Assembly (NCBI GenBank): GCA_026645575.1
Contig: JAPKMW010000062.1
Coordinates: 1 to 64,000, forward strand
Direction of reading: 5' to 3'
From: Caldilineaceae bacterium
Lineage (GTDB): Bacteria > Chloroflexota > Anaerolineae > Caldilineales > Caldilineaceae
Length of the DNA stretch: 64,000 nt
Position 1 is the first letter of the stretch. Each line of letters opens with the position of its first letter. Position numbers and translations under genes: made by a program. A model generated the notes under the pieces. That model did not search any database and had not been told where the DNA came from. It worked only from the letters and a program-made list of their open reading frames with translations. Below are positions 1-64,000 of this stretch, one piece after another.

Positions 1-74
1 TCTCCTTGGTTGATCCTTTGCTTTTTTTGCTTATTGTATCAACCTCGAGGTCATTTGAGCCTATATATAATCTC
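1..74 (-). other. Downstream end of the dehydrogenase operon at the window edge
   Basis: This stretch lies 3' of the E1-alpha gene and holds no gene. Read on the minus strand it ends, at the window edge, in an AAGGAGA-like ribosome binding site. A further minus-strand gene therefore probably starts just outside the window. From the usual order of these operons an E1-beta (transketolase-like) subunit is expected there, but that is inference. Confidence 0.45.
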
Positions 75-1052
75 TTAATTTTTGGCTTCATAATAAATAT
101 GGTCCCACAGTGCTTCCACCGGCGGGTACGGCTCGGCCTTGGCGTATTCGATGGCGTCGAAGACCAGTTGTTCGGCAGCGCCTTTCATTTCGTCGAATTC
201 GGTCTCGTCGAGTTGGCCGTCAGTGATCATACGATGCTTGAGGATGTCAATCGGGTCCCGTTTCAACCATTCATCCAACTCACCGGGGCGACGATAGGGC
301 GCCGTGTCGGTGCGCGAGTGGCCGCGATAGCGGTAGGTCTTGAATTCGATCAGGGTTGGCCCGTCACCGCGTCGTGCCCGATCCAGGGCGGCTTTGGCCT
401 CGGCGTAGACCGTCTCGGCATCCTGACCATCGACGACGATGCCGGGGATATTATAAGACTTGGCGCGGGTGGCAATGTCTTCGACCGGCGTGGTTTTGTG
501 TTGAGCGCTGTATTCGCCATATTTGTTATTTTCACAGCAGAAGACGACCGGCAATTTCCAGATGGCCGCCATGTTCAGCGCTTCATGAAAGGCGCCGATG
601 TTGGTGGCGCCTTCACCAAAGAAGGAGACGGCCACATGGGGCAGCCCCTTCACCTGATAGGTCAACGCCGCGCCAACAGCAATGGGCAACTGGGCGCCAA
701 CAATCGCGTTCGCTCCCAACAGCCCAATGTTGGCGTCGGTCATGTGCATACTACCGCCCTTGCCCTTGCAGGCGCCGCTCTCCTTACCCATCATCTCGGC
801 CATCATCGCCTTGACGGTCATGCCCAAGGCGAGGGCATGACCATGACCGCGATAGGTGCAGGTGACGGTGTCCCCCTTTTGCATGGCCCACGCCATGCCG
901 ACCGAACAGGCTTCCTGTCCTACACAGAGATGGGTCGTACCGCGGATTAAGTTTTGTAAAAATAATTTCTGAATTTCCTCTTCGGCGATGCGGATCTCCA
1001 ACATGCGCCGCAACATGTCTTGTCGCGTGGTTACGTCGAGTGGTTGTGCCAT
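75..1052 (-). CDS. pdhA: 2-oxoacid (pyruvate/acetoin-type) dehydrogenase E1 component, alpha subunit
   Basis: Thiamine-diphosphate-dependent subunit that decarboxylates a 2-oxoacid and passes the acyl group to the lipoyl arm of E2. The 325 residues match the usual length of a separate alpha subunit. The ThDP/Mg motif is visible as GEGATN (146-151) followed by ENNKYG (174-179). YRGHG (67-71) and YRGHSRTD near 245 are typical of the E1-alpha active site and regulatory loop. It is the last complete gene of a minus-strand operon, 97 nt after the E2 gene, with the beta subunit expected beyond the window. Family assignment is firm. Whether the substrate is pyruvate, acetoin or a branched-chain oxoacid cannot be decided; the close link to E2 suits pyruvate or acetoin. 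Confidence 0.92.
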   Translation of the reverse strand: MAQPLDVTTRQDMLRRMLEIRIAEEEIQKLFLQNLIRGTTHLCVGQEACSVGMAWAMQKGDTVTCTYRGHGHALALGMTVKAMMAEMMGKESGACKGKGGSMHMTDANIGLLGANAIVGAQLPIAVGAALTYQVKGLPHVAVSFFGEGATNIGAFHEALNMAAIWKLPVVFCCENNKYGEYSAQHKTTPVEDIATRAKSYNIPGIVVDGQDAETVYAEAKAALDRARRGDGPTLIEFKTYRYRGHSRTDTAPYRRPGELDEWLKRDPIDILKHRMITDGQLDETEFDEMKGAAEQLVFDAIEYAKAEPYPPVEALWDHIYYEAKN

Positions 1053-1081
1053 TAGTTTCCTCGTGTTGCGTGTTGCGAATT

Positions 1082-1134
1082 ACGAATTACGAGTTACGAG
1101 TTACGGGTTGAAAGACTCGTAACTCGTAATTCGT
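1082..1134. repeat. 20-bp perfect inverted repeat of GAATTACGAGTTACG type
   Basis: Arms 1082-1101 and 1115-1134 are perfect reverse complements around a 13-nt loop. They are built from short tandem ACGAATT/ACGAGTT units that continue for a few bases on either side. It lies in the gap between the E2 and E1-alpha genes. It could form an mRNA hairpin tuning E1 relative to E2, but the tandem units look like a dispersed intergenic repeat. No T-run follows, so it is not a classical terminator. Confidence 0.75.
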
Positions 1135-1149
1135 AACTCGTAATTCGTC

Positions 1150-2475
1150 CTATTTGCCTTGGCTAAAGTTATCTAATTCGGTTTGGAAAGCGGCCATGAA
1201 ACGGCCCAGGTGGGCGCCATCGACGGCGCGATGGTCCCCGCTCAATGTGAGGTGGACGGTGTGACGAATGTGTAGACCGCCGTCGATCACAACGGGCCGT
1301 TGTTTTACCGTCCCAACCGCCAGAATGGCAACTTGGGGCGGGCTGATGATTGCCACAAATTGATCAACTTGGGGAATAATGCCTAAGTTGCTGATGGTAA
1401 AGGTGGCGCCTTGTAAGTCATCGGGTTGCAAACGGTTGGCGCGCGCCCGTTGAATGAGCGCCTTGCCTTCTTGCGCCATGCCTTGTAGGGAGAAACGTTC
1501 AGCGCCATGCAAGACCGGCGTGATCAAGCCTTCTTCACGAGCGACGGCAATTGCCAAGTTGATCGCGCTGTACTGATAGACGGTCTCTTCTTCAAAGGTG
1601 GCGTTTAGCTCCGGCACTCGTTGCAGGGTTTGCACAGTCAAATACTGAATCAAATCATTCAAACCAGGGCGTGGTTCGGACATGCTCTGCAAACGCTTGA
1701 GCGCCGCTTCCAGGTCAAACTCACCGGTGACATAGAAATGGGGCGCTTCGCGTTTGCTTTCGACCATGCGCTTGCCGATGATTTGGCGAATCCGGCTCAA
1801 AGGGATGGCAGTCGCACCTTCACGGGCAGGAGCGCTGGTCGGCGGTGTGACGGCAGGGGCAGATACAACTGGTGCAGCTTTAGGCGCTGTCTGTGCCTGG
1901 CGATAATTCTGCAAGTCAGTCATGGTTGTAACCCCATGCTGACCCGTCGCCGGCACCTCCGCCAGATTAATTCCCGCTTCTCGCGCCGCCTTGCGCACCT
2001 TTGGCAACGCCAAGAGCGCACCGTCATGACTCCCTCCCCCAAGCTGGGGGAGGGCTGGGGAGGGGGTGGTCGTCAGCAACGCCTCCACATCTTCTTTCAT
2101 AATGCGTCCGCGTGGCCCACTGCCTTGCACTTGTGCGAGATCAATGTTGTTATCGACTGCCAGTTTGCGTGCAATGGGTGAAATCTCCACCGCGGCAGCA
2201 GCGGTAGGTGCGGGTGAACGTTGCATCTCTTCCGGTGTGCCGATGCGCGCAATGACAGCCCCCACCGGCACTTCGGCGCCAGGCGTCGCCAATAGCTCTA
2301 GCAAAACACCCGCCGCCACGCTCTCCAATTCAACGTTGGCCTTATCCGATTCGATGACAGCGATGAGTTCACCCTTTTTCACCAGGTCGCCGGGTTGTTT
2401 GAGCCACTCAATCAACCGGGCTTCCTGGGTGTCAAAGCCCATGTTGGGCATTACAATCTCGGTTGCCATACTCAC
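1150..2475 (-). CDS. pdhC: Dihydrolipoamide acyltransferase (E2) of a 2-oxoacid dehydrogenase complex
   Basis: Core acyltransferase that takes the acyl group from E1 on a lipoyl-lysine and transfers it to CoA. Domains in order: one lipoyl domain (about 4-80) with the lipoylated Lys45 in ESDKAN; a peripheral subunit-binding domain (about 99-133); a short Pro/Gly linker (138-148) encoded by a DNA palindrome; a second subunit-binding-like domain (about 156-190); an Ala/Pro linker; and the catalytic domain (about 215-441) with the catalytic DHRAVDG motif (414-420). The 441-residue length is normal. Two binding-domain-like segments with only one lipoyl domain is unusual. It sits between a gamma-carbonic-anhydrase-like gene (26 nt upstream) and E1-alpha. 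The ATG at 2475 begins directly with the lipoyl domain. Confidence 0.93.
   Translation of the reverse strand: MSMATEIVMPNMGFDTQEARLIEWLKQPGDLVKKGELIAVIESDKANVELESVAAGVLLELLATPGAEVPVGAVIARIGTPEEMQRSPAPTAAAAVEISPIARKLAVDNNIDLAQVQGSGPRGRIMKEDVEALLTTTPSPALPQLGGGSHDGALLALPKVRKAAREAGINLAEVPATGQHGVTTMTDLQNYRQAQTAPKAAPVVSAPAVTPPTSAPAREGATAIPLSRIRQIIGKRMVESKREAPHFYVTGEFDLEAALKRLQSMSEPRPGLNDLIQYLTVQTLQRVPELNATFEEETVYQYSAINLAIAVAREEGLITPVLHGAERFSLQGMAQEGKALIQRARANRLQPDDLQGATFTISNLGIIPQVDQFVAIISPPQVAILAVGTVKQRPVVIDGGLHIRHTVHLTLSGDHRAVDGAHLGRFMAAFQTELDNFSQGK
2030..2067. repeat. G/C-rich palindrome inside the E2 gene
   Basis: Plus-strand CCCTCCCCCAAGCTGGGGGA forms a near-perfect palindrome centred on AAGCTT-like sequence and is followed by a second G-run (GGGCTGGGGAGGG). 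It encodes residues 138-148 (PSPALPQLGGG) of E2, exactly between the two subunit-binding-like domains. Elements of this type are usually intergenic in related genomes (recalled knowledge). Here it is in frame and seems to have been accepted as linker. Confidence 0.7.
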
Positions 2476-2501
2476 TTGCTTCCATTCTTCATTTTTTGGC
2501 T

Positions 2502-3047
2502 CTATTGAGCGGATTGGTCGCCACCTAGACGGTCGATCCTTTGCTGCGCCTTAAAGGCCGCAGCGCGTTTGACATAAGTATCGGCGGCCAACCGATTGCG
2601 TTCGATCTCCTCCGGCGTCAACGCCCGCACCACTCTGGCCGGACTACCAATGATGAGCGAACCGGCAGGAAATTCTTTGCCCTCGGTCACTAAGGAATTG
2701 GCGCCAACAATACTATCCGCGCCAATCACCGCGCCGTTTAAGATGGTGGAGCGCATCCCCACAATCACATTGTCGCCGACCGTCGCGCCGTGGACAATGG
2801 CGCCATGCCCCACCGTGACGCCGACGCCAACGCGCACGGGGAAACCAGGGTCAACATGAAAGATAGCACCTTCTTGGATATTAGTGCGTTCACCGATAAA
2901 AATCGGCTCCACGTCCCCGCGCAGCGAGGCATGAAACCAGACGCTGCATGCTTCTGATAAGGTTACATCGCCAACGACGACCGCGCCAAAGGCCAGAAAA
3001 ACAGTGGGATGAATTTGTTGCGGGCGGTATTCGGTGTGAAAATTCAT
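2502..3047 (-). CDS. Gamma-class carbonic anhydrase-like hexapeptide-repeat protein
   Basis: Left-handed beta-helix protein of 181 residues with many hexapeptide repeats (I/V-G-x-x-x-x) over about 12-140 and a C-terminal helix. Candidate zinc ligands His64 (IFHVD), His81 and His86 (VGHGAIVHG) match the gamma-carbonic-anhydrase/YrdA/PaaY pattern. Members either hydrate CO2 or act as thioesterase/acyltransferase-like proteins; which applies here cannot be read from sequence. It lies between the lyase gene (20 nt) and E2 (26 nt) in one operon. The complex downstream makes CO2, so a link to CO2/bicarbonate handling is tempting but inferred. Confidence 0.88.
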   Translation of the reverse strand: MNFHTEYRPQQIHPTVFLAFGAVVVGDVTLSEACSVWFHASLRGDVEPIFIGERTNIQEGAIFHVDPGFPVRVGVGVTVGHGAIVHGATVGDNVIVGMRSTILNGAVIGADSIVGANSLVTEGKEFPAGSLIIGSPARVVRALTPEEIERNRLAADTYVKRAAAFKAQQRIDRLGGDQSAQ

Positions 3048-3067
3048 AAAAGGATTAGCTTTCGTTA

Positions 3068-4423
3068 TTAGGTGCTATTATGGCGCTTTCCGATGACATT
3101 GTCAATGAACTGTGAAGTTTGCCCCGTGTAATTGGCCGGGTCAAGCATTTGCTGCAACTTCTCATCAGGGACAGCAGCCGTAATCTCCGGCATGGCGGCT
3201 AAGACGCTATAGAGGGAACGATTCTCCGTCAACGCTTTGGCACAGGCATCATAGACGACATCATGTGCGTGCTGGCGACCGATAAACTGCCCCAAGTGCA
3301 TCATCACCGCCTCGGCCACAATTTGCCCGTTGGTGAGGTCAAGGTTTTGGCGCATCTTCTCTGGATGGACAACCAGCCCGTCAAAGATGGCAATGCTGTG
3401 TTGCAGCGCCGCCCCAGTCAGTTGACAGACATGGGGCAAAAGATCCCACTCTACATGCCACTCACCCATTGCCCGCTCATGTTCCGGTTGCATGGCGCTC
3501 AACATACTGGGGACATGCTGGCGCACCAGTTGGGCGATGCCAATCACCGCTTCACAGAGAATCGGGTTGCGCTTTTGCGGCATGGTGCTGGATGCACCCT
3601 TGCCATGCACAAACGGTTCTTCCACCTCGCCAAACTCATTCTGTTGGAGAACGGCCACCTCACGCGCCACTTTGCCCAGGGTTGCCGTCAATAGCCCACA
3701 GAGGGAAACAAACTCACCAAAACCATCACGCGCGGTATGCCAGGCAATCGCTGCTGGCGCCAGATTCAATTCAGCCGCCAACGCTTGATGGACGGCCCAG
3801 CCATTTTCGCCTAAGGAGGCCAATGTACCCGCCGCCCCATTAAACGAACAGCGCAACAACCGTGGCCGACACTGGGTAAAGCGCTCCACATGGCGTTGCA
3901 ATTCGTCGATCCAGACCGCCACCTTAAAGCCAAAGGTGATCGGCAGTGCATGTTGACCATGCGTCCGCCCCGCCATGACGGTATCACGGTGATCTTGTGC
4001 GATTTTGGTCAACGCAGCAATTAACTGGGTGATGGCTTGATCGATCACGTCCAATGCCGAACGCAACTGCAAGACATTCCCGGTATCCATAATGTCTTGG
4101 GTTGTTGCACCCCAGTGGACATAGCGACCAGCGTCACCGGCACAGCGTGCCGCCAGTTGACGCACTAAGGGCAGGATTGGGTAGCCGACGAGGTTGGTGC
4201 CGCTGCGTAATTTATCGTAATCAATCCCTTCTGCCTTGGCTTGTCGGGTAATTTCCTCAGCCGCGGCTTGGGGAATAATGTGTAAATGGGCCTGGGCGCG
4301 CGCCAACGCCGCTTCTACATCCAGCCAGCACTGTACCAGATGGGCGTCGTCAAAGATGGCGCGCATGGCGTCCGTGCTGTAGAAATCACGGAAGATCAAC
4401 GAATCGACAATGTGACTTGGCAT
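3068..4423 (-). CDS. Fumarase/aspartase-superfamily lyase (adenylosuccinate lyase or carboxymuconate cycloisomerase type)
   Basis: Lyase/cycloisomerase of 451 residues. The superfamily signature SSTMPQKRNP is at 278-287, with the other conserved blocks HWGATTQD (103-110) and GRTHGQ (152-157). The N-terminus (DSLIFRDF..., then VQCWLDVEAALARAQA) resembles 3-carboxy-cis,cis-muconate cycloisomerase-like members more than classic PurB. The operon context (SDR, acyltransferase complex) also does not point to purine synthesis. The catalysed reaction is probably a beta-elimination or cycloisomerisation, but the substrate is not identifiable. It begins 9 nt after the SDR stop. Confidence 0.85.
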   Translation of the reverse strand: MPSHIVDSLIFRDFYSTDAMRAIFDDAHLVQCWLDVEAALARAQAHLHIIPQAAAEEITRQAKAEGIDYDKLRSGTNLVGYPILPLVRQLAARCAGDAGRYVHWGATTQDIMDTGNVLQLRSALDVIDQAITQLIAALTKIAQDHRDTVMAGRTHGQHALPITFGFKVAVWIDELQRHVERFTQCRPRLLRCSFNGAAGTLASLGENGWAVHQALAAELNLAPAAIAWHTARDGFGEFVSLCGLLTATLGKVAREVAVLQQNEFGEVEEPFVHGKGASSTMPQKRNPILCEAVIGIAQLVRQHVPSMLSAMQPEHERAMGEWHVEWDLLPHVCQLTGAALQHSIAIFDGLVVHPEKMRQNLDLTNGQIVAEAVMMHLGQFIGRQHAHDVVYDACAKALTENRSLYSVLAAMPEITAAVPDEKLQQMLDPANYTGQTSQFIDNVIGKRHNST

Positions 4424-4432
4424 GAATGGACC

Positions 4433-5308
4433 TCAGTTCATTTCATAGCCGCCATCGACATTGAGGGCTTGACCGGTGATGCAATCGGCATCCGTGGAAC
4501 AGAGAAAAGCCACCGCCCCGCCGATGTCTTCGGGGGTGGAGGCGCGTTTCAACGGAATGGTGTTGATGAAGGCGGCCATTGCTTCGCCCGGTTGAGTGCC
4601 AAAGAGCTTGCCGCGATCCTCGTCGATCTGTTTCCACATCGCCGTGGGGACAACGCCGGGGCAAACGGCATTAACCGTGATGTTATAGGGCGCTAACGCC
4701 AACGCCGCTGACTGCGTAATGCTAATCACCGCCGCTTTGCTCGCCGAATAGTGGGCCGATAGCGGACGCCCATGCCGTCCAGAGATCGAGGACATATTGA
4801 CGATCTTGCCATTGCTCTGTTGATTGACGGCCGATGATTGACCGGCGGCGGGTTTTAGATTGGTAATGTCAGCCAGCTTGGTTCCAGCGCGTAACTCTTC
4901 GGGAATCTGCCGGATCATCTGGTTTGCCACGGCTTGTAGACAGAAGAACATACCCCGTTGGTTGACATCGATCACCCGATCCCAATCCGCTTCCGTCAGG
5001 TCGAGCAATGGTTTGGTTTGGGCTACGCCGGCATTGTTGACCAGGATGTTGATCTGCCCAAAGTACGCTACTATGTCAGTGACCATCTGCTGGGTAGAGG
5101 ATGGATTGCTCACATCCACTTGATAGGGCAGTGTTTTTGCGCTGGTTGCGCCGGCAATTTCTTGCGCCGCAGCGGTTGCCGTCTCCATGTTGTAATCGGC
5201 AATCACCACCGCCGCCCCCTCCCGTGCCAGGCGCGTGGCGATCCCCTTGCCGATTCCCTGTGCAGCGCCGGTGATAATGGCGACTTTGCCGGCAAAACGT
5301 TGTTCCAT
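4433..5308 (-). CDS. Short-chain dehydrogenase/reductase (SDR)
   Basis: NAD(P)-dependent oxidoreductase of 291 residues. Visible motifs are the Rossmann TGAAQGIG (13-20), NNAG (91-94), a catalytic Ser in NMSSISG (171-177) and YSASK with Tyr187 and Lys191. The C-terminus ends in the usual TGQALNVDGG block. An insertion of about 30 residues (135-167) precedes the catalytic Ser and is uncommon in classical SDRs. The start at 5308 is chosen because GAGGAAAGAGCT precedes it and the Rossmann fold starts at once; the frame stays open upstream for about 100 codons without SDR features. It is the first metabolic gene of the minus-strand operon and starts 35 nt after the RloB stop. Confidence 0.9.
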   Translation of the reverse strand: MEQRFAGKVAIITGAAQGIGKGIATRLAREGAAVVIADYNMETATAAAQEIAGATSAKTLPYQVDVSNPSSTQQMVTDIVAYFGQINILVNNAGVAQTKPLLDLTEADWDRVIDVNQRGMFFCLQAVANQMIRQIPEELRAGTKLADITNLKPAAGQSSAVNQQSNGKIVNMSSISGRHGRPLSAHYSASKAAVISITQSAALALAPYNITVNAVCPGVVPTAMWKQIDEDRGKLFGTQPGEAMAAFINTIPLKRASTPEDIGGAVAFLCSTDADCITGQALNVDGGYEMN

Positions 5309-5343
5309 AGCTCTTTCCTCTTTGTCTCTTCTTCTGTCAATAG

Positions 5344-5979
5344 TTATGAATTTTTGAGCGAGCGTAAATAGGTTACCAGTCGATGTACTTGCGTGCTTGG
5401 GTTGTCGGTCTGATTTTGTATAGCTTGTTGCCCTGCTCGTTCCGCATGGCACATCGCCAGATCCGTGTATCGCATCAATTGTAGATAAATGTGTTGGCTG
5501 CCTTTGCTGTACTCCGGTAAATATACCTTGAGATCGCGCAACACATGCTGACCGGGTGAATAGGATTCTGACCGGGCATAGGGTTTTGTGGTAAAGATGA
5601 AGTGCAACAGCAGCCAATATTCAAAACAGGGCACCGACGTAATGGCAGCAAAGACCGGTGTGAGTTCCGCAGAAGCTAACTCGCGCACGACCTGATGGTA
5701 AGTCGAATGTTCATCTTTATCAAAGACACAGAAGACCCGATCAAAATCCCCTTCTTGCTGATAGCGCCGTTTGGCATGAGCCACCACACTTTTCGGGCTG
5801 GGATCAGAATCGCCATCAATCTCCACATTGGCGGTGTTCAACTTCAGGTGATCGACCAGTTCCCGAAAATAGTTTGGCTCCGTCTTGCTTCCTTCACAGA
5901 CGATCAACACCCGATCATACGAAGCCCGTTTAGGGTGCCGCCGTTGCAATTCTCGAAACTGTCGTGCCTTACGCGCCAT
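5344..5979 (-). CDS. RloB/AbiLii-like protein (Toprim-like defence effector)
   Basis: 211 residues of the RloB family. The N-terminus is basic (MARKARQFRE...), then VLIVCEGSKTE (24-34) gives the conserved Glu of a Toprim-like fold. VFDKDEH (85-91) supplies the acidic metal-binding residues, and FEYWLLLHF (119-127) is a hallmark block. RloB proteins are found with AAA15 ATPases in restriction-linked loci and in AbiL phage-abortive systems, where they are presumed nuclease or RNA-modulating effectors; the mechanism here is inference. It overlaps the upstream AAA gene by 11 nt, so the two are translationally coupled. The 35-nt gap to the SDR gene leaves room for read-through into the metabolic operon. 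Confidence 0.87.
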   Translation of the reverse strand: MARKARQFRELQRRHPKRASYDRVLIVCEGSKTEPNYFRELVDHLKLNTANVEIDGDSDPSPKSVVAHAKRRYQQEGDFDRVFCVFDKDEHSTYHQVVRELASAELTPVFAAITSVPCFEYWLLLHFIFTTKPYARSESYSPGQHVLRDLKVYLPEYSKGSQHIYLQLMRYTDLAMCHAERAGQQAIQNQTDNPSTQVHRLVTYLRSLKNS

Positions 5980-7261
5980 TCACGCCTTCCAGTATGCTGT
6001 TTGCCGTGCGAAAATAAGGCAACGCCCCATACCGCCCCTGCAAATAATGCTTCTCCAGATTCTCCACTCCTTTGCGTGGGCTAAAATCGCTCAGTGGATA
6101 GAGCGTCGTTGCATTAAACTCATCTTTCTCCGTAAACCACACTTGATCGCGCCGGAACACTTCCTGGTTCAGGATCGAAGTTTCATGCGTTGTAAAGATC
6201 AATTGCGCATTGTGCCGGTTCAAGTGATTATCGTGAAACATCTGCACCAAAAACTTTACCAAATTCGGGTGCAAATTATCATTCAGCTCATCCACAATCA
6301 AAACTGATCCCTTTTGCAACGCTGCCAACCAAGGCCCGGCTAGGGCAAAAAACTTACGCGTCCCATCCGATTCTTCCTTTAGTTCCAGCGAAAAGCGCTC
6401 CCCACCACCACCCACATGCACCGTCTTTACCTCAAACTGCTCTCCCTCCGGCTCCACGGGGCGTTCAGCCAGCATCTTCGCCGCCATCTCCATGCGCCGC
6501 ATGGGGTATTTTATCTCATATTGGTACTTCCGTTCAACCTCTAGATCAGCGATGGCAAAATCAGCCGCCTGCAAAAAGTGCAACACCTGCTGCTTCCCCT
6601 CGCCGTTCCCCACTTGCTTGATCGTAAAATCAGCCGTCAACGGTGTATGCCCATACACCTGCAATGTAGACTGAAACCAATCAAAAACCGGCTGCAATTG
6701 CGCGCTATTCAACTGAATCGCCGTCGACAAAAACAAGGCATTCGGTCGCGTCGCCTCTTGCCAAAGATATTTCGGCCCGGTCAGCTTCTCCGTATTGCCC
6801 CATTCATACTTCTGTGTTTGCGGGTTAAACTTCCGCTCGATCCAACTCTGCGAACGCCCCTTGGGGAAAGCGAACAACCACTCTTCTAGGATCTGCTGTT
6901 TGGACGCCACAAAGCCATATTGATAGCGCACATCATCGACCACAAAGTGTACCTCAAACTCTGTAGGCTGGCCTTGCGTCTCACGATCAAAGAGATAGGG
7001 CGTCACCGGCACTTCATCCCCGCGCTGGCTTTGCGCCGACCAGAGGACGATGGCGACCATAGTCTGCAACGCCTTGACCAAGTTCGACTTGCCGGACGCA
7101 TTAGGCCCATAGATAGCAGCCGTGCGCACCAGATCCAGGCGACCTTCCAACACAGCGGTTGTGTTTGTGCTTTGCAACTCGCTGCTGCTGGCGCTCACCA
7201 TAGAGAGGGTTTGTTGATGTTTGATTGAACGGTAGTTGGTTACAGCAAATTCTATTAGCAT
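5969..7261 (-). CDS. AAA15/AbiLi-type ATPase, partner of RloB
   Basis: 430-residue ABC/SMC-like ATPase of the AAA15/AAA21 (OLD-related) group. The start FAVTNYRSIK is typical. Walker A is GPNASGKSN (52-60), a signature-like SDGTRK precedes Walker B LIVDELNDNLHP (Asp324/Glu325), and the H-loop is FTTHET (His359). A long insert between Walker A and B (about 70-300) is the usual sensor-type region. With RloB it forms an AbiLi/AbiLii or RloA/RloB-like pair, probably an anti-phage abortive system in which the ATPase senses infection and licenses the Toprim-like partner. That role is inferred from family knowledge. The ATG at 7261 begins the conserved fold. Confidence 0.87.
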   Translation of the reverse strand: MLIEFAVTNYRSIKHQQTLSMVSASSSELQSTNTTAVLEGRLDLVRTAAIYGPNASGKSNLVKALQTMVAIVLWSAQSQRGDEVPVTPYLFDRETQGQPTEFEVHFVVDDVRYQYGFVASKQQILEEWLFAFPKGRSQSWIERKFNPQTQKYEWGNTEKLTGPKYLWQEATRPNALFLSTAIQLNSAQLQPVFDWFQSTLQVYGHTPLTADFTIKQVGNGEGKQQVLHFLQAADFAIADLEVERKYQYEIKYPMRRMEMAAKMLAERPVEPEGEQFEVKTVHVGGGGERFSLELKEESDGTRKFFALAGPWLAALQKGSVLIVDELNDNLHPNLVKFLVQMFHDNHLNRHNAQLIFTTHETSILNQEVFRRDQVWFTEKDEFNATTLYPLSDFSPRKGVENLEKHYLQGRYGALPYFRTANSILEGVNGA

Positions 7262-7313
7262 AAGATTGCCTCAAGTGGATGTTTTCATCTTCTTTTTTGA
7301 CAATTTCATGCAA

Positions 7314-7342
7314 ATTCTATCATGAGTTTTTCTTTTTGTCTA
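7314..7342 (-). promoter_or_regulatory. Sigma70-type promoter of the AAA15-RloB pair
   Basis: On the minus strand TAGACA (7342-7337) and TAGAAT (7319-7314) are separated by exactly 17 nt, five of six consensus matches in each box. Initiation near 7307 would leave a leader of about 46 nt before the ATG at 7261. No operator-like symmetry was noticed. Confidence 0.6.
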
Positions 7343-7622
7343 GTCTTTATTTTTATCTTTTTGTGACAGTTTTGTGAATGCCCAAAGCTACCGGTCTATG
7401 AGCCGCAGACTCGCCAACCTTACGTTGATGGTGGTGTTGGTATGGCAGGGCAGATCCTTACTTTACCACAAGGGGTGCGTTCCTCTAAAGTTGCTTGGTA
7501 TCATGGCAAAAATATTATCGCCTATGACAAGGCATATGACCTTTGGCACTAGCCGCCGTGACTTATACAAGCGTATCTTGTTAAGAGAAGAAAAATTGCA
7601 TTACTTGCACAAGGGAGGATCT
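7343..7622. other. AT-rich divergent intergenic region
   Basis: No gene is supported here. The plus-strand frame of the next gene stays open but has no ribosome binding site or recognisable protein until 7623. The region should carry the promoter of the acyltransferase-like gene; no box pair was convincing. Confidence 0.5.
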
Positions 7623-9155
7623 ATGCAACAGCAAGCACAACATCAAAACATGCCATATACAGATCGTTGGTCTTTTCTCTGGTTGGTGATCAGCGCACTG
7701 TTAGGGTTATTTTCGTTTGGCTATTGGGTGATTCCACTGGCCGCCTGGTTAACCACGGTCTTTGCCATTCGCTTCCTACGCACTCAACCCGTGCTACGTG
7801 GTTTTACGATCATGGTCATCGTATCCATTGCCGTCAATGCCTACGCTGGTCGGGATCTGGTGCCCATGCCCTTTCCCATGTCCATTGGTCTACTGGCGGT
7901 GCAGGTTCTCCTCGGCAGTTTGCCCTTTCTGGCGGATCGGTTATTGGCGCCCCGCGTGCAGGGCTTAAGTGCTACGTTGGTCTTTCCTCTGGCGGCAACG
8001 GCCTGGGAATTTCTCAACCTGACCAACAGTCCGCTAGGCAGCTTTGGTTCTGCTGCCTATGCGAATTATGGCAATCTGCCGCTCATGCAGTTGGCCTCCC
8101 TGACCGGCATTTGGGGTATTACCTTTCTCATGCACTGGTTTGCCACGGTTGCAAACTGGAGTTGGGAACGCACCTTTGAACCAAAACTGATCTGGCGTGG
8201 CGTTGCCCTGTATGCGGCAATCTTTGGGCTGGTCCTGGCCTATGGCAATGTGCGCTTATTGTTCGCTCCTCAACCAACGACAGAGAGTGTGCGCATGGCC
8301 GGCATTACCATTGCGCCCAAGCCGCTATCAGAGTTGATTCCGCTCTATGAGCAGGACTTGACCGCTTTTCGCGCGGAGACACGCGCCATCCATGAGCAAT
8401 ATTTTGCTGCTACCCTGCGCGAAGCACAGGCCGGCGCGCAGTTGGTCAACTGGCCGGAAGGCGCTGGCATTGGCGTGGCGGAAGATGTCGATGTGTTGGT
8501 GGCCCAAGGGCAAACCATTGCACAGAAAGCAGGAATTTACCTGGCGATGCCAACCTTCAAACTCTTCCCCGGTGAGGAACGACCGGCCGAAAACCGCCTC
8601 TTCGTCATCGACCCGACCGGCAAGATTGTCATCGACCATGTAAAATATGGCGGCAACTTTTTGGAAGGAACGCTCTTAGGTAACGGTGTCCTGCAAAGTG
8701 TGGAAACGCCCTTTGGTCTGCTCTCTGGGGTCATCTGTTGGGATGCAGATTTTGTGGTTAACATGCGACAGGCAGGGGAGCAGGGTGTCGATCTGGTTGT
8801 TATCGGGGCCAACGACTGGCCGGGCATCAACGCTGTTCATGCCCAAATGGCGGTCTTCCGGGCCATCGAAAACGGGACAACGATCCTGCGACAGGCATCC
8901 AACGGCACATCCATTGCCGTCGATCCCTATGGCCGTGTACTGACCTCACTCGACCATTTTACCACCACCGATCGGGTGCTGGTGGCGCAAATGCCGGTCA
9001 ACGCCCATGTCTTTACCATGTACACGGTCATTGGTGATGCCTTTGGCTGGTTGACCGTGGTTGGCTTCGTGGTCATTCTAATGTGGGCCGTGATACGAGG
9101 TCGCAAAGTTGCGGCAGTGACACCCAGGCCAACAGAACGCACAGTGACGGCATAA
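7623..9155 (+). CDS. Apolipoprotein N-acyltransferase-like / nitrilase-superfamily membrane protein
   Basis: 510 residues. The N-terminal part (about 15-235) holds roughly six to seven hydrophobic segments. A nitrilase-like domain (about 245-480) follows and a last membrane helix lies near 478-500, the architecture of Lnt. The nitrilase triad can be placed at Glu279 (WPEGAG), Lys341 (HVKYGG) and Cys372 (VICWDAD). Lnt adds the third acyl chain to lipoproteins at the membrane, and several lipoproteins are encoded in this window. Membership of the Lnt branch rather than another membrane-bound amidase is likely but not certain. The start is set by AGGGAGG ending 5 nt before the ATG; upstream in-frame ATGs lack such a site. 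Confidence 0.8.
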   Translation: MQQQAQHQNMPYTDRWSFLWLVISALLGLFSFGYWVIPLAAWLTTVFAIRFLRTQPVLRGFTIMVIVSIAVNAYAGRDLVPMPFPMSIGLLAVQVLLGSLPFLADRLLAPRVQGLSATLVFPLAATAWEFLNLTNSPLGSFGSAAYANYGNLPLMQLASLTGIWGITFLMHWFATVANWSWERTFEPKLIWRGVALYAAIFGLVLAYGNVRLLFAPQPTTESVRMAGITIAPKPLSELIPLYEQDLTAFRAETRAIHEQYFAATLREAQAGAQLVNWPEGAGIGVAEDVDVLVAQGQTIAQKAGIYLAMPTFKLFPGEERPAENRLFVIDPTGKIVIDHVKYGGNFLEGTLLGNGVLQSVETPFGLLSGVICWDADFVVNMRQAGEQGVDLVVIGANDWPGINAVHAQMAVFRAIENGTTILRQASNGTSIAVDPYGRVLTSLDHFTTTDRVLVAQMPVNAHVFTMYTVIGDAFGWLTVVGFVVILMWAVIRGRKVAAVTPRPTERTVTA

Positions 9156-9168
9156 GCACTTCAGCAAG

Positions 9169-9212
9169 CGTAGACTGTCATTGCCATTGTGATTCTTGCA
9201 TGACAGTCTACG
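9169..9212. terminator. Inverted repeat between convergent genes, possible bidirectional terminator
   Basis: Arms CGTAGACTGTCAT (9169-9181) and ATGACAGTCTACG (9200-9212) are perfectly complementary, with an 18-nt loop. It sits just after the acyltransferase-like stop and overlaps the last codons of the convergent gene. Only a short T-rich tail follows, so termination is plausible but not proven. Confidence 0.5.
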
Positions 9213-9606
9213 TTTCAATTCGAGTAGCGAATAATAGTACACTATTACAAAGCAGACCAACAGCCAAGGGGATATAAAGTACAGAGCGCAGCTCGCCATA
9301 AGCAACTGCACCCAATGCCAACAGGACTACCAGTAGTTGAACCAGCACAGCCCATCTACCCCAACGCACCGATTGACCATTGCTCCGCCAGTAGGCAACT
9401 GTCCACCAGAAGAGCAGCACCGCCCCCACAACCGCCAATACAACGCCCACCCAGGCAAGGTTCGCCATCAGTCGATAACGCCCGGTTCCCTCCAACGCCA
9501 GCGTTGCGCCTAGCCCCAGGAAAACAGCCGCACAAAAAAGGCCAACCAGCGCGCTGAAAGTAGACAACACAAGGGTCAAAGCCGATGCTGTAGGACGTTG
9601 CAACAT
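9208..9606 (-). CDS. Small four-helix membrane protein, unknown function
   Basis: 132 residues, almost entirely hydrophobic: about four transmembrane helices around 10-35, 46-70, 82-103 and 107-128, joined by short basic loops such as RSNGQSVRWGR. No catalytic motif or family was recognised. The start is supported by AGGAAAGGAG upstream of the ATG at 9606. It is followed by nothing on its strand and preceded by the VOC gene 25 nt upstream, so the two may be co-transcribed. Confidence 0.65.
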   Translation of the reverse strand: MLQRPTASALTLVLSTFSALVGLFCAAVFLGLGATLALEGTGRYRLMANLAWVGVVLAVVGAVLLFWWTVAYWRSNGQSVRWGRWAVLVQLLVVLLALGAVAYGELRSVLYIPLAVGLLCNSVLLFATRIET

Positions 9607-9631
9607 AGGCAGTCTCCTTTCCTAAAGTGGG

Positions 9632-10093
9632 CTATGCCGGCGGTGGTTGCACCAATTCTAACGTAATTCCATCGGGATCAGTAAAATAAACGGAGTAGCC
9701 CCCCTTGTTCACCCCCGCAGTGATATAGTTCGGCGGCGACTTAAAGTTAACCCCCTGCGCTTTCATCCGTTCATAAGTGGCCGGCAAATCATCGACCTGA
9801 AAGGCCCAGTGCCCGACACCGGTGCGGTTGGTCTCTAAGGGAATGGCTTCGCCACGCGGGTTGACATATTCCACCAGTTCAATATGGTGGAACGAACGCG
9901 GCACTGCGGCACCGGGTACGCGCAACTGCGCCACCTTCAAATGGACATTGGGAAAACCGACCAATTTTGCTGTATATTCATTGGCCTGCTCCTGCCCGCG
10001 CACATATTCCAACCCTAGCACTTCCGTGTACCACTTCACCGACTGTTCCAAATTGCTGACAGTGAAAGAGACATGCCAAAAGCCTTGTATCAT
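9632..10093 (-). CDS. VOC (glyoxalase/bleomycin-resistance/dioxygenase) family protein
   Basis: 153 residues with two beta-alpha-beta-beta-beta modules. Expected metal-ligand positions are HVSFTVSNLEQSVKWYTEVLG (His7 region), FHHIELVEY and VGHWAFQVDD for the second module, and a terminal Glu in DPDGITLELVQPP. The family contains glyoxalase I, extradiol dioxygenases, epimerases and fosfomycin-resistance enzymes; length and motifs do not fix the substrate. Start at 10093 begins directly with the first beta strand. Confidence 0.85.
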   Translation of the reverse strand: MIQGFWHVSFTVSNLEQSVKWYTEVLGLEYVRGQEQANEYTAKLVGFPNVHLKVAQLRVPGAAVPRSFHHIELVEYVNPRGEAIPLETNRTGVGHWAFQVDDLPATYERMKAQGVNFKSPPNYITAGVNKGGYSVYFTDPDGITLELVQPPPA

Positions 10094-10139
10094 TGCATTG
10101 CTCCCTATGCAGTTTGTTGATCATGCAGGTCACGACGGC

Positions 10140-10251
10140 ACACAACAGCGGATTTAGGCAGCAACGAATTGCTGTTGGTGAGGGATTTATGGTGAGGCGA
10201 AGACGATCTTACTGCGCATGAAATCCGTTCCTACTAAATCCGTTGTTGTGT
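10140..10251. repeat. Imperfect inverted repeat flanking about 80 nt
   Basis: Arms 10140-10156 (ACACAACAGCGGATTTA) and 10235-10251 (reverse complement with one mismatch) bracket a 78-nt interior between the Hsp70 gene end and the VOC gene start. It could be a small mobile repeat or a long-loop structure; no gene is present. Confidence 0.55.
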
Positions 10252-10257
10252 TTGCTC

Positions 10258-13152
10258 CTACCGCCGAAACAGCGACAGCCCCACCGGTAGCGACTCGCCA
10301 AACATCCACTCCTGTTCGGCCTTATCGAGCGTCGTGACTGGATTGTTTAACATCTCTTGCAAATGGGCTGCATCTGAACGGCGCGACAGCCAGGTTGCGA
10401 CCCGCTCGCGTAACTCTTCGGGAAGATCGCGCGACCGATCATCGGTAAAACGGGCTAGCAGGATCAGCGCGTTGGCGGCGCTGTTGGTTGGTTCCAAATT
10501 GAGCTTTAACAGCTTTTCCACCCAAGCGGCTGCCTCTGTACTGGCAATCAATCGATCCAGCGGACCGTAAATTGGCGTGCGGGCGCCAAAGCGGCTCAAC
10601 GCCCACAACTCTTTGGGGTGCGGTTTGTTCTTGCCCCACTTCTGCCAGAGTTCACGCCCTAATTCGACTTTGACCTCCGGTGTGAGCCATTCCAGGTTTG
10701 CCAGCATCATCCAAAATTCTAACTCTTCCCCAGCGCCCAGATGCCCGCCAAATTGATTTTTCCCTTTTTTCTGCTTCTTGTTGGATGGCAAATAGGGCCG
10801 CGCCTGTTGATAGATCTGCTGCTGCTGCCCCACATTCAGCCCACCGGCCACCCGCTGCCAGAAGACCCACCACTCGGCCCGGTTTTGGATTTGACGACCA
10901 AATTGTAATCCTTGCAATTGCAGCTTCCAGACCTCTTTCATGCGCCACTCATCCAGCGAATCGCCATAGCCGGGGCGCAGGCAGAAACCCAGCAGGTTAT
11001 ACCAGCGCATTTCAACCTCAGCACTCAATTTACGCTGTTCGCCCACTTCCAAGAAGGTATCGGCCAGTGTGCGCAACAGCGGCAGCGGCCACTCCTCTTT
11101 GGGGAGATCAAGCGTTTCTTCTAGATTTTTACGCAATGCTTCGGGCGGATACTGTTTGCGCTCTTCACCAGGTTGAAAGGTTTTACGGATGAGGGTTTGC
11201 GCCTTCGCCACCGTTTCCGGCGCAATCAGCGCAACCACGGGGGCGTCATCAGCATTCTCGGCTTCGGTCAGTTGCGCTTCCAGCGGTTGACGCACATCAA
11301 ACCGCAACTGCCAACGATGATTGCTCTGCTGCGATTCACACCAAAGTTCCAGTGTTCCCACCTCGGTCAGATGCACCGCCAGTTGCACGGGAATCCGTTG
11401 GGCTAACCCTTTACGGCCATAACGCAAGACCGTGCGAATCGGCGGCAACTGGCTAATTTCGCCAGCCGTCAGTTGGACAATCTCGCCCGATTGATCACCC
11501 AGGCGTGTGCTAGAGCTAAACATTTGGAATGCAACCGGCTGATTCGTTAGCGCTTCAAATTGTGGTTCACGGAGGTGGAGGCGGAAGCCTTCTTCGGCGC
11601 CACGCGGGGCAACACAAACAGCCGTTTGGATCGCTTCACCCTCCGCGTTCTGCGTTGGTTGTCCTGGTTCAGCCGCGACGGCAATGAAATAGGCACGTGG
11701 GCTACCACTGCCAACCCGCACCCCTTCACCCAAACGCACCAGACCATAATAGGCCGCCCCCAAGGCAACCGCCAGTTCCGGGTTGGGGTTGTCTAGTTCA
11801 ACAGGTTGCCAGTTGTCAGCGGCTACCGGCTGGAACCAACTTTGCACCAATCCCTGCAAGCGGTTACGAATCCGTGCGGGAATTAAAGCGCCACCGTTAA
11901 AGAGCAGAAAATCAGGGTAAACAGCGGGGCGACCCGTTTCGCTCTGCAACAAGGTTTGAAAGCGCTGCCAGAAGGCCGCCATATGCCGCGTGATGGCCGG
12001 ATCTTGCACATAGGGCAAGCCAAATTCAGCAAGGCCGCTCCGCCGCGCCTGTTCGGGCAGCGCCGTTAGCGGCACTTCGGGAAAGAAACCATCCAGGATG
12101 ATGCGATCCGCTTCGGCGCCAGTGAGCGTTGTTTTGCGTGTGCCGGCAATCAAGCCACTGCCGGCGCCAACGACCGTCACATCGACTTTGGCATCGGCGG
12201 TCGGCGGCAGGTTGAGCAACGTCTCCTTCGCCTTGCGACATTGCGCCACCAGTTGATGCCAGTGCTGCGCTTCAACTTTGCCGCTCTTACCGCCTAGTTG
12301 CCGTTCCAGATGGCGCGCCAGGGTGATGTCAATGTTGTCACCACCCAACATTAGATGTTCACCAACCGCCAGCCGGTTAAAACGCAGCCCCTTCTCACCG
12401 GCATGAACACCGATGATCGAAAAGTCGGTCGTGCCGCCGCCGACATCACAGACCAGGATCAGTTGCCCATCGTGCATCTGTTCTTGCCAGTCAGTTTCGT
12501 GGGTGGAGAGCCAGGCATAGAAGGCAGCGAGCGGTTCTTCCAGTAAGATCGCGTGGGCAATCCCCGCCTGTTCGGCAGCAGCCAGGGTCAATTCGCGCGC
12601 CACTTCGTCAAAGGAGGCCGGCACGGTGAGAATGATCAATTGCTCCGAGAAACGGTCGGCTTCATCCTCCGCTGCCATGACGGCATTCCAGGCTTCGCCC
12701 ATGTGCTGTAAGTAGCGGGCGCTGGCTTCCACCGGCGAAACCTTTGGTACATCAGCTTTGGCGCCCCACGGCAAGATCGGCGCCGTGCGATCAACCCCAC
12801 TATGCGAAAGCCAGGACTTGGCCGACGACACAAGGCGACCGGCCACGAGCGCGCCTTGCTCCCGCGCAAACTCACCAACGGCGTACGCCCGCTCCATCGC
12901 CCAGGGTAGTGCTGTACTCCCCGGCGGCAGGTCATACGCGCCGGGTAAGTAAAGGAACGACGGTAGCATCGACCGCCGCGCCACCTCCCCCGCTGCCACT
13001 AACTGCGGAATCTGGAAAAGTTGAATCGGACGCGCACTAGTTACGCTCGCCGGTTGCCGTAAATCCACATAGGCCACCGCCGAATTGGTCGTCCCCAGGT
13101 CGATGCCGATAATGTATCTATACTTCAGAAAGCACTCTTCCCCTAAACTCAA
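10258..13152 (-). CDS. Hsp70-like protein with long C-terminal extension
   Basis: About 964 residues. The N-terminal 470 residues form an Hsp70/actin-like ATPase: YIIGIDLGTTNSAVAYVD (phosphate-1), ILVCDVGGGTTDFSIIG (phosphate-2), LLFNGGALIPARIR (adenosine region). The C-terminal roughly 300 residues are a predicted helical region unlike the DnaK substrate domain, so this is not the housekeeping DnaK. It lies 22 nt downstream of a shorter paralogue, with the DUF2760 gene as first member of the set. The start is uncertain: the best in-frame codon is a TTG at 13152 behind AGGGACG; a CTG closer to the fold is also possible. Confidence 0.88.
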   Translation of the reverse strand: MSLGEECFLKYRYIIGIDLGTTNSAVAYVDLRQPASVTSARPIQLFQIPQLVAAGEVARRSMLPSFLYLPGAYDLPPGSTALPWAMERAYAVGEFAREQGALVAGRLVSSAKSWLSHSGVDRTAPILPWGAKADVPKVSPVEASARYLQHMGEAWNAVMAAEDEADRFSEQLIILTVPASFDEVARELTLAAAEQAGIAHAILLEEPLAAFYAWLSTHETDWQEQMHDGQLILVCDVGGGTTDFSIIGVHAGEKGLRFNRLAVGEHLMLGGDNIDITLARHLERQLGGKSGKVEAQHWHQLVAQCRKAKETLLNLPPTADAKVDVTVVGAGSGLIAGTRKTTLTGAEADRIILDGFFPEVPLTALPEQARRSGLAEFGLPYVQDPAITRHMAAFWQRFQTLLQSETGRPAVYPDFLLFNGGALIPARIRNRLQGLVQSWFQPVAADNWQPVELDNPNPELAVALGAAYYGLVRLGEGVRVGSGSPRAYFIAVAAEPGQPTQNAEGEAIQTAVCVAPRGAEEGFRLHLREPQFEALTNQPVAFQMFSSSTRLGDQSGEIVQLTAGEISQLPPIRTVLRYGRKGLAQRIPVQLAVHLTEVGTLELWCESQQSNHRWQLRFDVRQPLEAQLTEAENADDAPVVALIAPETVAKAQTLIRKTFQPGEERKQYPPEALRKNLEETLDLPKEEWPLPLLRTLADTFLEVGEQRKLSAEVEMRWYNLLGFCLRPGYGDSLDEWRMKEVWKLQLQGLQFGRQIQNRAEWWVFWQRVAGGLNVGQQQQIYQQARPYLPSNKKQKKGKNQFGGHLGAGEELEFWMMLANLEWLTPEVKVELGRELWQKWGKNKPHPKELWALSRFGARTPIYGPLDRLIASTEAAAWVEKLLKLNLEPTNSAANALILLARFTDDRSRDLPEELRERVATWLSRRSDAAHLQEMLNNPVTTLDKAEQEWMFGESLPVGLSLFRR

Positions 13153-13174
13153 TCGTCCCTATGGGACGAAAAGA

Positions 13175-15052
13175 TTATGCCGCTTCTTCTACCGGTTCTC
13201 CGTCAGCAACGTCTTCTTCATCATCGGCGGATTGGTTATTGGGTTGTTCGCGAATGTTGAACTCTAACTTCCACTTGCGGTCGCTATTGCGCGCCACACA
13301 CCAGAGTTCCAACGTGCCAACCTCGGTCACTTTGCTTTGCAGCCAGACCGGGATGATCGCGCTGCCGGCCTCTTGATCGGTGCTGGGCAGGGTGGCTTCC
13401 AGGGTGGCAACTTCTTCAATTTCACCGCCCCAATCATCCACTTCTTCGCCAACGGCATCTTCTTTGCGCGTGCTGGAGGCCAGGAAATGGAACACCGCTT
13501 GTTCGCCAACCACCAGACCAAACTCTTTGCTGCGAATATGTTCTTCTTCGCCCTCTTCCATGCCAAAGGGGACGACGCAGAGCGCTTTGAGCGGCGTCGG
13601 AATCCCCGGCACGGCTGGCATGGTGCTTTCGATGCCGATATAGTAGGTGCGGGGGGCGCCGGCGCGGACCCGAATGCCCCGCCCTTTGCGCACCAAGCCG
13701 TAGTACGCGGCCCCGATTGCCACGGCTAAATCCAGGTCAGCCGCCGGCAATTCCCGCAGATCTTCGTTCCCACTCCATTCGCGCAGCGCGTCCAGCACCT
13801 GTTCCCGCAATGGTTCAGCCTTCATCACACCACCATTAAAGAGGACAGCGGATGGGTACGGCGTGGTTGCAGTTGATTCCTCACCAGCGGCCTGTCGGCT
13901 CAAGAAATAGGCCAGGTGACGGGTAATGGCCGGATCGGAAGCATAAGGCAGGCCCATCTCGCGCACACCAACCTGTGGTTTGCGTTGCGGGTAATCGGTC
14001 GCTTCCCCAATGGGGAAGAAGCCGCTAACGAGCATTGTTTCTAGCTCTTGGCGTGTTAACTCTGTGCGGATCGTACCACCAATGAGGGAAGTGCCGCGAC
14101 CGAGAATAACCAGCGGCTCTTTCTCCAGTTCAGGATCGTTGAGCAACCGTTCTTTAGCTTTGCGACAACTCTGCACCAGACCACGGAATTGCCAGTTATC
14201 GAGATTGGTCTTCTTCTGGGCCAACTTGGCGCGCATGGCATAGGCCAGCGTCAGATCCATGTTATCGCCACCGAGCAGGATGTGATCACCCACGGCAGAG
14301 CGCCGTAAAACCAGATTCCCTTCTTCGTCGATCACTTCGATCAAGCTAAAGTCGCTGGTGCCGCCGCCAATGTCACAGATTAGAATCGTCTCGCCCACTT
14401 TGATCTGTTCGCGCCAGTTGCCGTGGTGTTCTTCCAGCCAGGCGTAGAAAGCGGCGGTCGGCTCTTCCAAGAGCGTCAGGTTGGACAAACCGGCCAGTTG
14501 CGCGGCCTGCACGGTCAACTCCCGCGCCACGGCATCAAACGAAGCCGGGACAGTCAGGTACAATTCCTGTTCTTCCAGTCGTGCTTCCGGGTCATCTTGC
14601 GCCATTTGGTGATTCCAGGCATTGCGCAAGTGTTCTAGGTAGCGCGCACTGGCTTCCAGCGGCGAAAGACGACGCCCATCCGCCGGTGCATCCCACGGCA
14701 GAATGGCTTGGGTGCGATCGACGCCCCGGTTACAAAGCCACGATTTGGCCGAAGCAATCAGCCGGTTGGGCAACTCGGCGCCACGCGTACGGGCATATTC
14801 GCCCACTGTATAATCAATCGCCGGCTGCCAGGGTAAGGCCAAGCCACCTTCCGGCACTTCATGTTCTCCCGGCAGCAGCAAAAACGAAGGCAACAACGAT
14901 TGCGCCTTCACTTCCCCGGCGCTAACAACTTGGGGAATTTCTAATAACTGAATCTCTGGTTGTTCATCGTCGGCTAGATCAGCATTTGTGTACGCCAGCA
15001 CCGTATGCGTCGTCCCCAAATCAATGCCGACAATATATTTAGGTGTACTCAA
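13175..15052 (-). CDS. Hsp70-like protein, shorter paralogue
   Basis: 625 residues. The ATPase domain is complete: KYIVGIDLGTTHTVLAYTN, LICDIGGGTSDFSLIEV, VLFNGGVMKAEPLREQ. It ends in a modest beta domain (VGTLELWCVARNSDRKWKLEF, shared with the neighbour) and an acidic tail rich in D/E. Paralogy with the downstream gene is obvious over the whole ATPase domain and the GTLELWC block, indicating tandem duplication followed by loss or gain of the helical extension. The pair, with DUF2760, probably forms a specialised chaperone set; clients are unknown. The ATG at 15052 opens the fold. Confidence 0.9.
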   Translation of the reverse strand: MSTPKYIVGIDLGTTHTVLAYTNADLADDEQPEIQLLEIPQVVSAGEVKAQSLLPSFLLLPGEHEVPEGGLALPWQPAIDYTVGEYARTRGAELPNRLIASAKSWLCNRGVDRTQAILPWDAPADGRRLSPLEASARYLEHLRNAWNHQMAQDDPEARLEEQELYLTVPASFDAVARELTVQAAQLAGLSNLTLLEEPTAAFYAWLEEHHGNWREQIKVGETILICDIGGGTSDFSLIEVIDEEGNLVLRRSAVGDHILLGGDNMDLTLAYAMRAKLAQKKTNLDNWQFRGLVQSCRKAKERLLNDPELEKEPLVILGRGTSLIGGTIRTELTRQELETMLVSGFFPIGEATDYPQRKPQVGVREMGLPYASDPAITRHLAYFLSRQAAGEESTATTPYPSAVLFNGGVMKAEPLREQVLDALREWSGNEDLRELPAADLDLAVAIGAAYYGLVRKGRGIRVRAGAPRTYYIGIESTMPAVPGIPTPLKALCVVPFGMEEGEEEHIRSKEFGLVVGEQAVFHFLASSTRKEDAVGEEVDDWGGEIEEVATLEATLPSTDQEAGSAIIPVWLQSKVTEVGTLELWCVARNSDRKWKLEFNIREQPNNQSADDEEDVADGEPVEEAA

Positions 15053-15129
15053 TCGCCACCCCTCCTTATTTCTTCTTGCTGGTTACGCCACTCGGCGGCA
15101 TAACCCAAATCGGACGCGCAACGTCCCTT

Positions 15130-15190
15130 AACGGTAGTAAAGACTTTAGTCTTCCCGAGCATCACGAAGACTAAAGTCTTTACTACCGTT
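15130..15190. repeat. 24-bp perfect inverted repeat between DUF2760 and Hsp70 genes
   Basis: Arms 15130-15153 and 15167-15190 are perfect reverse complements around a 13-nt loop; each arm contains AAAGACTTTAGTCTT-like internal symmetry. Lying 20 nt after the DUF2760 stop, it could form a strong hairpin that attenuates or stabilises the message between the two genes. It is also likely a copy of a dispersed repeat. Confidence 0.8.
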
Positions 15191-15210
15191 TGTAACTTCT
15201 TGGACAGACA

Positions 15211-15939
15211 CTAACCAACTTCCACTTCTGCCGCCGCTACTACCTGTGCATTGGCATTACTCGTCAACTGTGGCAGATCAACCTTCGCCGCTCGCCACCC
15301 GCGATGGCGTACAACGCCCTTAAACGGCGGATTACCGGAGACATTCCCCGTCAACCGAATGGCATTGGCGTCAAAACCAGCAGGGATCGTCACCGTGCTG
15401 CCCTCATCATCCTGCATCACCGGCTCCAATGTCACATGGCTTTCGATACCTTGTTTGCAACCGGCATGAACACTACGCACCGCCGCGCCGATCTGCTCAT
15501 CCTCATACAGGCTGAGATCTTCTTGTAGGAAGTCGATCAGACGCCCTTCTCGTTGCAGGATTGCCAACATTTGGAGAGCAGCCGTGGTCGGCGCCGGTTG
15601 CGGCGGCGCTACCACCGGGGCAGCCTTGGGCGCTGTCGGCGCCCGTTCAACTTTGGGTGCGGGGCGTTCCGGCGCCGGCGGTTCTTTGGGGGCTGGGGCA
15701 GGTGCAACCGGTGTACGTGCCGCAGCGCTGGCTGCTTCATCAATCGCCCGACCACCCAGGAAAGCGATCACCCCAGCCAGCACCAGCGTCAGCACCACAC
15801 CGATCAACAGGAGCGTAACCAGTTGCCCACTGGCCTGTAACGTTTCCCCGGCGAGAAAATAAAGCGCACCGAGCAGCAACGCATTGAGAACGAGCGTTGC
15901 GACGATGGCGCCAATTGTAAAATTTTGTTTTGTCTTCAT
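15211..15939 (-). CDS. DUF2760-domain membrane-anchored protein
   Basis: 242 residues. Two hydrophobic helices (about 8-30 and 36-60) are followed by an Ala/Pro-rich linker (about 75-125) and a DUF2760 domain (about 126-238) recognisable from LQREGRLIDFLQEDLSLYEDEQIGAAVR split over ALQMLAILQREGRL and IDFLQEDLS, with the GWRAAKVDLP end. DUF2760 genes are recurrent neighbours of Hsp70-like genes; the domain may recruit the chaperones to the membrane (inference). The start at 15939 follows GAGTGG. The longer frame upstream reads through a separate hairpin and lacks a ribosome site, so it was not used. Confidence 0.85.
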   Translation of the reverse strand: MKTKQNFTIGAIVATLVLNALLLGALYFLAGETLQASGQLVTLLLIGVVLTLVLAGVIAFLGGRAIDEAASAAARTPVAPAPAPKEPPAPERPAPKVERAPTAPKAAPVVAPPQPAPTTAALQMLAILQREGRLIDFLQEDLSLYEDEQIGAAVRSVHAGCKQGIESHVTLEPVMQDDEGSTVTIPAGFDANAIRLTGNVSGNPPFKGVVRHRGWRAAKVDLPQLTSNANAQVVAAAEVEVG

Positions 15940-16041
15940 ATCCACTCTTTCTCCCATCGCTTCATTTTTTGCTTTGCCTATTGTAGCCAGGAATGGCAAT
16001 TCAGAAAAGTCTGGACGGGTGGTAAATGGGAAGTCCAATGA

Positions 16042-16083
16042 CAAACGGGAATGCACAGTGATTAGACAGCGCATTCCCGTTTG
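16042..16083 (-). terminator. Hairpin downstream of the rhamnose mutarotase gene
   Basis: Arms CAAACGGGAATGC (16042-16054) and GCATTCCCGTTTG (16071-16083) are a perfect 13-bp pair just after the minus-strand mutarotase stop (16107). No long T-run follows on the minus strand, so efficiency is uncertain. It lies in the leader of the DUF2760 gene. Confidence 0.5.
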
Positions 16084-16106
16084 CAATTGTCGGCTATGTT
16101 TGTTGT

Positions 16107-16430
16107 TCAGTCCGTATGAAAGACCTCATCCATCGTTGCCCACCATTCGCCTTCTTTGCGGGTCGGCAACCCTTCCTGCATGGGAATACAGACGCTCCAC
16201 CACTCCTGGGTCTTGGGATCAGCCGCCATCTTGGCCATGTCGGCAGCGAAATCGTTGCCGTGATATTCAAAGTAGGCAAAGAGGGTGTTGTTGTGATGGA
16301 AGATCGAATAGTTGCGGATGTTGCACTGATGGATCATAGCCAACACTTCCGGCCAGACATTGGCATGAATTTCGGCATACTCCTTGAAGCGCTCCGGCTT
16401 GACGCCCAGCACCTGTCCATAACGTTGCAT
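16107..16430 (-). CDS. rhaM: L-rhamnose mutarotase
   Basis: 107-residue protein of the RhaM family, which interconverts the alpha and beta anomers of L-rhamnose and related sugars. Recognisable parts are the YAEIHANVWPEVLAMI segment, NYSIFHHNNTLFAYFEY and the conserved WW (TQEWWSVCIPMQ) near residue 80, with FHTD at the end. Length agrees with the family. The start at 16430 is preferred because AGGAG lies 7 nt upstream; an ATG two codons earlier overlaps the GNAT stop. It is coupled to the GNAT gene. No rhamnose catabolic genes are adjacent. Confidence 0.9.
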   Translation of the reverse strand: MQRYGQVLGVKPERFKEYAEIHANVWPEVLAMIHQCNIRNYSIFHHNNTLFAYFEYHGNDFAADMAKMAADPKTQEWWSVCIPMQEGLPTRKEGEWWATMDEVFHTD

Positions 16431-16432
16431 TG

Positions 16433-16969
16433 TCATTCTCCTGTTTGTAAAGGTAATTCGTAGAGGGCCAGGGTATAATCACCATCGACGACCAGGCCGC
16501 GATAGTGAAAACCTTGCGCTTCATAGTAGCGGCGCAACCGTGCATTTGAAGCAATGCAATCGAGACGTAGATACTGATATTGCTGATCACGCAGGTAGTC
16601 GCCAATCCAGCCCAGCAGTTGTTCACCGATGCCATAGCCGCAAGCGTCATCACACAGGGCAAAACTATGGACATACCCCGCTTTGCCGGCGACGTTCGTC
16701 CAGTAATCATCGGCCCAACGCAGCCGAAAGAGACCAATCGTGCGTGCGCCATTATCCGCTTTGACCAGATAAAGATGATGAGCATCAATCTCGCGTTCGA
16801 TCAACCGCCACAAACCCGGTGGCGGCGGTGAGGTCCACTGGTGAATGCAGCGCGCAGCTAGGCGCGCGGCGGCTTCCGCCAAAATAGCCATCGACGCTGC
16901 CAGATCGGTGGCCGTAGCTTTGGTAATTTCAAGCTCTCCAAGCGGAGATGCAAAGGTTGTTGCCGTCAT
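16433..16969 (-). CDS. GNAT-family N-acetyltransferase
   Basis: 178 residues with a GNAT fold. The acetyl-CoA-binding motif A is visible as GYVHSFALCDDACGYGIGEQLLGW, split as VHSFALCDD and ACGYGIGEQLLGWI (pyrophosphate loop GYGIG). YLRLDCIASNARLRRYYEAQGFHYRG then gives motif B. The substrate is unknown. The stop overlaps the rhaM region by a few bases, so the two genes share a message. Divergently oriented to the large regulator at 17.2 kb, with about 240 nt between them. Confidence 0.87.
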   Translation of the reverse strand: MTATTFASPLGELEITKATATDLAASMAILAEAAARLAARCIHQWTSPPPPGLWRLIEREIDAHHLYLVKADNGARTIGLFRLRWADDYWTNVAGKAGYVHSFALCDDACGYGIGEQLLGWIGDYLRDQQYQYLRLDCIASNARLRRYYEAQGFHYRGLVVDGDYTLALYELPLQTGE

Positions 16970-17208
16970 TGGACCTATACTTTACATGCGCAGCTAGCCA
17001 ATTGTCAAGTCTATGGGGAGAATTCATCCTGATCTGTGGCATAACGCTCTACCGCTTTAGCTCAAATTCGTAAGCGAAAGATCAACTGGAGAAGGTTGCA
17101 ATTTGGTTGGCTTACCCTTACAATATTTGTCGCATCCTCCACAGCTTCATCAAACCTGGGGAAGCGGTGGTTGCCCTCTGCTTCCTAACAATCCAAAGAT
17201 ACAACACC

Positions 17209-20200
17209 ATGATGAGTGAATCAGTAGCTCATAACCTAGCTCAAACCGCCAATAGTTACCCACTAACCATCTCGCTCTTCGGCCAGTTACGCATTTTTGT
17301 CAATGGCAAGCCTGCCGACCCCTTTCGGTTAAACAAAAGCCGTGCGCTGCTGGCCTATCTGTTGGTGGAAGGCGCCACCCCCCATCTACGCACCGACCTA
17401 GCTGCCTTGCTCTGGTCCGGCTATACCCCGGCGTCGGCATTGGTCAGCCTACGCCAAACGCTGAATGATCTGCGCAAGGCGCTGGCGCCCTTTGATCTGC
17501 TGCATACGACCCGCAATCACGTTACGCTCCCAGCCGATCCGGCACGCCTATGGTGTGATGTGCAGCAGTTTCAGCAGTTACTGGCCGCCAGACAGAAGCA
17601 TCACCATGACGCGCTGGCAAGCTGTTCGCTCTGCCAGGCGCAGTTGCAACAGGCAGTGGTGCTGGCCCAAGGAACGTTTCTCGAACAGTTGCCGGAGACC
17701 GGCAGCGCACCTTTCGACGCCTGGCTCCAGGCACAGCGGCGCCACTTTGCCGAACAAGTGACCGCCAGCCAGGCCGCGCTGGCAACCACCGTCCACCGGC
17801 TTGGCAATCTGCGCCCGGCCCTCACCACCTTGATCGGACGCACCACCGAATTGGCCGACCTGGTCAAGCAGGTGCAGCATCCAACCTATCGCTGCTTGAC
17901 CCTGATCGGCCCGGGCGGGGTGGGCAAAACACGCCTGGCGCGCGCCCTCGGCGCGGCGGTGCAAGCCACCTTTGCCGATGGCGTTTGGCTGGCGTCGTTG
18001 GCCACCATCAGCCAGCCGGCCACGCTAACAACCAACGCGCCGCCAACGCTACCGGCGGTGATGGCGGACGATTGGCTCCATGACCGCATTGCCACGGCGA
18101 TTGCCGACGCGCTGGGCATTCAATTGCAGTCCACCGTCCGCCCCAGTGTGGCGGTGGCAACCTACCTGCGCGACAAAAGTATGTTGCTCATTCTGGATAA
18201 CTTTGAACAGTTGGCGGCCGGCGTCGATTGGCTGCTCACATTGCTGGAGACCGCACCCAGGCTGCGTCTGGTGATCACCTCGCGCCACCGGCTGCCCTTA
18301 CATGCCCAGATTGTCTATGCGGTTGAAGGGTTGCCTGTACCGCCCCTAGACGACACCGCAACGGCGTCAGCAGCAACCGACTTAACTCAATATGCCAGCA
18401 TCCAACTCTTTCTGGAACGGGCCGCCAATGCCCAGATCGACTTGACGCTGGACGGCCCCACCCTGACGACGATCAGCCAGCTTTGCCGTCTGGTGGCCGG
18501 CTTGCCGCTGGCTATCGAGTTGGCGGTTGCCATGTTGGATCGCCAGAAGCCGGTCGCGCTTTTAGCGGCCATCCGCAACAACTACCGCGCCTTGCGCGAG
18601 GGTTGGCGTGATCTGCCGCCGCGCCACCGCAGCGCCGAAGCGGTCTTGCGCTCGGCCTGGCAATTGCTGACGGCGGACGAGGCGGCGCTGCTGGCTCGCT
18701 GCGCCGTCTTTCGGGGTGGCTTTACCGCGGACGCGCTGCAAGCCATTGGCCCCATGAACGCAGCCGATTGGCAGGCGTTGCACCATAAATCGCTTGTCCA
18801 CCCTACCGGCGCCGACCGCTTCAGCTTACACGAATTGGTGCGTCAGTTCGCCGCCGAACAATTGGCGCATACCCCGACGACGGAAGCGACCGTGCAGGAA
18901 CGGCACGCCGCCTATTACATCGCCTTGGCCCAGGCGCAGGAACGGGCGCTCCTGTGCGACTTTATCGCCCAAGAAACGCTCCAGGGCGAGTTGGATAACC
19001 TGCGCGCCGCCTGGCAATGGAGCGTTGCGCAGGGGAATCTGGCGTTGCTGGCCCAAGGCGCCGACAGCTTCTTTACCTTGTATGGGCTGGCATGTCTCTA
19101 CCACGAAGCTATTCAGCAGTTGGAAAGCGCTATTGCCCATTTACGCCAGTTGCCGACAGCGACAGCGACCGACGCGCCAGTGCTACGGCTGTTAGCACTT
19201 TTGTTGACTTATGCCGCCGATTTTTATCAGCGCACGGGCGCGCTGACGACAAGCGAGCAGATGGGCGCCGAAGCCTTGGCCCTCGGGCAGGGATTGGCGG
19301 ATCCCGCGGTACAGGCATCTGCCTATAACATGTTGATGCGCGTCGCGCACGCGCGCTTCAATCTACCCGTCATGCAAAGCCTGGCCACAGCGGGTTGCAC
19401 GCAGGCGCGGCTGGCACAGCGCTTTGACCTGTTGAGCAAATGTCTGAGCGATTTAGGGATTTGCTTTCTTATGCAACAAGAGATGGCGGCGGCGACTGCC
19501 GCCTTTGAGGAAGGGGTGCAAGCGCTGGAAAGTGCGCCGAATCGCTATCTCGAAGCGCAGTTCCTGGCGAATCTGGGACACGTGCGCTTTTCCACCAAAG
19601 AATACGAACTGGCCCGGCGCTATTTGCAAAAATCACACGACCTCCACCAGACGCTACGCGACCAAGAGACCAGGGTCTCCACGCAATTGATGTTGGGCGA
19701 CCTATGGCGGGTGATCGGCGTCTATCCAGCCGCGCAACAGGCATATGAGCAAGTCCAAACACGGCTCCAACGCGCAGCCAATCCCTACTCGGTCAGTTGG
19801 CTTCAAATCGGCTATGGCTATTGGCACCATTTGTGTGGCGATCCGGCAACGGCCATCACCCGCTTGACCTTGGGGCGCCAAACGGCCCAACAAAGCGGCA
19901 ATCGCCTCTTTGAAGCTATCGCCTTATTCTATTTGGGCTATGTGCTGATCGAGGGAACGGCGTGGGCAAAGGCGTGCGCGTGCTTTGAGCAGAGCCTGGC
20001 CCTACAAACCGATGCACTATGGCTGATGGGGACAGTCGATGTTCACGCTGGCCTTGCGATCTGCTTGCAAGCTCAGGGTGAAGAGGAAGCGGCCGTGACC
20101 CAGGTTGACCGTGTACTCCACCTGTTGGCGCGACATGGCGTCACCGTCGCCGCCGAACCGTTTTTGGTCTACTGGCTCTGTTTCCAGGTTTTGCAAAGGG

Positions 20201-20361
20201 TGGCCGATGCGCGCGCCCAAGAAGTGTTGCACACCGCCTATCAGCGTCTGCAAGCCTGTGCTGCCCAATTTGAAGACTCGGCCTTGCACCACGCCTTTCT
20301 CAACAATGTCGCGGTCAATCGCCGCTTGGTCATGGCCGCCCATGCCGCCGGTCTCTCCTGA
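17209..20361 (+). CDS. SARP/AfsR-like transcriptional regulator with NB-ARC ATPase and TPR repeats
   Basis: About 1050 residues. Order: winged-helix DNA-binding domain (about 15-110, ISLFGQLRIFVNGKPAD then LLAYLLVEG); bacterial transcriptional activation (BTAD) segment (about 110-200); STAND-type NB-ARC ATPase with Walker A GPGGVGKT (234-241) and Walker B LLILDNFE (Asp330), then ITSRHRL and GLPLAIELA; and C-terminal TPR-like repeats (about 620-1040). Such proteins are signal-integrating activators whose ATPase/TPR part keeps the DNA-binding head in check. The start is the first of two ATGs just before the conserved fold; ribosome-site support is weak. It is the nearest upstream gene of the ubiquitin-receiver gene, but 320 nt and a hairpin separate them. 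Confidence 0.85.
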   Translation: MMSESVAHNLAQTANSYPLTISLFGQLRIFVNGKPADPFRLNKSRALLAYLLVEGATPHLRTDLAALLWSGYTPASALVSLRQTLNDLRKALAPFDLLHTTRNHVTLPADPARLWCDVQQFQQLLAARQKHHHDALASCSLCQAQLQQAVVLAQGTFLEQLPETGSAPFDAWLQAQRRHFAEQVTASQAALATTVHRLGNLRPALTTLIGRTTELADLVKQVQHPTYRCLTLIGPGGVGKTRLARALGAAVQATFADGVWLASLATISQPATLTTNAPPTLPAVMADDWLHDRIATAIADALGIQLQSTVRPSVAVATYLRDKSMLLILDNFEQLAAGVDWLLTLLETAPRLRLVITSRHRLPLHAQIVYAVEGLPVPPLDDTATASAATDLTQYASIQLFLERAANAQIDLTLDGPTLTTISQLCRLVAGLPLAIELAVAMLDRQKPVALLAAIRNNYRALREGWRDLPPRHRSAEAVLRSAWQLLTADEAALLARCAVFRGGFTADALQAIGPMNAADWQALHHKSLVHPTGADRFSLHELVRQFAAEQLAHTPTTEATVQERHAAYYIALAQAQERALLCDFIAQETLQGELDNLRAAWQWSVAQGNLALLAQGADSFFTLYGLACLYHEAIQQLESAIAHLRQLPTATATDAPVLRLLALLLTYAADFYQRTGALTTSEQMGAEALALGQGLADPAVQASAYNMLMRVAHARFNLPVMQSLATAGCTQARLAQRFDLLSKCLSDLGICFLMQQEMAAATAAFEEGVQALESAPNRYLEAQFLANLGHVRFSTKEYELARRYLQKSHDLHQTLRDQETRVSTQLMLGDLWRVIGVYPAAQQAYEQVQTRLQRAANPYSVSWLQIGYGYWHHLCGDPATAITRLTLGRQTAQQSGNRLFEAIALFYLGYVLIEGTAWAKACACFEQSLALQTDALWLMGTVDVHAGLAICLQAQGEEEAAVTQVDRVLHLLARHGVTVAAEPFLVYWLCFQVLQRVADARAQEVLHTAYQRLQACAAQFEDSALHHAFLNNVAVNRRLVMAAHAAGLS

Positions 20362-20369
20362 TTGCAAAG

Positions 20370-20429
20370 AAGACAGTGAGACAGTAGGACAGTGAAACAG
20401 CAACTACTGCCTTACTGTCCCACTGTCTT
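20370..20429 (+). terminator. Imperfect hairpin after the SARP regulator
   Basis: Arms 20370-20393 and 20406-20429 are complementary at 21 of 24 positions and are built from repeated GACAGT units. It starts 9 nt after the stop codon. It may terminate the regulator mRNA, although the tail after it is not T-rich. Similar ACAGTAAG units recur at 42360-42380. Confidence 0.5.
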
Positions 20430-20593
20430 ACTTAGTCCGTTGTGTACTAGTCAGTATTATGTAGTACTCCTTACCTCTACCTATCCCAATATGCGTACCA
20501 CTTCGTCCTTATTTCCTACTGAAACCTTACAAAAATTTACACATACCTTTTATCTATTTACGATCAATTCACGCTAGAGCTGTGTTCACCCCC

Positions 20594-20621
20594 TTGACAG
20601 CACCAGCAGAGATGCTACATT
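20594..20621 (+). promoter_or_regulatory. Candidate promoter of the ubiquitin-receiver gene
   Basis: A perfect -35 box TTGACA (20594-20599) is followed after 16 nt by TACATT (20616-20621), four of six matches. Initiation near 20628 would give a leader of about 57 nt. A perfect TATAAT at 20665-20670 also exists but lies only 14 nt before the ATG and lacks a -35 box. The ribosome site is AAGGG at 20671-20675. Confidence 0.5.
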
Positions 20622-20684
20622 ATTTGTTAGGTGTAAATAGGTTACTTTATGTGCTGCCGTGCCGTATAATAAGGGAAAACAACC

Positions 20685-21503
20685 ATGCAAGTTTTTGTTA
20701 AAACCTCAACTGGAAAAACCACCATGATCGAGGTAGAGCTTACCGATACCATTGAGCAAATGAAAGGAAAAATAGTAGATAAGGAGGGAATTCAGCATGA
20801 CCGGCAATGGATTAGGTTCGCTGGAAAACTGCTTGAAGATAACCGAACTTTGGCAGATTACAATATCCAAAAGGAATCCACGGTAAACTTGGCGATTCGT
20901 TCAGGTAATAGCCACTCAGATTTGGAAGCATTTCAGTTCCACAGCTTGCCATCCGACAACTGCCGGGTAGGGGCCAGACATACGCAGGAATCCTATGCTA
21001 CTTTTGGCCCCTACCCGGCAGTTTCTGCAAGTTCGTCGGGTGTAGATTGGAACGTAGAGAATGGGACAAGCCCCAAGAACCTCGCCCCAACGCTCTCTTT
21101 TGAGCCAAGGGTTGACACTGCTACGAAACCGCTTTCGATTTTGATCGTTGATGACGATCTGCAGCTTCGTTTTCTCTTACATAAAATGCTTACTTACGAA
21201 GGATACAGAGTCTACGAAGCCAGCGATGGTGCAGAAGGATTGACTCAATATCATACGATGCAACCAGATTTGCTTGTGCTTGATATTAATATGCCTCGTG
21301 TTGATGGTCTGACTGTTTTGCGCCAAATCCGTATGGCGAACGCAGTTGTTGGGGTTATCCTGATGAGCGCGCGCAAGCAGGAAGCAGTTGCCGGCGCGGC
21401 GCGGGTAGGCTGCGCCGATGGCTATGTCTCCAAGCCCTTTCGCCTCTCCACCATGAGCCAAGAGATCCAGCGGGTAGGCGCCCTCGTGCGCAATCGTCGC
21501 TAA
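20685..21503 (+). CDS. Ubiquitin-domain/response-regulator receiver fusion protein
   Basis: 272 residues. Residues 1-72 are a near-canonical ubiquitin: [12 protein letters not shown] at the start, DKEGI (32-36), FAGK (45-48), YNIQKEST (59-66). Hand alignment to the remembered human sequence gives 48 identities over positions 1-72. All seven ubiquitin lysines (6, 11, 27, 29, 33, 48, 63) are kept. The hydrophobic patch is lost (Leu8 to Ser, Ile44 to Arg, His68 to Asn, Val70 to Ala) and the LRGG tail is replaced by SGNS, so no diglycine is available for conjugation. A linker (73-147) follows, part of it encoded by a perfect inverted repeat. Residues 149-272 are a complete receiver domain: VDDD (155-158), phospho-acceptor Asp200 in LVLDINMP, Ser228 and Lys250 in SKPF. 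It has no output domain. The ubiquitin half is about 41% GC by hand count. No E1, E2, E3 or deubiquitinase-like gene is nearby. Function is unknown: perhaps a phosphorylation-controlled adaptor. Confidence 0.93.
20958..21023. repeat. 19-bp perfect inverted repeat inside the ubiquitin-receiver linker
   Basis: Arms 20958-20976 (AACTGCCGGGTAGGGGCCA) and 21005-21023 are exact reverse complements with a 28-nt loop. They encode residues about 92-113 in the linker, which has no recognisable fold. The element is GC-rich compared with the preceding ubiquitin segment and looks like a palindromic insertion kept in frame. It could also fold in the mRNA. Confidence 0.8.
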
Positions 21504-22016
21504 CCCAGTGACGTTAATAGAGTTTATGTTGGCACACGCAACTGTACAGGAGCTTCGACAATGATTATGTCGATCACCGCTTCTTCCCTGTTAATTCTTC
21601 TCGGCTAATTCTTCTCTACCGGGCTGCCTCATGTGTAACAGGCTGGAATATACCACAGCTAGAAACCGGAAGATAAGCCGACAGGAGATACTGGGTACAT
21701 TCCAAAAAGCAGCGCGTTGGTCAACGTCTCTGGCACGGGCGATAGACGACTGCTCGTTCGGAACTACTTTCCGCCCATGCCCGAAACGTTTTTGCCGGCT
21801 CATGCTTTCTGTCGATGAGCCATTTAATGAACACTCTAACCGTTCCCCACAAGTCCTGGCCAGTGGTAGATTCTAGTATCATAGAAGTGGGTAAGAGAAA
21901 AGATCGTTCATGCCCCAGAGAGAGAATCTACCACTGGCCAGGACTTGTGGGGAACCGTAAGTGGAGTGGGGAAGGTTAGGTGGGGGTAAAAAATCTACCC
22001 CCGACAGGGTGATGGG
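21504..22016. other. Intergenic region without a supported gene
   Basis: About 510 nt between the ubiquitin-receiver gene and the cohesin-like gene. Short open frames on both strands show no recognisable protein and no good ribosome sites. Apart from the long inverted repeat at 21842-21955, nothing was identified. Confidence 0.5.
21842..21955. repeat. 33-bp perfect inverted repeat with 48-nt spacer
   Basis: Arms 21842-21874 and 21923-21955 are exact reverse complements (core CACAAGTCCTGGCCAGTGG). The long arms and 48-nt spacer do not fit a terminator. They resemble terminal repeats of a very small non-coding element or of an internally deleted insertion sequence. No flanking target duplication was found by eye. 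Confidence 0.8.
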
Positions 22017-22913
22017 GTGCATGAAAATCACCCCATCACCCCTTCACACCTTCAGCATTCCCTTGAGGAGCGAAAAAGGAAACCAACGTATGAAACTTAC
22101 CATCTCGGCTTTCTCACCGCGCTGCTGTTGGCGGTGGTGGGCGTCGTTTGGGGAACGGCGCCCACCACCGCACAGACGATCCATGTCCAAAGTCCGGCCC
22201 GGCTCGCCATGCCAGAGGCAGTCGCGGCAACTACAGGAGTAAGTGTCACCGTGCCAATTGCCTTTCAGCATGGCGGCAATGCGATTGGCAGCACCACCTT
22301 TTCCATTGACTTTGATCAAAGCTGTCTCACTTTTGATGCGCGCACGAGTGTGCAATTCAAGCTACTGCCGGCCTTTCGGGGTTCCTTCAGCTATGACGCC
22401 ACCGATGGCAACGGTGAAGTGGACATTACGATTGCCGATTACTCCCTCCCGATTGCCAGTTTGCCCGATGCTGATCCCTTATTGACAGTGCGGTTCACCC
22501 CCACTTGCACACCCACGGCCAACACGACGATCGTCGCGCCCGTGCGCTTTTCCAGCGAGATTGTGGCGAGTTTTGGTGATGTCAATGGCCTGGATGTGGC
22601 TGGTACAACCGCAGACGGCTCGGTTGCGATCCAGGCGCCAAGCGGGAACACGCCAACGCCCACGATGACCGCGACCGCCACGCCAACACCTGGTCCTGGC
22701 ACGCCCAGCGCTACCCCCACCGCCACCCCCACCGCCACCCCAACCGTCACACCAACGCCTGGCCCCGGCACCCCCAGCGCTACCCCCATCGACGCGACGC
22801 CGACTATCACGCCGGTCGCCGGTACGCCCCGCGCCACGGCAACCGATGCGACACCAACCCCAACGCCGCCCTATCGCTACTATGCGCCATTGCAGCGTTA
22901 TGCAGCGCCCTAG
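22017..22913 (+). CDS. Secreted cohesin-like protein with Thr/Pro-rich tail (possible N-terminal frameshift)
   Basis: 298 codons from the first in-frame ATG. A signal-peptide-like core (LGFLTALLLAVVGVVWG, about 31-47) is followed by a cohesin-type beta-sandwich (about 60-205; VTVPIAFQHGG, STTFSIDFDQSCL, LLTVRFTPT) and a low-complexity ATPTPTP/GPGTPSATP tail (about 210-285). Such modules bind dockerins or act as cell-surface domains. The start is doubtful: the only good ribosome site (AGGAAACCAACGT) serves an ATG at 22090 in another frame. One extra base there would give a normal short signal peptide beginning MK-x-YHLGFLTALLL. A single-base deletion, real or from assembly, is therefore likely. 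Confidence 0.7.
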   Translation: MHENHPITPSHLQHSLEERKRKPTYETYHLGFLTALLLAVVGVVWGTAPTTAQTIHVQSPARLAMPEAVAATTGVSVTVPIAFQHGGNAIGSTTFSIDFDQSCLTFDARTSVQFKLLPAFRGSFSYDATDGNGEVDITIADYSLPIASLPDADPLLTVRFTPTCTPTANTTIVAPVRFSSEIVASFGDVNGLDVAGTTADGSVAIQAPSGNTPTPTMTATATPTPGPGTPSATPTATPTATPTVTPTPGPGTPSATPIDATPTITPVAGTPRATATDATPTPTPPYRYYAPLQRYAAP

Positions 22914-22950
22914 TAGTTTGCCCCTGTAATTCTAGGAAAACCGGTTATAA

Positions 22951-22983
22951 AGAAAGCAGGGTTTTGACAAAACCCTGCTTTCT
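22951..22983. terminator. Strong bidirectional hairpin terminator
   Basis: Arms AGAAAGCAGGGTTTTG (22951-22966) and its exact complement (22968-22983) form a 16-bp stem between the convergent cohesin-like and oxidoreductase genes. A/T-rich flanks provide T-runs on both strands. Confidence 0.75.
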
Positions 22984-23009
22984 AAAAATTAACTAATCAG
23001 ACGACGGCC

Positions 23010-24083
23010 TCATTGCCCCCAATCCATCGGCCAGGGGGCGGGGAAGTTGGAGGTGACTTCAACCGGCTTGCCGGTCTGATAGGACTCAACAATGGCGCAG
23101 CAGATTTCGACCACATGGGCCGCTTGTGCGCCGGTGGGGCGTTGGGGTCGGCCATCCTTGATGGCGTCGTGAATTTCGACGACGGAACGCCCCCATTCAA
23201 TGCCCTGGAACGGTTCACGCACATAGGGCACCGGCTCATACTTCTTGCCAAATTCGCTAAACTCGACCGGCGCATGGAAATCTTGGAAGCTGCCGATCCA
23301 GAGCGACCCCAGGTCACCGTGGAACTCTAGGCCCCGCTGCTTGCCGTGATGGCCGACGTAGAAGTTGGTGGTCAAGCGCACGACCGTGCCATTCTCTAAT
23401 TCAACGGCGGCTACCACCCAATCCGGTGTATCAATGTGAAAGGCCACGCCCTCTTTGGTTACACGATCAGGGTGCAGCACCTTGCCAAAAGCGGTGACTC
23501 GGCGCGCCGGCCCAAAGAAGGTCGTTGCGAGTGTCAGCGGATAGACGCCCACATCAAAGAGAGCGCCGACATCATAGAAGGGGCCGGGGTTGGGATGCCA
23601 GGCTTCAATGCGCCCCCAGTTCACCTCGGCATAGACGACGCGCACCGGGCCGGTCATACCATCGCGGATCGCCTTCCAGACCGTCTGCTGCGCCTCGCCC
23701 ATGTAGGTGACCGGCGAGCAACTAAGCCGTAAGCCCTTCTCCGCGGCCAGATCGACCAGCCGTTTGGCCTCGGCATATTGCATGGCAATCGGCTTTTCGC
23801 TATGGACATGTTTACCAGCGTTGAGACATTTGGTGATCACTTCGGGGTGGGCGTGGTGAATGGTTAGGTTGACAATCAGATCAATGCTCTCATCGGCCAG
23901 CATCTCCTCCAGCGAGCCATAGGCGCGGCCACCATATTGCTCAACCAGTTGCTCGGCCCGTCCTGGCATCACATCGGTTGCGCCGACTAATTCTAATTGC
24001 GAATAGGGTTTCATGGTGCGTGCATAGGGGCCGGCAATATTGCCGCAGCCGGCAATACCGACGCGCAAGGGTTGTTCACTCAT
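23010..24083 (-). CDS. Gfo/Idh/MocA-family oxidoreductase
   Basis: 357 residues. The N-terminal Rossmann fold (RVGIAGCGNIAGPYA, residues 6-20) binds NAD(P), and the diagnostic EKP motif is in HVHSEKPIAMQ (about 92-102). The C-terminal alpha/beta domain carries the catalytic region, including PGPFYDVGALFDVGVYPL. Members oxidise or reduce sugars, inositols and related polyols; the substrate is not evident. The ATG at 24083 follows GGAGCAACC. It appears monocistronic, bounded by the hairpin at 22.95 kb and the broken lipoprotein gene upstream. Confidence 0.9.
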   Translation of the reverse strand: MSEQPLRVGIAGCGNIAGPYARTMKPYSQLELVGATDVMPGRAEQLVEQYGGRAYGSLEEMLADESIDLIVNLTIHHAHPEVITKCLNAGKHVHSEKPIAMQYAEAKRLVDLAAEKGLRLSCSPVTYMGEAQQTVWKAIRDGMTGPVRVVYAEVNWGRIEAWHPNPGPFYDVGALFDVGVYPLTLATTFFGPARRVTAFGKVLHPDRVTKEGVAFHIDTPDWVVAAVELENGTVVRLTTNFYVGHHGKQRGLEFHGDLGSLWIGSFQDFHAPVEFSEFGKKYEPVPYVREPFQGIEWGRSVVEIHDAIKDGRPQRPTGAQAAHVVEICCAIVESYQTGKPVEVTSNFPAPWPMDWGQ

Positions 24084-24140
24084 GGGTTGCTCCTTTGGTA
24101 AAAGTAGATGAATTGCGATTAAATTACCCTCGTAATTGTA

Positions 24141-24615
24141 TCACACTTCTTCCCAAAACAGGCGTTCAAAGCCCAACGCAACAACAGCATAGGTGCGGAG
24201 ACGGAGGTTGCTGTAAGTCGTCGTGAGCAACGTACGATAATTCTGCAACTGACGGCGCGCTTCTTGCACAGCCAGGTTCAGCTAACAATGCCTGGATCAC
24301 ACTTTCGGTGTACTCGTAGTGACCTTCACCAATCTTCAACAAGCGGATATTGAACCAAATTTCATTATGCAGTTCAGGCGCTGCGCCCAAGGCCGGTAAA
24401 CCGGCCAGGAGTTGCTGTTGCGCCGGCGTCAACGCAGGAACAGCATTCTGTTCCAAGGCTGGTGTGTTAGTTGGAATCAAGACTGGAGCAGTGTTGTTGG
24501 CTTGGGACGGTAAAGGAAGAACGGCAGCGGGTGTAGGCGGCGGAAAGACACAGCCGGCTAGCAGCAACGCTGTCACCGCCCCAGTCAACCACCGTAAGTA
24601 AAGTCGCTTTGTCAT
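24141..24615 (-). pseudogene. Frameshifted small lipoprotein gene
   Basis: Starts MTKRLYLRWLTGAVTALLLAGC: a basic n-region, hydrophobic core and lipobox LAGC (Cys22). The start is supported by GGAG upstream. The first frame continues to ESVIQALL near residue 110 and then turns into unlikely Cys/Pro-rich sequence. From about 24285 the neighbouring frame gives a natural amphipathic C-terminus (LNLAVQEARRQLQNYRTLL ... GFERLFWEEV) ending at 24141. A single indel near 24281-24288 explains both. Family not recognised. This is either true decay or a sequencing indel. Confidence 0.65.
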
Positions 24616-24721
24616 AGCATGATCTCCACAAATAGGCATTACAATTTGCGTTGTGAGCCATTCTATCACAAAGGAAGGGCGAAGTTGTTACGTGTTTATT
24701 AACGCTCTCTTACAACGGGTA

Positions 24722-24754
24722 ACACCTGACAGGTTTTGGAAACCTGTCAGGTGT
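24722..24754. repeat. 15-bp inverted repeat of ACCTGACAGGT type
   Basis: Arms ACACCTGACAGGTTT (24722-24736) and its perfect complement (24740-24754) have a 3-nt loop. It is positioned downstream of the minus-strand SH3b gene (stop 24779) and may terminate it. This exact kind of hairpin is a common dispersed repeat in many bacterial genomes (recalled knowledge). Confidence 0.7.
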
Positions 24755-24778
24755 GTACGCCGCAAATGTCAACAGAAC

Positions 24779-26623
24779 CTAGAACTGTAAGATCCAATTG
24801 CCTGATCCATCGGGATCAGGGACGAAGGTAACCCAGAGGTCAAGCGTCTGTTCGGCTTCCAACATGAAATCATCATTTCCGCTCAGACCGCGCCAGGGTG
24901 AACTGGCGCTAAAGGCAATCATGCCGGGATAGACCAGCAGACTGATTGACTCGCCTGGTTGCAGATCAAATTCGCTGGCGCCCACCACCACGCGATAGCG
25001 TTGGTCCAACGTAAAGCGAATTTGTTGTTCAAAGCCATTGTGAATCACCAGCAGAGCCTGACCAGGGGGTATACCCTGGACAATCGTGGGTGTCGCCTCA
25101 GCAACGGGCGCAGCTTCCGCTTGGCCCGTTTCGGTTGCGGCTGTGTCATTGCCGCCAGTTGTTGCGGTCGTGTTACCCTCCGTCGTCGGGGCAGCCACTG
25201 GGGTCGGCGCTAGGCGACCATCGGTCACTTCGGCAACGGGTAAGGTACTGACACTGCCTTCGCAATTGACAAAGCCGGAGGTGCCGGCGACCCAGCCACC
25301 AGGCGCCACCTGATCACTGACAGCCAACCATTGCCCTTCAGCGTCGCGTCCGGTGACAACGACAGAGGCGGTTTGTTGGTCACTACGGATTTTCGAGACA
25401 ATTTGGTATTGCAAGCCCGGCCCGCTGCGCACATTCAACACCGGCACCAGGAGTTGACAAGTGATCTGCTGCGGCTGTTGCTGCGGCTGTTGCGTCCCTG
25501 CCGCCAGTGTACCAGCGTCCGCAACGATGGGTTGCAACAGCAGTACCTTCTCCTGGCTGTTGGCGACAGCGCCTACGTTGGCGACTTCGACCAAAGCGTA
25601 ATAGATCCCCGGTTCAGCATCATTCGGCGCCCATTCACACACCGTGCGACCATCGGCCTCCAGACAACTACGCAGGTATAAGATAGCCGGTGTATCCGGC
25701 TCAGTTATCAATTCCTGGACGCCAGCCGGTGGTAATTCATAAGTGGCGCCGGCGTAAAAAATCTGCTCCCGTTGACCAGTGCGGTTTTGCAGCCAGATCT
25801 GGTTATCAGGCGGTGTACCGGCGGCTTGCAGGGCCAGATTGACGCCCTGACTGTTAACCACCTCATAAAACTGGTCACGGTCAAGCAGATAGGGATCCCA
25901 AAAACAGCCTTCCTGTGTTTCGGGCAGGTTGGCGTCACAGTTGAACAAATTGAGAACCGCTGTCACACGTGGCAACGATAAGCCAATCGAGCGCAAGGGC
26001 GCCAGGTTATAGGTCGCGCCTTCGACAAAGAAGCGTACGTTGGCTTCGGTGCGATTGGCAATAATGGTGCCTTCAACTGGTCCAGCATATTCAGCATCTA
26101 ACGCGGTGACATCGGTGGTAACCGGCTGCGTTACCGTCGGATCAGTGGTGACCGCTGCCGTGGCTGCAGTAGTCACAGCGGCTGTCATGGTTGTCGCCGG
26201 GGAGGTGGTGATGACAGCGGTATTGGTCACCAGTTGATTGGAAACCGTCACTGGCTTCGACAAGGCAGCCGTCAGCGACAAAGCGGCTGTCTCGGAAAGG
26301 GCAACAGTTGGGCTGGCGGTTGGTGTCAAACGGGGGAGGACAACGGTAGAGCGCGGCGGTGTCGGCGCCACAGTTGACGTCAACATAACCGGCGCACGCA
26401 CGGCTACTTCCTGCTCGACCACATTAACGAGGGCATTTGCCATCACAAGCGCTTGATCGGCCTGCATCCCACTACTGAGGAGTGGACGGCGGAGATCAGC
26501 AGCCTGTACAGAAAGGGCGACAGGAGCGACAGGTTGGGTCAGGAGCGCATAGAACACGACCAAGGGGGCAATCGCCAATAGCCAGATGGTACGACGCATT
26601 TTCCCTCTTCCTTGCTTAAACAT
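24779..26623 (-). CDS. Secreted SH3b-domain protein with long Thr-rich region
   Basis: 614 residues. MFKQGRGKMRRT and a hydrophobic helix (about 13-32) form a signal or anchor. A Thr/Ala/Val-rich low-complexity region (about 75-180) follows, then two related beta modules (about 180-370, each with a YNLAPLRSIGL or YELPPAGVQEL-type line and Cys pairs). A bacterial SH3b domain (about 395-465, with LNVRSGPGLQYQIVSKI) precedes a second Thr-rich stretch and a C-terminal beta domain. It probably binds cell-wall or envelope polymers outside the cell. The start at 26623 is chosen for GAGGATTGT directly upstream; the frame is open further up through a 15-bp tandem repeat that is more likely regulatory. 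Confidence 0.75.
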   Translation of the reverse strand: MFKQGRGKMRRTIWLLAIAPLVVFYALLTQPVAPVALSVQAADLRRPLLSSGMQADQALVMANALVNVVEQEVAVRAPVMLTSTVAPTPPRSTVVLPRLTPTASPTVALSETAALSLTAALSKPVTVSNQLVTNTAVITTSPATTMTAAVTTAATAAVTTDPTVTQPVTTDVTALDAEYAGPVEGTIIANRTEANVRFFVEGATYNLAPLRSIGLSLPRVTAVLNLFNCDANLPETQEGCFWDPYLLDRDQFYEVVNSQGVNLALQAAGTPPDNQIWLQNRTGQREQIFYAGATYELPPAGVQELITEPDTPAILYLRSCLEADGRTVCEWAPNDAEPGIYYALVEVANVGAVANSQEKVLLLQPIVADAGTLAAGTQQPQQQPQQITCQLLVPVLNVRSGPGLQYQIVSKIRSDQQTASVVVTGRDAEGQWLAVSDQVAPGGWVAGTSGFVNCEGSVSTLPVAEVTDGRLAPTPVAAPTTEGNTTATTGGNDTAATETGQAEAAPVAEATPTIVQGIPPGQALLVIHNGFEQQIRFTLDQRYRVVVGASEFDLQPGESISLLVYPGMIAFSASSPWRGLSGNDDFMLEAEQTLDLWVTFVPDPDGSGNWILQF

Positions 26624-26644
26624 ACAATCCTCGTAAAACAATTT

Positions 26645-26704
26645 TACTGTAACGATAACGACTGCAATCGTAACATCTGTTATGATAACTTCTGTCATGA
26701 TAAC
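26645..26704. repeat. Four 15-bp tandem repeats upstream of the SH3b gene
   Basis: Four consecutive 15-nt units cover 26645-26704: TACTGTAACGATAAC, GACTGCAATCGTAAC, ATCTGTTATGATAAC and TTCTGTCATGATAAC. The common pattern is xxCTGTxATGATAAC, conserved best at the right end. They lie 22-82 nt upstream of the chosen start on the minus strand, where a promoter would be. The period is 1.5 helical turns, so alternate units face the same side. They could bind a regulator; an N-terminal coding extension is the alternative. Confidence 0.65.
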
Positions 26705-26790
26705 AGACGTGGGGGAAGGGGCAACCGTTATTTACGAACAATGTTTGGCACTACCTTGATATTATATATTGGTTAAACGAGAAAGCCAAT

Positions 26791-26820
26791 AAAAAACGCA
26801 GGAGCATGAGACTCCTGCGT
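26791..26820 (-). terminator. Intrinsic terminator of rpmG
   Basis: Stem ACGCAGGAG (26796-26804) with CTCCTGCGT (26812-26820) and a 7-nt loop, followed on the minus strand by six T residues (26796-26791). It lies 57 nt after the rpmG stop. Confidence 0.8.
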
Positions 26821-26876
26821 CGTCAACCAAATCTTAATTGTAGAAAAACGTTATCCAATCGTACTTTGTTCCACGA

Positions 26877-27038
26877 TTACCGGGTTTCACGATAGATCAC
26901 ATGGCGACGCAACGTCGGATCATATTTTTTCAATTCCAAACGGCCAGAATCATTGCGACGGTTTTTCTCCGTTAAATAAAAATGGGAACTCTCTGTGCTG
27001 CGTACCTTGACGATGACGCGCGGCCCCTTCTTTGCCAT
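26877..27038 (-). CDS. rpmG: Ribosomal protein bL33
   Basis: 53-residue protein of the large ribosomal subunit. It begins [20 protein letters not shown], continues with [10 protein letters not shown] and RLELKKYDP, and ends RHVIYRETR, a clear L33. The zinc-binding Cys pairs of the C+ form are absent, so this is the zinc-free type. Upstream AAGGAG and a promoter at 27182-27210 support it, and a terminator follows. It appears monocistronic. Confidence 0.95.
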
Positions 27039-27181
27039 GATGAAACTCCTTCAGCTACTCTTCCTTAAGCTACTCTTTTGATGCAAAAAACCCGATTCGA
27101 TGCGAAAACTGCTAACGTGAGAACTTCATTCCGGGTAATATCATGAATCAGCATAAAACTGCCGAATTTTGAACTTTGACA

Positions 27182-27210
27182 AGTATAGCGCAACTAGAAT
27201 TGAAAAGCAA
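27182..27210 (-). promoter_or_regulatory. Promoter of rpmG
   Basis: Minus-strand TTGCTT (27210-27205) and TATACT (27187-27182) are 17 nt apart; the -10 matches five of six consensus bases. Initiation near 27175 leaves a leader of about 137 nt before rpmG, long enough for some control, but no riboswitch-like fold was recognised. Confidence 0.6.
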
Positions 27211-27272
27211 GTTGGGCCACAACATAAATGCACTATGCAACATTACAGATGCAGTATGATGACACTATACCA

Positions 27273-28154
27273 TTAAAAGTAATGACCAATCAGCGGGCGC
27301 AGACGGTCAACCACCACTGGATCGACCACCCGGTGGTTGGTAATGATAGCGTAGGCCAAGGCATTCGCATAGGGCGAAGGCGGAGCGTCGGTCAATAGAC
27401 GAATGGCATTGACCACTGCCGCTTTGGCGACTTCCGCATTATGCGTCAACGTCTGCACCACCATCTCCACCGTCACCGGCTCGGCGCTTTCGTGCCAAAC
27501 ATCGTAATCAGTCACATGGGCCATGACGGCATAGCTCATCTCGGCTTCGCGCGCCAGTTGCGCTTCGGGGGTGGTAGTCATGCCGATAATATCCATGCCC
27601 CAACTACGGAAGACACGACTTTCAGCCTTGGTGCTAAAGCGCGGCCCTTCCACAGTAATAAAGTTGCCGCCGAGGTGAGCTGTGGCCCCAGTTGCCTGTA
27701 CGGCCCGATAGCAAATGTCACTCAGGAAAGTACAGAAGGGGTCGGCTACGCTGACATGCACCACCAGGCCGCCCGTTCCGGCTTGCGGATCATCAAAGAA
27801 GCTGAGGGCGCGGTTACAGGTGCGATCAAAGAGTTGATCGGGGATGACAATATGACCGGGCGCATATTTTTCCTGTAGACTACCGCAAGCGCTCACACCA
27901 ATCAGATACTCCACTCCTAGCAACTTGAAGCCATAGATATTAGCGCGCTGATTCAATTGGGTGGGGCTAATCCGATGGCCGCGGCCATGCCGGGCGAGAA
28001 AAGCCACGCGTTGTCCATCCAAGGCGCCAACCAAATAGTTATCGGAAGGTGGGCCGAAAGGCGTCTCTAGCGCAATCTCTTCCACATCTTGTAAAGCTTC
28101 AATGTGATAGACACCACTGCCGCCAATGACACCAAAGCGGATTTTTTCGCGCAT
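27273..28154 (-). CDS. mtnP: S-methyl-5'-thioadenosine phosphorylase (or close purine nucleoside phosphorylase)
   Basis: 293 residues. It phosphorolyses methylthioadenosine to adenine and methylthioribose-1-phosphate in methionine salvage. Family blocks visible are IGGSGVYHIEAL (10-21), FLARHGRGHRISPTQLNQRAN (phosphate site), the SACGSLQ segment, TVEGPRFSTKAES, and the MTTTPEAQLAREAEMSYAVMAHVTDYDVW nucleoside-binding part. TTTPE rather than MTxxPE-Cys variants, and the HVTDYDVW block, suit the MTA phosphorylase branch. It lies 28 nt after rfbC on the same strand. Confidence 0.9.
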   Translation of the reverse strand: MREKIRFGVIGGSGVYHIEALQDVEEIALETPFGPPSDNYLVGALDGQRVAFLARHGRGHRISPTQLNQRANIYGFKLLGVEYLIGVSACGSLQEKYAPGHIVIPDQLFDRTCNRALSFFDDPQAGTGGLVVHVSVADPFCTFLSDICYRAVQATGATAHLGGNFITVEGPRFSTKAESRVFRSWGMDIIGMTTTPEAQLAREAEMSYAVMAHVTDYDVWHESAEPVTVEMVVQTLTHNAEVAKAAVVNAIRLLTDAPPSPYANALAYAIITNHRVVDPVVVDRLRPLIGHYF

Positions 28155-28182
28155 CTGTTGGTTTCTCCTTAGTCTCTATCAG

Positions 28183-28722
28183 CTAGGCCGGGAGCTTAGC
28201 CGGCTCCAGATTCCGCCAAAACGGATTTTGTTGATCACGATTGGAAAGCAGTGGCGACACAATTCCCCACGGCACAGCCAGATCCGGGTCATTCCAGGCA
28301 ACACCCATCTCATCATGACCATTGTAAAATTGATCAACCACATAGACAATGGTGGCATCGGTGAGAGCAAAGTAACCGTGGGCGACGCCGGAAGGAATAA
28401 AAATACCCTGAGGAACAGCACCATCCACATCAAGCACAACACTGGCGCCATGAGTGGGGGAGGAGCGGCGCAAGTCAGCCAGGCCAATGCGAATATGTCC
28501 CTGCAAAACATACCAATAATCGACCTGGTGAAAATGATAGTGAAGGCCACGCAAGACGCCGGCGATGCTATCACTGCGATTGGACTGCACCTGCCCCCAG
28601 CTTCGTTCAGGAAACCATTCGGTGCGAAAGGTTTCGATAAAGCGACCACGGTCATCACCGAACAATTTTAAATCAACGACTTTGACGCCGGCAATTTGCG
28701 TCAACTCTCGAATAACGGGCAT
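28183..28722 (-). CDS. rfbC: dTDP-4-dehydrorhamnose 3,5-epimerase-like protein
   Basis: 179-residue cupin of the RmlC family, which epimerises dTDP-4-keto-6-deoxyglucose on the way to dTDP-L-rhamnose. Seen are DDRGRFIETFR, SNRSDSIAGVLRGLHYH (catalytic His region), QGIFIPSGVAHGYFAL and the YNGHDEMGVAWNDPDLAVPW end. The frame is open about 40 codons upstream, but the fold starts after Met at 28722 and the length then fits the family. No other rml genes are adjacent, although rhaM is elsewhere in the window. It precedes mtnP in one transcript. Confidence 0.87.
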   Translation of the reverse strand: MPVIRELTQIAGVKVVDLKLFGDDRGRFIETFRTEWFPERSWGQVQSNRSDSIAGVLRGLHYHFHQVDYWYVLQGHIRIGLADLRRSSPTHGASVVLDVDGAVPQGIFIPSGVAHGYFALTDATIVYVVDQFYNGHDEMGVAWNDPDLAVPWGIVSPLLSNRDQQNPFWRNLEPAKLPA

Positions 28723-29174
28723 AAATTGATTAATTCCTTTAGCATTGGTAAAATCAGGGAAAATACGTATAGTAGCAAGAGACCAGTATAGCACACGCAC
28801 CGGCGATTCATCCAAATAAATCGTCACTCCTAGCGAATCCATCACGAAGGCATCGATTACAAAATAATGGATTACGGTTAAGTTAATTAGACAACGAACA
28901 CCTCAAAACTCTGCCATATACAGTTTAAGTTCTAGACAGATATAAAGAGATATAGTATAGTAGAGGACAATGTACGTAATTACAGAAAAAGCGATGTCCA
29001 AGAGCGTGATAACAGCCTCGTGCTGCTGGTTTGCTTGTGTAACGACTTAGCCCGCTCCTAGCCGCACCCCCGCGGGGGTGCGGCTAGGAGCGGAGTAGTT
29101 ACTTGCATGTATATTTTCTAAGCAGATCACTGTAAGTGTATTTCTGTAAGTATATTTAATGGGAAGCGACCTTT
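28723..29174. other. AT-rich divergent intergenic region with a large palindrome
   Basis: About 450 nt between the rfbC start and a small plus-strand frame. It contains promoter-like AT-rich sequence for both directions but no pair of boxes good enough to annotate. The palindrome at 29052-29093 is its main feature. Confidence 0.5.
29052..29093. repeat. 42-bp perfect palindrome, GCTCCTAGCC family copy 1
   Basis: CCGCTCCTAGCCGCACCCCC followed by its exact complement, with no loop (centre CCCCCGCGGGGG). Outer part shared with two other copies in the window (29630 and 47750); the core differs. It has no T-run and sits in a divergent region, so it is not a terminator. Confidence 0.9.
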
Positions 29175-29390
29175 ATGAGTACATTAGTTTTTATTTTGCT
29201 TGTTCTGTTTGGTCTCAGCTTACTTTGCGCGCTTCTCATCATCAGTGCGGCTGTTGTCTCCAGCCGTTCCAGTAAGCGTCTGGCTGCCAAGGGTTTGATC
29301 GACCCGACGGAAGAAACACCGATACCGACAAAGAATGATTCATCAGCGGTAAAGCGCCAAGAGCAAACAACGACACGTATGGCGATTTAG
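29175..29390 (+). CDS. Small single-helix membrane protein
   Basis: 71 residues. One hydrophobic helix (about 4-29, LVFILLVLFGLSLLCALLIISAAVV) is followed by a short basic and polar tail (SSRSSKRLAAKG..., TEETPIPTKND). The upstream GGGAAGCGACC is a weak ribosome site. No family recognised. The composition is protein-like, but a gene this short with weak start signals remains tentative. Confidence 0.5.
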   Translation: MSTLVFILLVLFGLSLLCALLIISAAVVSSRSSKRLAAKGLIDPTEETPIPTKNDSSAVKRQEQTTTRMAI

Positions 29391-29749
29391 CAAAACAGTG
29401 AGTGTGATAAGTCGGTTACCCCAATAAACGCACACCGTATCCCAGATCACTAGCCAAACCACCCTTCCTTTTGGTATACTTACCCTAATCACAAAAGCGG
29501 GTGGTATTTCCCGTTGCGTAATTGATAATGAGAGCATTCTCACACCGGCTTATGGGTGAAGATGGCCGGCGCGGTGAGTTTGCGTTGGTTGCTGAGGATC
29601 AGTTATTTATCTGTGACTATTCAGCCTGCTCCTAGCCAGTCCGTGACTGGCCACCCATCGCCAGTCACGGACTGGCTAGGAACTCAATATTTACATTTAT
29701 CTCAGCAACCAGTGGTCAAGGGATCTGCCGCTCATATGAGGAGGATGTT
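29391..29749. other. Leader region of ftsH
   Basis: About 360 nt without a supported gene. It holds the second large palindrome (29630-29681) and the strong ribosome site AGGAGG just before the GTG start of ftsH. A TATACT at about 29477 could be a -10 box, but no clear -35 was found. Confidence 0.45.
29630..29681. repeat. 22-bp inverted repeat, GCTCCTAGCC family copy 2
   Basis: Arms TCCTAGCCAGTCCGTGACTGGC (first 20: TCCTAGCCAGTCCGTGACTG) at 29630-29651 and the exact complement at 29660-29681, with an 8-nt loop. Flanks AGCCTGC match the other copies. It lies 69 nt upstream of the ftsH start and may influence its message. Confidence 0.85.
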
Positions 29750-31570
<1,821 letters not shown>

Positions 31571-31574
31571 GATT

Positions 31575-32553
31575 ATGAGTGAGTCATCCTTGAATCTTCG
31601 TTCAACACCGTGGCATCGTTTCCTGGCGCGTGGCTTTGAAGATACGGTCGGGCGCGAGCGGGTAGTGGTGAAGAACGAATCCCCCCATCGGCAGCGAACC
31701 GCCAAAGGTCGATACGGTGCTGCTGCGGCGGGAAACGCCGACATGGACAGAAGCGCAACGCAATCTGCTGCCGGACGGCATTCGCGACACCGATGCATCC
31801 ACGATTTTAATTGAATTCAAGTATACGGAGTCGCTGACGCTGGATGCCATCTGGCAAGCGGTGGGGTATGACTATTTCTATCGAGCCAACCATGAACTGA
31901 CACAGGCGGAAGTTAGCACCTTCATCCTCTGCGCCAAAACGCCACAAGCCGACCGGTTAGCGGTTTTTGGCTACGAAAAGACGGAGTTACCGGGGGTCTA
32001 CCGCAGCCAAAACATCTATGTCGCGCACATTACGCTGCTGGCGCTGAATGAGTTACGCGACGAACCGCACAATGCGTTGGTGAAGGCGTTTGCCAGTCGA
32101 GCGAAGGAAAAAGCCAAAGCTTTTCGTCTGTTGCGGCGCTTTTGGCGCTTGTCTACGGAATTGTTGTTGATGTTCAAAGTCTTACAGGCTGTCTGGTCGT
32201 TACCGGAAGGAGCTACCATGAGTGAAATCTTGACACCCGAGCGTGTACTCGAGCTGGGAGAGGAATGGAAACGGCTTTTACTGAGCGATCTACCGCAGGA
32301 AGAGCTTGATGCGTATCTTAACCCGGACTACAAACGCGGCCTCGTCGATTCCGGTCGCGAAGAAGGTGCGAAAACGGGTAAACTCGAAACGCTCCAACAA
32401 ATTTTGCAGCACCGTTTGGGAGCGATGCCGGCTACGGTTTGGGAACGGTTATCCCACTGTACACTGATCGAATTGAACGATCTCGTCAACGCGGCGTTGG
32501 ATGCGACAACTTGGGCAGAATTTGTAACTGCTTTGCCAAAAAGAACAAGTTAG
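31575..32553 (+). pseudogene. Frameshifted PD-(D/E)XK/Rpn-like gene with DUF4351-like tail
   Basis: The frame opening at ATG 31575 gives MSESSLNLRSTPWHRFLARG ... KNESP and then loses sense in a run of six C (31681-31686). The adjacent frame continues naturally as PIGSEPPKVDTVLLRRETPT ... TSTILIEFKYTESL-like sequence (ILIEFKYTE holds E-x-K typical of PD-(D/E)XK nucleases). It ends in a tail typical of Rpn/DUF4351 proteins (GKLETLQQILQHRLGAMP ... ALDATTWAEFVTALP). A single base change in the C tract would restore about 325 codons. It starts 5 nt after the ftsH stop. Decay, phase variation or sequencing error are all possible. Confidence 0.65.
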
Positions 32554-32638
32554 CTCACATTTCTGGTAATTGTCAACTGCCTTGTTGCTGGTGGTACTGA
32601 TCCTGCTGATCATTGAATGATTCACTTGAAGCGCGCCA

Positions 32639-32971
32639 ATGGATGAACTTTTGAAGCCCGAATTTGTTTTGGGTATGGATGAGGAGAGCAAGCGTCTTAT
32701 CCTGAGTACCGTCACCCTACAAGAATTTCTTGCTTATGCTACCCCTGAGACCAAACGTTACTTCTTCAAGCAAGAAGATAAAAAGGGAAAATTGGCCGTT
32801 TGCGCGATGCTGGAAAAGATCTTACAGTAGCGGTTAGGGCCAGCGCCGACAGAAGTAAGCAATGCTTTACCCCAGTATACCCTGGCGGAACTCCCATCCC
32901 TCGTCAACCCGGCGCTCGATGCCACCACCTGGGCCGACTTTCTGGCCGCTTTGCCGGCAGCCAAACCGTAG
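32639..32971 (+). pseudogene. Duplicated tail fragment of the Rpn/DUF4351-like gene
   Basis: The 63-codon piece MDELLKPEFVLGMDEESKRL ... AMLEKILQ parallels the tail of the preceding gene (ILTPERVLELGEEWKRLLL ... ETLQQILQ). After an in-frame TAG (at about 32828) the same frame continues RLGPAPTEVSNALPQYTLAE and then LPSLVNPALDATTWADFLAALP, matching the neighbour's end. It is a tandem, N-terminally truncated and nonsense-interrupted duplicate. Confidence 0.7.
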
Positions 32972-33039
32972 ATCAGCGCTGCTCTCTGCGTAAAAAGGCG
33001 TTGCACCCCACTGGTGTGACGCCTTTTTTGTGATTACTG

Positions 33040-33305
33040 GACATCCCGCCGGATCCAGCACGATAGTATCCGCACCCAGTGGGCACCCGATAAAGCGCCC
33101 CAGCGCCGGATCATGCCACCGCTCGCCGTAGTAGTACAAACCCAGGCGGGCCTCTTCGCGTTGGCCGGTGTAGCGATAGGTGGTGGGGGTTTTAGCGAAG
33201 ACAATGTGGTTTTGGCCCCAGGGGCGATGGCGCACTTCGCCCGTTTCCGTGGTGCCGTTGATGGTGTAGGCCTAGCTGCCCAGGTGGTCACCCAGCAGCT
33301 AGGCG
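33040..33305 (-). pseudogene. Remnant of an RHS-repeat-associated core protein
   Basis: On the minus strand one frame reads LLGDHLGS, a stop (TAG), AYTINGTTETGEVRHRPWGQ and then YRYTGQREEARLGLYYYGER, WHDPALGRFI, GADTIVLDP. This is the conserved RHS core end, which normally precedes a variable toxin. Both ends are missing and a stop interrupts it, so it is a relic of a polymorphic-toxin or secreted RHS gene. Nothing toxin-like follows. Confidence 0.75.
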
Positions 33306-33312
33306 ATTTCTA

Positions 33313-33591
33313 TTAGCCCGATAACATTGTAATAACCACCCAAAGCAACACCCCAGATGTTAGCAAAAGTCCAACTGAGTGGGATAGCCTTGTAAACCAG
33401 ACCGTAAATAAAGTGGGAGAACCCTCTGTCTCGTTAGAAGCTGGCTTTCTAAATAGGCTTTTCTGAATAGTTAGAAATTCCGTATGTTCTTCGGGCAAAA
33501 ACCACGCGGTATAAGCACGTATCGCAAAGACAATGGTGCCAACAAGCGATAGCACAAACATTGCGAATAGATCAAGAGCTGATTCATTCAT
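33313..33591 (-). CDS. Small two-helix membrane protein, unknown
   Basis: 92 residues: MNESALDLFAMFVLSLVGTI starts an N-terminal helix (about 6-26), then a soluble loop (about 30-65) and a second helix (about 68-90). The start at 33591 is chosen for GAGG four nt upstream; 25 additional codons upstream look non-coding. No family recognised. It lies immediately after (upstream on its strand of) the RHS relic, so it could be an orphan immunity-type protein, but that is speculation. Confidence 0.5.
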   Translation of the reverse strand: MNESALDLFAMFVLSLVGTIVFAIRAYTAWFLPEEHTEFLTIQKSLFRKPASNETEGSPTLFTVWFTRLSHSVGLLLTSGVLLWVVITMLSG

Positions 33592-33705
33592 CTTGCCTCT
33601 CGGATTAAGAATGTATATGCGAGGTGTGCTAGCAAAGTAACGGCAGGGTACTTTAGGCAGATTCATCGATTAGTGGCACTTTGCATAATCATCTTCCTGA
33701 TCCAG

Positions 33706-36057
33706 CTATGCTTCTAGTGCCTCTTGTTCTTCACCATCTTCTTCCTTCTTCAACAGCACTGCCCGCCCCTGCCCACTGCCCAGATCCTCGCCGATGATCC
33801 CCTTGGCGGCCAGTTGTTCCATGAGGCGGGCGGCTTTGGGGTAGCCGATGCGGAGTTTGCGTTGGAGCATACTGGTGCTGCAATTTTTCATGCCCCGCAA
33901 GATATCGATGGCGTCCTGCACCAGTTCGTCTTCGTCCTCTTCCTTGTCCAGCAGACCGGCCCACGGTGCGACCGTTGGCGGTTCACCGGCGCCTTTGGCC
34001 TTCCAGTGTTCCGTCACGGCGGTGATCTCCGGGTCGGTGACGAGACAACCCTGGACCCGTTGTAACTTCGCCACGTCAGGGCGCATGAGCAACATGTCGC
34101 CGCGACCGAGCAACCGTTCGGCGCCGGGGGTGTCGAGGATGACGCGGCTGTCGATCTGGCTGGTGACGGCAAAGGCGATGCGGGTGGGGAAGTTGGCCTT
34201 GATCAACCCCGTCACCACATCAGTACTGGGACGTTGGGTCGCCAGGATCAGGTGAATGCCGGTGGCGCGCGCCATCTGCGCCAGGCGACAGATCTGCCGC
34301 TCAATGTCATCGGCGGCGGTCATCATCAGGTCGGCTAATTCATCGATGATGAGGACGATGAAAGGCAAGGGCTGCAGGGCATCCTCGCCTTTGCTTCTTT
34401 GTCGTGCCAGGGCGTTGTACGAATCCAGGTTGCGCACGCCCACCGACTTAAAGAGTTGATAGCGGTCATCCATCTGCAAAAGGAGCCAGGTGAGCGCGCC
34501 CATCACCTGATCAACCTCGATGATCACCTTGCCCAGCAGGTGCGGAATGCCGTTATAGCCCTGCAACTCGACCATCTTGGGATCGACCATGACAAAGCGC
34601 AGCGACTCCGGCCCGTGGCGCATGAGCAGGCTGACAATGATGGCATTGACACAAACCGACTTACCCGAACCGGTGGAGCCAGCGATTAACATGTGGGGCG
34701 CACGGCCAATATCCATGACAATCGGCGCGCCGGAGGTATTGCGCCCCAACGCCACCGGCAGCGCCCCCCCGTCTTTAAAAGGCTTGCTTTCGACAATACC
34801 GCGCATACTCACCACCACTTTTTCGGTGTTCGGCACTTCGATGCCCACATAGGGCCGCCCCGGCACTGGCGCTTCAATACGCACTGCCGGCACAGCCAGG
34901 GCCAACGCCAGATCATCAGCCAGACTCACAATGTTGTTGACCCGCACCTTGCGGCGTTGGCCGGCTCGTTCCAGATAGAGCGGCTCGACGCCAAATTGGG
35001 TGACAGTCGGCCCGCTCTCGACATGCACGACGCGGACGGGGACGTTGAAATCTTCCAGTGTGCTTTCAATCAACACCTGGGTTTCGCGCACCCCAACCTC
35101 GCGATAGACGCCCACGTCGGCAATCAAGAGATCGACTTTGGGCAGACCAGCCAGCGATTTTGCGGTTGGCTTTGCTGGTGGGTGCTCCTGTGGGACCGGT
35201 GCTTGCGCCTCCTGAGCGGTATGACTTTTCGGTTGTTTGGAGGCGGCTTTGGTGCGGGAACGGGCGGGGGCAGCGACAACTTCAGCCACGGGTTCGTCTA
35301 CCGGCAGCGGCTCGGCAACCGCGTCCGGTCGAATTAATGTCGTCCGCTCACTTCTTCTGGGCTGCGGCTGGGGATACGCTTGATCGGCTGCCACGTAATT
35401 TGCCCCCGTTGGTCGCGTTTCCATCGGCGGCGGACGGACAGCGAAGGCGGATAAGAGCGCGGCCCCTTGGGCCAAACCCTGCTTGACCAGGATCGTCACT
35501 GGCGCCAGGGACGTTGGCACCGTGACCAGATTGCTTGCCAGCGGAGCCAGGTAGATCAGGGGCGTGTAGCGAAAGGTCAAGTACGCGCCGATCACAGCCA
35601 GGAGCAACACAACCGCTAGCGCCGGCCAGCGCCCTAACCCGGCCATCAACAGACTTCCCAGCGCCCACCCTACCAGACCGCCATTCAACCCATCAAAACG
35701 CGCTTCCCAAGTGACAACCTCATTGTTCCAGAGAAAGGCGGTCATCATGCCGCTGAGAAAGAGCAACTCGGCGCCGACAATGGCCTCAATCCCCCAATAA
35801 CCGGCCCGTTCGCCTAACATAAAGACGGCGCCGATGATCAAAAGCGCCACCCCAAACCACCCCGCTGTCCAGCCCAACGCCAGGACGGCATACGGCACCC
35901 CGGCAGTGCTATTGGCGCCGCCGCGCAACAAGGTGAGCAGGATCCCACCGCCGCCGAGGAAGAGGGCCAACCCGATAAATTCCAGCGGCAAGTTCTCTTT
36001 GAGATCCGCCAACCAGGAACGATTGGAGATTTCACTCTTGCGTGTGACACGTCTCAT
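33706..36057 (-). CDS. ftsK: DNA translocase FtsK/SpoIIIE
   Basis: 783 residues; pumps DNA through the division septum. Four to five N-terminal transmembrane helices (about 27-190) are followed by a linker rich in Pro/Ala/Lys (about 235-300). The motor follows with Walker A GSTGSGKS (460-467) and Walker B VLIIDELADLM (Asp572), ATQRPSTDVVTGLIKANFP and the C-terminal gamma winged helix (about 700-770, MLQRKLRIGYPKAARLMEQL). Complete and of normal size. Its ATG overlaps the stop of the upstream membrane GAF/HTH gene (ATGA), so they are translationally coupled. Confidence 0.95.
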   Translation of the reverse strand: MRRVTRKSEISNRSWLADLKENLPLEFIGLALFLGGGGILLTLLRGGANSTAGVPYAVLALGWTAGWFGVALLIIGAVFMLGERAGYWGIEAIVGAELLFLSGMMTAFLWNNEVVTWEARFDGLNGGLVGWALGSLLMAGLGRWPALAVVLLLAVIGAYLTFRYTPLIYLAPLASNLVTVPTSLAPVTILVKQGLAQGAALLSAFAVRPPPMETRPTGANYVAADQAYPQPQPRRSERTTLIRPDAVAEPLPVDEPVAEVVAAPARSRTKAASKQPKSHTAQEAQAPVPQEHPPAKPTAKSLAGLPKVDLLIADVGVYREVGVRETQVLIESTLEDFNVPVRVVHVESGPTVTQFGVEPLYLERAGQRRKVRVNNIVSLADDLALALAVPAVRIEAPVPGRPYVGIEVPNTEKVVVSMRGIVESKPFKDGGALPVALGRNTSGAPIVMDIGRAPHMLIAGSTGSGKSVCVNAIIVSLLMRHGPESLRFVMVDPKMVELQGYNGIPHLLGKVIIEVDQVMGALTWLLLQMDDRYQLFKSVGVRNLDSYNALARQRSKGEDALQPLPFIVLIIDELADLMMTAADDIERQICRLAQMARATGIHLILATQRPSTDVVTGLIKANFPTRIAFAVTSQIDSRVILDTPGAERLLGRGDMLLMRPDVAKLQRVQGCLVTDPEITAVTEHWKAKGAGEPPTVAPWAGLLDKEEDEDELVQDAIDILRGMKNCSTSMLQRKLRIGYPKAARLMEQLAAKGIIGEDLGSGQGRAVLLKKEEDGEEQEALEA

Positions 36058-38060
36058 GAGACAACCGGCTCCTTACTCCGGGCGGTGCGAGTTTCGGGGC
36101 GAATTGCGCGCAGATCCAGTTCGCCGCCATTTTCCTGTTCCATTTCGGTTAAGACCCGCGCCACCTGACCAATGGCCACGCGCTGTTTGCGGTAGAGATC
36201 ACTTTCACTCATTGCCAGCCGGTCGGCGATCTCTCGCACCTTGCGCCCTTCGATGAAACGCATTTCGAGAATGTTGTAGAGTAGCCACTCTGGCGCACTC
36301 AGGTTAGGTTTACCCTCTGGTCGCAACTTTTCAATGGCCGCCCCCAAGACCAGGCGCAATGCTTTGGTGGGATCGCCATCAGAATGATTGACCGAATCGT
36401 TCACGACGCGCAGTTTGACCAGTGGACTGAGGGTCAACTTGGGGCCGCCCCAGTAATGACTCAACGCATCTTTCACCCAGGTTTCAAATTCGGGGCTATG
36501 AATCGGGCTGGGATCAAGTAATGCTTGCACTGGTGTCGTGTCGCTCTCGCTGGCGCTATAGGGAGAGAGGCTACGCCATTGTTGAATCCGGTCAATATCA
36601 GGGATGATCTGGCGCAGCGAGACAAAGACCCCTTGTTGCAATTTGCGGTCGGCCAGGGCGCTGGCAATGCGTTGTAACATCTTGGTCAGGACAGCAGTCT
36701 CATCCTGGGCGAGCAAAGGGGTTGCCGTGCGCGCTTTTACACCGAGTAAACCCAACACCCGTTGGTTCTTGTCCCCGTTAGTTGTCGGTTCGAGCAGCGG
36801 CCAGATCCAAAAACCAGCATGGGCGACCGGGCGCAGCTTGCCCTCCTGGCGCAGCGCCCGGTTGAGCGCATCGTTCCAATCTTTCACGGCGACAATCTGG
36901 TTCCGACTTTCGTCCGGCCCCACGGTTGCCTCTAAAATTAGATCCGGCCCCACTACGGCGGCGGCAAAGCCAGCGGGGACGCGCAATAATTCACAAAGCG
37001 CAATCAAATTGTTCTCTAGAAATTCCCGCAGATCGCTGGAAGTCAATAGGCGGCGATCCAGTTCGCGCAGCCAGGCCACCTCTTCGCGATCTTCGCGATA
37101 GACCAACCAATCCACCCAATTCTTGGTCACACTCAGAAAAAGCTGGCTCACAATGATCACACCAGTGATCACGCTAAACAGCACCATATCACGCGGCAGG
37201 CCGAGAATGTTTTCCACTGTCGGCAAGGTCTGCACGGCGAGAATCACCAGAATGGCGACAATCGGCCCGCGCATAAAGAAGCGCATCAAGCGATAGCGCA
37301 CCACGCGATCAGGCGTCAGCACATTGAAATAGACCACGGTGTAACTCATCAGCACGAGCAAGAAGGCGACGGTTATATTGCCAAGGAGAGAAAGTAACAG
37401 CACCGGCAGGCTAACTTGCGAAGCGACCATCACCCGGCTCAAGACGACCAAATAGGGGAAGACGCCAATCGCCGGGGCCGCAAAGCCCAGCAGGAGATAG
37501 GTCATCCGCATACGTGTACGTTCAGTCAAACAACGGGAACGGGCTTTCCAGATATTGCGCAAGGCGAGCAAAACAGTCGAGACAAAGTAGAGCAGAAAGA
37601 ATTCCAGGTATGACCCGGCTGCCAAATAGTTGATCGGTGGACTAAAGCGCACGTTCCCAACAATCCGGTTACTAAAGAGCGCGGCAACCGCGCCTAATAC
37701 CCCAAGAGCGACAATCAGCGCAGCCACCCACCGGCGACGCCCAGTGCGATAGTTGGTTGTCTCCAAAACAGCTAGGGAGAAAAGATAGTAGGCCGCCGGC
37801 GCAAAGGCAACCCCCAGCCATTGAAAACGCAACCAGCGCTCGGCCGATTCCGCCGTGATCACGCGATCAATGGCGACATCGCTGGCATAGACCACCATGA
37901 CACAGGCCAATAGGAGGGCAAAGCGCCGGGCGACCGGACTGAGAAAGTTATAGGTAAAGGTGTAGGCCATGAGCGAAAAGGCCAAAATCACCACAATTGA
38001 TGAGAGCGCCACATTGCTGAAATTGAGCAAGTGGGTTACGGTAAAGAGTGAATCGTTCAT
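36054..38060 (-). CDS. Membrane sensor with GAF-like region and C-terminal helix-turn-helix
   Basis: 668 residues. Seven to eight predicted transmembrane helices fill about 12-320, resembling the N-terminal 7TM region of some histidine kinases. A linker (DREEVAWLRELDRRLLTSSD) leads to a GAF-like module (about 345-510). There is no kinase H-box or ATPase. The C-terminal part (about 590-645; EWLLYNILEMRFIEGRKVRE, IADRLAMSESDLYRKQRVAI) looks like a helix-turn-helix. It could be a membrane-bound one-component regulator. It is coupled by a 4-nt overlap to ftsK and lies 3 nt from the preceding gene. Domain calls beyond the helices are tentative. Confidence 0.65.
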   Translation of the reverse strand: MNDSLFTVTHLLNFSNVALSSIVVILAFSLMAYTFTYNFLSPVARRFALLLACVMVVYASDVAIDRVITAESAERWLRFQWLGVAFAPAAYYLFSLAVLETTNYRTGRRRWVAALIVALGVLGAVAALFSNRIVGNVRFSPPINYLAAGSYLEFFLLYFVSTVLLALRNIWKARSRCLTERTRMRMTYLLLGFAAPAIGVFPYLVVLSRVMVASQVSLPVLLLSLLGNITVAFLLVLMSYTVVYFNVLTPDRVVRYRLMRFFMRGPIVAILVILAVQTLPTVENILGLPRDMVLFSVITGVIIVSQLFLSVTKNWVDWLVYREDREEVAWLRELDRRLLTSSDLREFLENNLIALCELLRVPAGFAAAVVGPDLILEATVGPDESRNQIVAVKDWNDALNRALRQEGKLRPVAHAGFWIWPLLEPTTNGDKNQRVLGLLGVKARTATPLLAQDETAVLTKMLQRIASALADRKLQQGVFVSLRQIIPDIDRIQQWRSLSPYSASESDTTPVQALLDPSPIHSPEFETWVKDALSHYWGGPKLTLSPLVKLRVVNDSVNHSDGDPTKALRLVLGAAIEKLRPEGKPNLSAPEWLLYNILEMRFIEGRKVREIADRLAMSESDLYRKQRVAIGQVARVLTEMEQENGGELDLRAIRPETRTARSKEPVVS

Positions 38061-38063
38061 GGT

Positions 38064-38873
38064 TTAACTAACCCATTCAATAGTTTCGTTGACAATCACC
38101 CACATATTGCGCCGCTTTTGCAGTTGCAGATGAAAACCGCCGCCAACCGTGGGCGTGCGCCGAATATGCAACGTCACTTCGGCATCATTTACTGTTTGAA
38201 AGTGGATCGGCTCCATCTCAATCACCGGCCCTTCCGGCGGCATGGCCGGTTCATCAGGCATCAACCACAAGACCTCGCCCTCAAAACCCAGATTACCTTG
38301 GACCTCGGCGGGATGGCAACGGAGGCGCAATTGGGCCGGGCGACCATCGCTGTTAGGTTCCAAATGGCGTAAGACCCCCAATTTGTGTACCAACACGGTG
38401 CGCCGGATGCGCAGGGTATCCGGCTCCTGACGGTCAGCGCTGCGATAGTAACGGGCCAGCGCATAGACCGGGCCAAAGGCATTTTGCTGGCTCAGTTGGT
38501 GTAGCAACTCCTCACGGATGCTGCCCCAGCGATAGCGCCACTCTTTGGTCTGGATCTGGTCGCCATAGTCGAGCAGTTCCAGCGTCGCCTCCGCCCCAAT
38601 CCGGCTCAATATGGCAACCGGCGCCAGACGGGCCGGGTCTTGCTTCAAGCGCGCCAGCAGCAGATCGGGCGTTGACTCCACTTCATCGGTATACAGAAAG
38701 GAGCGCCGTGTACTGACGGTAAAATAGATGCCGACTACCACCGCCAACGCCAATAAGCCGACCAGCGTCCAGGCGACCGGGTCCATTGCGTCCAGCACGC
38801 GCGGCAAGGTGGGTAGCGGCCCCCACTCCCACCTTGCAAAAAAATCGCGTACTATTCTTAAAAGCTCTGCCAT
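38064..38873 (-). CDS. Single-pass membrane protein, unknown
   Basis: 269 residues: one transmembrane helix (about 32-52, WTLVGLLALAVVVGIYFTV), then a cytoplasmic-looking alpha/beta region (TPDLLLARLKQDPARLAPVA, ...) and a C-terminal beta-rich segment (GFEGEVLWLMPDEP, VTLHIRRTP). No known domain was recognised. First gene of the operon with the membrane GAF/HTH protein and ftsK, separated from the next by 3 nt, so a common role in envelope or division is plausible. Confidence 0.7.
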   Translation of the reverse strand: MAELLRIVRDFFARWEWGPLPTLPRVLDAMDPVAWTLVGLLALAVVVGIYFTVSTRRSFLYTDEVESTPDLLLARLKQDPARLAPVAILSRIGAEATLELLDYGDQIQTKEWRYRWGSIREELLHQLSQQNAFGPVYALARYYRSADRQEPDTLRIRRTVLVHKLGVLRHLEPNSDGRPAQLRLRCHPAEVQGNLGFEGEVLWLMPDEPAMPPEGPVIEMEPIHFQTVNDAEVTLHIRRTPTVGGGFHLQLQKRRNMWVIVNETIEWVS

Positions 38874-39219
38874 AAAAAGAACAAACTAGCCCACTTGGGC
38901 CGACTGACCAGCCAAACGGTCAGGCCAGTCTTCAAAATAGACAATGATGCTATTTTACCATACGTTGGCGACAAACTCATGTTTCTACGGTTGCAAAGTG
39001 GATTGTGTGAAAAGTTAAAAGATGATGAGAATGGAAGCAATGCCACAACCCTACGCAAACATTATCCATATATTATACATAGTCTAGACAAAATATAAAC
39101 AAAGCGTGCGCAAACTCGTTTTCTTAGGAAAAGTGGCCGGTAGCGCCACTAGAATCTGTCAAGTTCACCAACAAATATCGTCAACCATTGTCAACCATAC
39201 TGACCCAAAAGGAGAACGT
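38874..39219. other. AT-rich divergent intergenic region
   Basis: About 345 nt between the ftsK operon and the fasciclin gene. No coding evidence; the sequence is AT-rich around 39040-39110 and probably holds promoters for both directions, but no convincing box pair was found. Confidence 0.45.
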
Positions 39220-40236
39220 ATGAAACAGAGTTCGCTTTATACCGCCGCCCTTGCCTTGATGCTCTTTGCCACCGCTTGCGCCCCCGTAGCGGCGCCGACT
39301 GCCCCCGCCGCCGAACCGACTGCAACTACCCCCGCCGCCGAGGCGCCTGCTGCGGAAGCGGCAACCGCCGACATTGTGGATACGGCTGTTGCCGCCGGTA
39401 GTTTCACCACCCTGGTAGCCGCCGTGGAAGCCGCTGGTCTGGTCGATACCCTCAAAGGTGAAGGGCCATTTACCGTCTTTGCGCCCACCGACGACGCCTT
39501 TGCCGCCATTCCGAACGAAACCCTCGATGCCTTATTAGCCGATCCTTCCGGCGACCTAACCCAGATTCTGCTCTATCATGTGCTTGCCGGTAAAGTCATG
39601 GCGGCTGATGTCACCGATGGTCTCGAAGCTGCCACCGTGCAGGGCGCGCCGGTCAACTTTAGCGTAGCCGATGGCGTCGTCAAGATCAATGATGCCACCA
39701 TCGTCACCACCGACATCGAAGCCAGCAACGGCGTCATTCATGTCATCGACGCGGTCATTATGCCACCGGCAGAGGAAGCCGCCGCCCCGACAGCCGCGCC
39801 AGCCGAAGAAGCCGCCGCCCCGGCTGCTGACATTGTTGACACCGCGATTGCCGCCGGCAGCTTCACCACGTTGGTGGCCGCCGTGGAAGCTGCCGGTCTG
39901 GTCGATGCCCTCAAGGGCGAAGGGCCATTCACCGTCTTCGCCCCCACCGATGATGCCTTCGCCGCCCTACCGCAAGGAACCATTGATGCCCTGTTGGCCG
40001 ATCCCTCCGGCGATTTGACCCAAATCCTGCTCTACCATGTGATTGAAGGCAACGTGATGGCCGCTGATGTCACCGATGGTCTCGAAGTGCCAACCCTTCA
40101 AGGCGCGCCAGTCACTTTCAGTGTGGCCGATGGCGCCGTGACGATCAACGATGCCACGATTGTCACTACCGATATTGAAACCAGCAACGGTGTCATTCAT
40201 GTCATCGATGCGGTCATCATGCCGCCGGCACAATAA
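39220..40236 (+). CDS. Lipoprotein with two fasciclin (FAS1) domains
   Basis: 338 residues. The signal [20 protein letters not shown] ends in a lipobox cysteine (Cys20), followed by an Ala/Pro/Thr linker. Two FAS1 domains of about 130 residues each follow, both with DIVDTA(V/I)[30 protein letters not shown] and [14 protein letters not shown]. They are nearly identical to each other, so the duplication is recent or homogenised. FAS1 domains mediate adhesion or matrix binding outside the cell. The start at 39220 follows AAAAGGAGAACGT. A terminator lies about 95 nt downstream. Confidence 0.92.
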
Positions 40237-40330
40237 GCAATTCCCGTAGGGGCGCGCCCTTACGGTCGCCCCACGGTTGTCGGGAAAACAGGGCAACCGC
40301 AAGGGTCAGTTGCTTTCTAGGCGCCTACAG

Positions 40331-40362
40331 AAATGGGTCGTGGCATTTGCTGCGACCCATTT
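40331..40362 (+). terminator. Intrinsic terminator of the FAS1 gene
   Basis: Stem AAATGGGTCG (40331-40340) with CGACCCATTT (40353-40362), 12-nt loop, followed by TTATTTTC. Located about 95 nt after the FAS1 stop and before the P-loop gene. Confidence 0.75.
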
Positions 40363-40441
40363 TTATTTTCCGAAATCGTGAACCCATCAGGTATAATGAC
40401 GGCCACTTTACAAAACATGGCAAAAGGGAGTTATTGCAGCA

Positions 40442-41284
40442 ATGGAGCAAACTGCTCACCAATTCGTTGCGGTCGCGCCGGGGTTGGCCTGTGGTGCGCC
40501 GATCCCTGAGGGTTGGTTTTCGATTAGCAAGCGGCCTTTATTGATCCTGGTCGGCGTCACCGGCGTCGGCAAAAGCACCACGTTGGATTTTTTGCAGCAG
40601 AGCGCACTACGCTTTTCCCTGCTGCCCGACCGGCGGGAGTTGACCGATCGTTTGATCATTGGCTATCTCCAAACCGTAGATGGCTTGCCCGTTCAGCCGG
40701 TGAAAGATCGGCGCGAGCGCTTTGCCTACACGCGGCGCTATCATCAACTCTTTCCCGGCGGTATGAGCCATGCGCTGAGTCAACTGGTGGTTGATACGGC
40801 TGCCCATCCTGGCTGGCTTTGCTTTGACGGTTTACGAGGCGAAGGGGAAGTGGCTCACGCCGCCCGTGTCCTGCCCGAAGCCCGTTTTGTGGTGCTGGAT
40901 GCGCCTGATCTGGTGCGCGTCCAACGGTTGCTGGGACGCGGTGATCGCTTTGACCAGATCAGCAGTAACGGTGTGGTCAGCCCATCAGCAACCGGGCAAA
41001 ATAGTTTGGCTGTGGTTGGTGTGGGGGATGGCGATGCACTCTTTACACCGGATGAGACGGCCGCGCTCTTGCAATCAGCGGCGCCACCAGTGGGAACCGG
41101 AACAATTGCCGTAGAAGAGTTGCGCGCCAAGTTGCAGATTGTGGTCGAAGAGCGGCGCAACTATGACCCGCAAGCGGCGATCGCCTATCTCAAAGCACAT
41201 GCTTCTGACCGCACGATCTTGATCGACACGACGAAAGTCGCAGCGGCGGCAGCAGCGCAACAGGTTGTGGATTGGCTCTTATGA
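40442..41284 (+). CDS. P-loop NTPase / kinase-like protein
   Basis: 280 residues. Walker A is GVTGVGKST (about 38-46) after a short N-terminal strand (LLILV), and the fold continues like a small-molecule kinase: LPDRRELTDRLI, WLCFDGLRGEGEVAHAARV (possible Walker B FDG) and ARFVVLDAPDLVRVQRLLGR, the last resembling a lid helix. The exact family and substrate are unknown. The stop overlaps the start of the epimerase-like gene by four bases, so the two products are probably linked metabolically. Ribosome site GGGAG lies rather far (13 nt) upstream. Confidence 0.7.
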   Translation: MEQTAHQFVAVAPGLACGAPIPEGWFSISKRPLLILVGVTGVGKSTTLDFLQQSALRFSLLPDRRELTDRLIIGYLQTVDGLPVQPVKDRRERFAYTRRYHQLFPGGMSHALSQLVVDTAAHPGWLCFDGLRGEGEVAHAARVLPEARFVVLDAPDLVRVQRLLGRGDRFDQISSNGVVSPSATGQNSLAVVGVGDGDALFTPDETAALLQSAAPPVGTGTIAVEELRAKLQIVVEERRNYDPQAAIAYLKAHASDRTILIDTTKVAAAAAAQQVVDWLL

Positions 41285-42378
41285 ACAGCATCAAGCGAAT
41301 TACCGCCACTGCCTTTCGGCTGCCGATGGCAGGGTCGCTGCGCTGGGGCAAAGCCAGTGCGCTGGATGAAGTACGCCATGTGCTGGTCGAGGTTGAACTG
41401 AACGATGGCGCCATCGGCATGGCCGAAGCGCCGCCGCGACCGACCATCTATGGCGAAACGGTCTACAGCATTCTCAGCATCATCGAACATGAACTGGGAC
41501 CGCGCATCCTCAACCAGCCCATCGAAAAAGTGGCGGCGCGGCTGGATGAGATCAAAAATAACCAGACCGCCAAAGGTGCGCTCGACATGGCGGTGCAAGA
41601 CGCACTGGCCCATCAGCGCGGCATCTCCTTGGCGCAACATCTAGGCGCGACCGCCGACCGGGTCAAGGTTAGCTATATTCTCGGCATTGGCGATCGCGAT
41701 ACGGTGCTGGCCGAAGCGGAACGGGTCTTTGCCCAGGGGGTACGGGTACTCAAAGTCAAAGTGGGGCGCGATTGGAATGATGACATTGCACGCATTCATG
41801 ACCTCCAAGCCATGTTCAAGGGCGAAATGGCGCTCTATGCCGACGCCAACGAATGTCTCGAAGCCGCCGAAGCCGCCGACAAACTGGCCTACTTGCGAGA
41901 GATTGGGTTGCTTTACTGTGAAGAGCCGCTGCCCGTCGAATTGATCGAGGAGCGGGCGACGCTCCGGCGCCAACAACGTTTGCCCATCATCGCCGATGAC
42001 AGTTGCTTTAGTTATCGCGATCTCCAGCGGGAACTGGCGCTCGACACCTTTGACATTCTCAACATCAAGACCGCACGCACAGGTTATACCGAATCGCGCC
42101 GGATGTTGGCCGCTGCGCAGGCAAAGGGCAAAACCATTATGGTCGGTTCGCAGGCCAGCGCCAGTCTCGGCACGGTGCGCGCCGCCCTGTTCGCCGCCCT
42201 GCCCGGCATCGACCATCCCAGCGAACTCAGTTTCTTTTTGAAAGTCAAGGAAGATATTCTCAACGAACCTTTGTCACTCAGCGACGGCTATTTCGATGTC
42301 ACGCGTTTCGCCGATGCGACGGTGGATCGTGATTTGTTGCAAAGCGCAGCCGTCGTGAGTAAGACAGTAAGACAGTAA
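41281..42378 (+). CDS. Enolase-superfamily enzyme, dipeptide-epimerase-like
   Basis: 365 residues of the mandelate racemase/muconate-lactonizing group. Catalytic lysines are in LKVKVG (Lys158, Lys160). Metal ligands Asp188 (YADANE), Glu214 (YCEEPLP) and Asp239 (IADDS) are on successive strands, with Lys263 in NIKTARTG as the opposite base. This arrangement fits L-Ala-D/L-Glu-type dipeptide epimerases or muconate cycloisomerases; the former, a peptidoglycan-recycling enzyme, is the more likely. The start at 41281 overlaps the previous stop (ATGA). Confidence 0.85.
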   Translation: MNSIKRITATAFRLPMAGSLRWGKASALDEVRHVLVEVELNDGAIGMAEAPPRPTIYGETVYSILSIIEHELGPRILNQPIEKVAARLDEIKNNQTAKGALDMAVQDALAHQRGISLAQHLGATADRVKVSYILGIGDRDTVLAEAERVFAQGVRVLKVKVGRDWNDDIARIHDLQAMFKGEMALYADANECLEAAEAADKLAYLREIGLLYCEEPLPVELIEERATLRRQQRLPIIADDSCFSYRDLQRELALDTFDILNIKTARTGYTESRRMLAAAQAKGKTIMVGSQASASLGTVRAALFAALPGIDHPSELSFFLKVKEDILNEPLSLSDGYFDVTRFADATVDRDLLQSAAVVSKTVRQ

Positions 42379-42509
42379 GCCACGAAGACACCGTTTCTGC
42401 CCTGTGGGGGCGCTTGAATTTAGGTTGAGGAGAGCAATGAAATGGCCTCTAAGTTCAGGCATCCCTACGGGACAGGTCGTAAATCTTACAGTTTAACAAG
42501 GAGTACACT

Positions 42510-43559
42510 ATGCAATCCCCCCTCTTTCGGTCCGGCCCATTATCAATCGGTGATCTGTTGGATTGGACGATTCGGCTCTATCGCGCCCGCTTTGGCAAGT
42601 TGTTGCTGACGGCGGCCATTTTTATGGTGCCATTGGGGCTGCTCTCTGGCATTATTACTGGGCAAACGATGACGAGCTATCTCACAATTTTTCTGGAGGC
42701 CATGCAAAACCCAGAGGCGATAGCCGATCCGACGGCGATTGCGCAAGCGCAGGGCAATTTGACAACCTTAAGCTATCTGCTCACCCCCATTGGCATTGCC
42801 ATCAACGGCCTGGTAACGCTGGCGCTGACGGTACAAGTCTTTGCAGCCATCCGCCAAGAAGAGATAGACGCATTGACCAGCATTCGCCAGGGGGCGCGCC
42901 GTTTCTGGCCGTGGGTCGGCATGACCTTTGCCACCTATGCCGCCTACATCGGCATCGGGGTGGTGGTCTTCATTCTCTTCTTTATCGGCGCCTTCTTCCT
43001 GGCGATTGTCGCCGGCGGCTTTTTCGCCTTTTTTACGAACGGCGTCAACACAAGTGGGGGCGAACCGGGTTTTGCCACAATGGCGGGGCTGGTGGTTGGT
43101 GTTATCTGTGTCTATGCCGGCGCCCTCGCCATTTTTTTTGCTCCCTTCCTCTATGTCACCACGCGCTGGGCAGTGGCCGTGCCGCTGATGGTCGATCAGG
43201 GAATGGGGCCGTTAGAAGCGCTGGGGGAAAGCTGGCAGTTGACCAAAGGGCATATTCGCCACGCAATGGGCTTTGTCGTGCTGCTCTATCTCTTCTATGG
43301 CATCGTGTATATCGCTTTCATGGCGCTGGCCTTTGCCGCCTCCGGCTTCGCTCTCACCAGCGCCGGTTCAGACGTTGCCAGTGTGGCGATCTTCAGCATC
43401 GTTGGCGCCCTGGCCCCGCTCCTTTGGTTGCCGATTGCCACGGCAGGCTATGTGATGCTCTACTATGATTTGCGGATGCGCAAACAGGGTTATGATCTCG
43501 AATTGCGTATTGATGCATTGGAAGCCGAGGTCGCACGTGCCGCCAACCCCTCTACGTAG
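42510..43559 (+). CDS. Multi-pass membrane protein (glycerophosphodiesterase-membrane-domain-like)
   Basis: 349 residues. It begins LSIGDLLDWTIRLYRARFGKLL, a typical start of this membrane family. Six or so transmembrane helices span about 30-320 (FFIGAFFLAIVAGGFFAFF among them), with the conserved RWAVAVPLMVDQGMGPLEAL between helices, and a short charged C-tail. Function is unknown; often next to DUF4129 genes. It heads an operon with DUF4129, DUF4350 and MoxR genes. Ribosome site AAGGAG precedes the ATG. Confidence 0.8.
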   Translation: MQSPLFRSGPLSIGDLLDWTIRLYRARFGKLLLTAAIFMVPLGLLSGIITGQTMTSYLTIFLEAMQNPEAIADPTAIAQAQGNLTTLSYLLTPIGIAINGLVTLALTVQVFAAIRQEEIDALTSIRQGARRFWPWVGMTFATYAAYIGIGVVVFILFFIGAFFLAIVAGGFFAFFTNGVNTSGGEPGFATMAGLVVGVICVYAGALAIFFAPFLYVTTRWAVAVPLMVDQGMGPLEALGESWQLTKGHIRHAMGFVVLLYLFYGIVYIAFMALAFAASGFALTSAGSDVASVAIFSIVGALAPLLWLPIATAGYVMLYYDLRMRKQGYDLELRIDALEAEVARAANPST

Positions 43560-43593
43560 CCAACCGATTGTCACTAGCCCCGGGCAAATTTGG

Positions 43594-44577
43594 ATGCAAA
43601 AGGGGAAAAACATAGAACACAGATGGACGCGGCTCTTTTTCGCTGCTGCGCTGTGGTTGGTCGGGCTGTTGGTCTTTATGACATTGCTACCAGTCGGATT
43701 GCAAGCGCAAGCTGATGAAGCCATCACGCTGGCGGTTTACCAGGAAAAAGTAGCGGGTTGGCAAGCCGCGTTAGCCAAAGCCGACGACAATACGCAAGTG
43801 GCAGCCATTCAAAAGGAAGCGGCGGCCATTCGCCAAGTGGCCCTGCCTTCCGGCAAAGTCATTGCCATTCAGCCACTCCTGGGTGATCCGGCAGAAGAAC
43901 CCAGCGACCGGGCGGTTGCGCAAGCACGGTTGGCCGTTGTCCAGCGCGAGTTAGCGGCGGCGGCCAACGATGAGACTGCCACCCGCCTGCTCTTGCTGCA
44001 AGAGATTTTGGGCAGAGGGGACTTTGTGGAACAGGATTCGCTCTGGGATCGCTTTTGGCGCTGGGTGCGCTCCTGGCTGCCCCAGGTTGAAAGCCGGGAA
44101 GGTGGGGCAACGTCGATCTCCCCACTCTTACAAGTGATCGGCTGGGGGCTGTTGGTCGTTGGCGCCGTGCTGCTCATCTTCCTGTTGAGCTATTGGTTGC
44201 AAACCTTGTTGGGCCGCTTTATGGGCGGCGTAGAAAGACGGGGCGAGCGGGATGCCCATGCGCTACCCCAGACCGCCGACGAAGCGCGCAGCGCCGCCCA
44301 CCGCTTGGCGAATGCCGGCAGCTATCGCGATGCCGTGCGCCAACTCTATCTCTCTGCGCTTCTATCACTACACGAACAAAACCTTATTACCTATCAACCG
44401 AGCGACACCAACCGCGAGGTGCTGACTGCTGTACGCAATCAACCGCAGATCTACCAACAGTTACAGCCGGTGGTCGCCACTTTTGATGATGTCTGGTACG
44501 GCGTTCACGAGCCGGATCGCGCCACCTTTGACCGTTATGTCGCAGCCGTCGAACAGTTGGAAGGAAAGCCCGCATGA
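43594..44577 (+). CDS. DUF4129-domain membrane protein
   Basis: About 327 residues. An N-terminal signal or anchor (LFFAAALWLVGLLVFMTLL, about 14-33), an extracytoplasmic helical segment, a second transmembrane helix (about 180-208), then the cytoplasmic DUF4129 domain (about 225-325; AAHRLANAGSYRDAVRQLYL, LHEQNLI, NREVLTAVR, FDDVWYGVHEPDRATFDRYV). The start is uncertain: an ATG at 43594 without a good ribosome site was preferred over frames that overlap the upstream gene by about 95 nt. The stop overlaps the DUF4350 start (ATGA). Confidence 0.8.
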   Translation: MQKGKNIEHRWTRLFFAAALWLVGLLVFMTLLPVGLQAQADEAITLAVYQEKVAGWQAALAKADDNTQVAAIQKEAAAIRQVALPSGKVIAIQPLLGDPAEEPSDRAVAQARLAVVQRELAAAANDETATRLLLLQEILGRGDFVEQDSLWDRFWRWVRSWLPQVESREGGATSISPLLQVIGWGLLVVGAVLLIFLLSYWLQTLLGRFMGGVERRGERDAHALPQTADEARSAAHRLANAGSYRDAVRQLYLSALLSLHEQNLITYQPSDTNREVLTAVRNQPQIYQQLQPVVATFDDVWYGVHEPDRATFDRYVAAVEQLEGKPA

Positions 44578-45764
44578 TGTCAACAGGTCGGGCGACCGGT
44601 CGCATCCAACTTTTGCTCGCACTGGGATTGGTGCTTGTGCTGGTGGCGTTTATTCTCTTGCAAGGGGGGGAGCAGGCGCCTGAACCCTTTGATCCCTCAT
44701 CCTCCGCGCCAACAGGGTTGCGGGCGCTCTGGCTCTGGTTGGAAGCGATGGGTTATAGTGTCGAGCGCAACGATGGAGCCGCCTTTGCCATGCCAGAGGA
44801 AAGCGCACTACTCTTGGTCTTTCCCAACCCGCTGCCCTACAATGAGGACGAAGCGGATCAGTTGCAACACTGGGTGGAAGCCGGCGGCACGTTGGTGTTG
44901 GTTGGTCTTGATCCACAAGAAGAGGCGTTGCGGGAACGTTTCTTGGTTGATAGCGGTGCGCCGGTCACAGCGCTCTTTGCCAATGTCGATCAGCAGCAGC
45001 CGCTATTCCCCGATCTAGCCGAACCCATTGCGTTGACCGCCAATGCACCAACCCTGGATCTGCGCAACGCGCCAACAACCATCTCCGTCCTGGCGACCAG
45101 GGACGGGCAGACTACACTAGCGTTGCAACCGCTGGGCAATGGGGTGATCTGGCATCTCAGCCTCTATCACAGCCTGACCAACGAACAGTTGCGCGATCCA
45201 AACCAGGCGACCATCGTCCCCGCGCTCTTGCGCCATGTCCCGGCAGGTGGTCGGATTGTCTTCGATACCTATCACCGCTTTGGCCCTGATCTGACCACCG
45301 ACTTGGAAATCCGTTCGCTTCAGGATTGGCTTTATGGGACGGCACTGGGCTGGGCGACGCTCTGTGTAGTGGCAGTGACGCTGCTCTTCCTGGCGCTGCA
45401 AGGGGTGCGCCTGGGGCCGCCCTTGCCGGCGCGTGAAGAGTTGCGGCGGCGAGAAGCGGCAGAATTTGTAACAGCAATGGCGAACCTGTTGCGCCGTGGA
45501 CAGCAGCGCGCCTTTGTCGCGGCCCATCACAAACGGCGGCTCAAACGGGCATTGGGGCGCGCGCTCACGATCAGCCCGGATCTGGCGGATGACGCCTTTT
45601 TGCGCCAGGCGCAACAGGTGGATGACCGGCTTTCTGCTGAAGAGAAAGAACAATTAGCAACGATCTTTCAGACGCTCACCGGCACAATCGACGAACCGAC
45701 CTTGATCAAGACGGTTAGTCAGGTTGATCCGCTGTTAGCGCGCTATCAACGCAAGAGGAGTTAA
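44574..45764 (+). CDS. DUF4350-domain protein
   Basis: 396 residues. Transmembrane helix at about 11-30, then the DUF4350 domain (APTGLRALWLWLEAMGYSVE, LLLVFPNPLPYNEDEADQLQ, WVEAGGTLVLVG) over about 40-230, a second helix (about 265-287) and a helical C-terminal cytoplasmic part. Usually found with DUF4129 and MoxR/DUF58 genes in loci thought to act in envelope or stress functions. Coupled to the DUF4129 gene by a four-base overlap and followed by MoxR after 9 nt. Confidence 0.85.
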   Translation: MMSTGRATGRIQLLLALGLVLVLVAFILLQGGEQAPEPFDPSSSAPTGLRALWLWLEAMGYSVERNDGAAFAMPEESALLLVFPNPLPYNEDEADQLQHWVEAGGTLVLVGLDPQEEALRERFLVDSGAPVTALFANVDQQQPLFPDLAEPIALTANAPTLDLRNAPTTISVLATRDGQTTLALQPLGNGVIWHLSLYHSLTNEQLRDPNQATIVPALLRHVPAGGRIVFDTYHRFGPDLTTDLEIRSLQDWLYGTALGWATLCVVAVTLLFLALQGVRLGPPLPAREELRRREAAEFVTAMANLLRRGQQRAFVAAHHKRRLKRALGRALTISPDLADDAFLRQAQQVDDRLSAEEKEQLATIFQTLTGTIDEPTLIKTVSQVDPLLARYQRKRS

Positions 45765-45773
45765 GGGGACAAT

Positions 45774-46721
<948 letters not shown>

Positions 46722-46811
46722 CTATCCAACCCTATATTCATCTAAGAAGGCGGCGGTTGGTTTCATCAAAGATTTTTGCTGCACACAACGTCTGTCTATT
46801 ATAATAAAGCA

Positions 46812-47189
46812 ATGACAACCATTACCCTTGAACTACCTGAGCAGTTGGCTGCTGAAATAGAACCATTGCGTGAAGATCTGCCGGTTTTACTTGCCATCAC
46901 TCGTCATCTCTTTCGTCCGGCGAGTGACGGCAACACCCATACCACAGCAATTTACCGCGCCTATAAACAGTTCTTTGATTTTTTGGCGGCTGCCCCTTCC
47001 CCTGAACGCATCTTACGCTTCGTGGCATCTCCGCAGGCGCAGGAGCGTGTTCAAATGCTCCTTGATAAGCATGGCGAGGGCGAGTTAAGTCCCGAAGAGC
47101 AAGCGGAATTGCGGGTCTATGCCCAGATCAACGAAATCATCAACCTAAAAAAAGCCGAAGCAGCCTTTGCGCTTGCTCAATCGACCTAA
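46812..47189 (+). CDS. Small protein preceding an HNH gene, unknown
   Basis: 125 residues, charged and mostly helical (MTTITLELPEQLAAEIEPLR ..., EQAELRVYAQINEIINLKKA). The ATG at 46812 follows AATAAAGC, a weak site; a longer frame begins at 46776 without support. The beginning resembles ribbon-helix-helix/antitoxin-like proteins, and it is directly followed (6 nt) by the HNH-nuclease gene. The pair may be an accessory nuclease module; this is inference. Confidence 0.6.
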   Translation: MTTITLELPEQLAAEIEPLREDLPVLLAITRHLFRPASDGNTHTTAIYRAYKQFFDFLAAAPSPERILRFVASPQAQERVQMLLDKHGEGELSPEEQAELRVYAQINEIINLKKAEAAFALAQST

Positions 47190-47195
47190 TGTGAC

Positions 47196-47669
47196 ATGGC
47201 TCGTCAACATATCCCGGCCGCGCTCAGAAACGTTGTGAATATTGCCAAATCCCTGATGCCTATGTCACACTGGCACACCACGTTGATCACATTCTACCTT
47301 TGCGGCATGGCGGGGCAACGACCGAAGATAACCTGGCTTATGCCTGCTTTGATTGTAATTTCAGTAGTCCGCAGTCCTAAGTCCTGAGTCCAAAGTCAGG
47401 CTCGATAGCGTTGCGGTCTACTGAATTTGGACAAAGGCACTAACATCGCGGCACTTGATCCATTGACAGGCCATCTCGCGCGCCTCTTCAATCCGCGTCT
47501 GAATGAGTGGAAAACCCATTTCACGCTAGAAGATGGCTATATTCTTGGACTGGATGAGATTGGTCGTGCAACGGTAGAATTTCTCCGTTTCAATCACGAA
47601 GTTCGTCTGCGCCAACGTCGCATCCTGATTGCGGCGAATGTTTATCGAATAGCAAACAATTCATCCTAA
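47196..47669 (+). pseudogene. HNH endonuclease gene broken by a frameshift and a MITE-like insertion
   Basis: Pieces in two frames make one HNH protein: MARQHIPAALR, then (after a missing base near 47227) KRCEYCQIPDAYVTLAHHVD, HILPLRHGGATTEDNLAYAC and FDCN, then a 62-bp insertion, then LDKGTNIAALDPLTGHLARL ... QRRILIAANVYRIAN. CEYC and FDCN supply zinc Cys pairs and HHVDH the catalytic histidines. Removing the insertion and one copy of the flanking AATTT restores TGT-AAT-TTG-GAC-AAA-GGC in frame. Confidence 0.85.
47362..47423. mobile_element. 62-bp MITE-like element (copy A) with 5-bp target duplication
   Basis: Ends CAGTAGTCCGCA (47362-47373) and TGCGGTCTACTG (47412-47423) are inverted with one mismatch. 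AATTT flanks both sides (47357-47361 and 47424-47428). It interrupts the HNH gene at FDCN. No coding capacity. Confidence 0.8.
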
Positions 47670-47840
47670 AACCATTACGCTGAAAGGGTCTCCATTGATC
47701 TATGAAGACGCTTTCAGCGGAATAAACAACTTTTTGCGTAACTACACAGCCCGCTCCTAGCCACACCCCCGCGGGGGTGTGGCTAGGAGCGGGTAGCCTG
47801 AGCAGTTACCTTTTTGCTTGATTACTTTGGCTTATTCCAA
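47670..47840. other. Convergent intergenic region
   Basis: No gene. It lies between the HNH relic and a convergent gene and carries the palindrome at 47750-47793, flanked by ordinary AT-rich sequence. Confidence 0.5.
47750..47793. repeat. 44-bp perfect palindrome, GCTCCTAGCC family copy 3
   Basis: CCCGCTCCTAGCCACACCCC and its exact complement with centre CCCCCGCGGGGG and no loop. Differs from copy 1 only by a compensatory G-to-A/C-to-T pair in the inner arm, which keeps base pairing. Preceding bases ACAGC resemble those before the other copies. Confidence 0.9.
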
Positions 47841-48359
47841 CTACACCTTCGTAATCGGAATGTCTTGTGAATCACCGGAGGAAGTGGGCGGTTTGGGGGT
47901 TGACTGGGCCGACTCCGCTGACTTGCGTTGCAGTTCGCCGGCCAGTTTGTCGAGCTGCTCGGACAACACCCGCAAGCCTTTGGCCAGGCCGCTTGCCAAT
48001 TCATGGCTGGCCGGACTAGTGCGAATCCGCTCACCAACCGAATCGGCCACATCTTCGGCCTTGTGCAAAAATTCTTTGGCTTGATCAGTTTCGCTCAACT
48101 TGCGTAGACCACGTTCCAGTCCAGTTATCAGTGAGACGACACCGGTTTTTACATCTTGCTCCAGCCGCTTGCGCTCTTCGCTCTCCCAGGCGGTCTGGAC
48201 AACCTCGGCAAATTTCGACCCCAGTCGATTCAGTTCATCCATCAACTCCTGGGTGCCCTGCGCTTTTTGTTGATTGTTTGTCGTTTGGCTACCGCTGGTG
48301 TTCCCGGTCGTGTTGGCGTCGCCGGGTGCGCCTTGGCTTTGTTGTTTGTTCTCTTCCAT
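47841..48359 (-). CDS. Hydrophilic helical protein, unknown
   Basis: 172 residues. A Gln/Asn/Thr/Gly-rich head (about 1-33) precedes a long charged helical region (ELMDELNRLGSKFAEVVQTA, LEQDVKTGVVSLITGLERGL, AEDVADSVGERIRTSPASHE, LSEQLDKLAGELQRKSA), probably coiled coil or amphipathic, and a Pro/Ser tail. No membrane segment. No family recognised; the pattern is reminiscent of envelope or stress-associated helical proteins. Start at 48359 has GGACGGG upstream; the frame open above it appears non-coding. Confidence 0.65.
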   Translation of the reverse strand: MEENKQQSQGAPGDANTTGNTSGSQTTNNQQKAQGTQELMDELNRLGSKFAEVVQTAWESEERKRLEQDVKTGVVSLITGLERGLRKLSETDQAKEFLHKAEDVADSVGERIRTSPASHELASGLAKGLRVLSEQLDKLAGELQRKSAESAQSTPKPPTSSGDSQDIPITKV

Positions 48360-48536
48360 AAATCCCGTCCTTGCTTGACAGCAGGTCTTTATACAGTTGG
48401 TGCGTTCCCCTAGCATGATACCGGATGCCGGCGGCAACGCAACGTAGGCTCTCTCGCAATTCACTACGCAAGTGGCGGCTGAAAGTTTCAACGCTGGAAC
48501 ACAGATCGGGCAGATTTAGTGAATTCCGGCACATGA

Positions 48537-51347
48537 TTATTGGTCAAAGGGGAGCGGAAGCGCATCACCAGCCGGCGCATCAGCAAGCGTGAGCGGAAGA
48601 CGAACGCCGGATTGGGGAACATACAACCCCACCCGCAAAATAGCAGTAGCGCCGGCAGTGGGGGGAATGGTCAAGGTGTGGCGCGTCACTAGATACTCGC
48701 CCGGTTGCCAACTGCCGGTTGGCGCCGCTTCCGTGGCGGTTTGGGGCGCATCATCAGACTGCGCCAGGGTGATACCGGTGGCGTCATCTAGATGGACAAA
48801 GATGTGATGGGGCGGCAAGAGTGGTTGCAACACTTGCCAGTAGAGGATTACCGTCAGTTGATCACCCTGCCGTTGCTGGTCATAGCCCAGCAGTTGAACG
48901 TGTGCGCCGAATTGGGCCGGCTGCGGGAGCGGCGTGGGTGGCGATGGTAGGGTAAAGTTAGCCTGGCGTTGATAGAGCTGAACCTTGCCAAGCGCAACAG
49001 GCGGCTGTTTCACACCGGAAGTTGGATCCAACAACCCGGTCACCAATTGATAGTCGCCAGAGCCAACGGTTGCCGGGATGGTAAAGTCCAGCGGTGTTTG
49101 CACCAATGCATCGTCCGGCCACTGCGAAAGGGGATACGCAGGCAACGGCCACCCTTCCCAACCGGCCACACCGGCCCCGTTCCGATCCAGTAGACTGACA
49201 TAGAGATGGCGGTCGGTCAACGCGTCTGCACCCTTTTGCCAAAACAATGTGAGCGAGAGGTCAGTACCGGCCATGATCACGGCATCCCCGCCACTATGAC
49301 CAAGCAAGGCGACGCCTTCCATCAACACCGGTTCGACCAGTAGAAATTGGATCGGTAGACGGTATGGTGGAACCGGGACAGTTGGCGTGGTAAGCGTAAT
49401 GGTTGTTAGTGGCAACAAAGTCGCAGTCGGATCGGCGCCATTGATCGGTTTGCGCAGCGTCTCTGTCGTCTCAACCAAACCGATAACCAGTTGATAATCA
49501 CCCGGCGGCAGCCCTGGGGGAACCAGCAAACCGACCTGTTCCATAACCCAATCACCCTGGCGTTCAGTGGCAAAAGCGCCGAGCGCAGCATAGTCGCGGT
49601 AGGCCCAGGTCAGCCCATCTTTTTGCAAGCGCAAGGTGACGCCAACCATTGGCAACGCCCCTTGACGACGCCAGCCAAGCGCAACGATCAGTGGGGCGTT
49701 CGCCGCCGGCAGCATCGTTGTGTTGACGCCAGCGCTCACTAATTGCACAGCGCCCCAGTCGTAGGTGAGTGCAGTCATCGCCATTGGGCGACGACGATGC
49801 CAGGCATCCAGGTGCGTGGTGGCGCTGACCCACTGCTGGGCGAAATTGACAGCGCGTCCGTTCAAGTAATTTGTCATCTCATCGGGCAATGTGCTGCCAA
49901 TGGAACGTAAGGAGGGCAGCCAGAGCATTCCACGCGCCAGCGCTTCATCAAGTTGCTGCGCCACTGTCGCATCCCAGACGACCGAACGATCGCTCAGCAA
50001 GTGGATTTGTGGCCCGGCGCTGGCGGTGAGACCGGTTTGCGGTGCATAGGCGCGCCAGAAGCCGACCTGCCAGGGAAAGGTGGCGATCATGGTATCATTG
50101 TCACTGCCCTGTTGGATAATCTGGCGAATCAGCGGTCGGTAGTCATCGCTTTGATACCGGGGCAAGGTATAGAAAACCCATACGCCAACCGCCGCCGTTG
50201 TAATGAGCAGAGAGACCGCGATGACACGCACGATTTGCCAGCCTTGGTGCTGCTGCCCGAAGTCATCCAAGGCGCTGCTCAACAGAAAGAGCCAATAAGG
50301 CAGCACAAAGAGCAAAAGCCGCTCACCGCCGGTGGGGAAAAAAGGATAGAATTGGTTGACCAGAAAGGCGGCAGCAAATGGCACGACAAAACACAGCCAT
50401 AGTAAACTTTGGGCCATTGCGACTTGCGGCTGTGCCGCCTTGTTGCGCCGACCCCACAACGACCAGGCTAGCAAACCCAAGGCGCTGATCAACGCCAGCC
50501 ACGGCAGCGGTGTCAACGGCAAGGGAAAAGGTAAGTGGCCGCTGGAAAAAGCCAGCAAGTAACGGGTCAAATAGGCCCACGGCGCCAGCGCTACATCTTG
50601 ATCCGAACGAATTTTATCATCAACATAGCGTAGGAGAATCTGCGCCGTATAGATGACCCAGGGTAAATAGAGCAGCCCAACCAGCAGATCCGCCAGCACA
50701 AACCGGAGCAGAGGCAAGCGCGCTTTGCGCAAAGTCCAGACCACCCAAACGAACTGGGCCAGCAACAAGAAGGCCAAATAGTAGAGGGTATAGAGTGCGG
50801 CGGTAGCGGCAATGACATAGGCGGTCAGCCAGAGACGTGCGCTTTTGCCATGATTGACCGCCAGCACCCAGCGCCAGCAACAGAGCGTTGTCGCCAGGCT
50901 AAGCGTCAGCGCAAGACCATACATGCGCACTTCCTGGCTATAGTAGAGATAGAAGGGATTGAATACCAACAGCACCAGCAACAGTAAGCTGGGTTGTCGC
51001 CGTGCGCCCCAAAGACTCTGCGCCAGGGCAACAGCCAGGAAAAGCACAGGCACGGCAAGCAGAACAGAAAAGAGGCGCAACAGCAATGGTGATGGCGTTC
51101 CCCATAGCGTTACCCAGCCATGCAACAAGAGATAGTAGAGGGGCGGATGGATGTCATTGGCGGTCAACCAAAGCAGGCGCGTCACGGATGCGGTGGCAAA
51201 GTAGACACTATACCCCTCATCTGCCCAGAGCGGTTGCCAGGTCAAACGCCCCAACCGGAGGAGAATGCCCAGCAGTAACAAGAAGGGTAGCGCCAACGCG
51301 GCAGATTGGGAAAGGCGCGCGGCGAAGGCGGACGGGGTGCTACGCAC
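48537..51347 (-). CDS. GT-C glycosyltransferase-like membrane protein (PMT_2 type)
   Basis: 936 residues. The first 410 form about 10 transmembrane helices. The first extracytoplasmic loop holds LWADEGYSVYFATASVTRLL with the acidic Asp-Glu pair typical of polyprenyl-phosphate-sugar-dependent GT-C transferases, and IHPPLYYLLLHGW follows. The remaining roughly 500 residues form several beta domains (e.g. PGDYQLVIGLVE, SGDYQLVTGLLD repeated), probably carbohydrate-binding or structural outside the cell. Start is GTG at 51347, directly before the first hydrophobic helix; 26 nt from the SH3b lipoprotein gene upstream. Confidence 0.82.
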   Translation of the reverse strand: MRSTPSAFAARLSQSAALALPFLLLLGILLRLGRLTWQPLWADEGYSVYFATASVTRLLWLTANDIHPPLYYLLLHGWVTLWGTPSPLLLRLFSVLLAVPVLFLAVALAQSLWGARRQPSLLLLVLLVFNPFYLYYSQEVRMYGLALTLSLATTLCCWRWVLAVNHGKSARLWLTAYVIAATAALYTLYYLAFLLLAQFVWVVWTLRKARLPLLRFVLADLLVGLLYLPWVIYTAQILLRYVDDKIRSDQDVALAPWAYLTRYLLAFSSGHLPFPLPLTPLPWLALISALGLLAWSLWGRRNKAAQPQVAMAQSLLWLCFVVPFAAAFLVNQFYPFFPTGGERLLLFVLPYWLFLLSSALDDFGQQHQGWQIVRVIAVSLLITTAAVGVWVFYTLPRYQSDDYRPLIRQIIQQGSDNDTMIATFPWQVGFWRAYAPQTGLTASAGPQIHLLSDRSVVWDATVAQQLDEALARGMLWLPSLRSIGSTLPDEMTNYLNGRAVNFAQQWVSATTHLDAWHRRRPMAMTALTYDWGAVQLVSAGVNTTMLPAANAPLIVALGWRRQGALPMVGVTLRLQKDGLTWAYRDYAALGAFATERQGDWVMEQVGLLVPPGLPPGDYQLVIGLVETTETLRKPINGADPTATLLPLTTITLTTPTVPVPPYRLPIQFLLVEPVLMEGVALLGHSGGDAVIMAGTDLSLTLFWQKGADALTDRHLYVSLLDRNGAGVAGWEGWPLPAYPLSQWPDDALVQTPLDFTIPATVGSGDYQLVTGLLDPTSGVKQPPVALGKVQLYQRQANFTLPSPPTPLPQPAQFGAHVQLLGYDQQRQGDQLTVILYWQVLQPLLPPHHIFVHLDDATGITLAQSDDAPQTATEAAPTGSWQPGEYLVTRHTLTIPPTAGATAILRVGLYVPQSGVRLPLTLADAPAGDALPLPFDQ

Positions 51348-51373
51348 GGTCGGGGTCCGGTGACACTGACGCC

Positions 51374-52432
51374 TTACCGTTTTTTGTAACGGACATAGAG
51401 TTCCTGATTGGCGTCATTGGCGTTGAGGGTAAAGGTGGCCGGCGGACCAACCGGGTTGCCACCGCCGTCGATCAACTGCACTTCCCAGGAACCGGCAGGC
51501 GGCACATTGGGAAATTCAGCTTTCATATTCTGAAAGCGTTGGCGTGCATCAGCAATCGGCCAAGTAAAGCTAGGCTGGCCGCCCGCCGATTTGCCATTGA
51601 CCGTCATATCGGCGCCATCTTTGTTCACCCGCATGGTATAGCCTTCTAACGCCTTTTCGCCATCATAGACATAGAGAAAGACGCGCACCAACTTGGGTTC
51701 GGAGAATTGTTCCTGAGAGACCAATTCAAATGCAAAGTCACTGGCGGGTGCAGCGGGTGGTTGGGTCGGCGCGGCAGCGGGTTGAGTGGCAGCCGCCGGC
51801 GGTTGGGTTGGCGCTGGGGCAGGGGTGGCGGTGGCGGGCGCTTGCGCCACTTCCTCGCTCACCGGTGCTAACTCGACGGCGCCTTCAACATCAACCAGTT
51901 CGTCGATGATCCAAGCCGGTTGACCGTTGATACAGCAAAAACGCCACCAATCGCCGGCGGCATTTTTGCCGATAATGTCATATTCCTGCCCTCGTTCCAC
52001 CGTCGTCACCACCGTATAGGTCGTACCTGGCCCTGTACGCACGTTGGCTAATGGGGCATTGACTACCAAGCGCGGCGGCGCAGCGGTAGGGGCACCCGTA
52101 GGCGCTTCAGTGGGTGGCGGTAGGGTGGGCGTCGGCGCTTCGGTGGCGACTTCAACTGTGGTCGCCGTCGGTGCAACCTCATTGCCAACCGAATTCACAG
52201 CCGGAGCAGCATTGGCGCTTGGTGCAGGGGTCACGGCTGTTGGCGTAAAGGTCGGATAGGGTGAACGAATGGGCTGGCGCGGTTCGGCAGCGGAAGAAGA
52301 GGGTCCCAAAGCGCAAGCAGTAGTCAACCAGAGCAGCAAAAGTGAGAAGATCACGCCCTGGGTACGCTGGCGTGGCGACCACTGGTTCCCTGAGGGTGAC
52401 GCATTTCTACGTGTCAGCAGTTGCCGATCCAT
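51374..52432 (-). CDS. SH3b-domain lipoprotein
   Basis: About 352 residues. Basic head, hydrophobic core and lipobox LTTAC (VIFSLLLLWLTTAC), then Thr/Pro/Ala linkers, an SH3b domain (VVNAPLANVRTGPGTTYTVV, ... DWWRFCCINGQPAWI), another Pro/Ala linker and a C-terminal beta domain (FSEPKLVRVFLYVYDGEKAL). It is a surface lipoprotein, paralogous to its neighbour at 52.6 kb. The start is doubtful: the in-frame ATG nearest the signal (52432) was used, but 52477 and 52504 are possible; none has a clear ribosome site. Confidence 0.78.
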   Translation of the reverse strand: MDRQLLTRRNASPSGNQWSPRQRTQGVIFSLLLLWLTTACALGPSSSAAEPRQPIRSPYPTFTPTAVTPAPSANAAPAVNSVGNEVAPTATTVEVATEAPTPTLPPPTEAPTGAPTAAPPRLVVNAPLANVRTGPGTTYTVVTTVERGQEYDIIGKNAAGDWWRFCCINGQPAWIIDELVDVEGAVELAPVSEEVAQAPATATPAPAPTQPPAAATQPAAAPTQPPAAPASDFAFELVSQEQFSEPKLVRVFLYVYDGEKALEGYTMRVNKDGADMTVNGKSAGGQPSFTWPIADARQRFQNMKAEFPNVPPAGSWEVQLIDGGGNPVGPPATFTLNANDANQELYVRYKKR

Positions 52433-52580
52433 GCGGCTTACGCGGCTGATCCATCCAAAGCGAACAGTTGATTTCATACAAACATTCATTAAAATAGGAG
52501 CCATAGGGGCACCAGTATACCACGAATCAGGAAAAACTCAACTACGCTTTCCTAGAAAAACAAAAAGAGAACAGTTGCCA

Positions 52581-53732
52581 TCACCGTACACGCTCCCACG
52601 CCATATAAACCTCGCGATTGGTGTTAGTCGGTTGTGTGGTAAATTCAATGACATTCGAGAGTTGATTGCCGGCGCCGTCGATCACCCAAACGCGCCAAGT
52701 GCCAGTGCCGATTAGCGCCGCGCGCGACTCCGTACTGCCAATACTTTTGGGATCCGGCGGCGTGTATTCATACTTTACATTGAAGCGCAAATTACTATAA
52801 GCTGTCCCACCCAAGCCAACGGCTTTAAATTCTGAACCGCTCTGCTGCACGCCATTGGTCGGCGGGCGTTCAACGCCATTAAAGAGGACTTTCAGGAAAT
52901 AGCCATCGGCCGGCACTTCGTTGGGGGGCGTACCAATGTAAAGTTTCACCCAAATCGTCAAAAATTCATTGTTGGTCGGGAAAAAGATGGGATCGCCCCG
53001 CTGCTCAAACGGCATTGCTGTCGCCGTCGGCGTCGGCGTGATCGTCGGCGTCTCCGTGGGAAGTGGCGTGGGCGTGGGCGGCGGCGGCGGCTCCGGCGCC
53101 AATAAGGGTGCACTGCTGGGGTCGTTATTTACCACCACATGGGCGGCTGTCACCCACACCGTGTTCCCGTTGACACAACAGAGCTGATACCAGGTGCCTT
53201 CCGGGTTTTGACCAATAATGGCGATCGGAATGCGGGGGCCGAGTTGAGCGAGCAGCGGATATTCGACGCCAGGGCCGGAACGCAAACTCACCAAGCCACT
53301 CTCTACCACGATAAAGGGCGTGGGCGTCGGCGGCGGGGGAAGGGTAGGGGTCGGCGGTGGCGGTAAAGTTGGCGTTGGCTCCGGCGGCGTTACTTCCCCA
53401 GGAACAACCGGCGTCAATTCCGTCCCCGGTATTGGGGTTACATTCGGTTGGGGAATCGGCGTGGCCGTTGGGATAAAAGCATTTGGGTCCATGCCAGGCT
53501 CAATGACAATGACGCCAGGCGTGCCGTTTTGGGGCGGTGTAATGGCAATTTGCGGCAAGATGGTTTCCGGTGTGGGGGTAAAAGTTGGCGCCAAGGCGCG
53601 TGTCGGCGCCGGCGTCGGCACAACACGTTGCACCAGACCAGCAGCCGAGCAGCCCAATGTTAGGGCCAATAGAACAACCCATACCGCCCAGGGAATTTGC
53701 GCTCTCCCTTTAGAGCGAAGCCTCTTCACCAT
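52581..53732 (-). CDS. SH3b-domain lipoprotein, paralogue
   Basis: 383 residues. Signal and lipobox [16 protein letters not shown] (Cys28), Thr/Pro-rich linker ([26 protein letters not shown]), SH3b domain (about 150-215; [40 protein letters not shown]), second Pro/Thr linker, and a C-terminal beta domain ending in [20 protein letters not shown]. The last motif ([11 protein letters not shown]) parallels NQELYVRYKKR of the neighbour, showing common origin. ATG at 53732 begins with a basic n-region. Confidence 0.82.
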
Positions 53733-53736
53733 GCGT

Positions 53737-54105
53737 TTACGCGCCGCGTTTGCGCAGCAGCCCTTCCATCTTCAATGTCAGTTTTTCTAAGGTGAATGGC
53801 TTTTCCAGGTAGGATAAATGGTTGTCGTGGCGAAACTTTTCCATGGTTGACCCTTCCGGGTAACCGGACATTAAGACAATATCAACCTTGGTGTTTACCT
53901 TACGCAATTCGCGCAGCGTGTCACCGCCACTCATAACCGGCATTTGCATGTCCAATAAAATGACATCAATAATGGACTGATTTTCGATAAAGCGTTGAAG
54001 CCCTTCCTGACCGTTGGCGGCGGAGAGGCAGCGGATCGCCGATAGCTCCAAGATTTCTTCGATGACCTCGCGCAACGCGGCTTCATCATCAATTACAAGC
54101 ACCAT
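53737..54105 (-). CDS. Stand-alone response regulator receiver
   Basis: 122 residues, only a receiver domain: acidic Asp6/Asp7, phospho-acceptor Asp52 (LLDMQMP), Ser80 (LMSGYPEG) and Lys102 (LEKPF). No output domain, so it works through protein contacts like CheY/Spo0F. It directly follows a gene for an HPt protein (separated by a MITE-like element) and precedes an SH3b lipoprotein by 4 nt. Ribosome site AGGACGAG. Confidence 0.92.
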
Positions 54106-54137
54106 TTGCTCTCGTCCTAATCAGTTTGTTACTACTA

Positions 54138-54213
54138 CCAGTAGACCGCAACGTAACCGCACTTGGCATAAATTGACCCTGGATTACGTAGTGAAAAGAG
54201 TGCGGATTACTAC
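54138..54213. mobile_element. MITE-like element, copy C (about 76 bp)
   Basis: Begins CAGTAGACCGCA (54138-54149) and matches copy B (reverse orientation) in CCGCACTTGG and TAAAT-GAC-CTG, ending near TGCGGATTACTA. Its right end abuts the HPt stop codon. It lies between the HPt and receiver genes, and its end is partly degraded. Confidence 0.6.
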
Positions 54214-54627
54214 TCATCCTAATAAATCGTCAATGGCTTCACCCCGGCAGGCGCGTGAACGTAATTCGGCCAAAGCCAGGGCAGTTTTTTGATAGGTATG
54301 GTTTAATTCAGCGGCCCAGTAATCTACTTTTGTGATGCGCTGCTGGCGCGCCAGCGTTTCAATGGTATCACAAATCTGAAAAAGCGCCAGTGCGCCGATA
54401 TTTAGACTCGCACCCTTTAAGGAGTGGGACTGCGCAGCTAATTCAGCCGTTGGATCCAGTTGTACGGTCTCCATCCGTAATGAGTGTTGAATAACCTTGA
54501 CCAAATCGGCGGAATGGACTAGAAAGTCATCAATTAATTCAAGTAACAAATTGTCATCGGTTGTGATGGCATCCATCTCTTGCAACATGGCAATCGTTTC
54601 TCGATCAATCACGGGCGCGTTGGTCAT
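54214..54627 (-). CDS. HPt (histidine phosphotransfer) protein
   Basis: 137 residues, a four-helix HPt domain with the phospho-accepting His68 in AAQSHSLKGASLNIGA. Expected to shuttle phosphate between a hybrid kinase and receivers. It is encoded just upstream (minus strand) of the single-domain receiver, but no histidine kinase is adjacent. Start at 54627 follows AGGAGAACCT. Confidence 0.9.
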   Translation of the reverse strand: MTNAPVIDRETIAMLQEMDAITTDDNLLLELIDDFLVHSADLVKVIQHSLRMETVQLDPTAELAAQSHSLKGASLNIGALALFQICDTIETLARQQRITKVDYWAAELNHTYQKTALALAELRSRACRGEAIDDLLG

Positions 54628-55006
54628 AGGTTCTCCTGCGATTTGGTGGGCGGCCTTGCTTCGCGCATTATTATCAACCCACTTTATCCATTTTACAAAA
54701 TATCGTTAGCTCTGTGTAAAGCGCAACTTGTATGCTTTACCCGCTACCCCTGAGAAGCTGTTTGAAAAGCTGCCAGTAAGCAGGGGCAACGGTCGCGTTG
54801 TAAGGCCAACCATATTGCAACGCTAGTATACCAAAGTTGGCGAAAATCAGGAATTCAGCGTAAAATGACGCTTCTGTTTAATTCCGCCATATGCCAGTGC
54901 GTCCAGCAGATACGTGCATGTGGCGGCCAATACATGGTTGTGTGTTTGCCACTGGCCCCTGCAAGGCGACGCCAACTGTGCTTGTACAAGGGAAGGGATC
55001 TAGACA
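54628..55006. other. Divergent intergenic region
   Basis: About 380 nt between the HPt and rplI genes. No gene; it holds a possible rplI promoter (54837-54866). Confidence 0.5.
54837..54866 (+). promoter_or_regulatory. Candidate rplI promoter
   Basis: TTGGCG (54837-54842) and TAAAAT (54861-54866) are 18 nt apart. Initiation would lie about 130 nt upstream of rplI. No other box pair nearby is better. Confidence 0.4.
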
Positions 55007-55555
55007 ATGGCTCGTATGAAAGTGTTGCTCACGCAGGATGTGCCGGAGCTTGGTCATGCCGGCGATATTTACACCGTCGCCGCCGGTTATGCCCGTAACT
55101 ATCTGATGCCGCGCAAGTTGGCAATTTTGGCAACCAAAGGGGCGTTAAAGCAAGCGGAAGAGATCAAACAAGCGGGCATTCGCCTCCGAGCGCGTGAACG
55201 CGCCAATGCCGAAGCGCAAGCGCAGGTCATCCACGGCCAACGCCTGCTCTTCACCGCCAATGCTGGTGAAAATGACCGTCTCTACGGCTCTGTCACCAGT
55301 TCGGACATTGCCGAAAAGTTGTCGGCGGCTGTGGGCTTCGAGGTGGATCGCCGCAAGATCCAACTGGACGCCGCCATCCGCGATCTGGGCATCTACAGCC
55401 TCACCGTGCGCCTGATGCCGGAAATCCTGCCGTCGTTCCAGGTCGCCGTCGTGCGCGAAGGCGAAGATTGGGGAGCGGCCAACAATCGCGCCGCCGCCAA
55501 AGCTGCTGCCGCCAAGGCCGAGAGCGAAGGCGAAGCGGCGACAGAAAGTGCGTAA
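55007..55555 (+). CDS. rplI: Ribosomal protein bL9
   Basis: 182 residues. N-terminal RNA-binding domain ([36 protein letters not shown]), the long connecting helix, and the C-terminal domain (about 75-150). A tail of about 25 residues rich in Ala, Lys and Glu is longer than usual. The start at 55007 follows AAGGGAAGGGATC. Usual partners rpsF/ssb/rpsR are not adjacent. Terminator at 55592-55622. Confidence 0.95.
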
Positions 55556-55591
55556 TGACGCAAAGATAGGCGCCCCATAAATGATCGACAC

Positions 55592-55622
55592 AACAGACCG
55601 GACTATACAGGTTCGGTCTGTT
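55592..55622 (+). terminator. Intrinsic terminator after rplI
   Basis: Stem AACAGACCG (55592-55600) with CGGTCTGTT (55614-55622), 13-nt loop, followed by TGTTTC. Between convergent genes, so it may work both ways. Confidence 0.65.
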
Positions 55623-55656
55623 TGTTTCAAGCGTAGAAAGCACACCTACGACTACC

Positions 55657-57735
55657 TCAAGGGCCAGGCGCCACCGGCAACACCACTTCCGCCAAATTTT
55701 CAAAACCGTTCACCGTTGCCCGATAGAGCAGAATTTGCACCTGATCAAGCGTTCCGGTCGCTGCGCTCGGTTCCGGCAGGTGATAGGGATCAACAATTGT
55801 TTGATCGGGTGATACGCTGTACAACCCTAGCGCCGGTTGTTGTCGATCTTCCTGCCAGTAGCCACCTTGTCCATTTGCGATTGGTTGACCAGCCTGGCGT
55901 GGGCGCACACTAAGCGACACGCCTGCCGGCCAATCACCTGTGGGGAGTTGCCAGAAGAGCGTCAGGGTTAGGCCGTCGTCGTTTGCAGCGATTGTGGAAC
56001 GATAGCCGGCCAGGGGTGATGGCGCCACCGGGGTTACCGTATAGCCCAGCAAAACGACATCGGTTATAACGGTGCGCATCAGAAACGTCGCCGGCAGCAA
56101 CGCCATTGGCTGAGCCATTGGCGCAAACTTGATCCACCGGGGATCGCTGGCTTGTTGGGTTATTATCAGATCAGACGGCAACTCGGCGCGCAGGGTGGAC
56201 GCCGCTTCCCAGGTGCTATAGACAGGTTGGCCAGTCGCAAGTAGTTGCGCCGCTTCACCACTGTCCACAACCCGTACATCGGGACGAATCTGCCAGATGG
56301 CGCGCAGATATTGGAGCGCCAGCGCGTCGTGAACAGCCGCAAAGAGGGGAGCTTGCGCGGGCAATGGTTGGGCCAGGAGAATTGCCGCCTGGTCGAAGGC
56401 GCTGTCGGTTGGCCGGTTGCGACTATCCGCCGCGGCCAACGAAGCAGTAAAGCGCCAGCCAATCGCCACCATCAACAAAACCATTGCCGGCGCATACAAG
56501 CGGCGTCCCCAACGTTGTTGACGCAATTGGTGGATAAACGCTGCCACTCCCAGCAACAAGAGCGGGTAGATCGGCAATATTACCTGGAACCAGTTGCCGC
56601 AACGGTAGGCCCAACAGAAGAGCAGGTAGATTACACAGGTGCTATAGAGCAACAGCGCTTGCCCTCTTTTCAGCCAAGCAATACCGATCAGGCCGCTCAA
56701 CAGCAGCGGGATCGATAGCTCCTGCCAAATCAACTGGGGAAAGCCGTTATCAAAAAAGGCGCAGGTTGGCCCCAAGCCCCAGCCTAACTCTTCCCGCCCC
56801 TGGGCGGTGCTGATAAAGGCCCAGAACCAAGCTTGTGGCGTGGCCCAGTCGCCATGCCCCCACCATTCGGGGTGCGCCGCCCCCCGCCAGTAGACATAGA
56901 GATAGCTCACCAACGGCAGGAGCGCAGCGATCACTGCGCCGATCACCACACGGGCCGACCGCAACAGGTAGGGCGCGTGCCAAAGCATAACAAGCACCAG
57001 AGGTGGAACAATAAAAGCCACAGTCAGCATGTGGGCCAGCGACAACCCAGAGAGCAAGGCCAACCCGATGACAGGCAACACGACACGCATCGTTGGCGCC
57101 GGTTGCCCGGCTGTCTTGTTCGTCTCTATCTGCTCCTGCCAGCGCCAGTAGAAATAGACAATTGCCAATGTTTGTGCAATCGCACTGCTGTACTGTTCCG
57201 TTGTCGTAGCGTAATACCAGAAGAAGTAGGTGACGCCATAGAAGGTGCAGAGCAACACAGCCAGCCACCCATCCCCCAGCGGTTGTGCAAGGGTACGCGT
57301 CAGCCGACATAGAATCTTATACAAAAACCACAATGCCAGCAGCGCCCAAAGTGTGCTATAACTACTAAGGAGTGGAATGGGATTGGGCATGGCAACGCCA
57401 GCCGCATGGACGAGCGAACGAAATCCATGAAACCAGAGCCAGCCCCCCATCGTATAGAGGGGATAGCCGGGGGCGTTGCTCGGTCGCGCCTGCACTTGGG
57501 CATATTGGTGGGTGATCAGATCCCCCCCTTCCAGCTCGCCCGGCTGAAACCCATTGTCCAGGGTAACGCCATAGAGTAGGAGCGCAGCCGACAAGAGCAG
57601 CAGCCCTAGCCAACGAACGTGTTGGGGTTGAGACAAAAAGAGAAGGCAACGCTTGGCAACGTTGCTTGCAGTGGGGCCGGCAATGGGACGCACACTTTTG
57701 TCAACCAGGATTTTTTCTACAGACGGCGTACTCAT
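55657..57735 (-). CDS. DUF2723 membrane protein (GT-C-like)
   Basis: About 692 residues. After a polar head, 10-12 transmembrane helices fill about 42-440, with the DUF2723 hallmark LEGGDLITHQYAQVQARPSN then APGYPLYTMGGWLW. A soluble C-terminal domain follows (about 450-692). DUF2723 proteins are GT-C-fold relatives thought to transfer sugars from lipid carriers. The start at 57735 is chosen over a GTG six codons upstream because it is an ATG; neither has a clear ribosome site. Its leader contains MITE copy B further up. Confidence 0.85.
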   Translation of the reverse strand: MSTPSVEKILVDKSVRPIAGPTASNVAKRCLLFLSQPQHVRWLGLLLLSAALLLYGVTLDNGFQPGELEGGDLITHQYAQVQARPSNAPGYPLYTMGGWLWFHGFRSLVHAAGVAMPNPIPLLSSYSTLWALLALWFLYKILCRLTRTLAQPLGDGWLAVLLCTFYGVTYFFWYYATTTEQYSSAIAQTLAIVYFYWRWQEQIETNKTAGQPAPTMRVVLPVIGLALLSGLSLAHMLTVAFIVPPLVLVMLWHAPYLLRSARVVIGAVIAALLPLVSYLYVYWRGAAHPEWWGHGDWATPQAWFWAFISTAQGREELGWGLGPTCAFFDNGFPQLIWQELSIPLLLSGLIGIAWLKRGQALLLYSTCVIYLLFCWAYRCGNWFQVILPIYPLLLLGVAAFIHQLRQQRWGRRLYAPAMVLLMVAIGWRFTASLAAADSRNRPTDSAFDQAAILLAQPLPAQAPLFAAVHDALALQYLRAIWQIRPDVRVVDSGEAAQLLATGQPVYSTWEAASTLRAELPSDLIITQQASDPRWIKFAPMAQPMALLPATFLMRTVITDVVLLGYTVTPVAPSPLAGYRSTIAANDDGLTLTLFWQLPTGDWPAGVSLSVRPRQAGQPIANGQGGYWQEDRQQPALGLYSVSPDQTIVDPYHLPEPSAATGTLDQVQILLYRATVNGFENLAEVVLPVAPGP

Positions 57736-58079
57736 GGCGTGCGATGCTATCACGAGCCGGGCGCACTGTCAAACAAAAGTGCCGGCAATTTGTAAAACCA
57801 TCGTGGGCTGTTTATAATCAGTCGTCCGCAGTCGTACAGTTGCATAGTCGTATAGTCGCGTAGTTCAGAGTCCATTTAGACCAAGTGCGGCTATGGTGCG
57901 GTCTACTGAAATAAAATGCACCATTCTTTTACAGGATCAACGCTAGCTCCTGGCCCGTAAGCAGATGCCGATCGCGCGCGCGCCAGGGGCTATTTTGTCC
58001 GTATTGAGTAGTTTCTAAGCGCCTAACCGGTCACGTAATCGGCTAGCCATTTAGAAGCTACTGCATAGAAAGGGTTTTT
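57736..58079. other. Divergent intergenic region
   Basis: About 340 nt without a gene; contains MITE copy B (57819-57908). A 12-bp imperfect hairpin (58007-58018 with 58051-58062, one mismatch) lies just upstream of the ribosome site of the next plus-strand gene. This hairpin could affect translation. Confidence 0.5.
57819..57908. mobile_element. MITE-like element, copy B (90 bp)
   Basis: Ends CAGTCGTCCGCA (57819-57830) and TGCGGTCTACTG (57897-57908) are inverted with two mismatches. The interior has GTCGTA/GTCGCG tandem units and CCAAGTGCGG shared with copy C. No target duplication is visible. Intergenic. Confidence 0.7.
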
Positions 58080-58994
58080 ATGCATCGCGATCTCCGCAAC
58101 GCGCAACAACTGGGCAGCACGCCCGCCGGTGAAGCGCGCAAACGCCCCTTGATTGGCGTTCCCACCGGTCGCGAAAAATCGCAACGCTTCTATGGCCTGC
58201 CGCTCTACATCATGAACCAGACCTACATTCGGATGTTGGAAAATCTTGGCGCGCTGCCGGTGATGATTCCTTTGCAGATGACCGAAGCAACCTTGCGCGG
58301 CATCTTTGAACGGCTGGACGGCCTCTTCCTGCCCGGCGGCGAAGATATTGACCCCAGCCACTATGGCGCCGCGCAACACCCACGCCTGGGCGCTACCGAT
58401 AAAGAACGGGACCGCACGGAACTCCTGGTTACCCGCTGGGCGGTTGAAACGGGAATGCCGCTGTTGGGTGTCTGTCGCGGCTTGCAGATGATCAATGTAG
58501 CCTGTGGCGGCACGCTTCATCAGGATCTGCATGATGAATGCCCGACGCTAGACAAACATGACTTTACGCCGCCGACCTACGAACGCTATCGCATCAGCCA
58601 CACCGTGACCATTGAACCGGACAGTCGCCTGGCACAGGCATTGGGGACCGTCCATGAAGTCAATTCCATGCACCACCAAGGCATCGACCAACTGGGCGCT
58701 GGGTTGCGTGTGGTGGCGCGCGCCGAAGATGGCTTGGCGGAAGCGATTGAACTGCCGGTCTTGCCCTATGTTGTCGGCGTCCAGTGGCATCCCGAAGAGC
58801 TTGCCACCACCGATCAACATCATAGCAATCTCTTCTATGATTTTATCGCCGCCGCCGCCAGCGACTGGCCGAGCCAGGTGCCGCCCGAATGGCCGCGTCA
58901 ATTTGCCCTGTTGCAAGAGAGCAAACGCCCCTATACGCCACCGGCGCCGCTTACCACCGTCGAAGAAGGACTGGTCGCCACCTCCCGCCGATAA
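58080..58994 (+). CDS. Class-I glutamine amidotransferase-like gamma-glutamyl hydrolase (peptidase C26)
   Basis: 304 residues. Nucleophile Cys132 in LGVCRGLQ, and His237/Glu239 in QWHPEE complete the triad. LPGGEDIDPSHYG shows the PuuD-like branch that hydrolyses gamma-glutamyl-GABA and similar compounds. A tail of about 40 residues extends the family length. Start at 58080 follows AAAGGG. No polyamine-degradation genes are adjacent. Confidence 0.9.
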   Translation: MHRDLRNAQQLGSTPAGEARKRPLIGVPTGREKSQRFYGLPLYIMNQTYIRMLENLGALPVMIPLQMTEATLRGIFERLDGLFLPGGEDIDPSHYGAAQHPRLGATDKERDRTELLVTRWAVETGMPLLGVCRGLQMINVACGGTLHQDLHDECPTLDKHDFTPPTYERYRISHTVTIEPDSRLAQALGTVHEVNSMHHQGIDQLGAGLRVVARAEDGLAEAIELPVLPYVVGVQWHPEELATTDQHHSNLFYDFIAAAASDWPSQVPPEWPRQFALLQESKRPYTPPAPLTTVEEGLVATSRR

Positions 58995-59000
58995 AATCAT

Positions 59001-59073
59001 ACAGACGCCGATTCAGGCAACGTAGATCGCTTTCTGGCGTGCAATGAGCTACGTTGCCTGAATCCGCGTCTGT
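59001..59073. terminator. 25-bp inverted repeat between convergent genes
   Basis: Arms 59001-59025 and 59049-59073 are complementary at 24 of 25 positions, loop 23 nt (core TTCAGGCAACGTAG). Located 6 nt after the amidotransferase stop and just before the convergent VapC relic. Could terminate transcription or be another dispersed repeat. Confidence 0.6.
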
Positions 59074-59079
59074 ACCCCC

Positions 59080-59382
59080 TCACCCCGGCTGCGACCAATC
59101 GACGATCCTCAAGCCCGGCACTTGCCCAAAATCACACAAATTGCGCGTGACTACAGTGGCCAGGTGATTCAATGCGATGGCAGCAATCCGCAGATCTTGG
59201 GTGTCGATCCGAATTTTTTGTTGACGTAACCGTTCATAATAACTGACTGCTGGGGCATCGTAGGCGAGAATAGTCAAGGGACGGAAATATTCAACTGTTT
59301 GCAGTAGACGATGAAAAGCATGGGCCGCTTCTGCCGCGTTCTTGGCACGATTGAGGGTGGAGAAACGGCCTTCTCTTGCCAG
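59080..59382 (-). pseudogene. Truncated VapC-like PIN-domain toxin
   Basis: About 100 codons of a PIN-domain C-terminal half: LAREGRFSTLNRAKNAAEAA, HAFHRLLQTVEYFRP, ILAYDAPAVSYYERLRQQKI, DTQDLRIAAIALNHLATVVT, RNLCDFGQVPGL. Conserved acidic residues of the second half (the D of DTQDLRIAA and D of DFGQVPG) are present. The first half with the initial catalytic Asp is missing; the frame meets TAG at 59383-59385. No antitoxin gene is adjacent. A relic. Confidence 0.75.
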
Positions 59383-59676
59383 CTACCGCTTTACAATCAA
59401 CCACAGTGCCGCTGCCGTCACCACTGATCAACACGCGACTTTGGACTTCGGACGCTTGACTTCCGTACATCTGTTCCGCCTTGCCTTCCAGTTGGTCAAA
59501 AACATAAATTTGGGATATAATAGTTGCGATTGGGATTTGTGGTTTTTCACTGTCTGCTTGTGGAAAAGTGGTTCATTGGTCAGGTAGTCGTTGTGGGTTT
59601 GCCCAACCCAACAACGGCCTGCCTGCTTCATTGCGCCCTATCATAGAGCAGTTGAATTTTTGCCAGGAGTGGTTGC
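59383..59676. other. Region upstream of gyrA
   Basis: No supported gene in these 294 nt. No clear promoter boxes or inverted repeat were picked out. Confidence 0.45.
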
Positions 59677-62415
59677 ATGGAGGAACGTCCTGAAATGAAT
59701 GGCGACGGGCAAAGCTTGCCCGAAATGCCAATGGTGAGCGTGAATGGCGCTCACAACGGTAATGGCAGCGTAAATGGAAGCGCGAACGGTAGCGACAGTG
59801 CCATTTTGATCGGTAATGTGCGCCCCATCTCGATTGAAAGCGAGATGCGCGCCAGCTATCTCGACTATGCCATGAGCGTTATTGTGGCGCGGGCGCTGCC
59901 GGATGCGCGTGATGGGTTAAAGCCGGTCCATCGTCGTATTCTCTATGCGATGCACGACATGGGATTAGGTCCCAGCAGCCCGTACAAAAAGAGCGCCCGT
60001 ATCGTCGGTGAAGTGTTGGGTAAATATCATCCCCACGGCGACACAGCGGTCTATGATGCCATGGCGCGCATGGCGCAAGATTTTAGCTTGCGCTATCCGC
60101 TGGTCGATGGACAGGGCAACTTTGGTTCGGTCGATGGCGATAGCCCGGCGGCCATGCGTTACACCGAAGCCCGCCTGGCGCGCATTGCCGACCCGATGCT
60201 CCAGGACATCGAAATGGATACGGTGGACTGGAACCCGAACTTTGATGACAGCCTGGAAGAGCCGCAAGTGCTGCCGGCCATGTTACCGAATCTCTTGGTC
60301 AATGGCACCAGTGGCATTGCCGTCGGCATGGCGACCAACATTCCGCCCCATAATCTCAGCGAGATTGCGGACGCGATTGTCTATGTCATCGATCGCTGGG
60401 AGGAACGCGAAGAGATCGGCCTGGAAGATCTGATGACCTTTGTCAAAGGGCCGGACTTCCCTACGGGTGGGATTATCCTCGGCACGGAAGGGGTCAAGCA
60501 GGCCCTTGCTACGGGTCGCGGCAAGGTGATGATTCGCGCCAAGACCGAAATCGAAGAAAACAAGGGGGAACGGTTCCGCATTATCGTCACCGAAATCCCC
60601 TATCAGGTCAATAAATCGATGTTGATTGAGCGCATTGCCGAACTGGTGCGCGAGGGCAAGCTCGACCAGATCAGCGACCTGCGCGATGAGAGTGACCGCA
60701 CCGGGATGCGCATTGTTATCGAACTGAAGCGCGGCGCCGCCCCAAAAAAGGTGCGCAATCAACTCTTCAAACATACGGCGTTACAAACCTCCTTTGGCGT
60801 CAACACGCTGGCGCTGGTCAACGGCGAACCGGCAACCTTGGGGCTACGGCGCGCCTTGATCATCTATGTGGACCATCGCTTCGAGGTCATCACCCGGCGC
60901 ACCCGCTTCCAACTGGCCAAAGCGCGCGAACGCGCCCACATCTTGGAAGGTTTGCGCATTGCGTTGGAATTTCTCGACGAAGTGATCCAACTGATCCGCA
61001 GCAGTGACAGCGCCGACGCTGCCCGCACCGGCTTGATGGAGCGCTTTGGCTTGAGCCAGGTGCAGGCGCAAGCGATTCTCGATATGCAGTTGCGCCGTCT
61101 GGCCGCTTTGGAACGGCAGAAGATCGAAGATGAATATCAGGAGATCATGGCGCGCATTGCCTACTTTGAGGATCTGCTCGCCCACCCACACAAGATTCGC
61201 AGCCTGATTCGCGACGATATTCTGCTGCTCAAAGAAAAATTTGGCGACGCCCGGCGCACGATGATTGCCTATGACGCCAACGGCGAACTCAATGACGAGG
61301 ATCTGATCGCCAACGACAACATGTTGATCAGCTATAGCGCTGGCTCCTACATCAAGCGCATGAAGGCTGAAACCTTCCGCGCCCAGGGTCGTGGTGGACG
61401 CGGTATTAAGGGCATGGCGACGCGCGAAGAGGATGAGGTGATCAACTTGCTCTTTGCCCGCAACCTGGACAACATTCTGCTCTTTACCAACAAGGGACGG
61501 GTCTACAGCAACAAAGTTTATGAGTTGCCGGAAGCGAGTCGCACGGCGCGTGGCGCGCATATCGCCAACTTCCTCAACTTGCAGCCGGACGAGACGGTCT
61601 CGACGATGGTAATCGTCCCCGACTTTGAACAGGCCGAATATATCACCCTGATCACCCGCCAGGCGCGTATCAAACGCATGGAGTTGAGCGTCTTTAGTAA
61701 TATCCGCTCGGTCGGTCTACTGGCGATGAATCTTGACCCCGGCGATTCGCTCGACTGGGCGCGCTTGACCAATGGTAATGAGGAATTTATCATTGTCACC
61801 CGCAATGGCAAGGCGTTGCGCTTCCATGAAGACCATGTGCGCGCCATGGGGCGCACCGCCGCCGGGGTGATGGCGATGCGACTCCTGGATGATGACGCCA
61901 TTGTCAGCATGGATGTAGTTAAGCCGGATCATGATCTCTTTGTGATTCATGAACGGGGCTGGGGCAAACGGGTGTCGCTGGAAGAGTACAACGCCAAGGG
62001 GCGCTATACCCAGGGCATGTGGACGACCGACCACACCCGTTTAGGCGAAATCGGCGCAATTGTGGCGGCACGTGTCGTGCATCCGCAAGACCAGATCACG
62101 CTGATGACCAGCCAGGGCATTGTGCTGAGGACCGAAGTGCGCGGTATCAGCCAGATGGGGCGGGCGACCCGTGGCGTGCGCATTGTCAAGATGCAGGAGG
62201 AAGACGCGGTGGCCGCCATTGCCGTCATCACTCACGAAGATTTGACCCGTGGCGTAGACGGCGTCGAGCCAACAGCACCGGGAGTGATCCAGGCGATTGA
62301 AGAAACCGCCGCGAACGAGGTAATTCTCTCTGTCAGCGCCACACACGTTGACGATGGTGAAATGGCGACGGTCATTGCCGAGGAAGTCGAAACTTTAGCC
62401 GAACCAACTGCGTAA
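59677..62415 (+). CDS. gyrA: DNA gyrase subunit A
   Basis: 912 residues; breaks and rejoins DNA in negative supercoiling. Quinolone-resistance region [17 protein letters not shown] has Thr123 and Asp127 at the positions of E. coli Ser83 and Asp87. Catalytic tyrosine Tyr162 lies in [10 protein letters not shown]. The C-terminal beta-pinwheel carries the GyrA box QGRGGRG (about 570-576), so this is gyrase rather than topoisomerase IV. An N-terminal extension of about 45 residues rich in Asn/Gly/Ser (e.g. [18 protein letters not shown]) precedes the conserved start. The neighbouring nuclease-like gene follows after 11 nt. Confidence 0.95.
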
Positions 62416-62426
62416 AGTGATCAACG

Positions 62427-63377
62427 ATGGCCCAACGCCGTTCTGATTATGACAGCCCCTGGAAGGAAATTGTTGAACTGTTTTTCCCGCAGTTCATGGC
62501 CTTTTTCTTTCCGGGAGCCTACGCCGCCATCGATTGGCAGCAACCATACGAATTTCTGGACAAAGAGTTGCAACAGGTGATGCGCGCCGCCAAGAGTGGT
62601 CGTCATACCGTTGATAAGCTGGTGAGCGTTACCCTGAATGATGGGAGTGCCGCCCTAGTGTTGATACACATTGAGATCCAGAATCAGGTGGATCTCGTCT
62701 TTCCTGAGCGCATGTTCATCTATAGCTATCGCCTCTATGACCGCCATAAAACACGTGTGGTGAGTCTGGCGATTCTGGGCGATGACGACCCAACCTGGCG
62801 TCCCCAGGAGTTTGGCTACGAACTGTGGGGCTACGAAATCAAGCTCCGTTTCCCCACCATCAAGTTGCTTGATTATGAAGCCGACTGGGCCGCCCTGGAA
62901 CAGAGCAAGAATCCGTTTGCAGTCGTGGTGATGACCCACTTACGGGCCAAAACGACTCAGCGTTATCCACAAACTCGTCTACGCTGGAAGATCGATCTGG
63001 TGAAGGCGCTCTATGCCAACCAATTTACTCGTCACGAAATCGCAGAATTGTTTCGTTTTATTGATTGGGTTATGGTCTTACCAGAGAAGTATGAGACGCG
63101 TTTTGAGAATGCGTTGAAAGAAATCGAGGAGAGCGAACAGATGCGATATGTCACCACTATCGAACGGCGTGCCATTGAACGGGGTAGTGTGGAAACTGCG
63201 CGCGAGATGCTAATTGACGCGCTCACAGTGCGCTTTCAAGAAGTGCCGGAAGAATTGCTGGAACGGCTACGCAATTCAAAGGATTTAAAGCGCCTCAAGA
63301 CGTTAGTCCGCCAGGCCATCCTCGCCGGCTCCCTTGAAGAATTTGAACACGCCCTAGAAGCCGGTGTTCAGCGCTAA
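62427..63377 (+). CDS. Rpn/PD-(D/E)XK-like protein with DUF4351-like tail
   Basis: 316 residues. SDYDSPWKEIVELFFPQFMA and WQQPYEFLDKELQQVMRAAK start the fold, LVLIHIEIQNQVDLVFPERM holds an E-x-Q in place of the usual E-x-K, and FPERMFIYSYRLYDRHK follows, typical of Rpn/transposase-31-like recombination-promoting nucleases. The tail (about 240-310; EMLIDALTVRFQEVPEELLE, LKTLVRQAILAGSLEEFEHA) is the DUF4351-like helix pair also seen in the broken gene at 31.6 kb. Eleven nt after gyrA; independent or read-through. Confidence 0.8.
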   Translation: MAQRRSDYDSPWKEIVELFFPQFMAFFFPGAYAAIDWQQPYEFLDKELQQVMRAAKSGRHTVDKLVSVTLNDGSAALVLIHIEIQNQVDLVFPERMFIYSYRLYDRHKTRVVSLAILGDDDPTWRPQEFGYELWGYEIKLRFPTIKLLDYEADWAALEQSKNPFAVVVMTHLRAKTTQRYPQTRLRWKIDLVKALYANQFTRHEIAELFRFIDWVMVLPEKYETRFENALKEIEESEQMRYVTTIERRAIERGSVETAREMLIDALTVRFQEVPEELLERLRNSKDLKRLKTLVRQAILAGSLEEFEHALEAGVQR

Positions 63378-63398
63378 CCATATCCCAAGGATAAACTA

Positions 63399-64000
63399 AT
63401 GGCAGTTGGGCAAACCGTGGCAAAACAGACGCCGGGGCCAAAGTGGGCCTTTCAGGCCGATATTGATCCGGAAGCAATTGCAGCAACGTTGATCGCCTTT
63501 GCCAATGGCGATGGCGGCACCCTGGTGTTGGGCATGACGCCCGAAGGCTATGTCAGTCACTTTTTGGCGCCCGATGAGGCGGAAGATGCGCTGCAGGCGG
63601 CGCTGCGCCTCTGTCGCCCGCCGGTGCATACCGAATGGCAACAGGAACAGGTTTCCGGCGGCAGCGTGATCCTCTTACGCGTCGAACGGAGCAACACCGT
63701 CCACACCTTGTGGGATGGGCGAGTGCTGGTGCGTCGCGGCGCCGAGAATCAACCGCTCCAGGGCAACGATTTTGACCAATTGATGGCGAATCGCCCCAAT
63801 GCCGACTTTGAGTTGCAGGAAGTCCCTGGCGCCAACCGCGATGACCTGGATGAAGACATTATCGAGAGTTACATGGAGCGGCGCCAGAAGCGTAGTCCTC
63901 GCTCCGATGTGTTGCCCAAAGACAAATTGTTACAGCAGATCGGCGCCATGACGCCCGACCGCAAACCCACGGTGAGCGGCCTCTTGCTCTTTGGCAAAGA
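63399..64000 (+). CDS. AlbA_2/Schlafen-like ATP-dependent helicase-related protein, truncated by the window edge
   Basis: First 200 codons only. WAFQADIDPEAIAATLIAFA, NGDGGTLVLGM, GYVSHFLAPDEAEDALQAAL, VILLRVERSNTVHTLWDGRV and LVRRGAENQPL are diagnostic of the AlbA_2 (Schlafen-like) DNA-binding domain. GLLLFGK near the edge normally precedes the RecG-like C-terminal region. The start at 63399 has AAGG 9 nt upstream. Its end lies outside the window. Role unknown; such proteins are putative regulators. Confidence 0.85.
   Translation, partial: MAVGQTVAKQTPGPKWAFQADIDPEAIAATLIAFANGDGGTLVLGMTPEGYVSHFLAPDEAEDALQAALRLCRPPVHTEWQQEQVSGGSVILLRVERSNTVHTLWDGRVLVRRGAENQPLQGNDFDQLMANRPNADFELQEVPGANRDDLDEDIIESYMERRQKRSPRSDVLPKDKLLQQIGAMTPDRKPTVSGLLLFGK

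Follow-up and report, generated by a model that had tools for sequence, protein, structure and literature searches.

The BfUbb protein of Bacteroides fragilis is 63% identical to human ubiquitin and lacks the terminal glycines; it is reported to block ubiquitination in vitro and to attach covalently to human E1 (PMC3352274). According to a second report, BfUbb is secreted via a signal sequence and inhibits other strains (PMC5705921). The ubiquitin described here resembles BfUbb in being about two-thirds identical to human ubiquitin and in lacking the terminal glycines. In contrast to BfUbb, a single secreted domain acting on other strains, the present ubiquitin begins without a leader and is joined to a receiver domain; its I44 patch is lost.

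Other bacterial ubiquitins provide a second point of reference. A six-row ubiquitin alignment matched 513 stretches of a GTDB-based collection, of which 450 encode a relative; the claim of the first-pass annotation that near-canonical ubiquitin is rare in bacteria was thus contradicted. By their titles, the best 80 of the 450 loci (L001-L080) come from many phyla and from both isolates and MAGs, some of the MAG loci perhaps being contamination. Together with 12 ORFs from viral contigs they form a comparison set of 92 ORFs, read from stop to stop and including a few near-duplicates; since it was found with two near-canonical peptide patterns, the set leans to canonical ubiquitins. Closest to human ubiquitin among the 92 is L023 (Dyella), one residue off (75/76). 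The proteins of L001-L080 are similar to the present one in that a near-canonical ubiquitin lies mostly near the N terminus and is often joined to another part. Unlike it, most of them have a hydrophobic stretch ahead of ubiquitin, and by the same crude rule (9 of 12 residues hydrophobic ahead of ubiquitin) 78 of the 92 ORFs look exported. Varied tails are fused to ubiquitin in this set, with sorting-signal-like ends in L020, L041 and L080; by eye, one tail recurs in L019, L030, L031, L058, L061, L069, L076 and L077.

The gene lies in a window of 64,000 nucleotides, by which we mean the whole stretch of DNA analysed, and its features are collected in Table 1. Its reading frame starts with ATG, ends with TAA and is uninterrupted for 272 codons. 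Both Pfam families were matched, ubiquitin (PF00240) at residues 3-72 (E 1.8e-22) and Response_reg (PF00072) at residues 152-261 (E 6.2e-27), which bears out the reported single in-frame combination of ubiquitin and receiver. The proposed bacterial-type promoter fared less well: the promoter-like sequence exists, but the 1.8 kb scanned contain three of its kind where shuffled sequence contains 1.7 on average (sd 1.5), which makes it no evidence of a promoter. No in-frame ATG, GTG or TTG occurs from residue 89 to 152, and the only evident starts left to the receiver itself are therefore TTG80 and TTG88.

Table 1. Features of the ubiquitin-receiver gene and its surroundings (positions in the 64-kb window)
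Feature	Positions	Strand	Remarks
Ubiquitin-linker-receiver ORF	20685..21503	+	272 aa; reading frame and Pfam
Ubiquitin domain, residues 1-76	20685..20912	+	L8S, I44R, H68N, V70A; without RGG; GC 0.408
Linker, residues 77-148	20913..21128	+	Mostly predicted disordered (AlphaFold2); all 192 equal gene segments have a higher codon score
Inverted repeat, perfect, 19 bp	20958..21023		Arms 20958-20976 and 21005-21023; inside linker
Receiver domain, residues 149-272	21129..21500	+	D156-D158, D200, S228, K250; without output domain after it
Promoter-like TTGACA-16-TACATT	20594..20621	+	Not above chance for the region

The predicted structure agrees with two domains on a tether. AlphaFold2, run on an alignment of 39 rows with one row present twice, folded both domains with high confidence and gave the ubiquitin part (residues 1-70) a mean pLDDT of 95-98 per ten-residue block. 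Most of the receiver reached a block pLDDT of 92-98, with one block at 74 and the final block at 88, while linker residues 80-108, 112-123 and 125-128 fell below 50. The pTM of the whole fusion protein was 0.52, as expected for two domains joined by a loose tether. Foldseek against the PDB matched both halves, the ubiquitin part to ubiquitins including 1UBQ (TMt 0.97) and the receiver to many receivers.

Residues 1-72 are identical to human ubiquitin at 48 of 72 positions (67%), in agreement with the earlier estimate of about two-thirds. All seven lysines are retained. Six of 14 core positions differ, five by exchange of one hydrophobic residue for another and the sixth being I13T. In contrast, the working surface is altered. 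Homology stops at about residue 72, where human LRLRGG aligns with IRSGNS, so the C-terminal RGG for conjugation is absent, and all four residues of the I44 docking patch (L8, I44, H68 and V70) are changed. In the 92 compared ORFs these residues are largely kept (L8 in 79, I44 in 75, H68 in 82 and V70 in 65); position 44 is V in nine and K, T or S in seven, and Arg in none. These results indicate that the fold is kept and that the features known to serve docking and conjugation have been lost; judged by its residues, the ubiquitin is near-canonical in its core and not in its working surface, contrary to the canonical surface that the first-pass annotation had implied. In a ubiquitin tree of 98 rows, the fusion protein has the longest end branch (0.62, median 0.053), closely followed by P0014 (0.61). 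The tree has too few alignment columns and the two long branches join each other, so that it names no ubiquitin donor.

The other half of the protein resembles output-less receivers of the CheY/Spo0F type in that a complete receiver ends the chain and nothing follows it as an output domain. The acidic cluster, the phospho-site D200, S228 and K250 are all in place, as had been stated for Asp200 and Lys250. A receiver-led search with residues 76-272 returned 53 matches from 366 candidates, among them one near relative, P0121, a protein of 167 aa from a contig of 1,031 bases that is 59% identical over the 124 residues 149-272, to the last residue. Unlike the fusion protein, P0121 carries no ubiquitin, and 43 unrelated N-terminal residues stand in place of the ubiquitin and linker. 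The remaining matches, at most 45% identical, are response regulators, with some sensor-kinase/receiver and CheB proteins. The proposed search for homologous fusions in relatives was thus made in part: it gave this best receiver relative and no fusion, and the ubiquitin-free P0121 is equally compatible with an artefact and with a young gene confined to one lineage.

No second example of the fusion was encountered. Among the best 120 of 825 matches (3218 candidates) in a ubiquitin-led protein search, PF00072 was found only in the fusion protein itself, although a fusion with a distant receiver could rank below these 120, and the 53 receiver-led matches contained no ubiquitin family besides it. 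A phmmer search at E up to 1 detected no receiver in the 92 ubiquitin ORFs, although a single-sequence query could miss a distant one. In a plasmid collection, 3931 records matched, all below 60% identity, and four covered at least 80% of the query in one place; of the 20 listed, none is annotated as ubiquitin and none of the matches starts before query residue 37. Titles and abstract starts in the open-licence literature describe no ubiquitin-receiver fusion, and one paper mentions ubiquitin-like systems and receiver domains separately (PMC7159879). The earlier statement that no such fusion was known therefore stood among the matches listed in the protein, GTDB-based and viral-contig searches, and within the reach of these limited searches the fusion is new. 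Since no second genome with the fusion was found, nothing indicates that selection maintains it.

The three pieces of the gene differ in composition. The ubiquitin segment (GC3 0.421) lies below all 178 equal segments of 32 chosen window ORFs in GC and GC3, and its GC is also lower than that of every 5' segment of these ORFs; its codon score is equalled or undercut by three of the 178 segments. Low GC over 228 nt is, however, a weak marker of transfer. The linker has an ordinary GC, as low in 24 of 192 gene segments, and a codon score of -0.273, which 22.9% of 606 intergenic frames reach or exceed; below 192 of 192 gene segments and above 77% of intergenic frames, it sits between genes and most intergenic frames. 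The make-up of the receiver is within the gene range, though low: among 104 gene segments, nine are as low in GC (0.524), four in GC3 (0.532) and 14 in codon score. Because the GC3 of the receiver is itself low, the contrast between a foreign ubiquitin and a native receiver is one of degree.

The linker also contains a strong hairpin. As RNA, 20930-21040 folds at -57.1 kcal/mol, whereas shuffled sequences average -30.8 (z -7.7). Palindromic elements of the Rickettsia type sit in frame within genes, and the linker hairpin is similar in lying within a reading frame and in an unstructured stretch. Rickettsia-type, REP and MITE elements occur in several copies per genome; within the 64-kb window, the hairpin arm has no other copy with up to three mismatches allowed. 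The hairpin may belong to such a repeat family, and a transcription terminator is an equal reading. If it proved to be multi-copy, the hairpin could be a candidate seam of misassembly. Inverted repeats occur at 14 places in the window, four overlapping pairs at 1073-1148 being merged into one; nine of these lie wholly and one mostly outside the listed ORFs, and four, the linker hairpin among them, lie inside. A hairpin within a gene thus does not on its own prove that spacer DNA once lay there. An open stretch of 72 codons arose in 822 of 20,000 shuffles of the linker, so that it is uncommon, not extraordinary, for a frame to stay open across former spacer DNA. Eight stretches of viral contigs with an exact 16-mer of the hairpin arm were set aside as chance level by a rough estimate. 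Elsewhere in the window, a 59-nt intergenic element containing a perfect palindrome occurs in two copies (29035-29093 and 47734-47792, 90% alike) and is perhaps a repeat family of the host genome; a 39-nt inverted repeat (21836-21961), 95% complementary and with arms 48 nt apart, follows the fusion gene at a distance of about 330 bases.

The bacterial context claimed for the gene was upheld. The gyrA gene (59677-62415) on the same contig of 68,806 bases is 86% identical to a protein from a Caldilineaceae bacterium and 98-88% identical to six others (best 120 of 8000 scored), and window ORFs match bacterial families including FtsK, FtsH, 2-oxoacid dehydrogenase E1/E2, an adenylosuccinate-lyase-type protein and an HSP70-like pair. 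The affinity of gyrA and the many bacterial families among the scanned ORFs make eukaryotic contamination unlikely, and on this evidence the host belongs to the Chloroflexota, close to Caldilineaceae. An origin from Ktedonobacteria, considered at first, was not borne out by gyrA. Pfam was run on 40 other ORFs out of the 189 mechanical ORFs listed in the window, and none of the 40 matched E1, E2 or JAB families of the ubiquitin pathway at E up to 1e-4. The neighbouring genes point to no partner: on the upstream side of the fusion gene is an AAA-TPR protein that matches AfsR/SARP types weakly, and on the downstream side a 298-aa ORF with no Pfam family. No family of an adjacent cognate histidine kinase was matched in the 10 ORFs scanned around the gene. 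An ORF at 36054-38060 has an N-terminal match to HisKA_7TM, and no kinase domain was found in it at E up to 1e-4; a second scanned receiver (53737-54105), 30% identical to that of the fusion protein, lies with an Hpt (54214) about 33 kb away. The window further contains an AAA_21 ATPase (5969-7261) that strongly matches the defence models AbiLi and AriA, and two adjacent HSP70-like genes (10258-15052), one with the DnaK-related DUF3731, with a DUF2760 gene alongside. Within the DUF2760 ORF, on the opposite strand, ARAGORN called a tRNA-Pro (15590-15686), which is probably false, since Rfam at the gathering threshold matches nothing in the window.

The original observation is confirmed, and the protein is probably a young variant of an output-less receiver protein with a putative function. 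The account that we tentatively favor, at somewhat less than an even chance, is that of a young chimeric gene in Caldilineaceae-like Chloroflexota, in which a foreign ubiquitin was joined to a resident receiver, perhaps giving a phosphorylation-gated docking protein. The AT-richer ubiquitin segment would have been acquired horizontally and landed upstream of a resident receiver gene; its stop would then have been lost, and the hairpin-bearing spacer DNA in between would have become the linker. The fusion protein would be cytosolic, since its ubiquitin starts at M1 without a leader, and would not be conjugated, since the RGG tail is absent; the usual I44-patch contacts would be out of reach for its ubiquitin. 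Asp200 may be phosphorylated by a kinase or phosphotransfer protein encoded elsewhere, and a receiver lacking an output domain would relay its effect by protein contact. The ubiquitin fold on its floppy tether could offer a second contact surface, or at least stabilize the fusion, and phosphorylation would decide whether both ends can bind one partner together. For the receiver step this account draws on a well-known family, whereas the ubiquitin step is one that we infer. The phosphorylation-switched adaptor of the first-pass annotation is possible. A bolder version, which we consider unlikely, is that the captured ubiquitin has been wired into two-component signalling, with receiver phosphorylation gating a docking module whose patch was rebuilt to suit a new bacterial partner through the changes I44 to Arg, L8 to Ser and V70 to Ala.

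Ubiquitin as a laboratory fusion tag helps its partner to fold or to be expressed. The ubiquitin could likewise be a passenger that aids folding or expression of a receiver that works alone and might serve as a phosphate sink or as a relay of the CheY kind. This would agree with the losses at patch and tail, with two well-folded domains on a predicted disordered tether, with an intact receiver whose nearest relative is ubiquitin-free, and with the lack of a relative bearing the fusion in the searches made. The mostly conservative core changes and the seven lysines are slightly more than a passenger needs, although a very young fusion would match them too. We regard this explanation as rather unlikely and place the adaptor-type reading a little above it, the evidence separating the two poorly. 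The palindromic seam and the singleton protein, known from one contig, also keep alive a real rival, an assembly chimera in which the hairpin is a repeat where two unrelated genome pieces were joined, and the differing composition of the halves fits this as well. We nevertheless consider it improbable, as the hairpin arm is single in the window, the frame is open across all 72 linker codons and the phase must match too, and the GC per kilobase is similar on both sides of the junction.

The precedent of BfUbb (PMC3352274) raises the idea of a mimic that meddles with eukaryotic ubiquitin signalling, for example in a protist predator. The present protein differs from BfUbb and from most of the compared ORFs in having no export leader, its patch is lost, and its partner is a cytosolic signalling domain, which leaves such a role very improbable. 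An equally slight chance is given to a failed transfer whose product is decaying or was never functional; the singleton status, the non-coding-like linker and the longest end branch of the ubiquitin tree would suit it, but there is no stop within the 272 codons, the active-site residues of the receiver are complete and the core changes of the ubiquitin are conservative.

If the ubiquitin is a passenger or the gene an assembly error, the locus has little import beyond the frequency of ubiquitin domains in bacterial genome records. If the young chimera is real, a signalling gene would be seen soon after its birth, with the donor domain, the spacer and the resident domain still distinguishable by composition. 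If the captured ubiquitin is truly wired into two-component signalling, response regulators would have gained a new mode of output, and domain capture via a hairpin-bearing spacer would have been caught in the act. With a real fusion, one could test directly how new combinations of domains come about and whether a ubiquitin fold can serve a receiver as its output.
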